The notes beneath the pieces were generated by a model. The model was given only the letters and a program-made list of their open reading frames with translations. It was not told where the DNA came from and searched no databases. Positions 1-43,894 of a DNA stretch of 43,894 bases are shown piece after piece (the stretch's first letter is position 1; each line of letters opens with the position of its first letter). The position numbers were made by a program, and so were the translations under genes. This stretch comes from Halioglobus sp. (GTDB taxonomy: Bacteria > Pseudomonadota > Gammaproteobacteria > Pseudomonadales > Halieaceae), in NCBI GenBank assembly GCA_002699145.1, contig PABK01000025.1, forward strand, positions 1-43,894, given 5' to 3'.

Positions 1-425
1 GTCGCGAGCCCGAAAAAGCCCGGTCTCGCTCCACTCCCTCGGCGGCTGGTTTGCGAGGCCCGCCGCGACCACCCTCCCGCCTGACAACGAGAGTGAGAGG
101 AAGGAAGAGAACGCGAGAAGCAGGAGTGGAAAGCGAGAGGGAGTCAGGCAAACGCGTCGGAACTCAACAACGGTCGAGAAGCCAGGCAAATGCAACAGAA
201 CCCAACAGCGGCCGAGAAGCCAGGGTAAGCGAGAAGTCAGAAAGAAGTAAAACCCACCCGCAGCCCCCCACAGACTCCCCGTTCACGGCCGGGCGGTGGG
301 AAAAAGCGGCGCGGAACACTCTTGCTGGCGCCGAGGGAGTGGAGCGAGACGCATCTCCACGCGGCTCGCGACCGACCGAGGGCAGCCCGGAGGGTCGCCA
401 GTAGTGTGCAGCGCCGCTTTTTCCC
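1..425. repeat. Nested inverted repeats in a gene-free stretch
   Basis: No convincing coding gene is visible in 1-671. Three perfect inverted repeats are visible here: 1-10 with 363-372 (10 bp), 23-44 with 329-350 (22 bp), and 298-312 with 411-425 (15 bp). An imperfect 22-bp direct repeat (165-186 and 203-224, two mismatches) lies inside. The first two pairs are in register, so 1-44 and 329-372 look like the terminal inverted repeats of a roughly 370-bp unit that may extend left of the window. A short non-autonomous element (MITE-like) or a structured RNA are both possible. No transposase is visible. Confidence 0.5.
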
Positions 426-490
426 GGCGCGCGGCCGTTTCCTCGCGAAAACCCTCTGCAGACAAATGCGGGATTAAGCCAGTGCTTCCA

Positions 491-563
491 GGCCCGGGGC
501 GGAAACGCTTTCAGGCCGAGTATCTCGGCCTTCCGAGGCCAGAAAGCGTTTCCGCCCCGGGCC
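491..563. repeat. Long perfect hairpin downstream of the cco cluster
   Basis: A 22-bp perfect inverted repeat (491-512 against 542-563; core GGAAACGCTTTC / GAAAGCGTTTCC) encloses a second smaller hairpin (513-520 against 524-531). It lies about 110 bp past the end of the last gene of the minus-strand cco cluster. It could protect the 3' end of that transcript or act as a transcription barrier. There is no T tract, so it is not a canonical intrinsic terminator. Confidence 0.6.
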
Positions 564-636
564 AGAGCACCAGGCCTGTCAGGGCCAGAGAACCGCCCCT
601 GAAACGGCCAGAAAGCGTTTCCGCCCCGGGCCAGAG
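537..636. repeat. 31-bp direct repeat pair
   Basis: The same 31-bp sequence occurs at 537-567 and 606-636. It contains the right arm of the 491-563 hairpin, so the left arm (491-512) can pair with either copy. Two alternative hairpins are therefore possible. The unit may be a dispersed genomic repeat; only a genome-wide count could show that. Confidence 0.6.
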
Positions 637-671
637 AACTGCCCCAGGCAAGCGTGAGCGCCCCAGGACCG

Positions 672-1382
672 TCACCCGGCCCCATGCGCGGCCCCATGCA
701 CGTGCTGCAGGCCGTGACCGGAATGATCGTGTCCCCGGTGCTGCGTCGCGATGTAGACGGTCCATACGCCGGAGAGAATCAACAGGACGCCGATTGCCAC
801 GACCAGCCTCCGCCGCCGCAGCAGTTGCTGTACCCGCTGCGCGCCGAAGCTGACCGAGAGCATCGCCGGCAGGGTGCCAAGGCCGAAAAACAGCATCAGC
901 GTGGCCGCGCTGGCGGCGTCGCCGCTGCTGCCGGCCCAGGCCAGGCTGCTGTAGATCAGGCCGCAGGGCATCAGGCCCCAGCACAGTCCGAGGGCCAGGG
1001 ACTGGTACCAGTGGCGCGGCGGCAGCAAGGGCGCAGCGAGGCGCTGCACCGGCCGCCACAGCGCGGCGCCGGCGCGCTCCAGGGCCATCATGCCGCGCCA
1101 CCAGCCGGCGACGTACAGGCCCATACCGACCAGCAGGAACCCCGCCAGGTAGCGCAGGCCGAGGGTCCAGGAGGTGAGATCGATACTGCCGGCGGCCAGG
1201 CCCAACAGTGCGCCGAGCAGGACGTAACTGGCGATGCGCCCGCCGTGGTAGCACAGGGTCAGCGTACTGCCGGCGCCGCCCAGGTTTAGCGCGGCTGCCA
1301 TGCCGCCGCACATCCCCAGGCAGTGGCCGGCGCCGGCCAGCCCCAGCAACAGTGCGCTGCCTGCCTGGGCGGGCTCGATCAC
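672..1382 (-). CDS. Sulfite exporter TauE/SafE-like membrane protein with His-rich tail
   Basis: The 236-residue protein is mostly hydrophobic, with about six predicted membrane segments. It has the GHCLGMCGGM signature near residue 20 and a second Met/Cys/Pro motif (GLMPCGLIYSS) near residue 135. This matches the short TauE/SafE-related proteins commonly encoded next to ccoI and ccoS. The last 25 or so residues carry seven histidines, a likely metal-binding tail. It overlaps ccoS by 4 bp, so the two are probably translationally coupled. A role in copper handling for cbb3 oxidase assembly is inferred from position and the Met/Cys/His residues; sulfite export is only the family name. Confidence 0.85.
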   Translation of the reverse strand: MIEPAQAGSALLLGLAGAGHCLGMCGGMAAALNLGGAGSTLTLCYHGGRIASYVLLGALLGLAAGSIDLTSWTLGLRYLAGFLLVGMGLYVAGWWRGMMALERAGAALWRPVQRLAAPLLPPRHWYQSLALGLCWGLMPCGLIYSSLAWAGSSGDAASAATLMLFFGLGTLPAMLSVSFGAQRVQQLLRRRRLVVAIGVLLILSGVWTVYIATQHRGHDHSGHGLQHVHGAAHGAG

Positions 1383-1561
1383 CGCGACTCCTGTCCGTCG
1401 GTTTTGTCGGCGGGGGGGGAAGGCTCCTCATCGGCGAGAATACGCCAGGCCTCCTTGTCGAGGTCGTCGTACTGCCCACTGCCAATGGCCCACAACAGCA
1501 GGCGTATGCCGATCGCGCAGAACAACAGGGCAATGGGTATCAACAGGTAGAGACTTTCCAC
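1379..1561 (-). CDS. ccoS: cbb3 oxidase maturation protein CcoS
   Basis: The 60-residue protein has a single N-terminal membrane helix (about residues 4-26) and then an acidic tail containing the GQYDDLDKEAWRIL stretch typical of CcoS. CcoS is required for cofactor insertion into cbb3 oxidase in bacteria where it has been studied. It lies directly downstream of ccoI with a gap of only 3 bp, which supports one transcript. Length and motif fit the family well. Confidence 0.93.
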   Translation of the reverse strand: MESLYLLIPIALLFCAIGIRLLLWAIGSGQYDDLDKEAWRILADEEPSPPADKTDGQESR

Positions 1562-1564
1562 GGC

Positions 1565-4006
1565 CTAGCTCCCTCCGGGTTTGCCCGTGTTCAGGCGCAG
1601 CGAATTGGCCACGACCAGCAGGGAGCTCAGGGACATGCCCAGCGCGGCCGCCCAGGGGGGCACCAGGCCCATTGCCGCCAGGGGGATGGCGCAGGCGTTG
1701 TAGGTGAGCGCCCAGGCGATATTTTGCCACACGACACGACGACAGCGGCGCGTCAGTTGCAGCGCTTCCAGCACCTTGTCCAGGCCGCCGCGCAGTATGA
1801 CGAAATCGGCCTGGGTCCGGGCCAGGTCCGTGGCGCCGGCCACCGCCATCGAGGTGTCGGCCCTGGCCAGCACCGGCGCGTCGTTGAGCCCGTCGCCGAT
1901 CATACACACCTGCGCGCCCCCGGCCTGCAGCTGCGCCACGCGTTGCTCTTTCTGTTGCGGACTCTGGCCCACGCGCACGCTGTCAAAACCCAGTTGCGCG
2001 GCGAGTCGGGAAGCGCGGGCAGAGCTGTCCCCGGTGAGCAGTTCCAGCGCCAATCCCCATTGCCGGGCACGGCCAGTGACCGCGGCGCACTCGGGGCGCA
2101 GCGGATCGGACAGGCCGATCCAGGCCAGCGGAACGCCAGCGCGAACCAGCGCTACCCACAGCAGCTCATCCTGTGGCGGCGGGGGCAGGGTGGGCGCGAT
2201 CTCACGGCAGAAGGCCGCGCTGCCCATACGCCACTCCTCGCCCTCCAGCTGCGCCTGCAGGCCGGCGCCGGGTACCTGCCGCACGGCGGTAACATTGCGC
2301 GCGGGCCGCCACTGGAGAAACGCCGCGGCCAGGGGGTGGGTGGAGTGTTGTTGCAGTGCGGCGGCCAGCGCCAGTATCCGCGACTCGTCCAGTGCATCCA
2401 GCGGCAGGCAGCGCGCCACCGCCAGTTCGCCGCGGGTCAACGTGCCGGTCTTGTCGAACAACAGGTGGGTGCAGCGTGGCAGCGTTTCCAGTGCGTCCTC
2501 GCCGCGCACCAGGATGCCGCGCCTGCGCAGCGCCGCAGCGGCGCTGGCCAGTGCGGCGGGCATGGCCAGCGCCAGCGCGCAGGGGCAACTGATGACCAAC
2601 ACCGAGAGGGTGACCCACAGCGCCCGCTGCGGGTCGATCTGCCACCAGGCCAGGGCAGTGGCGGTCGCCAGCAGCAGGATGCCCGCGGTAAAGCCTGCGG
2701 CGACGCGGTCAGCCAGGCGCACCAGCGCGGGCTTGTGCCCGCCCGCCTGCTCCACGCAAGCTTGCAGTGCGGCCAGGCGGCTGTCGGCGTAGCCTCCCAG
2801 GGCGCGCGCCTGCAGGTTGGCCTGCAGGTTCACTGTACCCGCAAAAACCGTGTCTCCGGGGGCCACGTCGCGCGGCCTGTGTTCGCCACTGAAGGCGTCC
2901 TCGCGCACCGCACTGTCTCCGTCCAGCACGCAGGCATCCACCGGCACCGCGGTGCCGGCGCGCAACAGGATCGTGTCGCCTGCACACAGGTGCACCCGGG
3001 GTGTTGACTGCCACTGACCGTCGCGCAGAACGGGCACCGCGGCGGGGAGAGTGTCTTCGGCCTCCTGCCAGGGCAGGTCGTTGCGCATGCGTGCGCGCTT
3101 CTCCAGGTAGCGGCCGAGTAGCAGGAAAAAGGTGAACATCACCACCGAATCGAAATACACCTGACCGCTGCCACTCAACGTCGCCCAGGTGCTGGCCGCG
3201 AACGCCAGGCCGATCGCCAGCGCCACGGGCAGGTCCATCACCAGCGCGCCGCGGCGCAGATGGCGCCATGCGGTGCTGAAAAACGGGCGCGCGGAATACA
3301 GCACCACGAATGTGGCCAGCGGCAGGCTGCCCCAGCGCAGCAGGTCGGTGTAGTGTGCCTGCATGCCCTGGATGTCGCCGGCGTGGAGCGCAATGGCGAA
3401 CATGCCCACCTGCATCATGCCCAGCGCCGCCACACCCAGGCGACGCAGGTCGTCGCGCATTTCCTCTGTTTGCAACTCGCGCCGCGCCGCCTGGTGGAAG
3501 GGCCTGGCGCTGTAACCGAGCGCATCGAGGTGCGCGAAGATGTCGCTGGCGCGCAGTTGCGCGGGGTCGTAGCGCAGCTCCAGGCGACCCTGCTGCAGGT
3601 TGACCCGCGCCTGCTCAACACCCGGCAGCGCGGACAGTGAACGCTCGATCAGCCAGGTGCAGGCCGCGCAATTCATGCCGCCGACCAACAGTTCGGCCTC
3701 TACCCGGTCGCCGCTGTCGCGACAGAAGCGGGCGGCGACCTGTGGATCGTCGTAGACCGCGAATTCCTGCCTGCGCAGCTTGTCGCCGGGTTCGTAGCGT
3801 TCGTTGAAGGCAGTGCGTTGCCGGTAAAAGCTGTCCAGTCCGCTGGCGCAGATCAGTCCCGCCACCGCCTGGCAGCCAGGGCAGCACATGGCCTGATCCA
3901 CTCCGTCGATAGTGACATGGATGTCGATGCCCGGCGGCACCGGCTCGCCGCAGTGGTAGCAGGTGCACTCGGCGGCCTGTGCAGCGGGTTCAGGGGGTGC
4001 GTTCAT
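1565..4006 (-). CDS. ccoI: Copper-translocating P-type ATPase CcoI (FixI)
   Basis: An 813-residue P1B-type ATPase that exports copper for the cbb3 oxidase assembly route. It begins with a Cys-rich metal site (C14-x-C16, C19, C41-C42-x2-C45), then a heavy-metal domain with GMNCAAC (C113, C116), the transmembrane CPC motif at 474-476, the phosphorylated aspartate D518 in DKTGT, and a GDGLNDAP hinge. The start at 4006 is chosen because the Cys-rich domain begins just after it. The frame stays open further upstream, but that part runs across ccoH and looks like shadow sequence. The 5' end overlaps ccoH by 17 bp. Confidence 0.95.
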   Translation of the reverse strand: MNAPPEPAAQAAECTCYHCGEPVPPGIDIHVTIDGVDQAMCCPGCQAVAGLICASGLDSFYRQRTAFNERYEPGDKLRRQEFAVYDDPQVAARFCRDSGDRVEAELLVGGMNCAACTWLIERSLSALPGVEQARVNLQQGRLELRYDPAQLRASDIFAHLDALGYSARPFHQAARRELQTEEMRDDLRRLGVAALGMMQVGMFAIALHAGDIQGMQAHYTDLLRWGSLPLATFVVLYSARPFFSTAWRHLRRGALVMDLPVALAIGLAFAASTWATLSGSGQVYFDSVVMFTFFLLLGRYLEKRARMRNDLPWQEAEDTLPAAVPVLRDGQWQSTPRVHLCAGDTILLRAGTAVPVDACVLDGDSAVREDAFSGEHRPRDVAPGDTVFAGTVNLQANLQARALGGYADSRLAALQACVEQAGGHKPALVRLADRVAAGFTAGILLLATATALAWWQIDPQRALWVTLSVLVISCPCALALAMPAALASAAAALRRRGILVRGEDALETLPRCTHLLFDKTGTLTRGELAVARCLPLDALDESRILALAAALQQHSTHPLAAAFLQWRPARNVTAVRQVPGAGLQAQLEGEEWRMGSAAFCREIAPTLPPPPQDELLWVALVRAGVPLAWIGLSDPLRPECAAVTGRARQWGLALELLTGDSSARASRLAAQLGFDSVRVGQSPQQKEQRVAQLQAGGAQVCMIGDGLNDAPVLARADTSMAVAGATDLARTQADFVILRGGLDKVLEALQLTRRCRRVVWQNIAWALTYNACAIPLAAMGLVPPWAAALGMSLSSLLVVANSLRLNTGKPGGS

Positions 4007-4484
4007 GGTCCAGGTCGGTGGCGCTGACGACGCCGTCGAGGCGCCACTGGCCATCGGCGGGCTGCAGCGCCCAGTGCCAGCGCGGGCCTGCCTCGCGCGG
4101 CAGGTGCGCCGCGTATTCTCCCGGCGCGATCGGCGACAATTCGACGCTGAAGTCGCTTTTCGCCTGCAGCGGATGGGACAGGTCCAGCCGCAGCGTGCCG
4201 TAGTCTCCCGGCGGCTGCAGCCGCAGGTGGGCGCTGTCCCGACCCAGTCGCAGTATCGCCTGCAGGCCCAATTGCTGCGCTCGCTGTTGTTTCTCCAGCC
4301 GACGGTTGATGGCCAGGCCATCCCTGTAGTACTCGTCGACGACGAGGTCGTCGGCGCCGCGCTGGGCGATCACCAGCGTGCCGATGGCTGCGACCACCAC
4401 GGTGCCCGGCAGGGCGATGAGGAACCAGGGCCAGAACTGCCGGTACCAGGGCAGCAGGTCAGTGCCGGGGAGTGCGGGTTTCAT
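3990..4484 (-). CDS. ccoH: FixH/CcoH family assembly protein
   Basis: The 164-residue protein has one N-terminal transmembrane helix (about residues 16-39), followed by the VVDEYYRDGLAINR sequence characteristic of FixH/CcoH and a periplasmic domain. CcoH is needed for stable assembly of the cbb3 oxidase and works with CcoI. Its start overlaps the stop of ccoG by 1 bp, and its end overlaps ccoI. Confidence 0.93.
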   Translation of the reverse strand: MKPALPGTDLLPWYRQFWPWFLIALPGTVVVAAIGTLVIAQRGADDLVVDEYYRDGLAINRRLEKQQRAQQLGLQAILRLGRDSAHLRLQPPGDYGTLRLDLSHPLQAKSDFSVELSPIAPGEYAAHLPREAGPRWHWALQPADGQWRLDGVVSATDLDHERTP

Positions 4485-5893
4485 TACAGCGGCCGCATGA
4501 AGCGCGATTCGGTGCTGGTCTGCAGGTCAGGCTCATCCGTCGCGCGCGCTCGAAAGTCTATCTTGTTGCTGGGACTCGTCAGTACCTCCGGCTGTGCGCG
4601 AACCCGTACGGTAATGCTGCGCAATTCCCCGGCATCCAGCGTGTACAGCGTGTCACCGACGATGCTGGCGCCCTCGACTCCGGACACGCTGATCTCGTAC
4701 TCGTGCATCGCCTCGTCCATATTCGCCAGTTGCAGGGTGTAGATATTCTCCAGCGCTCCACTATCGGTCGTGATGTACAGCTGATTGCGATCGCGAATAG
4801 CGCTCAGCTCCAGCGGCACGCGACTCAACATATGGTACCAGAACAGGCCGATCATCACCGTTAGCACCAGGCCGTAGCCGAGGATCCGCGGCCGCAGCCA
4901 ATGTGTTTTCTCCCCGGCCAGTTCCCGTTCACTGGTGTAGCGGATCAGGCCCCTGGGATAGTTCATTTTGTCCATTACGGAGTTGCAGGCGTCGATACAC
5001 AGGGCGCAGCCGATGCACTCGTACTGCAGGCCGTCGCGGATGTCGATACCAGTGGGGCAGACCTGTACGCAAAGCTCGCAGTTCACGCAGTCCCCCAGGT
5101 TGAGTTCGCGAGGATCAGCGTCGCGTTTGCGCGAGCCGCGTGGCTCACCACGCCCGGCATCGTAGGAGACGATCAGCGTATCGTGGTCGAACATTACCGA
5201 CTGGAACCGCGCGTAGGGGCACATGTACATGCACACCTGCTCACGCATCCAGCCCGCGTTGATGTAGGTGGCCAGGGTAAAAAACACCACCCATGACAGC
5301 GCCATCAGCGGCAGGTTGAAAGTCCACAGGTCTACCAGCAATTCGCGCGCGCCGTAGAAGTAGGCGACGAAAGTAAAGCCGGTGCAGTAGGCCACGAACA
5401 GCCAGGAGCCGTGTTTTAGTACCTTGCGTACTGCCTTGTGCGCGCTCCACGGCGCGGTGTCCAGGCGCATGCGTTGGTTGCGGTTGCCCTCGGTTTTTTG
5501 CTCCAGCCACATGAAAATACTGGTCCAGACGGTTTGCGGGCAGGTGTAGCCGCACCAGATCCTCCCGGCGAAGGTGGTCACGGCGAAGAGTGCAAAGGCC
5601 GCGATGATCAGCAGGAAAGCCAACATGGGAAAATCCTGTGGCCAGAACGTCAGCCCCAGTATGTGGAACTTGCGTTGCGGCAGGTCGAACAGCACCAGTT
5701 GGCGGCCGTCCCAGTACAGCCAGGGCACGATGAAGTAGCCGACCAGCAGTGGCCAGCCGGTGAACAGGCGCACGCGCTGGAAGAATCCCTCGATCTTGCG
5801 TGTGTAGATCTTCTCCCGGCGCTGGTAGAGGTCGATTTCGGCGACCTCCGCAGGGGCCACCTCCTTGAGGTCAATGTGTTCGGGGTCGGACAT
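4484..5893 (-). CDS. ccoG: Cytochrome c oxidase accessory protein CcoG (FixG/RdxA)
   Basis: A 469-residue polytopic membrane protein with two ferredoxin-like [4Fe-4S] motifs beginning at C269 (CVNCELCVQVC, then CIGCALCIDAC). A further CGYTCPQT motif lies in a membrane region, and the C-terminal part is an Ig-like FixG domain. CcoG is associated with copper reduction during cbb3 oxidase biogenesis. The start at 5893 (MSDPEHIDL) is preferred over an in-frame ATG nine codons upstream because CcoG proteins usually start near this acidic segment; neither start has a strong Shine-Dalgarno sequence. Confidence 0.94.
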   Translation of the reverse strand: MSDPEHIDLKEVAPAEVAEIDLYQRREKIYTRKIEGFFQRVRLFTGWPLLVGYFIVPWLYWDGRQLVLFDLPQRKFHILGLTFWPQDFPMLAFLLIIAAFALFAVTTFAGRIWCGYTCPQTVWTSIFMWLEQKTEGNRNQRMRLDTAPWSAHKAVRKVLKHGSWLFVAYCTGFTFVAYFYGARELLVDLWTFNLPLMALSWVVFFTLATYINAGWMREQVCMYMCPYARFQSVMFDHDTLIVSYDAGRGEPRGSRKRDADPRELNLGDCVNCELCVQVCPTGIDIRDGLQYECIGCALCIDACNSVMDKMNYPRGLIRYTSERELAGEKTHWLRPRILGYGLVLTVMIGLFWYHMLSRVPLELSAIRDRNQLYITTDSGALENIYTLQLANMDEAMHEYEISVSGVEGASIVGDTLYTLDAGELRSITVRVRAQPEVLTSPSNKIDFRARATDEPDLQTSTESRFMRPL

Positions 5894-5952
5894 TGGTTTG
5901 CATCGCCATGCCGGGAGCACCGCTGTCGCGGCGCCCGGCGTAAGTTGCTGCG

Positions 5953-6837
5953 CTAGCGGCCCAGGCCGTAAACGTAGGCAGTGAGTATGTGTATCTTGTC
6001 CTCGGTGAGGGTGTCGGCGAAAGCCGGCATCTTGCCGTGGCGTCCGGCGCGCAGCGTGTGAGCGATCTGCTCCCGCGTGCCGCCGTACAGCCAGATTCCA
6101 TTGGTGAGGTTGGGTGCGCCCAGGGCCTGGTTTCCGCTGGCGTCGGCGTTGTGGCAGGCGACGCAGTAAGTGGCGAAGTGCGCCGCGCCGGCCTCGGCCT
6201 GTTGCGCATCATAGTCCCTGCCGTTGAGTTGCATCAGGTACTCGGTGGTCGCACTGATGCCGTCCTCGCCGAGGATGCTGCCCCAGGCGGGCATTGCCGC
6301 CTGGCGGCCATTGACTAGGGTAGCCTTGATGGAAGCCGGGTCGCCGCCGTACAGCCAGTCATCGTCGGTCAGGTTGGGGAAGCCGTAGCTGCCCATCGCG
6401 TCGGCGCCGTGGCACTGTGCGCATTCGTTACCGAACATGCGCATGCCCATCTTGCGCACTGCCGTGTCATCGGCAATTTCCTCGACCGGCATTGCCAGGT
6501 AGCGGTCGCGCTCGGCGCGAAAACGCTCCTCGGCCTTGTCCACTCGCTGCTGGTACTGTTCGATCTGCGTCCAGCCCAGCAGTCCGGGGAGATTGCCCAG
6601 GCCGGGATACGCCAGCAGGTAAACCACGCCGAACACGATGGTGATGACGAACATGTAGAACCACCAGGCGGGCAGGGGATTGTCATACTCCTCGATACCG
6701 TCGTAGCTGTGCCCCGTGGTTTTCTCCGTGCTGTCCGGTTCGCGTTCACGTTTGCGGTTGGCAAAGAGAATCCAGGTGATCAGGATCAAGCTGACCGCGG
6801 TAAGGAGTATGATCCAGCCACTCCAGAAACTACTCAT
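5953..6837 (-). CDS. ccoP: cbb3 oxidase diheme subunit CcoP
   Basis: A 294-residue diheme cytochrome c subunit that delivers electrons to the oxidase. An N-terminal helix (about residues 7-26) and a second hydrophobic segment (about 58-78) anchor it. Two c-heme sites are visible, CAQCH at 139-143 and CVACH at 225-229, each followed by a methionine-containing MPAW/MPAF segment suitable as axial ligand. The start overlaps the end of ccoQ by 8 bp. Confidence 0.96.
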   Translation of the reverse strand: MSSFWSGWIILLTAVSLILITWILFANRKREREPDSTEKTTGHSYDGIEEYDNPLPAWWFYMFVITIVFGVVYLLAYPGLGNLPGLLGWTQIEQYQQRVDKAEERFRAERDRYLAMPVEEIADDTAVRKMGMRMFGNECAQCHGADAMGSYGFPNLTDDDWLYGGDPASIKATLVNGRQAAMPAWGSILGEDGISATTEYLMQLNGRDYDAQQAEAGAAHFATYCVACHNADASGNQALGAPNLTNGIWLYGGTREQIAHTLRAGRHGKMPAFADTLTEDKIHILTAYVYGLGR

Positions 6838-7009
6838 CTCGCGATTCCTCCCGCATGGTCCGCTCGTTTATGTCTTCGTCCGCGAAAGGCAGGTTGGCTG
6901 CCTCGTCGAACTTTTTCTTGCGCTTGCTGCTCCAGGCCCAGATGCACAGGCCGATAAATGCCGCCATGAGAAACGCGGTACTGATGCCGCGAAGGTCGTT
7001 GATATCCAT
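6830..7009 (-). CDS. ccoQ: cbb3 oxidase small subunit CcoQ
   Basis: A 59-residue reading frame, [10 protein letters not shown]..., fills the space between ccoO and ccoP. It has one membrane helix (about residues 10-27), then WSSKRKKKFDEAANLPF, which matches the FixQ/CcoQ pattern of a basic patch after the helix. The ATG shares one base with the TGA of ccoO and the stop lies inside the ccoP start, so all three genes are tightly coupled. CcoQ stabilises the interaction of CcoP with the catalytic core. Confidence 0.92.
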   Translation of the reverse strand: MDINDLRGISTAFLMAAFIGLCIWAWSSKRKKKFDEAANLPFADEDINERTMREESRDE

Positions 7010-7617
7010 CAGCGTCGCGCCTTCAGCAGGGTGCCCAATTGTTGCAGGTAGGCGACCACCGCGTCGATTTCCTTGCGTCCGGCCACGGCCTCCGCCGCGG
7101 CGGCGATGTCTTCATCGGAGTAGGGCACCCCGACAGCGCGCAGCGCGGCCATCTTGGCCCCTGTCGACTTGCCATCCAGCTCGTTCTCGAACAGCCAGGG
7201 GAACGCGGGCATATTGGATTCAGGCACCACATCCCGCGGGTTGTAGAGGTGCGCGCGATGCCAGGCGTCGCTGTAGCGCCCACCCACACGGGCGAGGTCC
7301 GGGCCGGTGCGTTTGGAGCCCCACAGGAACGGGTGGTCGTAGACGAACTCGCCGGCGACAGAATAGTGGCCGTAGCGCTCTGTCTCGGCGCGCAGCGGGC
7401 GGATCATCTGCGAATGGCAGGTGTTGCAGCCCTCGCGGATATAAATGTCGCGCCCCTCCAGCTCCAGTGCGGGCAACGGTTCAAGCCCACTGATCGGCTC
7501 ATTGACCTGGCTGGAGAAAAGCAGTGGGACCAGTTCCACCAGTGTGCCGAAGCTGATGGCGACGATGATGAGAACGATCATCACGCCGATATTCTTTTCA
7601 ACCTTGTCGTGATTCAT
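7009..7617 (-). CDS. ccoO: cbb3 oxidase monoheme subunit CcoO
   Basis: A 202-residue monoheme cytochrome c. An N-terminal anchor (about residues 12-34) precedes the heme-binding CNTCH at 64-68 with the family-typical sequence [17 protein letters not shown] distal [11 protein letters not shown] segment supplies the axial methionine. It transfers electrons from CcoP to CcoN. It starts 11 bp after the end of ccoN. Confidence 0.97.
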
Positions 7618-7628
7618 GGTCGGCTCCC

Positions 7629-9068
7629 CTATGCCGGGCTTGGGTCGGCCACTGACGGCTGTGCCGCCACATCGCGACGTGTCGTCATGTAAACGTTGTA
7701 GGCCATAACCAGCATGCCAGCGAAGAAGATCGTGCCGCCGATCATGCGCACCACGTAGCCGGGGTGGCTGGCGGCCACTGATTCAGCAAAGGTGTAGGTC
7801 AGTGTGCCGTCCTGGTTGTAAGCGCGCCACATCAGGCCCTGCATGATGCCGTTGACCCACATGGAGGCAACGTATAACACCGTGCCAATGGTGGACATCC
7901 AGAAGTGCACATTGATGAGGTCGATACTGTACATACGCTCCTTGCCGAAAAGGATGGGGATGAGGTGGTAAAGGGACCCGATCGAGATCATCGCTACCCA
8001 GCCCAGTGCGCCGGAGTGTACGTGACCTATCGTCCAGTCAGTGTAATGGGACAGCGCGTTGACCGTCTTGATCGACATCATCGGACCTTCGAAAGTCGAC
8101 ATGCCGTAAAAAGACAGGCTGACCACGAGAAAGCGCAGAATCGGGTCCGTGCGCAGTTTGTCCCAGGCGCCGGAGAGGGTCATCATGCCGTTGATCATGC
8201 CGCCCCAGGAGGGCGCCAGCAGGATCAGGGACATCACCATGCCCAGGCTCTGCGCCCAGTCGGGCAGCGCCGTGTAGTGCAGGTGATGTGGTCCGGCCCA
8301 GATATAGACCGCGACCAGGGCCCAGAAATGCACGATGCTCAGGCGGTAGGAGTACACCGGGCGTTCGGCCTGCTTGGGCACGAAGTAGTACATCATGCCC
8401 AGGAAGCCCGCGGTCAGGAAGAAACCCACCGCGTTGTGGCCGTACCACCACTGCACCATGGCGTCGACGGTGCCGGAGTAGATGGAATAGGACTTGGTGA
8501 GGGTAACCGGTATCGCCATGCTGTTGATGATATGCAGCACGGCCACGGTGATAATGAAGCCACCGAGAAACCAGTTGGCGACGTAGATATGCTCGGTTCT
8601 GCGTTTCATGATGGTGCCGAAGAACACCACGGCGTACGCCACCCACACCACGGCGATCAATATGTCGATGGGCCATTCCAGTTCCGCGTATTCCTTGGAC
8701 GAGGTCAGGCCCATGGGCAGGGTGATCGCGGCGGCGACGATAACCAGTTGCCAGCCCCAGAAGGTGAACGCAGCCAGCCCGTCCGAGACCAGGCGCGCCT
8801 GGCAGGTGCGCTGCACGATATAGTAGGAGGTGGCGAACAGCGCACTGCCGCCAAAAGCGAAAATGACCGCGTTGGTGTGCAGCGGCCGCAGGCGGCCGAA
8901 GTGAAACCAGGGCAGGTCGAAATTCAGGATTGGCCACGCCAGCTGCGCCGCGATGATCACGCCCACCAGCATGCCAACGATGCCCCAGACGACGGTCATG
9001 ATGGCGAACTGGCGCACCACCTTGTAGTTGTAGGTTGGGTGTTCCAGTGCGGTGTTCAACTCGCTCAT
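7629..9068 (-). CDS. ccoN: cbb3 oxidase catalytic subunit CcoN
   Basis: A 479-residue heme-copper oxidase subunit I with about 12 membrane helices. Family landmarks are [17 protein letters not shown] (low-spin heme ligand region), [19 protein letters not shown] (copper-B ligand and active-site tyrosine region) and [17 protein letters not shown] (proximal and heme-ligand histidines). It reduces oxygen to water with high affinity. It lies 32 bp after the Yip1-like gene. No Fnr/Anr-type TTGAT-N4-ATCAA site is visible immediately upstream, so its promoter could lie upstream of the preceding gene. Confidence 0.97.
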
Positions 9069-9100
9069 TGCTCTCTATCCATCGGGTGTTGTTGGCGGCG

Positions 9101-9703
9101 TCAGTCGGTAAAGGCGGGGGCGGCGCCCATCTCCCAGAGGATCACCGAGCCCACCATCAGGCAGATCAGGATCACCAGGGCGATGGCCAGGACCGCGCTG
9201 GAAAACAGGAAGCCGCGTTCTTCCGGAATGTCCATAACGATCGGGATTCCCAGGTACATCAGGTACACGGCCCAGCTGACCGCGGCCACCCCCACCAGCA
9301 TGTCCAGCCAGAGTATGGGGTAAAAACCGACCAGCCCGGCCAGGAACATCGGTGTGACCATCAGGCCGGCGATGACGATGCCCTTGGTGGTGCTGGAATT
9401 GGCGCCGTAGGTCGCCGCCATCCAGTGAATGAAGTAGCCGATAACGCCGACGCAGGCGATCATGGTCAGGTAAAACAGGATGCAAATCTGCCGGGCGCTC
9501 TGGGTGGTCAGCTTGATCGCGTCGCCCTGCTCGCCGACTGTCCAGCCGACCTGGGTAGTGCCGTAATACCAGGCCACCGCGGGCAGGATTGCCATGATCG
9601 CAGGGTAGAGCAGCAACGTGCGCATCGTGCGCTCGGGAAGTTCGGCGATTGTTTTCCACTGTACGCTTGGCCTGACCATGAGGCCGAAGGTGTGCTGTAT
9701 CAT
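9101..9703 (-). CDS. Yip1-family membrane protein
   Basis: A 200-residue protein with about five hydrophobic helices in the last 150 residues. The start MIQHTFGLMVRPSVQWKTI (9703) matches the N-terminus common in bacterial Yip1-domain (DUF1282-type) proteins. Function in bacteria is unknown. It is placed between fnr and ccoN on the same strand, 32 bp before ccoN, so it may be cotranscribed with the oxidase. A role in oxidase biogenesis would be speculation from position only. Confidence 0.75.
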   Translation of the reverse strand: MIQHTFGLMVRPSVQWKTIAELPERTMRTLLLYPAIMAILPAVAWYYGTTQVGWTVGEQGDAIKLTTQSARQICILFYLTMIACVGVIGYFIHWMAATYGANSSTTKGIVIAGLMVTPMFLAGLVGFYPILWLDMLVGVAAVSWAVYLMYLGIPIVMDIPEERGFLFSSAVLAIALVILICLMVGSVILWEMGAAPAFTD

Positions 9704-9773
9704 CCGGGCATATCCCTCTGTAATGATCCCTGGTGTCGCCTGGGCTGTGCGCGATATCCGCGCTGGATCCAGC

Positions 9774-10532
9774 TCAGGAACTGACGTTGGCCAGCGCCCG
9801 AACGTTGTCCAGGTCCAGAATTTCGATTTCCTTGTTGTCCACACGCAGAATGTCCATTTTCTGCATGCGGCTGAATACCCGGCTGACGGTTTCCACGGTC
9901 AGCCCCAGGTAGTTGCCGATGTCGACGCGGGACATGGGCAGGCGAAACTTGGTGGCACTCAGTTTGCGCCGCGCGTTGCGCGTGGAAATGCTGAGCATCA
10001 GCGCCGCAATTCGCTCGTCGGCGGAATTCTTGCTGAGCAGGGTAATCAGTAGCTGGTCCTCGGTGATCTCGCGGCTCATCAGCGCGAAAAAGTGTCGCTG
10101 CAGGCTGGGCATGCTCGCGCTCAGTTTTTCCAGCGAGGTGAAGGGTATTTCACAGATTGCCGCGGTCTCCAGGGCGCGCGCGGAGGAGGCGTGCATGTTA
10201 TTGCTGATGCCGTCCATACCGAGAATCTCGCCGGGGAAGTAGAACCCGGTGACCTGTTCGCGGCCGTCATCCGTGGTCTTGTAGGCCTTGAGCGTCCCGG
10301 AGCGAACCGCGTAGACGGAACGGAATTCATCGCCCTCGCGGTACAGGTATTCGCCTTTTTGCAGGGGCTTGCCGCGCTGGATGATTTCGTCCAGTTGCCG
10401 CACGTCGTCGCTCTCCAGGGCCAGGGGCAGGCACAGGCTGTTAAGCCTGCAGCTGCTGCAGTTGATCTGGTAGTCGTGGGCGCAGGGCTTGAACTCCCCG
10501 TCCACTTGCGGTTGCGTGACCTGGCTGGCCAT
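9774..10532 (-). CDS. fnr: Oxygen-sensing transcription regulator Fnr/Anr
   Basis: The 252-residue regulator has the N-terminal cysteine pattern C25-x2-C28-x5-C34 plus an internal C127, the four ligands expected for the oxygen-labile [4Fe-4S] cluster. A cyclic-nucleotide-binding fold follows, then a C-terminal Crp-type helix-turn-helix with the recognition sequence ETVSRVFSRMQ. It activates low-oxygen genes from TTGAT-N4-ATCAA sites, one of which lies before hemN. Start 10532 is supported by AGAGGAACC about 6 bases upstream; an upstream in-frame ATG is less likely. An extra C17 is not needed for the cluster. Confidence 0.95.
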   Translation of the reverse strand: MASQVTQPQVDGEFKPCAHDYQINCSSCRLNSLCLPLALESDDVRQLDEIIQRGKPLQKGEYLYREGDEFRSVYAVRSGTLKAYKTTDDGREQVTGFYFPGEILGMDGISNNMHASSARALETAAICEIPFTSLEKLSASMPSLQRHFFALMSREITEDQLLITLLSKNSADERIAALMLSISTRNARRKLSATKFRLPMSRVDIGNYLGLTVETVSRVFSRMQKMDILRVDNKEIEILDLDNVRALANVSS

Positions 10533-10567
10533 ACTGGTTCCTCTGGTGTCCCGGGGTTCACCTATAA

Positions 10568-10596
10568 AGTATAGTGGATTATGCAATCGGACATAA
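10568..10596 (-). promoter_or_regulatory. Putative sigma-70 promoter of fnr
   Basis: On the minus strand a TATACT -10 element (10568-10573) lies 17 bp from a weak TTATGT -35 element (10591-10596), about 36 bases before the fnr start. There is no Fnr box here, so autoregulation is not visible. Confidence 0.5.
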
Positions 10597-10606
10597 TGCT
10601 TGCGGC

Positions 10607-12043
10607 TCAGACCGTCGCGGAGTAATACTGCGCGTTTGGCTCCCCCCCGGCCTGTGGCAGGTAGGCGTCAAATAGCATACAGATGTTACGCAGGAACGCG
10701 CGGCCGCTCCCGGTGACGCGGATGTAGTCGGCTGTGAACGTCACCAGGCCGTCCTCCGCCAGCGATTGCAGCCGTGGCAGTTCCGCTGCGAAGTGCCGTG
10801 CGAAATCGATCTCGAACCTGCGTTCGCATTCCTCGATATCCAGCCGCAGGTCGCAGGCCAGCGACATGATGACAAAGCGTCGCAGCCTGTCTTCCGCGCT
10901 GAGCTGGCAACCCCGCGACAGGGCTGTCTCGCCGGCATCGATGCGGCGGTAGTACTGCTCCAGTTCGCGTTCGTTCTGCAGGTAGAAATCGCCTACCTGG
11001 CTGATCGCCGATACCCCGAGGCCGACGAGGTCGTCCGCCAGGTGCACGGCGTAGCCCTGGAAGTTGCGCTGCAAGCGGCCCCTGGCCTGGGCGACAGCCA
11101 GTTCGTCGCCGGGCAGGACGAAGTGGTCCATGCCGATATGCACGTAGCCCGCCTCGCACAGGCCGCGGCTGACCTGTTGCTGCAACTGGAGTTTTTCAGC
11201 CGGGGAGGGCAACTGCAGGCGGTCGATCGCACGCTGGCTGGCGAAGCGCCCGGGCAAATGCGCATAGTTGAAGCAGGCGATGCGGTCCGGCCGCAACGCG
11301 ATGACCCGCGCCAGCGTCTCCGTCATGGATTGCCGGTCCTGGTGGGGCAAGCCGTAGATCAGGTCGAAGCCCAGCGAGGTAAATCCCAGGCGCCGCACGC
11401 TGTCGACGATCTGCGCCACCTGGCCGAAGGGCTGTAAGCGGTTGATGGCTTTTTGTACCAGCGGGTCGAAGTCCTGGATGCCGAGGCTGATGCGATTGAA
11501 GCCCAGTCCCTTGAGTAGCGCCAGCTTGTCCGTGTCCACCGTGCGCGGGTCGATCTCGATACTGTATTCGCGCTCGGGCCGGTCCAGCAGGTGAAAGTGG
11601 CTGGCCAGTTGATGCATCAGTCGCGTCAGGTCGGCCGCCTCGAGAAACGTCGGTGTGCCGCCCCCCCAGTGCAGTTGTGTCACCGGGCGGCGCGCGCCGT
11701 GCAGGCTCGCCCGCTGCTCGATTTCGCGTTCCAGGCGCTGTAAATACGCGTCAGCCGCGCTGTCGTCACGAGTGACGACCTTGTTGCACGCGCAGTAGTA
11801 GCATATGTCCCTGCAGAACGGCAGGTGCACGTAGAGCGACAGCGGGGTGATGGGTGCGCCGGACTGTGACTGCAGCCAGTCCTGGCAACGCGCCACCGCA
11901 CCGGCGTCGTCAAACTGCGGAGCGGTGGGGTAGGAGGTGTAGCGCGGCCCCGGGCGGGCGTATTTCGCCGCCAGTGCGCTGTCCCCGGCAAAGGTCTTGT
12001 GTACAGGCGCCGGTGGCTGGCTGCCTTGGGGTACGAGGTGCAT
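10607..12043 (-). CDS. hemN: Oxygen-independent coproporphyrinogen III oxidase HemN
   Basis: A 478-residue radical SAM enzyme that converts coproporphyrinogen III to protoporphyrinogen IX without oxygen, completing heme synthesis in low oxygen. The N-terminal segment contains KYARPGPRYTSYPTA, typical of true HemN, then the cluster motif C77-x3-C81-x2-C84 (CRDICYYC) and the HWGGGTPTFL motif. The full length and presence of both features argue against the HemW paralog. It has its own Fnr/Anr-type promoter (12074-12115) and lies upstream of fnr on the same strand. Confidence 0.95.
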   Translation of the reverse strand: MHLVPQGSQPPAPVHKTFAGDSALAAKYARPGPRYTSYPTAPQFDDAGAVARCQDWLQSQSGAPITPLSLYVHLPFCRDICYYCACNKVVTRDDSAADAYLQRLEREIEQRASLHGARRPVTQLHWGGGTPTFLEAADLTRLMHQLASHFHLLDRPEREYSIEIDPRTVDTDKLALLKGLGFNRISLGIQDFDPLVQKAINRLQPFGQVAQIVDSVRRLGFTSLGFDLIYGLPHQDRQSMTETLARVIALRPDRIACFNYAHLPGRFASQRAIDRLQLPSPAEKLQLQQQVSRGLCEAGYVHIGMDHFVLPGDELAVAQARGRLQRNFQGYAVHLADDLVGLGVSAISQVGDFYLQNERELEQYYRRIDAGETALSRGCQLSAEDRLRRFVIMSLACDLRLDIEECERRFEIDFARHFAAELPRLQSLAEDGLVTFTADYIRVTGSGRAFLRNICMLFDAYLPQAGGEPNAQYYSATV

Positions 12044-12073
12044 CTGTGCGGCTCACTGCGGTGTCGGCAAACG

Positions 12074-12115
12074 ATGCTACCAGTGGCTTCACTGCACCAC
12101 GTTGATCCAGATCAA
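12074..12115 (-). promoter_or_regulatory. Class II-type Fnr/Anr promoter of hemN
   Basis: A perfect palindromic Fnr/Anr box, TTGATCTGGATCAA on the minus strand, occupies 12102-12115. Twenty-two bases downstream is a TAGCAT -10 hexamer (12074-12079). This is exactly the class II arrangement (box centred at -41.5) and predicts a transcript start near 12067, 24 bases before the hemN start codon. Activation at low oxygen by the neighbouring Fnr/Anr protein is the straightforward inference. Confidence 0.88.
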
Positions 12116-12121
12116 GCGCCC

Positions 12122-13285
12122 TCAAGCGAGGGTGGCCGCGCTCTTCAGCACCAGGCGCACGAGTTCGGCCTGCCGCGACACCCCGGTCTTGGCGAATACC
12201 GATTTCAGCTGTGCCCGGGCCGTGTGTTGCGAGATGCCCTGGGCGCTGGAGACCTCCGCGAGGCTCATGCCTTGGGCCAGCAGGGTTGCCAGCCGGGCCT
12301 CCGCGGGAGTCAGGCTGAACAGGTCGGCGAGCACCTGCTGCGAAGTCGACTCCTCGCGCTCGGGATCGGAGATGAACACCGCCGCGGCGGGAATTCCCTC
12401 GCCCTCGCTGCCCAACGCACCGGGCGCAGGGCGGATGATCAGTCCCAGGTCCGGCCTGGCGTCCTGGCGCGGAACGCGCAGTGCGCGCACCAGAGAGGTT
12501 TCGCCCTGCTGCTGGGCGCGGATGATGGTGGTCAGCGCCTCCTGCAATTCGCGGTTGATATCGCGCCCCTCGCTGTGCAGGCGCCCGTCGCGCAACGCGA
12601 TGCCGTTGCCCGCCTGCAGCAGGGCGTCGGCGATATGGTTGCAACTCAGTAGGCGCCCCTGTTCGTCGAGGATGATCGTGCCCACGGCGAGCTGGTTGAC
12701 CGCACCGGCGTAGACATCGCGCTCGCTGGTCGTGCGGTTGAGCCGCGCATAGATTTCCAGCGCGCGGCGCAGGTGGGGCGCCAGTCGCTGCAACAATTCC
12801 CGCTCGCGCACGCGAAAACGCGGTTCCTTGCGCCGGCGCGCAAAGCGCAGGCGGGCGAGCATGCCGCCGGGCTCCGCGGTGTCCACGCCGAGAATGCGAA
12901 ACAGCCCTATGGGCTCGAGGTAGTGCCTGTAGTAGTCGTTTTCCACCAGATCCCGGTCGGGCAGCAGGTCTTCCAGCGCGATGACCCTGTCCTGTGGCAG
13001 GTTGATGAACGGGTCCAGGGTGAAAAACTCCTCGCGGTAGGCGCTGGCCTGCCAGTCGTTGGGGTCGGCCAGCGTGGCGCTGCTGTCGCTGTCCGGTCGC
13101 ACGCAGTTGAGGATGACACCCTGATCGTCCTTCGATGGGGGCCTGAGGATCAGCGAGGCGACCTGGGCGTCCAGGGCTTCGCGCAGGGCGGGCAGGGTGC
13201 TCTGCCAGGGACGCGACTCCACCGCGCCTTCATAGACCAGTCCGACCAGTCTGTCGTAGTCGTGGTCCACCCTGGCGGAGGACAT
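12122..13285 (-). CDS. LuxR-family transcription regulator
   Basis: A 387-residue protein whose last 65 or so residues form a LuxR-type helix-turn-helix (LTPAEARLATLLAQG... then ISQHTARAQLKSVFAKTGV). The N-terminal 300 residues look like a sensory region, with a PAS-like middle part around QLAVGTIILDEQGRLL; no ligand can be named. It begins 7 bp after the DUF1631-GGDEF-EAL gene, so the two are probably one operon. Targets are unknown. The GerE-type HTH assignment is firm; the sensory function is not. Confidence 0.88.
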   Translation of the reverse strand: MSSARVDHDYDRLVGLVYEGAVESRPWQSTLPALREALDAQVASLILRPPSKDDQGVILNCVRPDSDSSATLADPNDWQASAYREEFFTLDPFINLPQDRVIALEDLLPDRDLVENDYYRHYLEPIGLFRILGVDTAEPGGMLARLRFARRRKEPRFRVRERELLQRLAPHLRRALEIYARLNRTTSERDVYAGAVNQLAVGTIILDEQGRLLSCNHIADALLQAGNGIALRDGRLHSEGRDINRELQEALTTIIRAQQQGETSLVRALRVPRQDARPDLGLIIRPAPGALGSEGEGIPAAAVFISDPEREESTSQQVLADLFSLTPAEARLATLLAQGMSLAEVSSAQGISQHTARAQLKSVFAKTGVSRQAELVRLVLKSAATLA

Positions 13286-13292
13286 GGGCCGT

Positions 13293-16200
13293 TTACTTTT
13301 CGATGCTGGAGAGGTCGTCAGTGACCTCTGTGAGCAGTTTCGGTCGTCCGACCCCCCAGCCCTGCAGGTAGTCGACGCCTATTTCCTGCAGCTTGGCTAC
13401 AATTTCATCGTTTTCCACTGATTCGGCGATGGTTTCCTGGCCGAGGAAGTGGGCCAAGTCGTTGATCGAGCGCGCCATGGCGTAATCGTTGCGGTTTTTG
13501 TGAATGCCGGTGACGAAACTGCCGTCGATCTTGACATAGTCGACTGGTAGTTCGCGCAGGTAGTTGTGGCTCGCCAAACCGGTGCCGAAATCATCGATGG
13601 AGAACTTGCAGCCGATATTGCGGAAAGCGCGTACGAAGTCCGCCGCCTTGACCAGGTTTGAGATGGTCCCTGTCTCTGTAATCTCGAAGCACAGGCGGCT
13701 GGTGCCGACACCGAACTCGGATATCTGTTCCAGCAGGTAGTCGAGGAAGCCGTCATCGGTCACGCTGGCGCCGGACAGGTTGATGGCCAGGTTGGGTACG
13801 ACTTTCTGCGCGTCCATCAGCTGGCTGATCCAGGTGAACGCCTCGCGCACTACCCAGCGGTCGACCAGGATCATAAAACCGTAACGCTCGGCGGACTGGA
13901 TGAATTCCTCCGGGGAGGACAGTGAGCCATCCTTGTTTTTCAGGCCGAGCAACAGTTCGTAGTGCAGGCTGGTGGATTCGCCGCTGACCGCGCTCTGCAC
14001 GATCGGCTGCGCGCGCAGCACGAAGCGGTCGGTAGCCAGGGCCTCCTCCAGGTTCTGGCGCGTGCGCGTTTTCTCCGAGCGGTACTGGCTGACGTCGTTG
14101 TGGTCTTCCTCGAAGCGCGCAACCCGGTTGCGCCCGGCCTGTTTCGCCATTTGCATGGCGTCGCGCGCCGCTTCCAGCCGTTGCTCTACTCCCGGGCTGT
14201 GCTCGACGATGGCGGCAACGCCGATCGATACGGTGAAAGTGACATTTTCGCCGTCGATGTCCATGCTGCTGGCTTCGATATCGCCGCGAACTTTCTCCGC
14301 GAATTCCTCGGCCGACTCTATGGACCGGTCGATCAGCAAGATAGCGAACTCGTCGCCCTTGATGCGCGCTGAGGAGATCTTCTTGCCGTGCAGTTGCGCC
14401 AGCAGCCTGGCGAATTCCAGCAGCACCTGGTCGCCGCTGATGCGATCGTAGACCTCGTTGACCAGGTTGAACTGGTCGATATTCAGGTACAACACCGCGT
14501 GTTGCGAGCGCTTGTGCCGGGCGTGGCGCAGTGCGCGCTGCATCTGGTCGAGGAAGGTCTCGCGGTTGATCAGCCGGGTGAGGGAGTCGTGATTGCGTGC
14601 GAAGCTCAGCGTTTTCTGTACGTGTTCGAGTGTCTGGTACATGCTCTGGTCGACCACTGACAGCTTGTCGGCGGGCGCCGGCGGCTGTACGCCGCGACTG
14701 AGCTGTCGGGCCAGGCGAATGGCGCTGAGGTCGGCGATCTTCTGGCCGCGCTCGTTGACGAAAATATAGCGGTCGCGGTTCGGGCTGATCCAGGCCAGTT
14801 GCATGCGTTTTTTCTTGCCGGAACTGTCGCGGTAGGTCAACCAGTCGTCTTTTTCCAGCTGCTCCACGCGCTTGACCCAGCGGCGCAGTCGCGGCAGGTC
14901 CTCGATGCGCGCGCGTACCTGATCCGGGTCTGGCTCGCCGTCGGACAGGGAGTCCCCGACCTCGATGGTTTCCACGTCCATTGTGCCGGCCATGATGTCG
15001 CGCAACTTGTCCAGCACCGCCTCGTGGGCCATGTTGGTGGGCAGCGCCGTGGCGATCTGTGTGCCGATAAGGTCCAGCAGGGGCTCGGCCTCGAGCCCGC
15101 TCTGCACGGAATCGTCGTCGTCCGCGCCGGACTGGCGTTCCTTCAGCCACGCGTTCAGCACTTCCAGGTTGTTCAGTTGCTCCAGCCAGGTGGCGCTGTT
15201 GGCGCCCTCCTTGACGTGTGTCAGCACCAGGGCATCGCGCCAGCCGCTCTCGATCAGCTCCACCAGGACCTTCGGCGCGGTTTGCTCCGGTAGCTTCTCG
15301 CGGATGAGCCTGCCCACCTCGCGCCGCGCCTGGGCCAGTTTTTCCTGGCCTTCCTGTGTGCGCACCACGCGCTCGATATTGCGCGACAGGGCCCGTTCCT
15401 GTTGCGCCACCAGGCGGTCGATTTTCTCCAGCGCCGTGTCGAAGACCGTCGCGTCGGTCTCGTAGTCGTCGATAATCTCGTCGACGATCGCATTGATGCG
15501 CCCTTCCAGCGCCTTGTTGGGGAAGTTCGCGGAGGTCGCCAGTTGCGACAGTTTGTCGACGACCGCGCGCGCGGCGTGGCTGTGGTCCACAAAGAAGCGC
15601 GGGTCCATCAGGGCCAGTTTCGCCAGCGGAATCTGCAGGCTGCTCAGCGCCGGTTTCAGCTCCCGGGTGACATCCAGTTGCGACTTGATGGTGCCGAACA
15701 GGTTGTCGACCATATCGAGCTGGTTCAGGCTCTCCGCGGTCAGGCCGCTGGAATCCTTCAGGTCGCCGATGTTGTCGCGGTTGCTCGCCAGGTAGGCGCG
15801 CAGGGAGTCGCTGGCCTGTACCTCCTCGCGGGCGCGTTGGTCGCGTTGCAGTGCGCCCAGTGCGCGCGCGATGGCCTGGGCGTCGGCGAGTCGGCTCTGG
15901 TCGACCTCCGAGCTGGCGACGGTGGCCCCCTCCCAGGTGCTGCTCAGGGCGGCGCCGCTGTCCAGCGTGCCCTCCTCGAGCAGCCCCTCCGCCTCGCGCT
16001 TGAAGTTGAGCGCGTCGACCACGGACTTGTACAGGCTGGCGGGGGTAAAGCGGCCCATCGCGCCGGTGAGCTGTTCGCCCAGGTGCTGGTGGAGCTGGTC
16101 CAGCTCACTGGCCGCCCGGTGCGTCGCTGGCGAGGCGCCGCCCGCCCCGGTCGAGCCCGCGCCGCCTGGCGGCGCGGCCGGCTGCGGCGCGGCCGGCGGC

Positions 16201-17399
16201 GGCTCGCGCCGCGGCCTGGGCGCGGGACGATCCACCTCGCCGCGGCGCTTGAGCAGTGAACCTTTGGTGCGAATTTCTTCTTCCACCTGCGGCAGTACAT
16301 CGTGCCGTGCGAGCAGGGCGTTGAGCTCGCCGTAGTAGCCGTCCAGTTGCGCAATAAATTGCCCGGAGAAAAACTCGAAGATATGCGACAGGACCTCCGC
16401 GGGAACCTCCGCGCCGAGCAGGGCGCCCTGGAACGCGCGGCAGAGCTGGCGCACGTGCAGGGGGTTGCGCAGGGTGTTCGGGTCCACGCCGACCAGTTGC
16501 GCCATCCGTACGGTCAGCGCTTCCAGGGTGATCCGGTGCTGGTCCTCGCCGGCGTTGACCATGCGGTCGATGAGCAGGAAGTCCTCGAATTCCTGCAGGT
16601 CCACCAGGTCCAGTTCGTCGGGGCTGCCGATGTTGTATTGCCACAGCTGGTCATCCGCCCGCTCCGGGGTGAGGTCGCCGAAGTACCCGTTCACCTGGTC
16701 GAGAAACTGTTGGGCGATGCCGCCGGCGGCGTGGCGAATGATGATCGCCGAGTCGTAGTGCAGGTTCTCGCCGTCTTTCTTCTGCCGCATGCGCGGCGAC
16801 AGCTCCAGCAGGTGGTCTGTCAGGTGCAGCAGGAACGGTTTCAGCGTGGTCGCCAGGTGTTCGACGCCGCGCGCCTGCAGTTCCTCCAGCAGCTTTGCGT
16901 ACTCTGCGCTGACCGGCGCGGCCGGGCTGTGCGTGTCGCTGCGGGGCTTGTCTGTGCCTGTGGCCGGCTTTTCCCCGGCGTTGGCCGGCTGCGGGGCGGG
17001 CGCCTGCCCGGCGGAGGGGGAGGCGGGCGCCTGGGGTGCAGCGGCTGGCGCGGCACTACCGCTCGCGTGCGTACCCATCAACTCGCGCAGGCGGCGGGCG
17101 TTATCCGCGTCCGCGTCGGCGAATTTCAGCGTGATACATTCACGGTAGACATGGGCGATATACACGCGCACGCCGTCCGGATCGCTGTCGGCGGCGACCT
17201 CCGGGGGGAGGCTCAGGCTGGCATAGGCGCCGACGTCGACCGCGATTTCCGCATCACCGTCGTGCGGGTCCTCCAGGGACAGGTTATCGAGTTCAAGGCT
17301 GCCGTCCAGCATGGGGGAGAGCTGCCCGCGGAGCCGGAGGGCATTGTCCAGTACCAGAATGGCCGGGAGTTGCCCCGGCTGTGTTTGCGAGTTGGACAT
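13293..17399 (-). CDS. DUF1631-GGDEF-EAL protein (c-di-GMP signalling)
   Basis: A 1368-residue protein. Residues about 1-110 form a PilZ-like or unknown domain, followed by an Ala/Pro-rich linker. A DUF1631 (PF07793-type) region fills about 180-800, with a second Pro/Ala-rich linker near 390-430. A GGDEF domain follows with the signature altered to KGDEF (1014-1018) and no RxxD inhibitory site just before it. The C-terminal EAL domain has ELL in place of EAL (E1148 retained), plus ITET, IDDFGTG, VKID, ESVEN and LQGWGVGRP, so the main catalytic acidic residues of a c-di-GMP phosphodiesterase are present. I infer a c-di-GMP hydrolase or sensor with a degenerate cyclase. No membrane segment is evident. 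Confidence 0.9.
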   Translation of the reverse strand: MSNSQTQPGQLPAILVLDNALRLRGQLSPMLDGSLELDNLSLEDPHDGDAEIAVDVGAYASLSLPPEVAADSDPDGVRVYIAHVYRECITLKFADADADNARRLRELMGTHASGSAAPAAAPQAPASPSAGQAPAPQPANAGEKPATGTDKPRSDTHSPAAPVSAEYAKLLEELQARGVEHLATTLKPFLLHLTDHLLELSPRMRQKKDGENLHYDSAIIIRHAAGGIAQQFLDQVNGYFGDLTPERADDQLWQYNIGSPDELDLVDLQEFEDFLLIDRMVNAGEDQHRITLEALTVRMAQLVGVDPNTLRNPLHVRQLCRAFQGALLGAEVPAEVLSHIFEFFSGQFIAQLDGYYGELNALLARHDVLPQVEEEIRTKGSLLKRRGEVDRPAPRPRREPPPAAPQPAAPPGGAGSTGAGGASPATHRAASELDQLHQHLGEQLTGAMGRFTPASLYKSVVDALNFKREAEGLLEEGTLDSGAALSSTWEGATVASSEVDQSRLADAQAIARALGALQRDQRAREEVQASDSLRAYLASNRDNIGDLKDSSGLTAESLNQLDMVDNLFGTIKSQLDVTRELKPALSSLQIPLAKLALMDPRFFVDHSHAARAVVDKLSQLATSANFPNKALEGRINAIVDEIIDDYETDATVFDTALEKIDRLVAQQERALSRNIERVVRTQEGQEKLAQARREVGRLIREKLPEQTAPKVLVELIESGWRDALVLTHVKEGANSATWLEQLNNLEVLNAWLKERQSGADDDDSVQSGLEAEPLLDLIGTQIATALPTNMAHEAVLDKLRDIMAGTMDVETIEVGDSLSDGEPDPDQVRARIEDLPRLRRWVKRVEQLEKDDWLTYRDSSGKKKRMQLAWISPNRDRYIFVNERGQKIADLSAIRLARQLSRGVQPPAPADKLSVVDQSMYQTLEHVQKTLSFARNHDSLTRLINRETFLDQMQRALRHARHKRSQHAVLYLNIDQFNLVNEVYDRISGDQVLLEFARLLAQLHGKKISSARIKGDEFAILLIDRSIESAEEFAEKVRGDIEASSMDIDGENVTFTVSIGVAAIVEHSPGVEQRLEAARDAMQMAKQAGRNRVARFEEDHNDVSQYRSEKTRTRQNLEEALATDRFVLRAQPIVQSAVSGESTSLHYELLLGLKNKDGSLSSPEEFIQSAERYGFMILVDRWVVREAFTWISQLMDAQKVVPNLAINLSGASVTDDGFLDYLLEQISEFGVGTSRLCFEITETGTISNLVKAADFVRAFRNIGCKFSIDDFGTGLASHNYLRELPVDYVKIDGSFVTGIHKNRNDYAMARSINDLAHFLGQETIAESVENDEIVAKLQEIGVDYLQGWGVGRPKLLTEVTDDLSSIEK

Positions 17400-17478
17400 C
17401 TGACCTCTGTATGGCGCGCCCTCAGGCGCGCGTTCCGGGTTGGAACTCCCGGATTATTGTTCTGGCGTGTGTGGACAA

Positions 17479-17506
17479 ATTATACCTCTCTCGGCGTAGC
17501 CGACAA
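17479..17506 (-). promoter_or_regulatory. Putative sigma-70 promoter of the DUF1631-GGDEF-EAL gene
   Basis: On the minus strand a perfect TATAAT (17479-17484) lies 16 bp from TTGTCG (17501-17506). It sits about 80 bases before the start codon of the 1368-residue protein and would drive that gene and the LuxR gene behind it. Confidence 0.6.
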
Positions 17507-17541
17507 GCGGCGCGTGCGCGCGCGGCCGATCAAGCGGCTTG

Positions 17542-18318
17542 TTACTCCCCGGCGTTCGCTGCGGACAGGAAGGCGGGTTTTTCACCGCCGCCGTGCACGG
17601 CGAAGTTCGTGCCGCTGACGTAGGAGGCCAGATCGGAGCCCAGGAACAGGCAGGCGTTGCCGACATCCTCGGGGACGGCCATGCGTCCCAGGGGGATGGT
17701 GGCGCCGACAGCGGCTATACCCTCGTCGTCGCCGTAATGCAGGTGCGCCTGTTCGGTGACGGTAAGTCCCACTACCAGCGCATTGACCCGCACCTTCGGC
17801 CCCCATTCGACCGCCAGCGAGGTGCCGAGATTGACCAGGCCGGCCTTGGCCGCGCCGTAGGCCGCGGTGCCCGGGGAGGGCCGGATGGTGCTGACACTGG
17901 CGATATTGATGATGCTGCCGCCGTCCTCCTGTTCCTGCATGACGCGATTCGCTACCTGGCTGAAATTCAGCGGGGCAATGAGATTGAGCCGGATGATGGC
18001 TTCCGAGAAGCGCGGCGAGGCTGTGGCCGCGTCGGCGTGGGGCGCGCCGCCGGCATTGTTGACCAGTACGTCCAGGCGTCCGTGGCGGGACACGGTCTCT
18101 TCCACACAGGCCTCGATCTGCGCGTAGTCACGCACGTCGCAGGCGATGAAATGCGCCTCGCGGTCGTCGACCCGCGGCAGTTCCTCCGGCGCGCTGCGCC
18201 CGCAGATGACGACCTGGGCCCCGGCCTCCAGGAATCGCAGGGTAATGCCGCGGCCGACACCTTTGCCGCCCCCGGTGACGATGACGACCTTGCCGCTATA
18301 ATCCAGCGGGTTGTTCAT
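17542..18318 (-). CDS. Short-chain dehydrogenase/reductase
   Basis: A 258-residue classical SDR oxidoreductase with the cofactor motif TGGGKGVG (15-22), NNAG, the catalytic serine region INIASVS, and Y154-x3-K158. A GAGGAG Shine-Dalgarno sequence precedes the ATG. The substrate cannot be told from sequence; NAD(P) is the expected cofactor. It is transcribed away from the F420 operon with a 205-bp shared intergenic region, which may only reflect position. A link to F420 metabolism is possible but not shown. Confidence 0.9.
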   Translation of the reverse strand: MNNPLDYSGKVVIVTGGGKGVGRGITLRFLEAGAQVVICGRSAPEELPRVDDREAHFIACDVRDYAQIEACVEETVSRHGRLDVLVNNAGGAPHADAATASPRFSEAIIRLNLIAPLNFSQVANRVMQEQEDGGSIINIASVSTIRPSPGTAAYGAAKAGLVNLGTSLAVEWGPKVRVNALVVGLTVTEQAHLHYGDDEGIAAVGATIPLGRMAVPEDVGNACLFLGSDLASYVSGTNFAVHGGGEKPAFLSAANAGE

Positions 18319-18350
18319 GTTCTGTGACTCCTCGAGACAGTGCGCCGCGC

Positions 18351-18379
18351 TTGTTATCGGCGAGTGATTTACATAAGAT
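18351..18379 (+). promoter_or_regulatory. Putative promoter of the F420 operon
   Basis: TTGTTA (18351-18356) and TAAGAT (18374-18379) are 17 bp apart, each matching four of six consensus bases. They lie about 145 bases upstream of the first F420 gene. No operator palindrome was recognised in the rest of the 205-bp divergent region. Confidence 0.4.
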
Positions 18380-18523
18380 GCTCGGCCGCGGCTATCCTAA
18401 CCGAAATATCCCCGCCGGGACATTTTCGCCCGCTTCGCGGCGCCAGGACCATGAGACTTGCGCAGCCGGTTGCGCACTCAGGCTAGCACCGCGTGACACT
18501 TCCTCAACTCGGGAAACAAGATT

Positions 18524-19207
18524 ATGTCGACAACGGAATTGCCCGTGCTCGCCATTCTGGGCGGCACCGGGGACCTCGGAACGGGCCTGGCCCGGCGCTG
18601 GGCACAGGCGGGGTACGAGGTGATCATCGGATCCCGTACGCTGGAAAAGGCCCAGGCCGCCGTGGCCGACCTGCGCGAGGTGATGTCCGAGCGTGGTCTG
18701 GCGGAAATCTCGGTGCAGGCGCAGGAGAATCTCGCCGCCGCCGAAGCCGCCGACATCGTGGCGCTGACGGTGCCATTCAGTCACCAGGCCAGCACGCTGG
18801 AACTGGTCAAGCCAGCCCTGCAGGGCAAGATCCTCATCGATGTCACCGTGCCCCTGGTGCCGCCCAAGGTGGCGCGGGTGCAGTTGCCGCAGCAGGGCAG
18901 CGCCGGCCAGATCGCGCAGGAACTGCTCGGTGACGATGTGGCCGTGGTCTCCGCGTTTCAGAACGTGGCGGCGGCGCACCTGCAGGAAGGCCACGGCATC
19001 GAGTGCGACGTGCTGGTCTGCGGCAACAAGCGCGAGGCGCGCGAGGCCGTGATCACGCTGGTGGAAGCCGCCGGCATGCGCGGCTTTCACGCCGGCATGA
19101 TCGACAACGCGGCCGCTGCAGAGGCGCTCACCTCGGTGCTCATCGTTATCAACAAGCAGTACAAGTGTCACGCGGGCATCAAGATCTCCGGCCTCGGCGA
19201 GGACTGA
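18524..19207 (+). CDS. npdG: NADPH-dependent F420 reductase
   Basis: A 227-residue Rossmann-fold enzyme that exchanges hydride between NADPH and F420. The N-terminal ILGGTGDLGTGLARRWA and VIIGSR segments form the NADP-binding fold; the middle has LTVPFSHQAS and IDVTVPLVPP, and the C-terminus YKCHAGIKISGL matches this family (NpdG/Fno). It heads the F420 operon, 13 bp before cofE, and supplies reduced F420 for any dependent reductases elsewhere in the genome. The direction of catalysis in vivo is inferred as NADPH to F420. Confidence 0.92.
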   Translation: MSTTELPVLAILGGTGDLGTGLARRWAQAGYEVIIGSRTLEKAQAAVADLREVMSERGLAEISVQAQENLAAAEAADIVALTVPFSHQASTLELVKPALQGKILIDVTVPLVPPKVARVQLPQQGSAGQIAQELLGDDVAVVSAFQNVAAAHLQEGHGIECDVLVCGNKREAREAVITLVEAAGMRGFHAGMIDNAAAAEALTSVLIVINKQYKCHAGIKISGLGED

Positions 19208-19220
19208 CCGGCCCGCGGCC

Positions 19221-19988
19221 ATGACGGCGCAACTGCAGTTGATTCCCCTGGACGGGTTGCCCCGGGTCGAGCCCGGCGACGACCTGGCGCGGCTCGTTGC
19301 CGCCGCGCTGGGGGAGGGCGCCCTGGCCCTGGAAGAGGGCGACGTGCTGGTGGTGGCGCAGAAAGTGGTGTCCAAGGCCGAGGGGCGCTACGCGCGCCTG
19401 GCCGAGGTGCGGGTCGGCGACGAGGCGACGGCGCTGGCCGCGCGGGCCGAGAAGGATCCGCGCCTGGTGCAACTGATCCTGGATGAGAGCCGCGAGGTGC
19501 TGCGCGTGCGCCCCGGCGTCATCATCGTCGAGCATCGCAACGGCTACGTGCACGCCAATGCCGGTATCGACCGTTCCAATATTGACAGCGACCCGGAAGA
19601 CCCGCGAGTGCTGCTGCTGCCCGTCGACCCGGACGCGTCCGCCCGGCGACTGCGCGCGTCGCTGGCCGCGCTGACCGGCGTCAGCGTGCAGGTCATCATC
19701 AACGACAGCTTCGGGCGCGCCTGGCGCAATGGCACCGTCGGCGTGGCCATCGGCTGCGCGGGCCTCGAACCGTTGCGCAACCAGGTCGGCGAACAGGACC
19801 TGTTCGGCAACGTGCTGGAGGTCACCGAGCCGGCCGTGGCCGATGAACTGGCCGCGGCGGCGTCCCTGGTGATGGGACAGGCGGCCGAGGGCTGTCCGGT
19901 GGTGCTGGTGCGCGGCGCGCAACTGGCCGGCGGTGCGGGCGGCTCCGCCGCGCTGCTGCGCGAGCGCGGCCAGGACCTGTTCCGCTGA
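19221..19988 (+). CDS. cofE: F420-0:gamma-L-glutamate ligase CofE
   Basis: A 255-residue protein that adds glutamate residues to F420-0 using GTP. Family markers include VVAQKVVSKAEGR near the N-terminus, HANAGIDRSNID in the middle and NDSFGRAWRNGTVGVAIG. It is a stand-alone CofE of archaeal type length: the C-terminal FMN-binding reductase domain present in actinobacterial FbiB is missing. Its stop codon overlaps the cofD start by one base. The number of glutamates added cannot be predicted. Confidence 0.94.
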   Translation: MTAQLQLIPLDGLPRVEPGDDLARLVAAALGEGALALEEGDVLVVAQKVVSKAEGRYARLAEVRVGDEATALAARAEKDPRLVQLILDESREVLRVRPGVIIVEHRNGYVHANAGIDRSNIDSDPEDPRVLLLPVDPDASARRLRASLAALTGVSVQVIINDSFGRAWRNGTVGVAIGCAGLEPLRNQVGEQDLFGNVLEVTEPAVADELAAAASLVMGQAAEGCPVVLVRGAQLAGGAGGSAALLRERGQDLFR

Positions 19989-20956
19989 TGCCCGCGGAAG
20001 CGCGCAACGTACTGGCCCTGACCGGGGGCGTCGGCGGAGCGAAGCTGGCCCTGGGCCTGGCCGATTGCCTGGCGCCCGAGGCGCTGCACCTGGTGGCCAA
20101 CACCGGCGACGACTTCGAGCACCTGGGCCTGCACATCAGTCCCGACATCGACACCCTCATTTATACCCTGGCCGGGTTGTCCAACCCGCAGCAGGGCTGG
20201 GGCCTGGATGGCGAGACCTTCCACGCGCTGGAGGCCCTGGGCAGGCTGGGCGGCGAGACCTGGTTCCGCCTGGGCGACCGCGACCTGGCCACACACCTGT
20301 GGCGCAGTTGCCAACTGGCCGCCGGCCAGACCCTGCAGGAGGTCACCGCCGCGCTGGCGCGGTCGCTGGGTGTGGCGCAGCAGGTGTATCCCATGTGTAA
20401 CGAGGCGGTGCGCACCAACGTGCACTGCGAGGGGCGCGTGCTGCCTTTCCAGCGCTACTTCGTCGGCGAGCGCTGCGCACCGCCGGTGAGCGGTTTCGCC
20501 TTCGACGGTATCGAGCGCGCCGCGCCGGTCCCGGCGTTGCGGCAACTGCTCGACAGGGGGGCGTTCGCCCAGGTGGTGATCTGCCCCTCCAACCCGTTCG
20601 TCAGTATCGACCCGATCCTGCAGGTCCCGGGCCTGTGGCAGGCGCTGCGCGAGCAGCCAGCCCCGGTGACCCTGGTGTCGCCGATCGTCGCCGGTGCGGC
20701 GCTGAAGGGCCCGGCGGCCAAGATGATGGCGGAACTGGGGGTGCCGGCATCCGCGACCGGGGTGGCGCAGCACTACGCGCGGCGCTATCCCGGCCTGCTG
20801 GACCACTTCGTAATTGACCACAGTGACGGTACACTGGCCGCCGACATCGCCGCACTGGGTATGCAGGCGGCGGTGACATCGACGGTTATGACGACGCGCG
20901 AGCACAAGCGCGCGCTGGCGCAGTTCGTGCTGCGCCTGGTTGAAAGTGAGAGATAG
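19988..20956 (+). CDS. cofD: FO 2-phospho-L-lactate transferase CofD/FbiA
   Basis: A 322-residue enzyme that transfers the phospholactyl-type (or related) moiety from the guanylylated donor made by CofC to FO, giving F420-0 or a derivative. The N-terminal TGGVGGAKLALGL and VANTGDDFEHLGLHISPDIDT are diagnostic of CofD, as is the ICPSNPFVSIDPIL segment. The gene overlaps cofE and is followed 4 bp later by cofC, consistent with one transcript. Confidence 0.95.
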   Translation: MPAEARNVLALTGGVGGAKLALGLADCLAPEALHLVANTGDDFEHLGLHISPDIDTLIYTLAGLSNPQQGWGLDGETFHALEALGRLGGETWFRLGDRDLATHLWRSCQLAAGQTLQEVTAALARSLGVAQQVYPMCNEAVRTNVHCEGRVLPFQRYFVGERCAPPVSGFAFDGIERAAPVPALRQLLDRGAFAQVVICPSNPFVSIDPILQVPGLWQALREQPAPVTLVSPIVAGAALKGPAAKMMAELGVPASATGVAQHYARRYPGLLDHFVIDHSDGTLAADIAALGMQAAVTSTVMTTREHKRALAQFVLRLVESER

Positions 20957-20960
20957 GACC

Positions 20961-21692
20961 ATGGCCACAGCCCTGTTGCCACTGAAGGACCTGGTCGAGG
21001 CGAAATCGCGCCTGGCCGGGCTGTTGCGACCCTCCGAGCGGCGCGCCCTGGCCCAGGCCATGGCCGAGGATGTGCTGGCGGTGCTGCGCGCCCACCCGCG
21101 GCTGCAGCGGGTGGTGCTGGTGTCCGATGACCCGGGCGCACGCCTGCTGGCGCATGAATACGATGCGCAGTGCTGGTCGGAGCGGGGGCTGGGCTGTCGC
21201 GGGCTCAACCCGGTGCTGCAGGCGGCGGCGGGGCGGCTGGCGCAGGCCGCGGGCGATGACGTGATGCTGGTGTTGCACGCAGACCTGCCGCTGCTCGGCG
21301 GCGCGGACATCGACGCCGCCCTGGACGCCTGCACAGGGCGCCAGGTCCTGGTCGTGGCGCCGGACCGCCACGGTCGCGGCACCAACCTGCTCGCCTTCCA
21401 CAACAGCGTCGTCCCGGCGTTCTGCTTTGGCGCGGACAGCTGCGCCGCGCACCAGCGCCGGGCCCGGGAACAGGGCCTGGCGGCACAACTCCTGCACCGC
21501 CCCGGCCTCGCCCTGGACCTGGATGAACCCGCGGACCTGGCGGCCCTGCTGGCGCAGGCGCCGGACCGTCACGGCGGCCGCAGCCGCGCCCTGTTGCAGG
21601 GTGCGGAACTGGGCGCACGCTTGCGCGCCGCGCTCGCGTCACTGCCCCTGGAGGCGGTCGCGCCCGCCACCGGCGCGGAGCAGGGCTCGTGA
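20961..21692 (+). CDS. cofC: 2-phospho-L-lactate guanylyltransferase CofC
   Basis: A 243-residue nucleotidyltransferase that activates a phosphorylated three-carbon acid with GTP. MATALLPLKDLVEAKSRLAG matches the CofC N-terminus (LPLK...KSRLA), and the VLHADLPLL and DRHGRGTNLLAF motifs follow. Start 20961 is chosen because of the motif and a nearby GATAGGA; an in-frame ATG seven codons upstream lies across the cofD stop. A tail of about 40 residues extends past the usual core. Whether it uses 2-phospholactate, phosphoenolpyruvate or 3-phosphoglycerate cannot be read from sequence. It overlaps the FO synthase gene by 4 bp. Confidence 0.9.
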   Translation: MATALLPLKDLVEAKSRLAGLLRPSERRALAQAMAEDVLAVLRAHPRLQRVVLVSDDPGARLLAHEYDAQCWSERGLGCRGLNPVLQAAAGRLAQAAGDDVMLVLHADLPLLGGADIDAALDACTGRQVLVVAPDRHGRGTNLLAFHNSVVPAFCFGADSCAAHQRRAREQGLAAQLLHRPGLALDLDEPADLAALLAQAPDRHGGRSRALLQGAELGARLRAALASLPLEAVAPATGAEQGS

Positions 21693-24172
21693 ACGACCTG
21701 GCGCCACTGGCGCGGAAACTGCACGCCGGCGACCTCCCCACGCCGGGTGAGGCCCTGGCCCTGGCCGACTGTGAGGATACCGCCGCGCTGGCCGCGCTGG
21801 CCGGTTCACTGCGCGATGCCGGACATGGCAATGTGGTGACCTATTCGCGCAAGGTGTTCATCCCGCTGACCCACCTGTGCCGGGATGTCTGTCACTACTG
21901 CACGTTCGCGCGCACGCCGAAACGCATAGAGCAAGCCTACCTGCCTGTCGAGGACGTGCTGGCGCTGTGTCGCGACGGCGCGGCGATGGGCTGCCAGGAA
22001 GCGCTGTTTACCCTGGGCGAACGGCCGGAGCTGCGCTATAGCGCGGCGCGCGACGCGCTGCGGGAGCTGGGGTTTGCCAGCACGCTGCACTACGTGGCCG
22101 AGGTCGCCGCGCGCGTGCTGGACGAAACCGGCCTGCTGCCGCACATCAACGCCGGTTGCATGAGCGACGAGGAAGTGGCGCTGCTGCGCCCGGTGAGCGC
22201 CTCCATGGGCATCATGCTGGAATCCGCCTCCGCGCGCCTGTGTGAGAAGGGCATGCCGCACTACGGCTCGCCCGACAAGGACCCGCAGCGGCGCCTGGCG
22301 ACCCTGGAAAGCGCCGGCGCCGCGCGCGTGCCCTTTACCTCCGGCATCCTCATCGGCATTGGCGAGACGCGGCGCGAGCGCATCGAATCGCTGCTGGCGC
22401 TGCGCGCCTCGCACCAGCGGCACGGCCACCTGCAGGAAGTCATCGTACAGAATTTTCGCGCCAAGCCGGGCACCCTGATGGCCGCGGCCCCCGAGCCGGA
22501 CCTGGAGGAGCTGCTGTGGACCATCGCCGTGACCCGTCTGGTATTCGGCGCGCAGATGAATATCCAGGCGCCGCCTAACCTCAGTCCCGGTGTGCTCGGA
22601 CAGCTGGTGGCGGCGGGGATCAACGACTGGGGCGGGGTGTCGCCCCTGACGCCGGACCACGTCAACCCCGAGGCGCCCTGGCCACACCTGGACCGGCTCG
22701 CGGCGGAAACAGCCGCCGCCGGTAAATGGCTGGAGCAACGGCTGACGCTGTACCCGGCCTATGTGCGCGCCGGGGAGCGGTGGCTGGACGACGCGGTATT
22801 GCCGGCGGTGCTGCGGCAGGCCGACGCGGCCGGCCTGGCTCGCCGCGACGACTGGACCCCGGGGACCGGGGCAGATATTCCCTCAATCGAAGCGGGCCTG
22901 CTCGCCGGCGGCGCCCCGACGCAGCCGGTGGACCCGCAACTCGCCGAGATCGTCGCGCGCTGCGAAGCCGGGGCGTCATTACACGAACGGGACATTACGC
23001 GGCTATTCGCCAGTCGCGGGCCAGAGTTCACCTACGTCGCCGCGGCGGCTGACCGGCTGCGCCGCCAGGTGAATGGCGACCAGGTCAGTTACGTGATCAA
23101 CCGCAACATCAACTACACCAACGTGTGCTACTTCAAGTGCCAGTTCTGCGCTTTCTCCAAGGGCAAGGCGAGCGAGAACCTGCGCGGTCGTCCCTACGAT
23201 ATCAGCGGCGAGGAGATCGCCCGGCGCTGCGTCGAGGCCTGGCAGCGCGGCGCCACCGAGGTCTGCATGCAGGGCGGCATTCACCCCGACTATACCGGCC
23301 AGACCTACCTCGATATCCTCGAGACGGTGCGCGCGGCGACGCCGGATATGCATATCCACGCCTTCTCGCCGCTGGAAGTGTGGCAGGGCGCGGCGACCCT
23401 GGGTATCGACATCGAGACCTTCCTGCTGCGCCTGCGCGCGGCCGGGCTGAACACCTTGCCGGGCACCGCCGCCGAGGTGCTGCACGACGAGGTGCGCGCG
23501 CGGCTGTGCCCGGACAAGCTCAACAGCGAGCAGTGGCTGCAGGTGATGGAGGCGGCGCACCGCGTCGGCCTGCGCACCACCGCCACGGTGATGTACGGGC
23601 ATATCGAGCAGCCGCGCCACTGGGCGGCGCACCTGCTGCGCATCCGCGAACTGCAGCAGCGCAGCGGCGGCTTTACCGAGTTCGTGCCATTGCCTTTCGT
23701 GCACATGGAGGCGCCCATGTACCTCAAGGGGCGCTCCCGCCGCGGCCCGACCTTTCGCGAGGCGGTGCTGATGCACGCGGTGGCGCGGCTGGCGCTGCAC
23801 GGCCTGATCGACAACATCCAGGCCTCCTGGGTGAAAATGGGGCCGGAGGGCATTGCGCTGTGCCTGAACGCCGGCGCCAACGACCTCGGCGGTACGTTGA
23901 TGAACGAGAGCATCACCCGCGCCGCTGGTTCCGGTCACGGCCAGGAATGGGCGCCGGCGCGCATGGAGACGTTCATCGCCGGCCTGGGTCGGCAGCCGCG
24001 GCTGCGCACCACGCTCTACGCCGATGCGCCCGAGGAACGCCGCCGCGCGGCGCGGCGGGAGATTCCCCTGGCGCAGGTCCACAACGGCCCCGCGGCCCGG
24101 CGGCAGGTGGACAAACGCGCGGCGCCGGCCGACCTGTATGAACAGGTGGTCCTGCAGGCCGCCTGCAACTGA
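21689..24172 (+). CDS. fbiC: Fused FO synthase CofG-CofH (FbiC)
   Basis: An 827-residue bifunctional radical SAM protein that makes the deazaflavin FO from tyrosine and a ribityl pyrimidine. The N-terminal CofG half carries C64-x3-C68-x2-C71 (CRDVCHYC). The C-terminal CofH half carries C480-x3-C484-x2-C487 (CYFKCQFC). Archaea encode the halves separately; the fused form is the actinobacterial and general bacterial type. It starts with GTG in the overlap with the cofC stop (GTGA). It ends 10 bp before ung. Confidence 0.95.
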
Positions 24173-24182
24173 GGCGGCGCCC

Positions 24183-24878
24183 GTGGCCCTCGCGCGCTCC
24201 GTGCAACTCGAGCCGGGCTGGCTGCAGGCCCTGGGCGACCAGTTCGAGCAACCCTACATGCAGGAACTGCGCGCCTTCCTGCTCGCGCAAAAGCGCGCAG
24301 GCAAGCGCATCTTCCCGCCCGGGGAGGAGTTCTTCAACGCCTTCAATCACACCCCGCTGGAACGGGTCAAGGTGGTTATCCTCGGCCAGGATCCCTACCA
24401 CGGCGAGGGCCAGGCACACGGCCTGTGCTTCTCGGTCAGGCCGGGGGTCGCCGTGCCGCCCTCGCTGCAGAACATCTACCGCGAAATCCACGACGAACTG
24501 GGTCTGCCGGTGCCGCGCCACGGCCACCTGACCGCCTGGGCCGACCAGGGCGTGTTGCTGCTCAACAGCGTGTTGTCGGTGGAGTGCGCGCAGGCGGCCT
24601 CGCACCGGGGCAAGGGCTGGGAGCGCTTTACCGACCAGGTCATACAGGTGATCAACGAGCGGCGCGAGGGCGTGGTGTTCATGCTCTGGGGCAGCTACGC
24701 CCAGCGCAAGGGCGCGATAATCGACGCGCGCCGCCACTGCGTGCTGAAAGCGCCCCACCCGTCGCCGCTCAGCGCGCATCGCGGCTTCTTCGGCTGCGGC
24801 CACTTCAAGGCGGCGAATGACTACCTGCGCTCGCGCGGCGAGGAGGGCATTGATTGGCGGTTGCCCGACACCCCCTGA
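24183..24878 (+). CDS. ung: Uracil-DNA glycosylase
   Basis: A 231-residue family 1 enzyme that removes uracil from DNA. The water-activating motif [14 protein letters not shown] contains D70, and the leucine-loop motif [11 protein letters not shown] is at the C-terminus. The start is taken as GTG at 24183, with a GGCGG sequence upstream, because the frame before it is shadow sequence of the FO synthase gene. It lies 10 bp after that gene and could be a passenger in the F420 transcript. It is convergent with ygfZ, with only 6 bp between. Confidence 0.94.
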
Positions 24879-24884
24879 GGGCGC

Positions 24885-25799
24885 TCAGTCCGCGGCGATC
24901 GCGTAGGGCAGTTCGCCCAGCGTCAGGGCGGGCCCTGCGGGACCCTCGAGATGCAGGCCCGTGGCGACGGCCTCGTGGGTGGCGCTGACCAGGGCGAGGG
25001 CGCCGGCGCTGTTGACGACGTCGCCCACCGCCTGCTCACCGCCGGCACTGTACAGTGGCGCCCCGGCCGCGGCGGCGTGTCCCGCCGGAAGCTGTGCCAG
25101 GTGTGTGCGGCGCTTCGACTTGCCGCGGTAGTGCAGGCGCGCGACCACTTCCTGGCCGGTATAACAGCCCTTGGAAAAACTGATGTGCCCGGTGAGGTCG
25201 TAGTTCAGTACCTGGGGCACGAATTGCTCCACGGTGGCCGCCTCGATGCGCGCCACCCCGGCCGCGATCTGTCGTTCCCGCCACGCGCTCTCCGGCGCTT
25301 GCTGCATGACCTCGTCAAGTGCCGCGCGCCGCGGGCTGTCCGTGGCCAGCAACAGCTCGAACTGCGCGCCCCGGTCATCGCTGCACAGCAGCACGTGGTC
25401 TTCACCGGCGCTGCGCTCCCAGGCGGCGCCGGGCGCGGCGCCGAAAATGTCGGCCAGTGCCGCGGCGGCGTCCGCGCCCCAGATGCCCAGTACCAGCCAG
25501 TCGTCGCGCGTCGCGTCCAGCTCCGCCTTTGAAAAGACGATGTACTTGCCAAATACCTGTGCCGCGTGATCGCGAATGTCGCGGCGCATGCGCAGGGCGA
25601 AGTGCTCCGGCGCCAGTTGCGCCAGCAGGAAGTCGCAGACCACGCGCCCCTGGGGCGTGCAGTAGGCGCCCAGGACGCCGCGCTGTTCCCCGACCTGGGC
25701 GGTATCGCAGGTGGTCTGGCCCTGCAGGAAGGTCAGCGTGTCGGGTCCGGCGATATGCAGCAGGGCTTCCTGCTCCAGCAGGCTGTAGTGGCTGTCCAA
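24885..25799 (-). CDS. ygfZ: Folate-binding protein YgfZ
   Basis: A 304-residue member of the YgfZ/GcvT-like family. The hallmark KGCYTGQEVVAR around C212 is present. YgfZ uses tetrahydrofolate to help maintain iron-sulfur enzymes, so it is relevant to the radical SAM and [4Fe-4S] proteins in this window, though that link is inference. It has its own promoter and is divergent from sdhE. Confidence 0.93.
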   Translation of the reverse strand: MDSHYSLLEQEALLHIAGPDTLTFLQGQTTCDTAQVGEQRGVLGAYCTPQGRVVCDFLLAQLAPEHFALRMRRDIRDHAAQVFGKYIVFSKAELDATRDDWLVLGIWGADAAAALADIFGAAPGAAWERSAGEDHVLLCSDDRGAQFELLLATDSPRRAALDEVMQQAPESAWRERQIAAGVARIEAATVEQFVPQVLNYDLTGHISFSKGCYTGQEVVARLHYRGKSKRRTHLAQLPAGHAAAAGAPLYSAGGEQAVGDVVNSAGALALVSATHEAVATGLHLEGPAGPALTLGELPYAIAAD

Positions 25800-25826
25800 G
25801 CGATGTCCCTCAGTTATCCGGCGCCT

Positions 25827-25855
25827 ATCATAGGGCAGGGCCGTGCCGGTGTCAG
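25827..25855 (-). promoter_or_regulatory. Putative sigma-70 promoter of ygfZ
   Basis: On the minus strand CTGACA (25850-25855) and TATGAT (25827-25832) are 17 bp apart, each matching five of six consensus bases. The predicted transcript starts about 20 bases before the ygfZ ATG. Confidence 0.65.
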
Positions 25856-25889
25856 CCGTCGGCGGGCCCGGGACGCAGGCAAATGACGG

Positions 25890-25895
25890 TATAAT
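25890..25895 (+). promoter_or_regulatory. -10 element before sdhE
   Basis: A perfect TATAAT lies about 38 bases before the sdhE start. No good -35 hexamer is visible at 16-18 bp upstream, so this promoter may depend on an activator, or the match may be chance. Confidence 0.4.
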
Positions 25896-25933
25896 GGGCT
25901 GCTTTGACGTCGCCGCCGGGTGAAGGGCTCCCT

Positions 25934-26200
25934 ATGGTATCCAACGAGGAATTGAATCGCATGCGCTGGGCGGCACGCCGCGGCATGCTGGAACTGGACC
26001 TGGTGCTGGAGCCCTTCGTGGCGCGGTGTTACGCGCAGCTCGACGCGGACAGCAGGCGCGCCTTCCAGGCGCTGATGTCCTGTGAGGACCAGGAGCTTTA
26101 CGCCTGGCTGCTGGGGCGTGAACAACCGTCCGAGCCGGAGTTGCGCGACCTTGTCGAGCGGATACTCGCATTCACCCGCACTGCACCTGCCGCTCACTGA
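25934..26200 (+). CDS. sdhE: Succinate dehydrogenase assembly factor SdhE
   Basis: An 88-residue protein with the RRGMLELDLVLEPF motif that defines SdhE (YgfY), which promotes FAD attachment to succinate dehydrogenase. Start 25934 (MVSNEELNRMRW) is preferred because AAGGG lies about 7 bases upstream; an in-frame ATG ten codons earlier lacks support. It is followed by an overlapping ygfX-like gene, the usual arrangement. Confidence 0.93.
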   Translation: MVSNEELNRMRWAARRGMLELDLVLEPFVARCYAQLDADSRRAFQALMSCEDQELYAWLLGREQPSEPELRDLVERILAFTRTAPAAH

Positions 26201-26585
26201 GCCGGGCTTCCCCCCCGGGTTGTCGTACCTGCTGGGTGCCGCCATCGGCCTGGCGCTGCTGGCGCTGCTGCAGCGCGGACAGTTCGCCGCCGCCCTGGCG
26301 GCCGCGGCCGTGGCCCCGCCGGCCTGGCGCGCCCTGCGCGGGGCCGGGCGGGACGTCGCCGGACAGCTGTGCTGGCGCGCCGGGCGCTGGCGCCTGCGTC
26401 AGGCGGGAGGTGAGTGCGAGCTGCAGCCACAGGCCGGGCTGGTCGCCTGTGGGCGGTGGGTCTGGCTGTGCTTCCGCCGCGAGCGCGACGGCGACCGCGT
26501 CACCCTGTGGCTGTACCGCCGCGGCATGGACGCGCAACAGTGGCGACGGCTGCGTGTGCGCCTGCGGCTGGATCTAGCGCGGTGA
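26151..26585 (+). CDS. YgfX/CptA-like small membrane protein
   Basis: A protein of about 144 residues with two adjacent hydrophobic segments ([17 protein letters not shown] and [14 protein letters not shown]) and a basic C-terminal domain ending [16 protein letters not shown], the pattern of YgfX (DUF1434) proteins encoded after sdhE. The start is uncertain: no ATG suits it, and TTG at 26151 (overlapping sdhE) is chosen over TTG at 26220 because the family keeps a strand before the first helix. The end overlaps the convergent nadB by 12 bp. The toxin function reported for E. coli YgfX should not be assumed. Confidence 0.7.
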
Positions 26586-28160
26586 GTTGTCCGGCGTCAG
26601 CACCGTGTCGCTGGCCTGGTCCAGTGTGTCGGGATAGTCCAGCGTGTAGTGCAGGCCGCGACTTTCGCGGCGTGAAATCGCGCAGCGAATCATCAGCTCG
26701 GCCACCATGGCGAGGTTGCGCAGCTCCAGCAGGTCGTTGGAAACCTTGTAGTTGCCGTAGTACTCGGCGATCTCCGCCTGCAGCAGTTGCACGCGGTGTT
26801 GCGCCCGCTGCAGCCGCTTGTTGGTGCGCACGATGCCGACGTAGTCCCACATGAAGCGGCGCAGTTCGTCCCAGTTGTGGGAGATCACCACATCCTCGTC
26901 GGAATCGGTGACCTGGCTTTCATCCCATGCGGGCGCCGTGGCCGGGGTCACGCCACCCGCATGGTGTGCGGCGATGTGCGCGGCGGCCGACTCTGCGTAG
27001 ACCAGGCATTCCAGCAGCGAGTTGCTGGCCATGCGATTGGCGCCGTGCAGTCCGGTGCAGGAGGCCTCGCCCACGGCGTACAAGCCCTCGACATCCGTGC
27101 GGCTGTGCCGGTCGACGACGATGCCGCCGCAGGTATAGTGCGCCGCGGGGACGACGGGAATGGGCTCGGCGGCGATGTCGATGCCGAAATCCGCGCAGCG
27201 CGACATGATGGTGGGGAAGTGCGCGGTGAGAAACTCGCGCGGCTGGTGACTGATGTCGAGAAATACGCAGTCCAGTCCCAGGCGTTTCATCTCGTGGTCA
27301 ATGGCCCGGGCCACCACGTCGCGCGGCGCCAGTTCACCGCGCTCGTCGAAGGCGTCCATGAAACGGCTGCCGTCGGGCAGCAGCAGGCGACCTCCCTCGC
27401 CGCGAATGGCCTCGGTGATGAGGAAGGACTTCGCCCGCGGGTGGTAAAGACAGGTGGGGTGAAACTGGTTGAACTCCAGGTTGGACACACGGCAACCGGC
27501 GCGCCAGGCCATGGCGATGCCATCGCCGCTGGCGCCGTCGGGGTTGCTGGTGTACAGGTAGGCCTTGCTCGCGCCGCCGGTGGCCAGCACCACGGCGCCG
27601 GCCGAGAACAGTTCCACGTGGCCGCTTTGCTGGTCGAGGATGTAGGCGCCGCGACAGACCCCGTCGCGCACTACCAGATCGACGGCGGTGCGCCGGGTGA
27701 AAATATCGACATTGCCGCGCGCCAGGGCGCGTTCGGACAGCACCTCGGAGATGGCCCGCCCGGTGCGGTCGGCGGCGTGGATGATGCGCCGGTGGCTGTG
27801 GCCACCCTCCATGGTGAGGTGAAATTCCTGGTCGGGGATGTCCTCGCGCAGGTCGAAGTCCACGCCCTGGTCCACCAGCCATTCCACGCAGCGCCGGCTG
27901 TTGCTGACGGTGAATTCCACCGCGTCCCGGTGGCACAGGCCGGCGCCCGCGGCGAGGGTGTCCTGGACGTGTGAGTCGACGGTGTCGCGGTTGTGCAGGA
28001 CCGCCGCCATGCCGCCCTGGGCCCAGTAGGTGGAGCCCTCGTTGAGCTCCCCCTTGGTCAGCAGGGCGACGCGGTAGTGGTCCGGCAGGTGCAGGGCCAG
28101 GCTGAGGCCCGCGGCACCGCTGCCGATGACCAGGACGTCGTGTTCGTATCGGTTTGTCAT
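26574..28160 (-). CDS. nadB: L-aspartate oxidase NadB
   Basis: A 528-residue FAD enzyme that oxidises aspartate to iminoaspartate, the first step of de novo NAD synthesis. The N-terminal [17 protein letters not shown] is the FAD fold; [11 protein letters not shown] and the internal [16 protein letters not shown] and [15 protein letters not shown] match NadB and separate it from fumarate reductase. It is divergent from rpoE, with 265 bp between, the same placement as in Pseudomonas. Confidence 0.95.
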
Positions 28161-28283
28161 CGGTTCAGTGCTTGCCGCCGGGAGGTGTGAAATATATTAT
28201 GCGTCTCAACAACTTAGCTTCGATATGCCGGGTCAGCGACGAGTATATACGAGGTGTCGAAAAATACGAAAACTGTCACCAGA

Positions 28284-28310
28284 GGAACTTTTTTTGCGAC
28301 CAGCGTCTCA
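28284..28310 (+). promoter_or_regulatory. Sigma-E (RpoE/AlgU)-type promoter before rpoE
   Basis: GGAACTT (28284-28290), 15 bases, then TCTCA (28306-28310) matches the extracytoplasmic sigma factor consensus for RpoE/AlgU promoters. It lies about 115 bases before the rpoE start and implies self-activation of the sigma factor operon, as known for E. coli rpoE and Pseudomonas algU. Confidence 0.8.
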
Positions 28311-28425
28311 TAAATGCCGCCACACGAATTCGCATGCGAACTAAGTTCAGCCCGGGTGGTCTATTGGACCTGTCGGGCATATTGGCGTCGGCGGCCGCCA
28401 CGGGCAACCAGAAAGGGAGTTGCGC

Positions 28426-29013
28426 GTGAGCGCCGCAGAGACGGACCAACAACTGGTAGCGAGGGTGCAGCGCGGCGATGCGCGGGCCTTCGATATGCTG
28501 GTACTGAAGTACCAGCACAAGATTTTCGGGTTGATCAGCCGCTATGTGCGCGATGCGGATGAAGTACAGGACGTCGCCCAGGAGGCATTTATCAAGGCCT
28601 ACCGGGCGCTGCCAAAATTTCGCGGAGACAGCGCGTTCTACACCTGGCTTTACCGCATTGCCATCAATACGGCGAAGAACCACCTGGTCTCGCGGTCGCG
28701 GCGGCCACCGGGTTCTGACGTGGAGATCGAGGACGCCGAATACTATGAAGGGGGAGGCGCCCTGCGGGACATCGAAAACCCCGAAAACGCCCTGTTCGGC
28801 AATGAACTCAAGGCCGTGGTGGAGCGAGCGATTGCCGATTTGCCGGACGACCTGCGAACTGCGGTAACTTTGCGTGAATTCGATGGTCTGAGTTATGAGG
28901 ACATCGCGGAAATCATGGACTGTCCCGTGGGTACGGTGAGATCGAGAATCTTTCGCGCGCGCGAAGCCATCGACCAGCAGGTGCGGCGGCAACTGGAAGG
29001 GGAGCCCGGATGA
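28426..29013 (+). CDS. rpoE: RNA polymerase sigma factor RpoE (AlgU)
   Basis: A 195-residue ECF sigma factor for envelope stress. Region 2 (YQHKIFGLISRYVRD...DVAQEAFIKAYRAL) and region 4 (LREFDGLSYEDIAEIMDC, GTVRSRIFRAREAI) are both complete. GTG at 28426 is preferred as start: AAAGGGAG sits 6 bases before it, while a TTG two codons earlier overlaps that site. It heads the operon with rseA, rseB, rseC and degP. Confidence 0.96.
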   Translation: MSAAETDQQLVARVQRGDARAFDMLVLKYQHKIFGLISRYVRDADEVQDVAQEAFIKAYRALPKFRGDSAFYTWLYRIAINTAKNHLVSRSRRPPGSDVEIEDAEYYEGGGALRDIENPENALFGNELKAVVERAIADLPDDLRTAVTLREFDGLSYEDIAEIMDCPVGTVRSRIFRAREAIDQQVRRQLEGEPG

Positions 29014-29116
29014 GGCATTCCCTGACGGCGCGGCGGAGTTACCCGCGAACGGCAATTTCCCCGAGGGCGTCCGCGAGGACGATCGCGAGCGAGCAACACG
29101 AGGAAGGACCAGACCA

Positions 29117-29728
29117 ATGACTGAAAGAATGCGCGAATCGCTGTCCGCGCTGCTGGACGACGAGGCGAACGAACTCGAGATCCAGCGCGTGCTCGCCGCC
29201 GTCGACGGCGACACGGAACTGCGCTCTGCCTGGACCCGCTACAGCCTCGCCAGGGACGCCCTGGACAGCCAGCCGCTGGCCCTGGCTCAGGTCGACATCT
29301 CCGCGCGTGTGCGAGCGGCGCTGGCGGCGGAAACCCCGGAGCCGGCGCGCGCATCCGGTAGCGGCTTGCGTCAGCGCCTGTTGCGGCCACTGGCGAGCTT
29401 CGCCGTGGCCGCCTCGGTCGCGGCGACCGTCGTCATCGGGGGGCAGCAACTCGCCCCGGCGGGGGGCGATGCCGGCACTGACGCGGTGGCGCGCCTGCCG
29501 GCCGGCCCCTCGGCGGTGAGCATTCTCAATGTCGCCGGCGCGACCGCAGTCCCGGCCAGCTACGGCACCCAGCCACTGCCGGTGCTGGCTCCCGCCGATC
29601 GCACGGCGTACCGGGAACTGGCCAGGTCGCGCATGAATCGCTACATGCAACTGCACGCCGAACACGCCGCCCTGAACACGCCCCAGGGCCTGATCCCCTT
29701 TGCGCGGGTACCGCAGATACATGAGTAG
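29117..29728 (+). CDS. rseA: Anti-sigma-E factor RseA (MucA)
   Basis: A 203-residue single-pass inner-membrane protein. The cytoplasmic part starts RESLSALLDDEANELE, the RseA/MucA sigma-binding signature. One membrane helix is near residues 92-110 (FAVAASVAATVVIGG), and the rest is periplasmic. Regulated cleavage would free RpoE. A GAGGAAGGA Shine-Dalgarno sequence precedes the ATG. The gap to rpoE (103 bp) is wider than usual and has no clear terminator or promoter. Confidence 0.92.
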   Translation: MTERMRESLSALLDDEANELEIQRVLAAVDGDTELRSAWTRYSLARDALDSQPLALAQVDISARVRAALAAETPEPARASGSGLRQRLLRPLASFAVAASVAATVVIGGQQLAPAGGDAGTDAVARLPAGPSAVSILNVAGATAVPASYGTQPLPVLAPADRTAYRELARSRMNRYMQLHAEHAALNTPQGLIPFARVPQIHE

Positions 29729-30662
29729 AGCGACCCTGCGCAGGACACTGGCGTCGCTGGCGCTGTTGCTGTGCGGCGGCGCGTTCGCCGGTCCCTGTCC
29801 CGAAGTGGACAGTGCCGCGGTCCTGTGGCTGGACAAGATGGCGCGCAGTATGCGCGAGATCAGTTACCACGGCGTGGTCACCCTGCAGCGCGAGGACGAG
29901 ATGCAGGTGATGCAGGTATCGCACCTGACCGATGGTGACGCCAGTATCGAGCGCCTCACGCAGTTGACCGGGCAGGGCGCCGAGGTCGATCGCCAGGCTC
30001 ACTCCCGCGCCTGCGTTCACCCCGGCCACCAGTTGCTGCGCATGAGCGAGGAATTGCGCGCCGGGCGCTGCGGCATCACCGAGCGCTACCGGCTCAGCAT
30101 GGGGGGCAGGGAGCGGGTCGCCGGCCGCAGCGCGGTGCAGATACTGGTCAAACCGCTGGATATGTACCGCTTCGGTTACGTCATGTCGCTGGATCACGAG
30201 ACCGGCCTGCTGTTGAAGTCGGCCACCGTGGGGCATGGCAATAGCGTACTCGAGAAGTACCAGTTCGCGAGCCTGAGTTACGACCCGCGCTTGCCGGAAA
30301 CCATGGAGTCGGCCACCGTGCACCACGCCATGCATCCCCACCCCGCCCTGGTGCACACCGGGCCGACGGTGAAACGGCCCTGGCAGGTGCAGTGGCTGCC
30401 CGGTGGCTTTGCCGCCACCGACGCGCCACCGGCCAACGGCGCGCGCCGCACCTACACGGACGGCCTGGCGGTGTTCTCCGTCTTTCTGGAAACCCTGGAG
30501 CGCGGCATCCAGCCCGGCGAGGGCTATGTCAGCGAGGGCGGCACACTGTCCTACACCCGCGGCATGTCCGTGGGCGGACAGTCCGTGCTGGTGACGGTGA
30601 TCGGCGAGGTGCCGGTGAACACCGCGCGCATGGTGGCCGATTCGATCGCGTGGATGCACTGA
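29721..30662 (+). CDS. rseB: Sigma-E regulatory protein RseB (MucB)
   Basis: A 313-residue periplasmic protein. A signal peptide runs to about residue 23 (LALLLCGGAFAG). MucB/RseB regions are visible (WLDKMARSMREISYHGVVTLQRE, and a C-terminal SEGGTLSYTRGM). It binds the RseA periplasmic domain and protects it from proteolysis. ATG 29721 overlaps the rseA stop (ATGAGTAG); a start 21 bases earlier would place extra residues before the signal peptide. Confidence 0.93.
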   Translation: MSRATLRRTLASLALLLCGGAFAGPCPEVDSAAVLWLDKMARSMREISYHGVVTLQREDEMQVMQVSHLTDGDASIERLTQLTGQGAEVDRQAHSRACVHPGHQLLRMSEELRAGRCGITERYRLSMGGRERVAGRSAVQILVKPLDMYRFGYVMSLDHETGLLLKSATVGHGNSVLEKYQFASLSYDPRLPETMESATVHHAMHPHPALVHTGPTVKRPWQVQWLPGGFAATDAPPANGARRTYTDGLAVFSVFLETLERGIQPGEGYVSEGGTLSYTRGMSVGGQSVLVTVIGEVPVNTARMVADSIAWMH

Positions 30663-30663
30663 C

Positions 30664-31137
30664 ATGCTGACCGAAACCGGGCGAGTAGTGGCGGTGGAGA
30701 GCGACAGCCTCTGGGTGGAGACGATCCGCAAGAGCACCTGTGGCACCTGCGCCGCGCGCAAGGGCTGCGGGCACGGCCTGCTCAACAGCATGTCCGACGG
30801 CAGCCGCGGCTACGTCCGTGTGTTGCCCGGCGACCAGTCCCTGTCCGCCTGTGCGGTCGACGACGAGGTATTGATCAGCATTCCCGAGGAAGTCCTGTTG
30901 CGCGGCTCGATGATCGCCTACGTCCTGCCGCTGCTGTGCATGCTCGGCGGCGCCGTCGCGGCGGGGGAGTGGCTGCCCGGGGGGCAGGACGCACTGGCGG
31001 CGGGCGGCGCTATCGCCGGGCTCGCCCTGGGCTTCGGCCTGGTGCGCTGGCACGCCCTGCGCCACCGCGGCGATACGCGCTACCAGCCCGTGCTGTTGCG
31101 CGTTGTCGAGCGTCACGCCCGGCCCGAACCGGCCTGA
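30664..31137 (+). CDS. rseC: RseC/MucC family positive regulator
   Basis: A 157-residue membrane protein with an N-terminal cysteine cluster (CGTCAARKGCG), two membrane helices (about 79-98 and 106-124), and the SoxR-reducing-system/RseC fold. RseC modulates sigma-E activity; homologs also reduce SoxR. One base separates it from rseB. Confidence 0.9.
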   Translation: MLTETGRVVAVESDSLWVETIRKSTCGTCAARKGCGHGLLNSMSDGSRGYVRVLPGDQSLSACAVDDEVLISIPEEVLLRGSMIAYVLPLLCMLGGAVAAGEWLPGGQDALAAGGAIAGLALGFGLVRWHALRHRGDTRYQPVLLRVVERHARPEPA

Positions 31138-31183
31138 AACACCCGCATGAACACTAACCCGTGATATTCATGGATTGCCTGTA

Positions 31184-32587
31184 ATGACCTACACGCCACG
31201 ACTTGTCCGCACTACCTTCGTCTTGCTGACCCTGTGCCTGTGCCAGGCGGCCTACGCAGCCGACCTGCCGGATTTCAAACACATCGTGAAGAAAAACTCG
31301 CCGGCGGTGGTGAAAATCATCGTCGAACACACGGTGGGGAGTAACGGCCACGACGAGAACATGCCGCAGGAGATACCCGAATACCTGCGCCGCTTTTTCG
31401 AGTATCGCGGCGCGCCGCCCACCCCGCACCAGCGCATGGGCAGCGGGTCGGGCTTTATCATTTCCCGCGACGGCTATATCGTCACCAATGACCACGTGGT
31501 AGCCGGCGCCGACAGCGTGGTGGTGCGCATGAGCGATCGCCGCGAGTTCGACGCCGAGGTGGTCGGCACCGATCCGCGCTCCGATCTCGCGTTGTTGCGC
31601 ATCGAGGCCAGCGGCCTTCCGGTACTGGCCCTGGCGGCGACGGACAAGCTCGAAGTGGGCGAGTGGGTGCTGGCCATCGGCTCGCCCTTCGGGCTGGATT
31701 ACTCGGTCACTGCGGGTATCGTCAGCGCCAAGGGGCGCAGCCTGCCGACCCAGCGCGGGGAAAACTACGTACCGTTTATCCAGACCGATGTCGCCATCAA
31801 CCCCGGCAATTCCGGCGGCCCCCTGTTCAACCTCGATGGTGAGGTGGTCGGCGTCAACTCGCAGATATTCACCCGCAGCGGGGGCTCCATCGGGCTGTCC
31901 TTCGCCATCCCGGTCAGCGTCGTGCGCAACGTGGTGACACAACTGCGCGAGGACGGCCGGGTCACCCGCGGCTGGCTGGGCGTGACCATCCAGGACGTGG
32001 ACAAGAATCTCGCCGAATCCTTCGGCCTGGACCGCCCCCGCGGCGCGCTGGTCACCCAGTTGGCCGATGATGGCCCCGCGGCGCGCGCCGGGCTCAAGTC
32101 CGGCGATATCATCGTCACTTTTGACGGCAAGGACATCCCGACCTCTTCCCACCTGCCCCACGTGGTGGGCCTGATAGCCCCGGATACCGAGGTCGAGGTG
32201 GAGATCGTGCGCGAACGCAAGCGGCGCACGCTCGAGGTCAGGGTCGGTGGGCTAGACGCCGACGACAGCTACTCCCTGAGCGCCCATGATGCGGACGGGG
32301 ATCGTGGCGGGCGCCTGGGGCTGGTTGTCGAGGAGGTCCCGGCGGAGAGCCTGGAGCGTTACGGCATCAGCGGCGGGGTGGTGGTGCGCGAGGTGGTGCC
32401 CGGCTCTCCCGCGGGGGAGGCCGGTATCGCCAGCGGCGACATCATCACACTGGTCGGCTCCACCCCGGTCAACTCCCTGCAGGCCTACCAGCGCGCCGTC
32501 GAGGGCTTGCGCAGCGGCAGTTCGGTGCCCCTGCGGCTGATTCGACGCGGCTCACCCCTGTTCATCGGGCTGAAATTGCCACAATAG
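31184..32587 (+). CDS. mucD: Periplasmic serine protease DegP/MucD
   Basis: A 467-residue HtrA-family protease and chaperone. The signal peptide ends near AAYAAD (residue 23). The trypsin-like triad is H104 (TNDHVV), D134 (SDLALLRIE) and S210 (GNSGGPL). Two PDZ domains follow, about 265-355 and 370-467. A TTG three codons upstream is possible, but ATG 31184 fits the signal peptide. Placement after rseC and before lepA is the Pseudomonas mucD arrangement. No sigma-E-like promoter is apparent in the 46-bp gap before it. Confidence 0.94.
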   Translation: MTYTPRLVRTTFVLLTLCLCQAAYAADLPDFKHIVKKNSPAVVKIIVEHTVGSNGHDENMPQEIPEYLRRFFEYRGAPPTPHQRMGSGSGFIISRDGYIVTNDHVVAGADSVVVRMSDRREFDAEVVGTDPRSDLALLRIEASGLPVLALAATDKLEVGEWVLAIGSPFGLDYSVTAGIVSAKGRSLPTQRGENYVPFIQTDVAINPGNSGGPLFNLDGEVVGVNSQIFTRSGGSIGLSFAIPVSVVRNVVTQLREDGRVTRGWLGVTIQDVDKNLAESFGLDRPRGALVTQLADDGPAARAGLKSGDIIVTFDGKDIPTSSHLPHVVGLIAPDTEVEVEIVRERKRRTLEVRVGGLDADDSYSLSAHDADGDRGGRLGLVVEEVPAESLERYGISGGVVVREVVPGSPAGEAGIASGDIITLVGSTPVNSLQAYQRAVEGLRSGSSVPLRLIRRGSPLFIGLKLPQ

Positions 32588-32704
32588 CGCCCGGCGGGGC
32601 CGTTGTTCGTGGCGGCGGGGCGGGTGATTGGGGTACAATCGCGCGTTTTTTCACCGGGGGCGCGACGCGTCCCCTGCCAACGCTGCTGAACCGGGCCCCG
32701 TCGA

Positions 32705-34504
32705 GTGAGCAATCTCCGTCATATCCGCAATTTTTCCATTATTGCCCATATCGACCACGGCAAATCGACCCTCGCGGACCGTTTCATCCAGCACTGCGGC
32801 GGGCTCAGCGACCGGGAGATGGATGAACAGGTGCTCGACTCGATGGATATCGAGCGTGAACGCGGCATCACCATCAAGGCGCAGAGCGTGACCCTGGACT
32901 ATCCCGCCCGGGATGGCCAGACCTACCAGCTCAACTTCATCGACACGCCCGGCCACGTGGATTTTTCCTACGAGGTGTCGCGCTCGCTGGCCGCCTGCGA
33001 GGGCGCCCTGCTGGTGGTCGACGCCGGGCAGGGGGTGGAAGCCCAGTCCGTGGCCAATTGCTACACCGCGATCGAGCAGGGGCTGGAGGTGTTGCCCATC
33101 CTCAACAAGATGGACCTGCCCCAGGCCGACCCCGACCGGGTGCGCCGGGAAATCGAGGAGATCATCGGCATCGACGCGACCGATGCCTGCCTGGTCAGCG
33201 CCAAGTCCGGCATGGGTATCGAGGACGCCCTGGAGTACCTGGTGGAGCAGATCCCGCCACCGGAAGGCGATCCGGAGGCGCCGCTGCAGGCGCTGATCAT
33301 CGACTCCTGGTTCGACAATTACCTTGGCGTGGTCTCCCTGGTGCGGGTCAAGCAGGGCACCCTGAACAGGCGCGACAAGATTGTCGCCAGGTCCATCGGC
33401 CGCCCCCAGCAGGTGGACAGCGTGGGCATATTCACCCCCAAGCGGGTTGAGACCGGCGTGTTGCGCGCCGGTGAGGTGGGCTTCGTCGTCGCCGGTATCA
33501 AGGACATCCACGGGGCGCCGGTGGGCGACACGCTGGTCCACGCCGGGGCTGCGGAGGTGCCGGCCCTGCCCGGTTTCCAGCGCGTCAAGCCACAGGTCTA
33601 CGCGGGGATTTTCACCATATCCTCGGACGACTACGAGGACTTCCGCGAGGCACTGGCCAAGCTGACCCTGAACGACGCGTCGCTGTTCTACGAGCCCGAG
33701 ACCTCCGATGCGCTGGGCTTCGGCTTTCGCTGTGGCTTCCTGGGCATGTTGCACATGGAGATCATCCAGGAGCGCCTGGAGCGCGAGTACAACCTCGACC
33801 TGATCACCACGGCGCCGACAGTGATCTACGAGGTGGCCAGGAGCAACGGCGAGACCATCCAGGTGGACAACCCCTCGGCGCTGCCCGATCCGGGGGATAT
33901 CGAGGAGATGCGCGAGCCGATCGCGCGCTGTAATATCCTGGTACCGCAGGATTACCTCGGCAACGTGATCACACTGTGCGTGGAAAAGCGCGGGGTGCAA
34001 AAGGACATGCAGTTTCTCGGCGCGCAGGTTTCCGTGGTGTACGATATCCCCATGGCCGAGGTGGTACTGGACTTTTTCGACCGTCTGAAATCGGTCAGCC
34101 GCGGCTACGCGTCGCTGGATTACGCGTTCGAGCGTTTCGAGGCGGCGCAGTTGTCCAGGCTCGACGTGCTGATCAACGGCGACCGCGTCGACGCCCTGGC
34201 GACTATCGTGCACCGCGATCACGTGCAGCACAGGGGCCGGCAATTGACGGAAAAAATGAAAGAGCTGATTCCCCGGCAGATGTTCGACGTCGCCATCCAG
34301 GCCGCGGTAGGTGGTAAGATCGTCTCGCGCCAGACGGTCAAGGCGCTGCGCAAGAACGTGACCGCCAAGTGTTATGGCGGCGATGTCACGCGCAAGAAGA
34401 AATTGCTGGAAAAACAGAAAGCCGGCAAGAAGCGCATGAAGCAGGTGGGCCGGGTGGAAATTCCCCAGTCCGCCTTCCTGGCGGTACTCAAGGTGGACGG
34501 CTGA
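32705..34504 (+). CDS. lepA: Elongation factor 4 (LepA)
   Basis: A 599-residue ribosomal GTPase with the G1 motif AHIDHGKST, the switch region [17 protein letters not shown] and NKMD, and a LepA-specific C-terminal basic tail ([16 protein letters not shown]). GTG start. A 117-bp gap from mucD contains an isolated TACAAT (32634-32639) without a good -35 element. Confidence 0.97.
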
Positions 34505-34507
34505 GCA

Positions 34508-35353
34508 GTGAGTGACTTAACCATTGATTTCCCCCTGATCCTGGCCGCGCTGGTGTTCGGCAGCGGCCTTCTGTGGCTGGTGGACTCGCTGCTGTTCGCC
34601 CCCGGCCGCCGCCGCGAGCTGGCCGACCTGCAGGGGCAGTTTCCCCGCTGGGAGCAGGAGGGCAGCCCCGACGCGGCGCGCTACCAGGCGCTGGCGGCGG
34701 AGCGCGCGCGGGAGCCGCTGGTGGTGGAGTACGCACGCTCCTTCTTCCCGGTATTGCTGGTGGTATTCGTGTTGCGCTCCTTCCTGGTGGAGCCGTTCCA
34801 GATTCCCTCTTCGTCGATGGTGCCGACCCTGCAGGTGGGCGATTACATCCTGGTGAACAAGTACACCTACGGCATTCGCCTGCCGGTGTTGCGCACCAAG
34901 GTCATGGACTTCAACGAGCCGCAGCGCGGCGACGTCATGGTGTTTTTCCCGCCGCACATGAACGATACCTATTTCATCAAGCGCGTGGTGGGCCTGCCCG
35001 GCGACAAGGTCAGTTACCGTGGCAAGCGCCTCTACGTCAACGGCGAGCCGGTCGCCCTGCGCCCGGCGGGGCAGTCCGCGGCCGGGAGGCGCTACCAGCT
35101 GGCGCTGGAAACCCTGGGCGCTGCCGAGCACCAGGTACAGATCGACGGCGCGCGGCCGGCGCAGGACTTCTCCATCGAGGTCAAGCCGGGCCATTACTTC
35201 ATGATGGGCGACAACCGGGACAACTCCAGCGATAGCCGGATTTGGGGTCAGGTGCCGGAAAAGGATATAGTAGGCAAGGCCTTCGCCGTGTGGATGCACT
35301 GGGAATCCCTGCTCAGCATCCCCAGCTTCAGTCGCGTCGGCCTGATCGAATAA
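34508..35353 (+). CDS. lepB: Signal peptidase I LepB
   Basis: A 281-residue inner-membrane protease that removes signal peptides. Two membrane helices (about 5-27 and 78-96) precede the catalytic Ser103 (PSSSMVPTL) and Lys158 (YFIKRVVGLPGD). The GDNRDNSSDSR motif is near the C-terminus. GTG start, 3 bp after lepA. Confidence 0.96.
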   Translation: MSDLTIDFPLILAALVFGSGLLWLVDSLLFAPGRRRELADLQGQFPRWEQEGSPDAARYQALAAERAREPLVVEYARSFFPVLLVVFVLRSFLVEPFQIPSSSMVPTLQVGDYILVNKYTYGIRLPVLRTKVMDFNEPQRGDVMVFFPPHMNDTYFIKRVVGLPGDKVSYRGKRLYVNGEPVALRPAGQSAAGRRYQLALETLGAAEHQVQIDGARPAQDFSIEVKPGHYFMMGDNRDNSSDSRIWGQVPEKDIVGKAFAVWMHWESLLSIPSFSRVGLIE

Positions 35354-35380
35354 GCACAACAGGGCAGAGGAGGAGGCGTG

Positions 35381-35791
35381 ATGCAAACGCGCGGGCAACA
35401 ACAGGGCATGTCGATTCTCGGCATTCTGTGTATCCTGATCATGTTGGGCTTTTTCGCCATGTGCGCGATCCGCCTGGGACCACCTTACTTCGAGTCGCTC
35501 AGTGTCCGCGATATCGTCGAGCGTATGGTGATGGACCCGGAAACCGCTGACGAAAGCACCAGCAGTATCCGCCGTCGCCTGGCCACCGTGTTCAATACCA
35601 ACCAGATCTACGGGCTGGATCCCAAGGACGTCGAGGTCTATCGCAAGAAAGGCAAGACGTACATCGATGCGAGTTACGAGGTGCGGGTGCCGATCATGTG
35701 GCGCATCGACGCGGTCCTCAATTTCAACGACCTGCATTACGCGGTGGGCGAGCCCGACCCCGTCGCCATGGAACCGCCCGAAAATCCCTAG
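35381..35791 (+). CDS. DUF4845 small membrane protein
   Basis: A 136-residue protein with one N-terminal membrane helix (about 10-32) and a small soluble domain. DUF4845 proteins sit between lepB and rnc in many gammaproteobacteria, including Pseudomonas. The start is the ATG following AGAGGAGGAGG; a GTG directly before it would be too close to that site. Function unknown. Confidence 0.85.
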   Translation: MQTRGQQQGMSILGILCILIMLGFFAMCAIRLGPPYFESLSVRDIVERMVMDPETADESTSSIRRRLATVFNTNQIYGLDPKDVEVYRKKGKTYIDASYEVRVPIMWRIDAVLNFNDLHYAVGEPDPVAMEPPENP

Positions 35792-36475
35792 ATGGTCGAT
35801 CCGGCGCGCCTGGAAAAGGCGCTGAACTACAGCTTCAGTGACCGGCAGTTGCTGGATCTGGCCCTGACCCACCGCAGCTGCGGTGGCAAGAACAACGAGC
35901 GCCTGGAGTTTCTCGGCGACTCTATCCTCAATCACCTCATTGCCGAGGCGCTGTACCGGCGTTTTCCCCGGGCGCGCGAAGGCGAACTCAGCCGCATGCG
36001 CGCCGCGCTGGTGCGCGGCGCCACCCTGGCGCAGGTCGCGCGGGAGCTGGAACTCGGGCAGTACCTGCGCCTGGGCGCGGGCGAGCGCAAGAGCGGCGGT
36101 TTCCGTCGCGCGTCTATCCTCGCCGATGCGCTGGAGGCGGTGCTCGGCGCGATCCTGCTGGACAGTGGAGTCGAGGCCTGTCGCCGGTGTGTTGAGCAGT
36201 GGTTCGCCGGGCGCCTGGCCGAGGTCGAGGCCGCGGGCAGCGCGGGCAAGGACAGCAAGACGCGCCTGCAGGAGTTGTTGCAGGGTCGCAGCTCGCCGCT
36301 GCCCGAATACGAGTTGGTCGCCGTGGAGGGTGAGGACCACGACCAGCGTTTTCGCGTGGCCTGCCGTGTGCGCGAGCCGCAACTGGTGGCCGAGGGCTCG
36401 GGCAGCAGTCGGCGTCGCGCCGAGCAGGCCGCCGCGGGCCAGGCCCTGGAGATGCTCGCTGACCATGGCCGCTGA
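35792..36475 (+). CDS. rnc: Ribonuclease III
   Basis: A 227-residue double-strand-specific RNase. The catalytic signature [11 protein letters not shown] lies near residues 36-46, and a C-terminal dsRNA-binding domain starts around residue 155. The ATG directly follows the stop of the DUF4845 gene. The end overlaps era by 11 bp. Confidence 0.96.
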
Positions 36476-37373
36476 ACAGGCCGAGCGCTGCGGCTACGTG
36501 GCGATTGTCGGTCGCCCCAACGTCGGCAAGTCCACCCTGCTGAACCATCTGCTGGGGCAGAAGATCAGTATCACCTCGCGCAAACCCCAGACCACCCGTC
36601 ACCAGGTGTTGGGCATTGTCACCGAAGACAGCTGCCAGATCGTGTTCGTCGATACCCCGGGACTGCACCGCGATGCCGGCAAGGCCATCAACCGTTACAT
36701 GAACCGGGCGGCGAGCGCCGCCATCCGCGATGTCGACCTGGTGCTGTTCGTGGTCGACCGCACTGCCTGGACCGAGGAGGACGAGTTGGTGCTGCAGCAG
36801 GTGCAGCGCTCCGGCCTGCCCTGTGTGCTGGTGGTCAACAAGGTCGACCTGCTCGCCGACAAGTCCGTGCTGCTGCCGCACCTGGAAAGCCTGGCGGGGA
36901 AGGGTGAATTCGCCGACATCGTGCCCCTGTCCGCGCTGCGTCGGCACAACCTCGAGGCGCTGCAGACCCTGATCCGCTCCTTCCTGCCAGAGTCAGCGCA
37001 CTTTTTCCCGGAGGACCAGGTCACCGATCGCAGCCAGCGTTTTCTCGCTGCGGAGATCGTCCGCGAGAAGATAATGCGCCAGCTCGGGGACGAACTGCCC
37101 TACGCGGCGGCGGTGGAGATCGAGGAGTTTGCCGGGGACGATGGCATCCTGCACATTTCCGCGCTCATCCTGGTGGAACGCAAGGGGCAGAAAAAGATAC
37201 TCATCGGGGAGAAGGGCGCGCGCCTGCGCAGTATCGGCAGTGAGGCGCGGCGCGACATGGAGACCCTGTTCGATACGCAGGTCATGCTGCGCCTGTGGGT
37301 CAAGGTGCGTTCGGGCTGGTCGGACGACCAGCGCGCGCTGCGCAGCCTCGGCTACGACGACCGCCAGGTCTGA
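36465..37373 (+). CDS. era: Ribosome biogenesis GTPase Era
   Basis: A 302-residue GTPase that binds 16S rRNA. G1 is GRPNVGKST (16-24), with DTPG and NKVD downstream, and a C-terminal KH domain includes [13 protein letters not shown]. The start is placed at 36465 because the frame upstream runs inside rnc. The rnc-era-recO order is conserved. Confidence 0.97.
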
Positions 37374-37383
37374 GGCGGCGGCC

Positions 37384-38124
37384 GTGCGCGTGACCCTGCA
37401 ACCGGCCTACATTCTGCATCGGCGACCCTACCGCGACACCAGCCTGCTGCTGGAGGTCTTTACCGCCGAGCACGGTCGCCTCAGCCTGGTCGCCCGCGGT
37501 GCGCGGCGGCGCGGCCGCGGCGGCAGCAACGCGGCGCTGTTGCAGCCATTTGCGCCGCTGCTGTTGTCCTTTTCCGGGCGCGCCGAGATGAAGACGCTGA
37601 CCGCTGTGGAGCGGGCGGGCGGCCCCTGGGAGCTGCCCGGTGAACGGCTCTACAGCGGGCTCTACCTGAACGAACTGCTGGTGCGCCTGCTGCACCGGCA
37701 CGACCCCCATGCGCGGCTGTTCGCGGCGTACGGCGAGGCCCTGCAGGGCCTGCACGCACCGGGCCCGGCCGAGGACAGCCTGCGCCGCTTCGAATACATC
37801 CTGCTGGACGAGCTGGGTTACAGTTTCGCGCCCGGGATGGACGCCGCCAGCGGCACGCCGGTACGCGCCGACCGTCGCTACCGCTACGAGGCGGGCAGGG
37901 GCCTGGTGGAGCTGACCGTGGCCGAGCATGGCCCGGCGGTGGCCTACGCCGGCGAGGACCTCCTGCGCATTGCCGCGGGCGAATTCAGTGGTCCGGCCCG
38001 CGCCGCCTGCAAGTCGCTGTTCCGCGAGGCGCTGGCCGAGCAACTAGGCGGGCAACCGCTGCGCAGCCGCGAGTTCTTTGCCGTGCGACCGCGGCGCCCG
38101 GCAGAGCCGACCGGCGGCGGTTGA
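37384..38124 (+). CDS. recO: DNA repair protein RecO
   Basis: A 246-residue recombination mediator that loads RecA with RecR. The N-terminal OB fold begins VTLQPAYILHRRPYRDTSLLLE, which is typical. Start GTG 37384 lies 10 bp after era with GAGGCGG just ahead. In Pseudomonas the next gene is pdxJ; here it is cysM, preceded by its own promoter. Confidence 0.93.
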   Translation: MRVTLQPAYILHRRPYRDTSLLLEVFTAEHGRLSLVARGARRRGRGGSNAALLQPFAPLLLSFSGRAEMKTLTAVERAGGPWELPGERLYSGLYLNELLVRLLHRHDPHARLFAAYGEALQGLHAPGPAEDSLRRFEYILLDELGYSFAPGMDAASGTPVRADRRYRYEAGRGLVELTVAEHGPAVAYAGEDLLRIAAGEFSGPARAACKSLFREALAEQLGGQPLRSREFFAVRPRRPAEPTGGG

Positions 38125-38148
38125 AATCGCCCGAATTGGCGCGATACC

Positions 38149-38178
38149 TTGGGCGGACTCCGCCCGATCCGATATAAT
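38149..38178 (+). promoter_or_regulatory. Putative sigma-70 promoter of cysM
   Basis: TTGGGC (38149-38154) and a perfect TATAAT (38173-38178) are 18 bp apart, about 28 bases before the cysM ATG. It would transcribe cysM and possibly relA and mazG. Confidence 0.6.
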
Positions 38179-38206
38179 CTGCGCTCCCGCGGACGGTCCT
38201 GATTTT

Positions 38207-39103
38207 ATGCCAGACTACCCAACCATCGAGGCCTGTATCGGCAACACGCCGCTGGTGCGCCTGCAGCGCTTGCCCGGCGATACCAGCAACACCCTCCTGG
38301 CCAAGCTGGAGGGCAATAATCCGGCGGGCTCGGTCAAGGATCGCCCGGCGCTGAGCATGATCGCCCAGGCCGAGGCCCGGGGAGAGATTCGCCCCGGCGA
38401 CACCCTGATCGAGGCCACCAGCGGCAATACCGGCATCGCCCTGGCCATGGCGGCGGCCATCCGCGGCTACCGGCTGGTGCTGATCATGCCGGCGCATATG
38501 AGCCAGGAGCGCAAGCTGGCGATGAGCGCGTACGGGGCGGAACTGGTGGAGGTGTCCCAGGAGGCCGGCATGGAGGGCGCGCGCGATCTCGCCATGCAAA
38601 TGCAGGCGCGGGGCGAAGGGCGTGTGCTGGACCAGTTCGCCAATCCCGACAACCCGCGCGCGCACCTGACCGGCACCGGTCCGGAACTGTGGCAGCAGAC
38701 CGGCGGCACACTGACCCACCTGGTTAGTTCGATGGGCACCACGGGGACCATCATGGGCTGTTCCGCCTTTCTCAAGTCGCGCAACCCGCAGGTGCAGATC
38801 ATCGGCCTGCAGCCGCTGGAAGGCTCCAGCATCCCCGGCATTCGCCGCTGGCCCGAAGCCTACCTGCCGAAAATCTACGAGGCGCCCAGGGTGGATCGGG
38901 TGATGGACATTTCGCAGCGGGAGTCGGAGGAAACGATGCGCCGGCTGGCGGCCGAGGAGGGTATCTTCTGCGGCGTCTCCTCCGGCGGCGCCGTGGCCGG
39001 CGCCCTGCGCCTGTCGGCGGAGGTCGAAAATGCGGTCATCGTCGCGATCATCTGCGACCGCGGGGACCGCTACCTGTCCACCGGCGTCTTCGCCGCCGAC
39101 TGA
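38207..39103 (+). CDS. cysM: Cysteine synthase CysM
   Basis: A 298-residue PLP enzyme making cysteine from O-acetylserine and sulfide or thiosulfate. K44 in NPAGSVKDR binds PLP. ATSGNTGIALA and SMGTTGTIMG are the substrate and phosphate loops. The LVSSMGTTGT and RRWPEAYLPKI segments favour CysM over CysK. It directly precedes relA (14 bp gap). Confidence 0.93.
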   Translation: MPDYPTIEACIGNTPLVRLQRLPGDTSNTLLAKLEGNNPAGSVKDRPALSMIAQAEARGEIRPGDTLIEATSGNTGIALAMAAAIRGYRLVLIMPAHMSQERKLAMSAYGAELVEVSQEAGMEGARDLAMQMQARGEGRVLDQFANPDNPRAHLTGTGPELWQQTGGTLTHLVSSMGTTGTIMGCSAFLKSRNPQVQIIGLQPLEGSSIPGIRRWPEAYLPKIYEAPRVDRVMDISQRESEETMRRLAAEEGIFCGVSSGGAVAGALRLSAEVENAVIVAIICDRGDRYLSTGVFAAD

Positions 39104-39117
39104 GGGACGCTCTGCTA

Positions 39118-41355
39118 ATGGTACAGGTACGCCGGCAAGCCCATATCGACGCGCGTGGCGATGTCGACCTGCAGCGCTGGCTGCAGGAGTTGCCGGTGAC
39201 GCTGGAGGAGGCGGACCGCCAGCGCCTGCTTTCCGTGTGCGAGCTGACGCGGGAGCTGAGCCTGTACCCCGGCGGCGACAGCGGCGACTGGGCGCGGGAC
39301 GGCAACTGCTTCGTCGCCGGCCTGGAAATCACCCAGATTCTCGCTGAACTGCACGTGGACTTCGATTGCCTGGTGGCCGGCCTGTTGTACCGCGCGGTGC
39401 GCGAGCAGCGGCTGCCCCTGGACGAGGTCCGGCAGCGCTACGGCATGGCCGTGGCGCAATTGCTGGAGGGCGTGCTGCGCATGGCGGCCATCGGCGAACT
39501 GCCCCTGCAGACCGATTCGCCGGTGCTCGGCCAGGCGCACGGGCAAAAAGACAACATCCGCAAAATGCTCGTGGCCTTGGTGGATGACGTGCGCGTCGCC
39601 CTGATCAAGCTGGCGGAGCGCACCTGCGCGATTCGCGCGGTCAAGGATGACGAGGAGCGTCGTCGCCAGGTGGGGCAGGAAGTGTTCGACGTGTACGCGC
39701 CGCTGGCCCACCGCCTGGGTATCGGTCACCTGAAGTGGGAGCTGGAGGATATCTCCTTTCGCTACATCTACAACGATGCCTATCGCAAGATCGCCGGCCT
39801 GCTGGACGGCAAGCGCCTGGAACGCGACCAGTTCATCCTGCGCGTGAAGGAGGAGTTGAGCCAGGTGCTGCGCGACGCAGGCCTGCAGTTCGAAATCGCC
39901 GGCCGTGCCAAGCATATCTACAGCATCTGGCGAAAGATGCAGCGCAAGGGCATCGGTTTCTCCCAGGTCTACGATATTCGCGCCGTGCGCATCCTGGTCC
40001 CGGAGATCAGGGATTGTTACGCCACCCTGGGCCTGGTGCACGGGCTGTGGCGCAATATCCCCAACGAGTTCGATGACTACATCGCCAATCCCAAGGAAAA
40101 CGGCTATCGCTCCCTGCATACCGCGGTCATCGGCCCGGAGGGCAAAGTCCTGGAGGTGCAGATACGTACCGAACAGATGCACCAGGAGGCGGAGCTGGGC
40201 GTGTGCGCCCACTGGCGCTACAAGGGCTCCGAGAGCGGCGACAGCATGGCCAGCACCTACGAGGAAAAGATCGCGTGGTTGCGCCAGGTGCTGGACTGGC
40301 ACGAGGAGACAGGTGACGCCAGGGGCGTGGCCGAGCAGTTCAGTTTTGATGTCGCACAGGATCGCGTCTACGCCTTTACCCCGCACGGCGACGTGGTCAA
40401 TCTCGCCCAGGGCGCCACACCGCTGGATTTCGCCTACCACGTGCACACCGAGATCGGCCACCGCTGCCGCGGCGCCAAGGTGAACGGGGTGATCGTGCCG
40501 CTGACCTACCAGTTGAAAACCGGGGAGCGCGTGGAGGTGCTCACCAGCCAGGATGTGCGCCCGCGGCGCGACTGGCTGCAGGCGGACCTTGGCTACCTGA
40601 AGACGTCGCGCGCGCGCGCCAAGGTGCAGCACTGGTTTCGCAGCCAGACCCGGGAGGAAAATATCGATGCCGGCCGGCACCTGCTCGACAAGCACTTCCG
40701 GCGCCTGGCCCTGACCAGTGTCGACTACCGGCGAATTGCGCGCAAGGTGCAGTGCAATACTGTCGAGGATATGTACGCGGCGGTAGGGTCGGGGGACCTG
40801 TCGTCCAGCCAGGTCCTGGGCGCCGTACAGGACCTGCTGCAGTCCAGCTCGCCGGAACCGGGCCTGCGCCTGGCCAGCCCGGCCCGGGCTCAGCAGGACC
40901 AGCAGGTCAGGGTGCGCGGTGTCGGCAGCCTGCAGACACACGTTGCAGGTTGTTGCAAACCCGTGCCCGGCGACGCGGTTTGCGGTTACCTGACACGCAA
41001 TCGCGGGGTCAGCGTGCACCGCGAGGACTGCGTGCGCCTGCAGCGCCTGCGCCGGGACTCCGCCGAACGTATCGTTGACGCCAGCTGGGGTGGCGCTGTC
41101 AGCGCGCAGGACCACTACGAGGTGGAGGTCGCTATCGAGGCCTACGATCGCCAGGGCCTGCTGCGCGATATCACCGGCCTGTTCGCCAATGCGCGCCTGA
41201 ACGTGTTGTCTATCAACACCCGCTCCCACAAGCAGAACAACACGGCGACCATGCGCCTGCTGGTGGAGGTCCCGGACCTGGGTTCGCTGTCCAAGCTGCT
41301 GGAGCGCATCGCTCGCCTGAACACCGTGATCAGCGTCGGCCGGGTTTCGGACTGA
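39118..41355 (+). CDS. relA: GTP pyrophosphokinase RelA
   Basis: A 745-residue ribosome-linked (p)ppGpp synthetase. The hydrolase-like N-terminal domain lacks the HD motif (AGLLYRAVRE), which argues for RelA rather than SpoT. The synthetase part contains YDIRAVRILVPE and NPKENGYRSLHTAV. TGS (FTPHGDVVNLAQGATPLDFAY), a conserved-cysteine region (VAGCCKPVPGD) and a C-terminal ACT domain follow. It ends directly before mazG, the same pair as in E. coli. Confidence 0.96.
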   Translation: MVQVRRQAHIDARGDVDLQRWLQELPVTLEEADRQRLLSVCELTRELSLYPGGDSGDWARDGNCFVAGLEITQILAELHVDFDCLVAGLLYRAVREQRLPLDEVRQRYGMAVAQLLEGVLRMAAIGELPLQTDSPVLGQAHGQKDNIRKMLVALVDDVRVALIKLAERTCAIRAVKDDEERRRQVGQEVFDVYAPLAHRLGIGHLKWELEDISFRYIYNDAYRKIAGLLDGKRLERDQFILRVKEELSQVLRDAGLQFEIAGRAKHIYSIWRKMQRKGIGFSQVYDIRAVRILVPEIRDCYATLGLVHGLWRNIPNEFDDYIANPKENGYRSLHTAVIGPEGKVLEVQIRTEQMHQEAELGVCAHWRYKGSESGDSMASTYEEKIAWLRQVLDWHEETGDARGVAEQFSFDVAQDRVYAFTPHGDVVNLAQGATPLDFAYHVHTEIGHRCRGAKVNGVIVPLTYQLKTGERVEVLTSQDVRPRRDWLQADLGYLKTSRARAKVQHWFRSQTREENIDAGRHLLDKHFRRLALTSVDYRRIARKVQCNTVEDMYAAVGSGDLSSSQVLGAVQDLLQSSSPEPGLRLASPARAQQDQQVRVRGVGSLQTHVAGCCKPVPGDAVCGYLTRNRGVSVHREDCVRLQRLRRDSAERIVDASWGGAVSAQDHYEVEVAIEAYDRQGLLRDITGLFANARLNVLSINTRSHKQNNTATMRLLVEVPDLGSLSKLLERIARLNTVISVGRVSD

Positions 41356-41356
41356 G

Positions 41357-42166
41357 ATGGGCACACAGCGCTACAACCTGCAGGACCTGTTGCGCGTAAT
41401 GCAACGTCTGCGGGATCCCGAACACGGCTGTCCCTGGGACCTGCGCCAGGATTTCCGCAGCATCGTCCCCTCCACCCTGGAGGAGTGTTACGAACTGGCG
41501 GAAGCCATCGAGCAGGGTGATTTCGAGCATGTCGCCGAGGAACTGGGAGACGTACTTTTCCAGGTCGTTTTTTACGCGCAGCTCGGTAGTGAAGCGGACC
41601 TGTTCGACTTTGCCCAGGTCGTCAACACGCTGGTCGAAAAACTGCTGCGGCGCCATCCCCACGTGTTCGCCGACGGGCTGATCGAAGGTGTGGTGCGCGA
41701 AGAGGCAAGTATCGACCAGGTCAGCCATACCTGGGAGGCGATCAAGCAGGCCGAACGTGAGGGCAAGTCGCGCGGTGGGGTGCTGGACGATGTGCCCACG
41801 GCGCTACCGGCCCTGCCGCGCGCACAGAAACTGCAAAAGCGGGCGGCCAGGGTCAACTTCGACTGGCCCGGGGTCGAGGGCGCCGTGCGCAAACTCGAAG
41901 AGGAACTGGTGGAGTTGCAGCAGGCGATGGATGGCGGTGAGCGCGAGCAGGTGGAGGACGAGATGGGAGATGTCCTGTTTACCTGCGCCAATATCTCGCG
42001 CCACCTGGGAATCGACGCGGAGTCTAGCCTGCGCATGGCCTGCGCCAAGTTCGAAGCGCGTTTCCGGGAAATGGAACGCCTCGCGGCGCAGGGCGGGCAG
42101 ACGCTGGACGGGCTGTCCCCGGAGCGGCGCGAAGCACTGTGGCAGCGGGCCAAGGCCGCCTGCTAG
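41357..42166 (+). CDS. mazG: Nucleoside triphosphate pyrophosphohydrolase MazG
   Basis: A 269-residue protein with tandem MazG domains. The first has GCPWDLRQDF and the EExxE cluster (LEECYELAEAIE); the second repeats the pattern (KLEEELVELQQAM). It hydrolyses noncanonical and excess NTPs and can lower (p)ppGpp in E. coli, which suits its position one base after relA. Confidence 0.95.
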   Translation: MGTQRYNLQDLLRVMQRLRDPEHGCPWDLRQDFRSIVPSTLEECYELAEAIEQGDFEHVAEELGDVLFQVVFYAQLGSEADLFDFAQVVNTLVEKLLRRHPHVFADGLIEGVVREEASIDQVSHTWEAIKQAEREGKSRGGVLDDVPTALPALPRAQKLQKRAARVNFDWPGVEGAVRKLEEELVELQQAMDGGEREQVEDEMGDVLFTCANISRHLGIDAESSLRMACAKFEARFREMERLAAQGGQTLDGLSPERREALWQRAKAAC

Positions 42167-42172
42167 CGGGGG

Positions 42173-42201
42173 TTGTAAGCCGCCCGGTCGCTGTGTATGG
42201 T
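42173..42201 (+). promoter_or_regulatory. Putative promoter of adk
   Basis: TTGTAA (42173-42178) and TATGGT (42196-42201) are 17 bp apart, each matching four of six consensus bases. They lie in the 103-bp gap before adk. Confidence 0.4.
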
Positions 42202-42224
42202 GGCGGCCTTCTCCGCAAACCTGA

Positions 42225-42917
<693 letters not shown>

Positions 42918-42933
42918 CGCTGACCGCGGAGAG

Positions 42934-42963
42934 AAAAATCGGCCGGGACGGCCGATTTTTTTT
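42934..42963 (+). terminator. Intrinsic terminator of adk
   Basis: AAAAATCGGCC and GGCCGATTTTT form an 11-bp stem with a 5-base loop (GGGAC), leading into a run of eight T. It starts 16 bases after the adk stop and has the classic form of a rho-independent terminator; the A tract on the other side would also let it work on the minus strand. Confidence 0.93.
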
Positions 42964-43091
42964 GCCTTCGAATTGCCATTCAGGCGGGTGAGTATGCACG
43001 GTTTTTCTGCTGCGAAGCCTATTGTATCTGCATACCTTTGTTGCTATTTTTGAAGTCGCGGTATCTTCGATGACCCTTTGGAGATTGCGAA

Positions 43092-43894
43092 ATGGCAAAC
43101 GCCAGCAACCGAGCACCCGCCAGGCGTGCCGAAACCGCTCGCAAAATCGCTGACGCAAAGTGCCAAAATACTGCCCCCGACGGTCGACGCGTGCACCCAG
43201 GCAACGATAACGATAAAGACACAAGAGATACAACAGCCTTCCATTTTTCCAGGACACCTGGCTATCCAGCCGTCGTTTGCACACGGCAATGCTCGCGGCG
43301 CCACCCACAGGTGGAGAGCGTTGTCCCGGCACGTGAAGCAGCACATACCGCTGCATTCGAGTACAACAACAAATACAAATTCGAACAGGCATTGGCTGCC
43401 CGGTTCGTTGCCGGGCTCGAGAGACGTCCTGCCCGCGCGGGCAGGCGCATCCGGTCCAGGGGACCATGGGCCCACACCGCAGCCCCGCAAACTATAAACA
43501 GGCTCGTAGCCACCGCGTCCCGAACGGCGCCGCGGCTATCGGGACCACACCAGAATCCAGGTCCCGGGCGGCTGCCCGGAAGCTGGAAGCCAGGGCCAGA
43601 AAGGCGACCGTCCAGGTCGCCAGAAAAGCCAAGTCCACGGTGAAAACGAGGGGAAGTCCAAGGTGAAAGCAAAAACCAAGAGTAAGAGTAAAGCGAAAGC
43701 CAAGCCCAAGGCGAAAAAGGCCAAGGTGAAAGCCAAAAAGGCCAAGGTGAAAGCCAAGCCCAAGGCAAAAGCCAAGCCCAAGGCAAAGGCCAAGCCCAAG
43801 GCAAAAGCCAAGCGTAAGGTGAAAGCCAAGGCCAAGCCGAAGGCGAAAGCCAAGCGTAAGGTGAAAGCCAAGGCCAAGCCGAAGGCGAAAGCCA
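43092..43894 (+). pseudogene. Lysine-rich histone H1-like repeat protein, frame broken, runs off window
   Basis: A GGAG sequence 8 bases before ATG 43092 opens a frame beginning MANASNRAPARRAETARK. From about 43540 Lys/Ala-rich histone-like sequence appears in another frame (AAARKLEARARKATVQ, then VARKAKSTVK), which stops at 43666. It then continues in a third frame as KVKAKTKSKSKAKAKPKAKK to the window end. One extra G in the G run at 43650-43653 would join the last two frames. Either the gene is frameshifted (mutation or sequence error), or a separate coding region starts at GTG 43663, which overlaps the previous stop (GTGA) and has AGGGGA ahead of it. Lys/Ala/Pro repeat proteins of this kind (AlgP- or H1-like) bind DNA. 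The N-terminal part is not recognised. Confidence 0.5.
43663..43894 (+). repeat. Tandem Lys-Ala coding repeats
   Basis: Short units based on AAGGCCAAGGTGAAAGCC and AAGCCCAAGGCAAAAGCC repeat through this segment. The last two are perfect 42-bp copies (43810-43851 and 43852-43893). The repeats encode K-A/V/P-K patterns and continue past the window edge. Confidence 0.85.

What the first reader, a model, noticed from the sequence alone, without database searches (positions are those of the whole stretch)
18524..24172. Complete F420 biosynthesis and reduction operon in a gammaproteobacterial genome
F420 is best known from archaea and actinobacteria. Here npdG, cofE, cofD, cofC and a fused cofG-cofH form a tight operon with gaps or overlaps of 1-13 bp, between otherwise ordinary genes. 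The fused FO synthase resembles the bacterial type, suggesting acquisition from another bacterial group. The organism should make and use F420.
Basis: partly seen in the sequence, partly recalled or inferred. Interest (0 to 1): 0.72.

Follow-up and report, generated by a model that had tools for sequence, protein, structure and literature searches.

The report
F420 coenzyme operon in marine gammaproteobacteria
This bacterium carries an intact-looking set of genes for making and recharging the unusual redox coenzyme F420, and the set proves to be an old, widely shared trait of its family of bacteria rather than a recent import.

Summary
npdG, cofE, cofD, cofC and a fused cofG-cofH (fbiC) lie on one strand with spacings of +13, -1, +4 and -4 bp; all five pass curated cut-offs and fbiC keeps both radical-SAM motifs. 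The host family is Halieaceae. Making and using F420 is well supported by inference: 21 of 30 scanned luciferase-like proteins pass F420-named cut-offs, and Ddn-like genes occur in 66 of 89 family genomes with cofD and 2 of 51 without. Recent acquisition is not supported: cofD matches in 89 of 140 family genomes, with one main clade and shared synteny. CofC has 2-phospholactate/PEP-type residues, not the 3PG-F420 signature. No known dehydro-F420 reductase passed its cut-off, so linker supply or saturation is unresolved. Unexpectedly, a clade of lone fbiC genes sits inside the Halieaceae fbiC tree; 16 of 20 lone-fbiC genomes searched have no cofD match and look FO-only. Familiar enzymes, little-described distribution: new member of a known kind.

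The parts
18524..19207 (+). npdG (fno): NADPH:F420 oxidoreductase
   Evidence: TIGR01915 200.7 bits over cut-off 149.8; best PDB match 5n2i, reduced F420:NADP oxidoreductase, E 2.2e-41
19221..19988 (+). cofE: F420-0:gamma-glutamyl ligase, stand-alone (255 aa, no nitroreductase domain)
   Evidence: TIGR01916 290.5 bits over cut-off 180.65; the two-domain model PRK13294 is not reached (226.1 of 304) and matches only its positions 11-243 of 449
19988..20956 (+). cofD: transferase that joins the activated linker to FO
   Evidence: TIGR01819 262.9 bits over cut-off 257.45; PDB matches 3c3d CofD and 6uvx FbiA
20961..21692 (+). cofC: guanylyltransferase that activates the linker acid
   Evidence: TIGR03552 150.5 bits over cut-off 105; Gly at the diagnostic S162/G163 position, Leu at M91/L92 (positions matched by eye on the alignments)
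21689..24172 (+). fbiC: fused CofG-CofH FO synthase, GTG start
   Evidence: NF006687 1161 bits over cut-off 1018; radical-SAM motifs CRDVCHYC at 21878 and CYFKCQFC at 23126
18351..18379 (+). predicted promoter of the operon: TTGTTA-N17-TAAGAT
   Evidence: TTG-N3-N17-TA-N2-AT occurs upstream of npdG in 11 of 11 Halieaceae intergenic regions (113-146 nt before the npdG start in ten, 47 nt in L058) and in 1 of 7 Spongiibacteraceae-type regions; single-base shuffles give 0.42 of 18. Pattern chosen after seeing the alignment; the generic scan did not list it
17542..18318 (-). divergent short-chain dehydrogenase of family PRK07856; conserved neighbour, role unknown
   Evidence: NF005893 398.3 bits over cut-off 255; divergent beside npdG in 17 of 51 npdG-bearing loci, where 19 others carry a luciferase-like gene
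24183..24878 (+). ung: uracil-DNA glycosylase, perhaps co-transcribed (by position only)
   Evidence: NF003589 356.9 bits over cut-off 223 for the frame from 24162; in-frame GTG 10 bp after fbiC; follows fbiC in 9 of 10 other Halieaceae loci, not in L080

Best explanation
This is an F420 biosynthesis and reduction operon that is old in Halieaceae and mostly inherited with its neighbourhood. FbiC makes FO from tyrosine and a riboflavin precursor; CofC activates a C3 phospho-acid (2-phospholactate or phosphoenolpyruvate rather than 3-phosphoglycerate) with GTP; CofD transfers it to FO; CofE adds the glutamate tail; NpdG then reduces F420 with NADPH. The F420H2 serves a large set of luciferase-like and Ddn-like reductases, perhaps in breakdown of organic compounds. 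Shown here: gene content, motifs, residues, signs of selection, distribution, co-occurrence. Inferred from knowledge of the families: every reaction. Unresolved: where 2-phospholactate would come from, or what would reduce dehydro-F420.
For: All five genes over curated cut-offs. Gene set with divergent SDR shared by 10 other Halieaceae and 7 Spongiibacteraceae-type loci (one search had not shown cofC in L051 and L072, one search finds all five genes in all 17). CofD matches in 89 of 140 family genomes, 74 over cut-off. Window CofD inside a 35-row family-only clade, 95*. Own genome: 31 PF00296 matches, 21 of 30 scanned over cut-offs of F420-named models; 4 PF04075 matches (0 of 14 control genomes had any), 3 over the TIGR00026 cut-off. 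In the family, PF04075 in 66 of 89 cofD+ and 2 of 51 cofD- genomes; luciferase-like counts (capped at 14 per genome) have medians 14 and 0. A luciferase-like gene lies divergent to npdG in 19 of 51 operon loci; the two members scanned pass F420-named cut-offs.
Against: No F420 measurement exists here for any of these organisms. Dehydro-F420 reductase: best match 34.7 bits against a cut-off of 249.55; no control genome passed that cut-off either, so a divergent FbiE could be missed. CofD passes its cut-off narrowly. PF00296 is not specific for F420: 10 of 14 control genomes have it. The co-occurrence is confounded by kinship and genome size; one small-genome genus makes up about 57 of the 140 genomes. 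23 of 89 cofD+ genomes have no PF04075 match. Members of F420-named luciferase-like models are largely untested (recalled). 6 of 41 family CofD rows fall outside the main family clade, so some exchange happened.
Confidence: 0.85

Rival explanations
1. Recent horizontal acquisition from another bacterial group.
For: Only 14 of 369 class-wide genomes, the host included, carry CofD over cut-off; the operon stretch holds the most G+C-rich windows (0.69-0.72 against 0.61-0.71 elsewhere); F420 genes lie on plasmids in Sinorhizobium, Aromatoleum and Paracoccus; 6 of 41 family CofD rows lie outside the main family clade.
Against: Family-wide presence, family-only CofD clade around the window, FbiC nearest to other Halieaceae, shared neighbours, no mobile gene among the flanking genes that were scanned, no tRNA in the window.
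Confidence: 0.05
2. The operon makes 3PG-F420, as in Mycetohabitans.
For: CofC's best solved relative by sequence is the 3-phosphoglycerate enzyme 7p97 (78.5 bits).
Against: The diagnostic residue S162 of PMC8764529 is Gly in the window; 0 of 127 aligned CofC rows carry Ser or Thr there (100 Gly, 25 Asp, 1 Ala, 1 Asn), and the M91 position is Leu in the window.
Confidence: 0.07
3. The genes are relics or make FO only, with no F420 use.
For: A related fbiC clade does occur alone, in genomes without a cofD match.
Against: All five frames intact with dN/dS 0.07-0.29 against L054; strong co-occurrence with candidate user enzymes.
Confidence: 0.05

Closest known systems
Mycobacterial fbiC, fbiD, fbiA, fbiB system
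   Same: Fused FO synthase FbiC; CofC with Gly and Leu at the specificity positions, as in FbiD; CofD/FbiA homologue
   Different: cofE is stand-alone; no match over cut-off to the FbiB C-terminal reductase; all genes in one operon with npdG; no Fgd-type model over cut-off among 30 luciferase-like proteins scanned
Mycetohabitans rhizoxinica 3PG-F420 pathway (PMC8764529)
   Same: Gram-negative host; CofC, CofD, CofE and FbiC
   Different: The window's CofC lacks the S162 and M91 residues; by a passage of the review PMC8498797 that host lacks homologues of known F420-dependent enzymes, whereas this one has many candidates
Alpha- and betaproteobacterial clusters: Sinorhizobium meliloti pSymA (L202), Paracoccus alcaliphilus plasmid (L207), Aromatoleum aromaticum EbN1 plasmid 2 (L203)
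   Same: npdG, cofC, cofD and FO synthase together; cofE listed in L203 and L207 (not in the incomplete table of L202); a luciferase-like or PNPOx-like gene nearby
   Different: Other gene orders, on plasmids; Paracoccus has separate cofG and cofH
Lone fbiC clade of gammaproteobacterial MAGs (one titled Pseudohongiella)
   Same: FbiC 67-75% identical to the window's and nested among Halieaceae FbiC
   Different: No npdG, cofE, cofD or cofC in the DNA held around it; 16 of 16 of the clade's genomes searched have no cofD match

Membership tests
Bacterial F420 biosynthesis pathway | FO synthase with both radical-SAM halves | tested here: met
   NF006687, TIGR03550, TIGR03551 over cut-offs; two CxxxCxxC motifs
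Bacterial F420 biosynthesis pathway | CofC and CofD for linker activation and transfer | tested here: met
   TIGR03552 and TIGR01819 over cut-offs; equivalents of FbiD K17, D116, S166, D188, D190 kept in the window
Bacterial F420 biosynthesis pathway | Glutamyl ligase CofE | tested here: met
   TIGR01916 over cut-off
Bacterial F420 biosynthesis pathway | F420 present in cells | not testable with these tools
   needs LC-MS
PEP route (mycobacteria, Thermomicrobium) | Dehydro-F420 reductase: FbiB C-terminal domain or FbiE | tested here: not met
   TIGR03553 best 34.7 bits against 249.55 in the host genome; no control genome passed the cut-off, so a divergent FbiE is not excluded. No relative of the host's best nitroreductase in the DNA held of 59 operon loci
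3PG-F420 route (Mycetohabitans) | Ser/Thr at CofC position 162 | tested here: not met
   Gly in the window, 0 of 127 rows with Ser or Thr
F420-using organism | F420 reductase (Fno/NpdG or Fgd) | tested here: met
   NpdG over cut-off
F420-using organism | Candidate F420H2-dependent enzymes | tested here: met
   21 of 30 luciferase-like proteins and 3 of 4 Ddn-like proteins over curated cut-offs; one of the 31 luciferase-like matches was not scanned
Recently transferred island | Window's genes nested in another phylum or class, or mobile genes at the edges | tested here: not met
   (FbiC and CofD trees only; CofC, CofE and NpdG trees were not built)

The most novel reading that the evidence does not exclude
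Halieaceae finish F420 by a step not yet described in bacteria: their CofC is of the 2-phospholactate/PEP type, yet no known dehydro-F420 reductase was found, and no enzyme that makes 2-phospholactate is known. Either an unrelated reductase or a bacterial 2-phospholactate maker exists, or the working cofactor is dehydro-F420 itself.
Probability: 0.33. Interest if true: 0.58.

Novelty: new member of a known kind. Interest (0 to 1): 0.42.

Why it matters
F420 is usually discussed for archaea, Actinobacteria and a few other groups. The 2021 review (passages seen) names biochemical evidence for Alpha- and Betaproteobacteria, and the word Gammaproteobacteria does not occur in its main text as held. 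If this family, and parts of its order, make F420, then F420-dependent reductions may be a normal part of the metabolism of many marine heterotrophs. Named strains with the operon exist (Seongchinamella unica L051, Parahaliea maris L062), in which the open question of the linker (2-phospholactate or PEP, and which reductase) could be tested directly.

Tried and rejected
Recent transfer: rejected on distribution, two gene trees and synteny. 3PG-F420: rejected on CofC residues. RNA element or tRNA-linked island: no Rfam match at gathering thresholds and no tRNA in the window. Photolyase antenna as the role of lone fbiC: not settled; 13 of 16 FO-only genomes have a PF03441 match, but the one protein compared with the PDB (L229) is nearest to 4u63, which I recall as a class III photolyase with a folate antenna, so the antenna is undecided. 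A steroid-catabolism role for the luciferase-like genes: of ten neighbours scanned, some resemble acyl-CoA ligases and a thiolase-like protein, but no steroid-specific model reached its cut-off, so it is not claimed.

Literature, held library only: F420 with Halieaceae (0 papers); coenzyme F420 with OM60 (1 paper; its one OM60 is in a reference title); F420 with Pseudohongiella; F420 with Spongiibacter (listing only); FO synthase with Gammaproteobacteria (PMC9178010, seen by passages on other terms, and PMC11104420, whose single use of the word concerns a method for Pseudomonas putida); broader sets seen as listings. PMC8498797 was seen by passages; of PMC8764529 the outline, part 1 of 2 of the results, and passages. 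Ney et al. 2017 (recalled) is not held and may list gammaproteobacteria.
Full report
Observation. All pass the curated NCBIfam cut-offs for their function; CofD passes narrowly, 262.9 against 257.45 bits. FbiC keeps both radical-SAM motifs, and dN/dS estimates against the congener locus L054 are 0.07-0.29 (against L051 and L055 they are 0.09-0.54, the highest for CofC), so the genes look to be kept by selection. The gene ung begins about 10 bp after fbiC. A sigma-70-like element, TTGTTA-N17-TAAGAT at 18351-18379, lies upstream of npdG; the pattern TTG-N3-N17-TA-N2-AT occurs in 11 of 11 Halieaceae intergenic regions (113-146 nt before npdG in ten, 47 nt in L058) but in only 1 of 7 Spongiibacteraceae-type regions, against 0.42 of 18 in single-base shuffles. 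The pattern was picked after seeing the alignment, and the generic promoter scan did not list it.

Host. The window is contig C41 of a 5.2 Mb genome, 99.5% complete. Its family (f1) includes a contig of the same length and with an identical CofD as Parahaliea maris (L062 = G134) and one matching a Haliea MAG (L055 = G033), so I take it to be Halieaceae. L053, L054, L066 and L080 were assigned to the family in the same way (G034, G122, G042, G041). The placing of Litorivivens (L076) with Spongiibacteraceae is recalled.

Distribution. CofD (TIGR01819) matches in 89 of 140 family genomes, 74 over cut-off, 22 of 28 genera; order sample 95 of 293, 84 over cut-off; class sample 22 of 369, 14 over cut-off with the host; phylum sample 25 of 299, 5 over cut-off with the host. 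Most matches below cut-off in the class and phylum samples are stretches of 20-36 bits and are probably other CofD-like proteins.

History. In the CofD tree (134 rows, some of them the same genome twice; quick search) the window lies in a clade of 35 family rows (95*), inside a 76-row clade (87) that is mostly the order but also holds two rows of other orders, one alphaproteobacterial row and the Aromatoleum plasmid. Six of 41 family rows lie in that other part, four of them together, so exchange occurred. In the FbiC tree (85 rows) the window is beside other Halieaceae. The five genes with the divergent SDR are found in 10 other Halieaceae and 7 Spongiibacteraceae-type loci; ung, ygfZ, nadB and rpoE all follow in L053, L054 and L062 and in L097, a MAG of another family of the order. 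The operon is thus old in the family. A still older transfer into the order is open; trees of CofC, CofE and NpdG were not built.

Product. CofC carries Gly at the residue that PMC8764529 (part of the results and passages read) calls diagnostic for 3-phosphoglycerate when Ser; 0 of 127 aligned rows have Ser or Thr there (position matched by eye). That points to 2-phospholactate or PEP. By the review (passages) the PEP route needs a reductase. None reaches the FbiB C-terminal model in the host genome (34.7 of 249.55 bits), but no control genome passes it either, so the test may miss a divergent FbiE. A search of the DNA held of 59 operon loci with the host's best nitroreductase found nothing. 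The same paper says that CofC assays cannot tell 2-phospholactate from PEP in vivo.

Use. NpdG is closest to solved F420:NADP oxidoreductases. The genome has 31 PF00296 matches (this family also occurs in 10 of 14 control genomes); of 30 scanned, 21 pass cut-offs of F420-named models, 2 pass other luciferase-like models and 7 pass none. It has 4 PF04075 matches, 3 over the TIGR00026 cut-off; none of the 14 control genomes has one. In the family, PF04075 occurs in 66 of 89 cofD+ and 2 of 51 cofD- genomes (Fisher p 2.7e-17, not corrected for kinship); the two exceptions are incomplete genomes (89% and 60%). Luciferase-like counts, capped at 14 per genome by the search, have medians 14 and 0. In the small-genome genus g22, which I took to be handles G057-G113, 22 cofD+ genomes have 2-13 and 35 cofD- genomes 0-5. 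In 19 of 51 operon loci the divergent gene beside npdG belongs to one of two luciferase-like clusters, of which one member each was scanned and passes an F420-named cut-off; in 17 of 51, all Halieaceae or Spongiibacteraceae-type, it is the SDR; 15 have neither. The SDR therefore sits where a luciferase-like gene sits elsewhere, which hints at a link, not more.

Lone fbiC. Of 80 named fbiC loci, 21 have no other F420 gene in the DNA held; some of these loci are short. Of 20 whose genomes were searched, 16 have no cofD match and 4 have it elsewhere. Seventeen lone rows (the 16 and L056) form one group in the tree (93), nested with nine Halieaceae rows (100*), with two more Halieaceae rows next to them (91). 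On a 43-row set under a mixture model, holding the 11 Halieaceae rows together is 45 log units worse, p-AU 0.0068 (quick search). The simplest reading is one transfer of fbiC alone out of Halieaceae or kin. This assumes that the lone-fbiC genomes are not Halieaceae themselves, which I could check for one only by its title (L073, Pseudohongiella); if others are, loss of the remaining genes would do as well. None of the 16 FO-only genomes has npdG over cut-off, though some have weaker matches up to 75 bits; 13 of 16 have a photolyase. FO as a light antenna is a reasonable guess, not shown. Most are MAGs and may be incomplete.

Verdict. Real, intact-looking, ordinary in enzymes, and little described in distribution in the papers I could search.

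Noticed in passing
L057, L059-L061, L063-L065, L067-L069, L071, L073-L075, L079, L086: Lone fbiC genes in 16 gammaproteobacterial genomes (mostly MAGs, one titled Pseudohongiella) without a cofD match, nested inside the Halieaceae fbiC tree: probable FO-only organisms that received or kept fbiC alone.
   Followed up: partly
L059-L061, L063-L065 and others, just downstream of lone fbiC: A recurrent downstream set in the 20 lone loci compared: an NAD(P)-binding protein (PF13460 in the one scanned) in 17, a protein without Pfam match in the one scanned in 16, and a CDP-alcohol phosphatidyltransferase-like protein in 15; link with FO unknown.
   Followed up: partly
window 17542-18318: PRK07856-family SDR divergent from the operon in 17 of 51 loci, in the place of a luciferase-like gene found there in 19 others.
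   Followed up: partly
window 13293-17399: Large DUF1631-GGDEF-EAL protein next to the SDR, with a similar gene beside the SDR in 8 of 10 other Halieaceae loci.
   Followed up: no
window 43693-43894: Tandem repeat of lysine/alanine-type codons (units of 6 to 42 bp) running to the contig end, like histone H1-type or AlgP-type repeat proteins (recalled); it may explain the assembly break.
   Followed up: no
L061, L119, L097, L111: MAG records titled Klebsiella pneumoniae (L061, L119), Verrucomicrobiaceae (L097) and Candidatus Kuenenia (L111) whose F420 genes group with gammaproteobacterial or alphaproteobacterial rows; L097 matches a genome (G535) of the window's own order: probably mislabelled bins.
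   Followed up: partly
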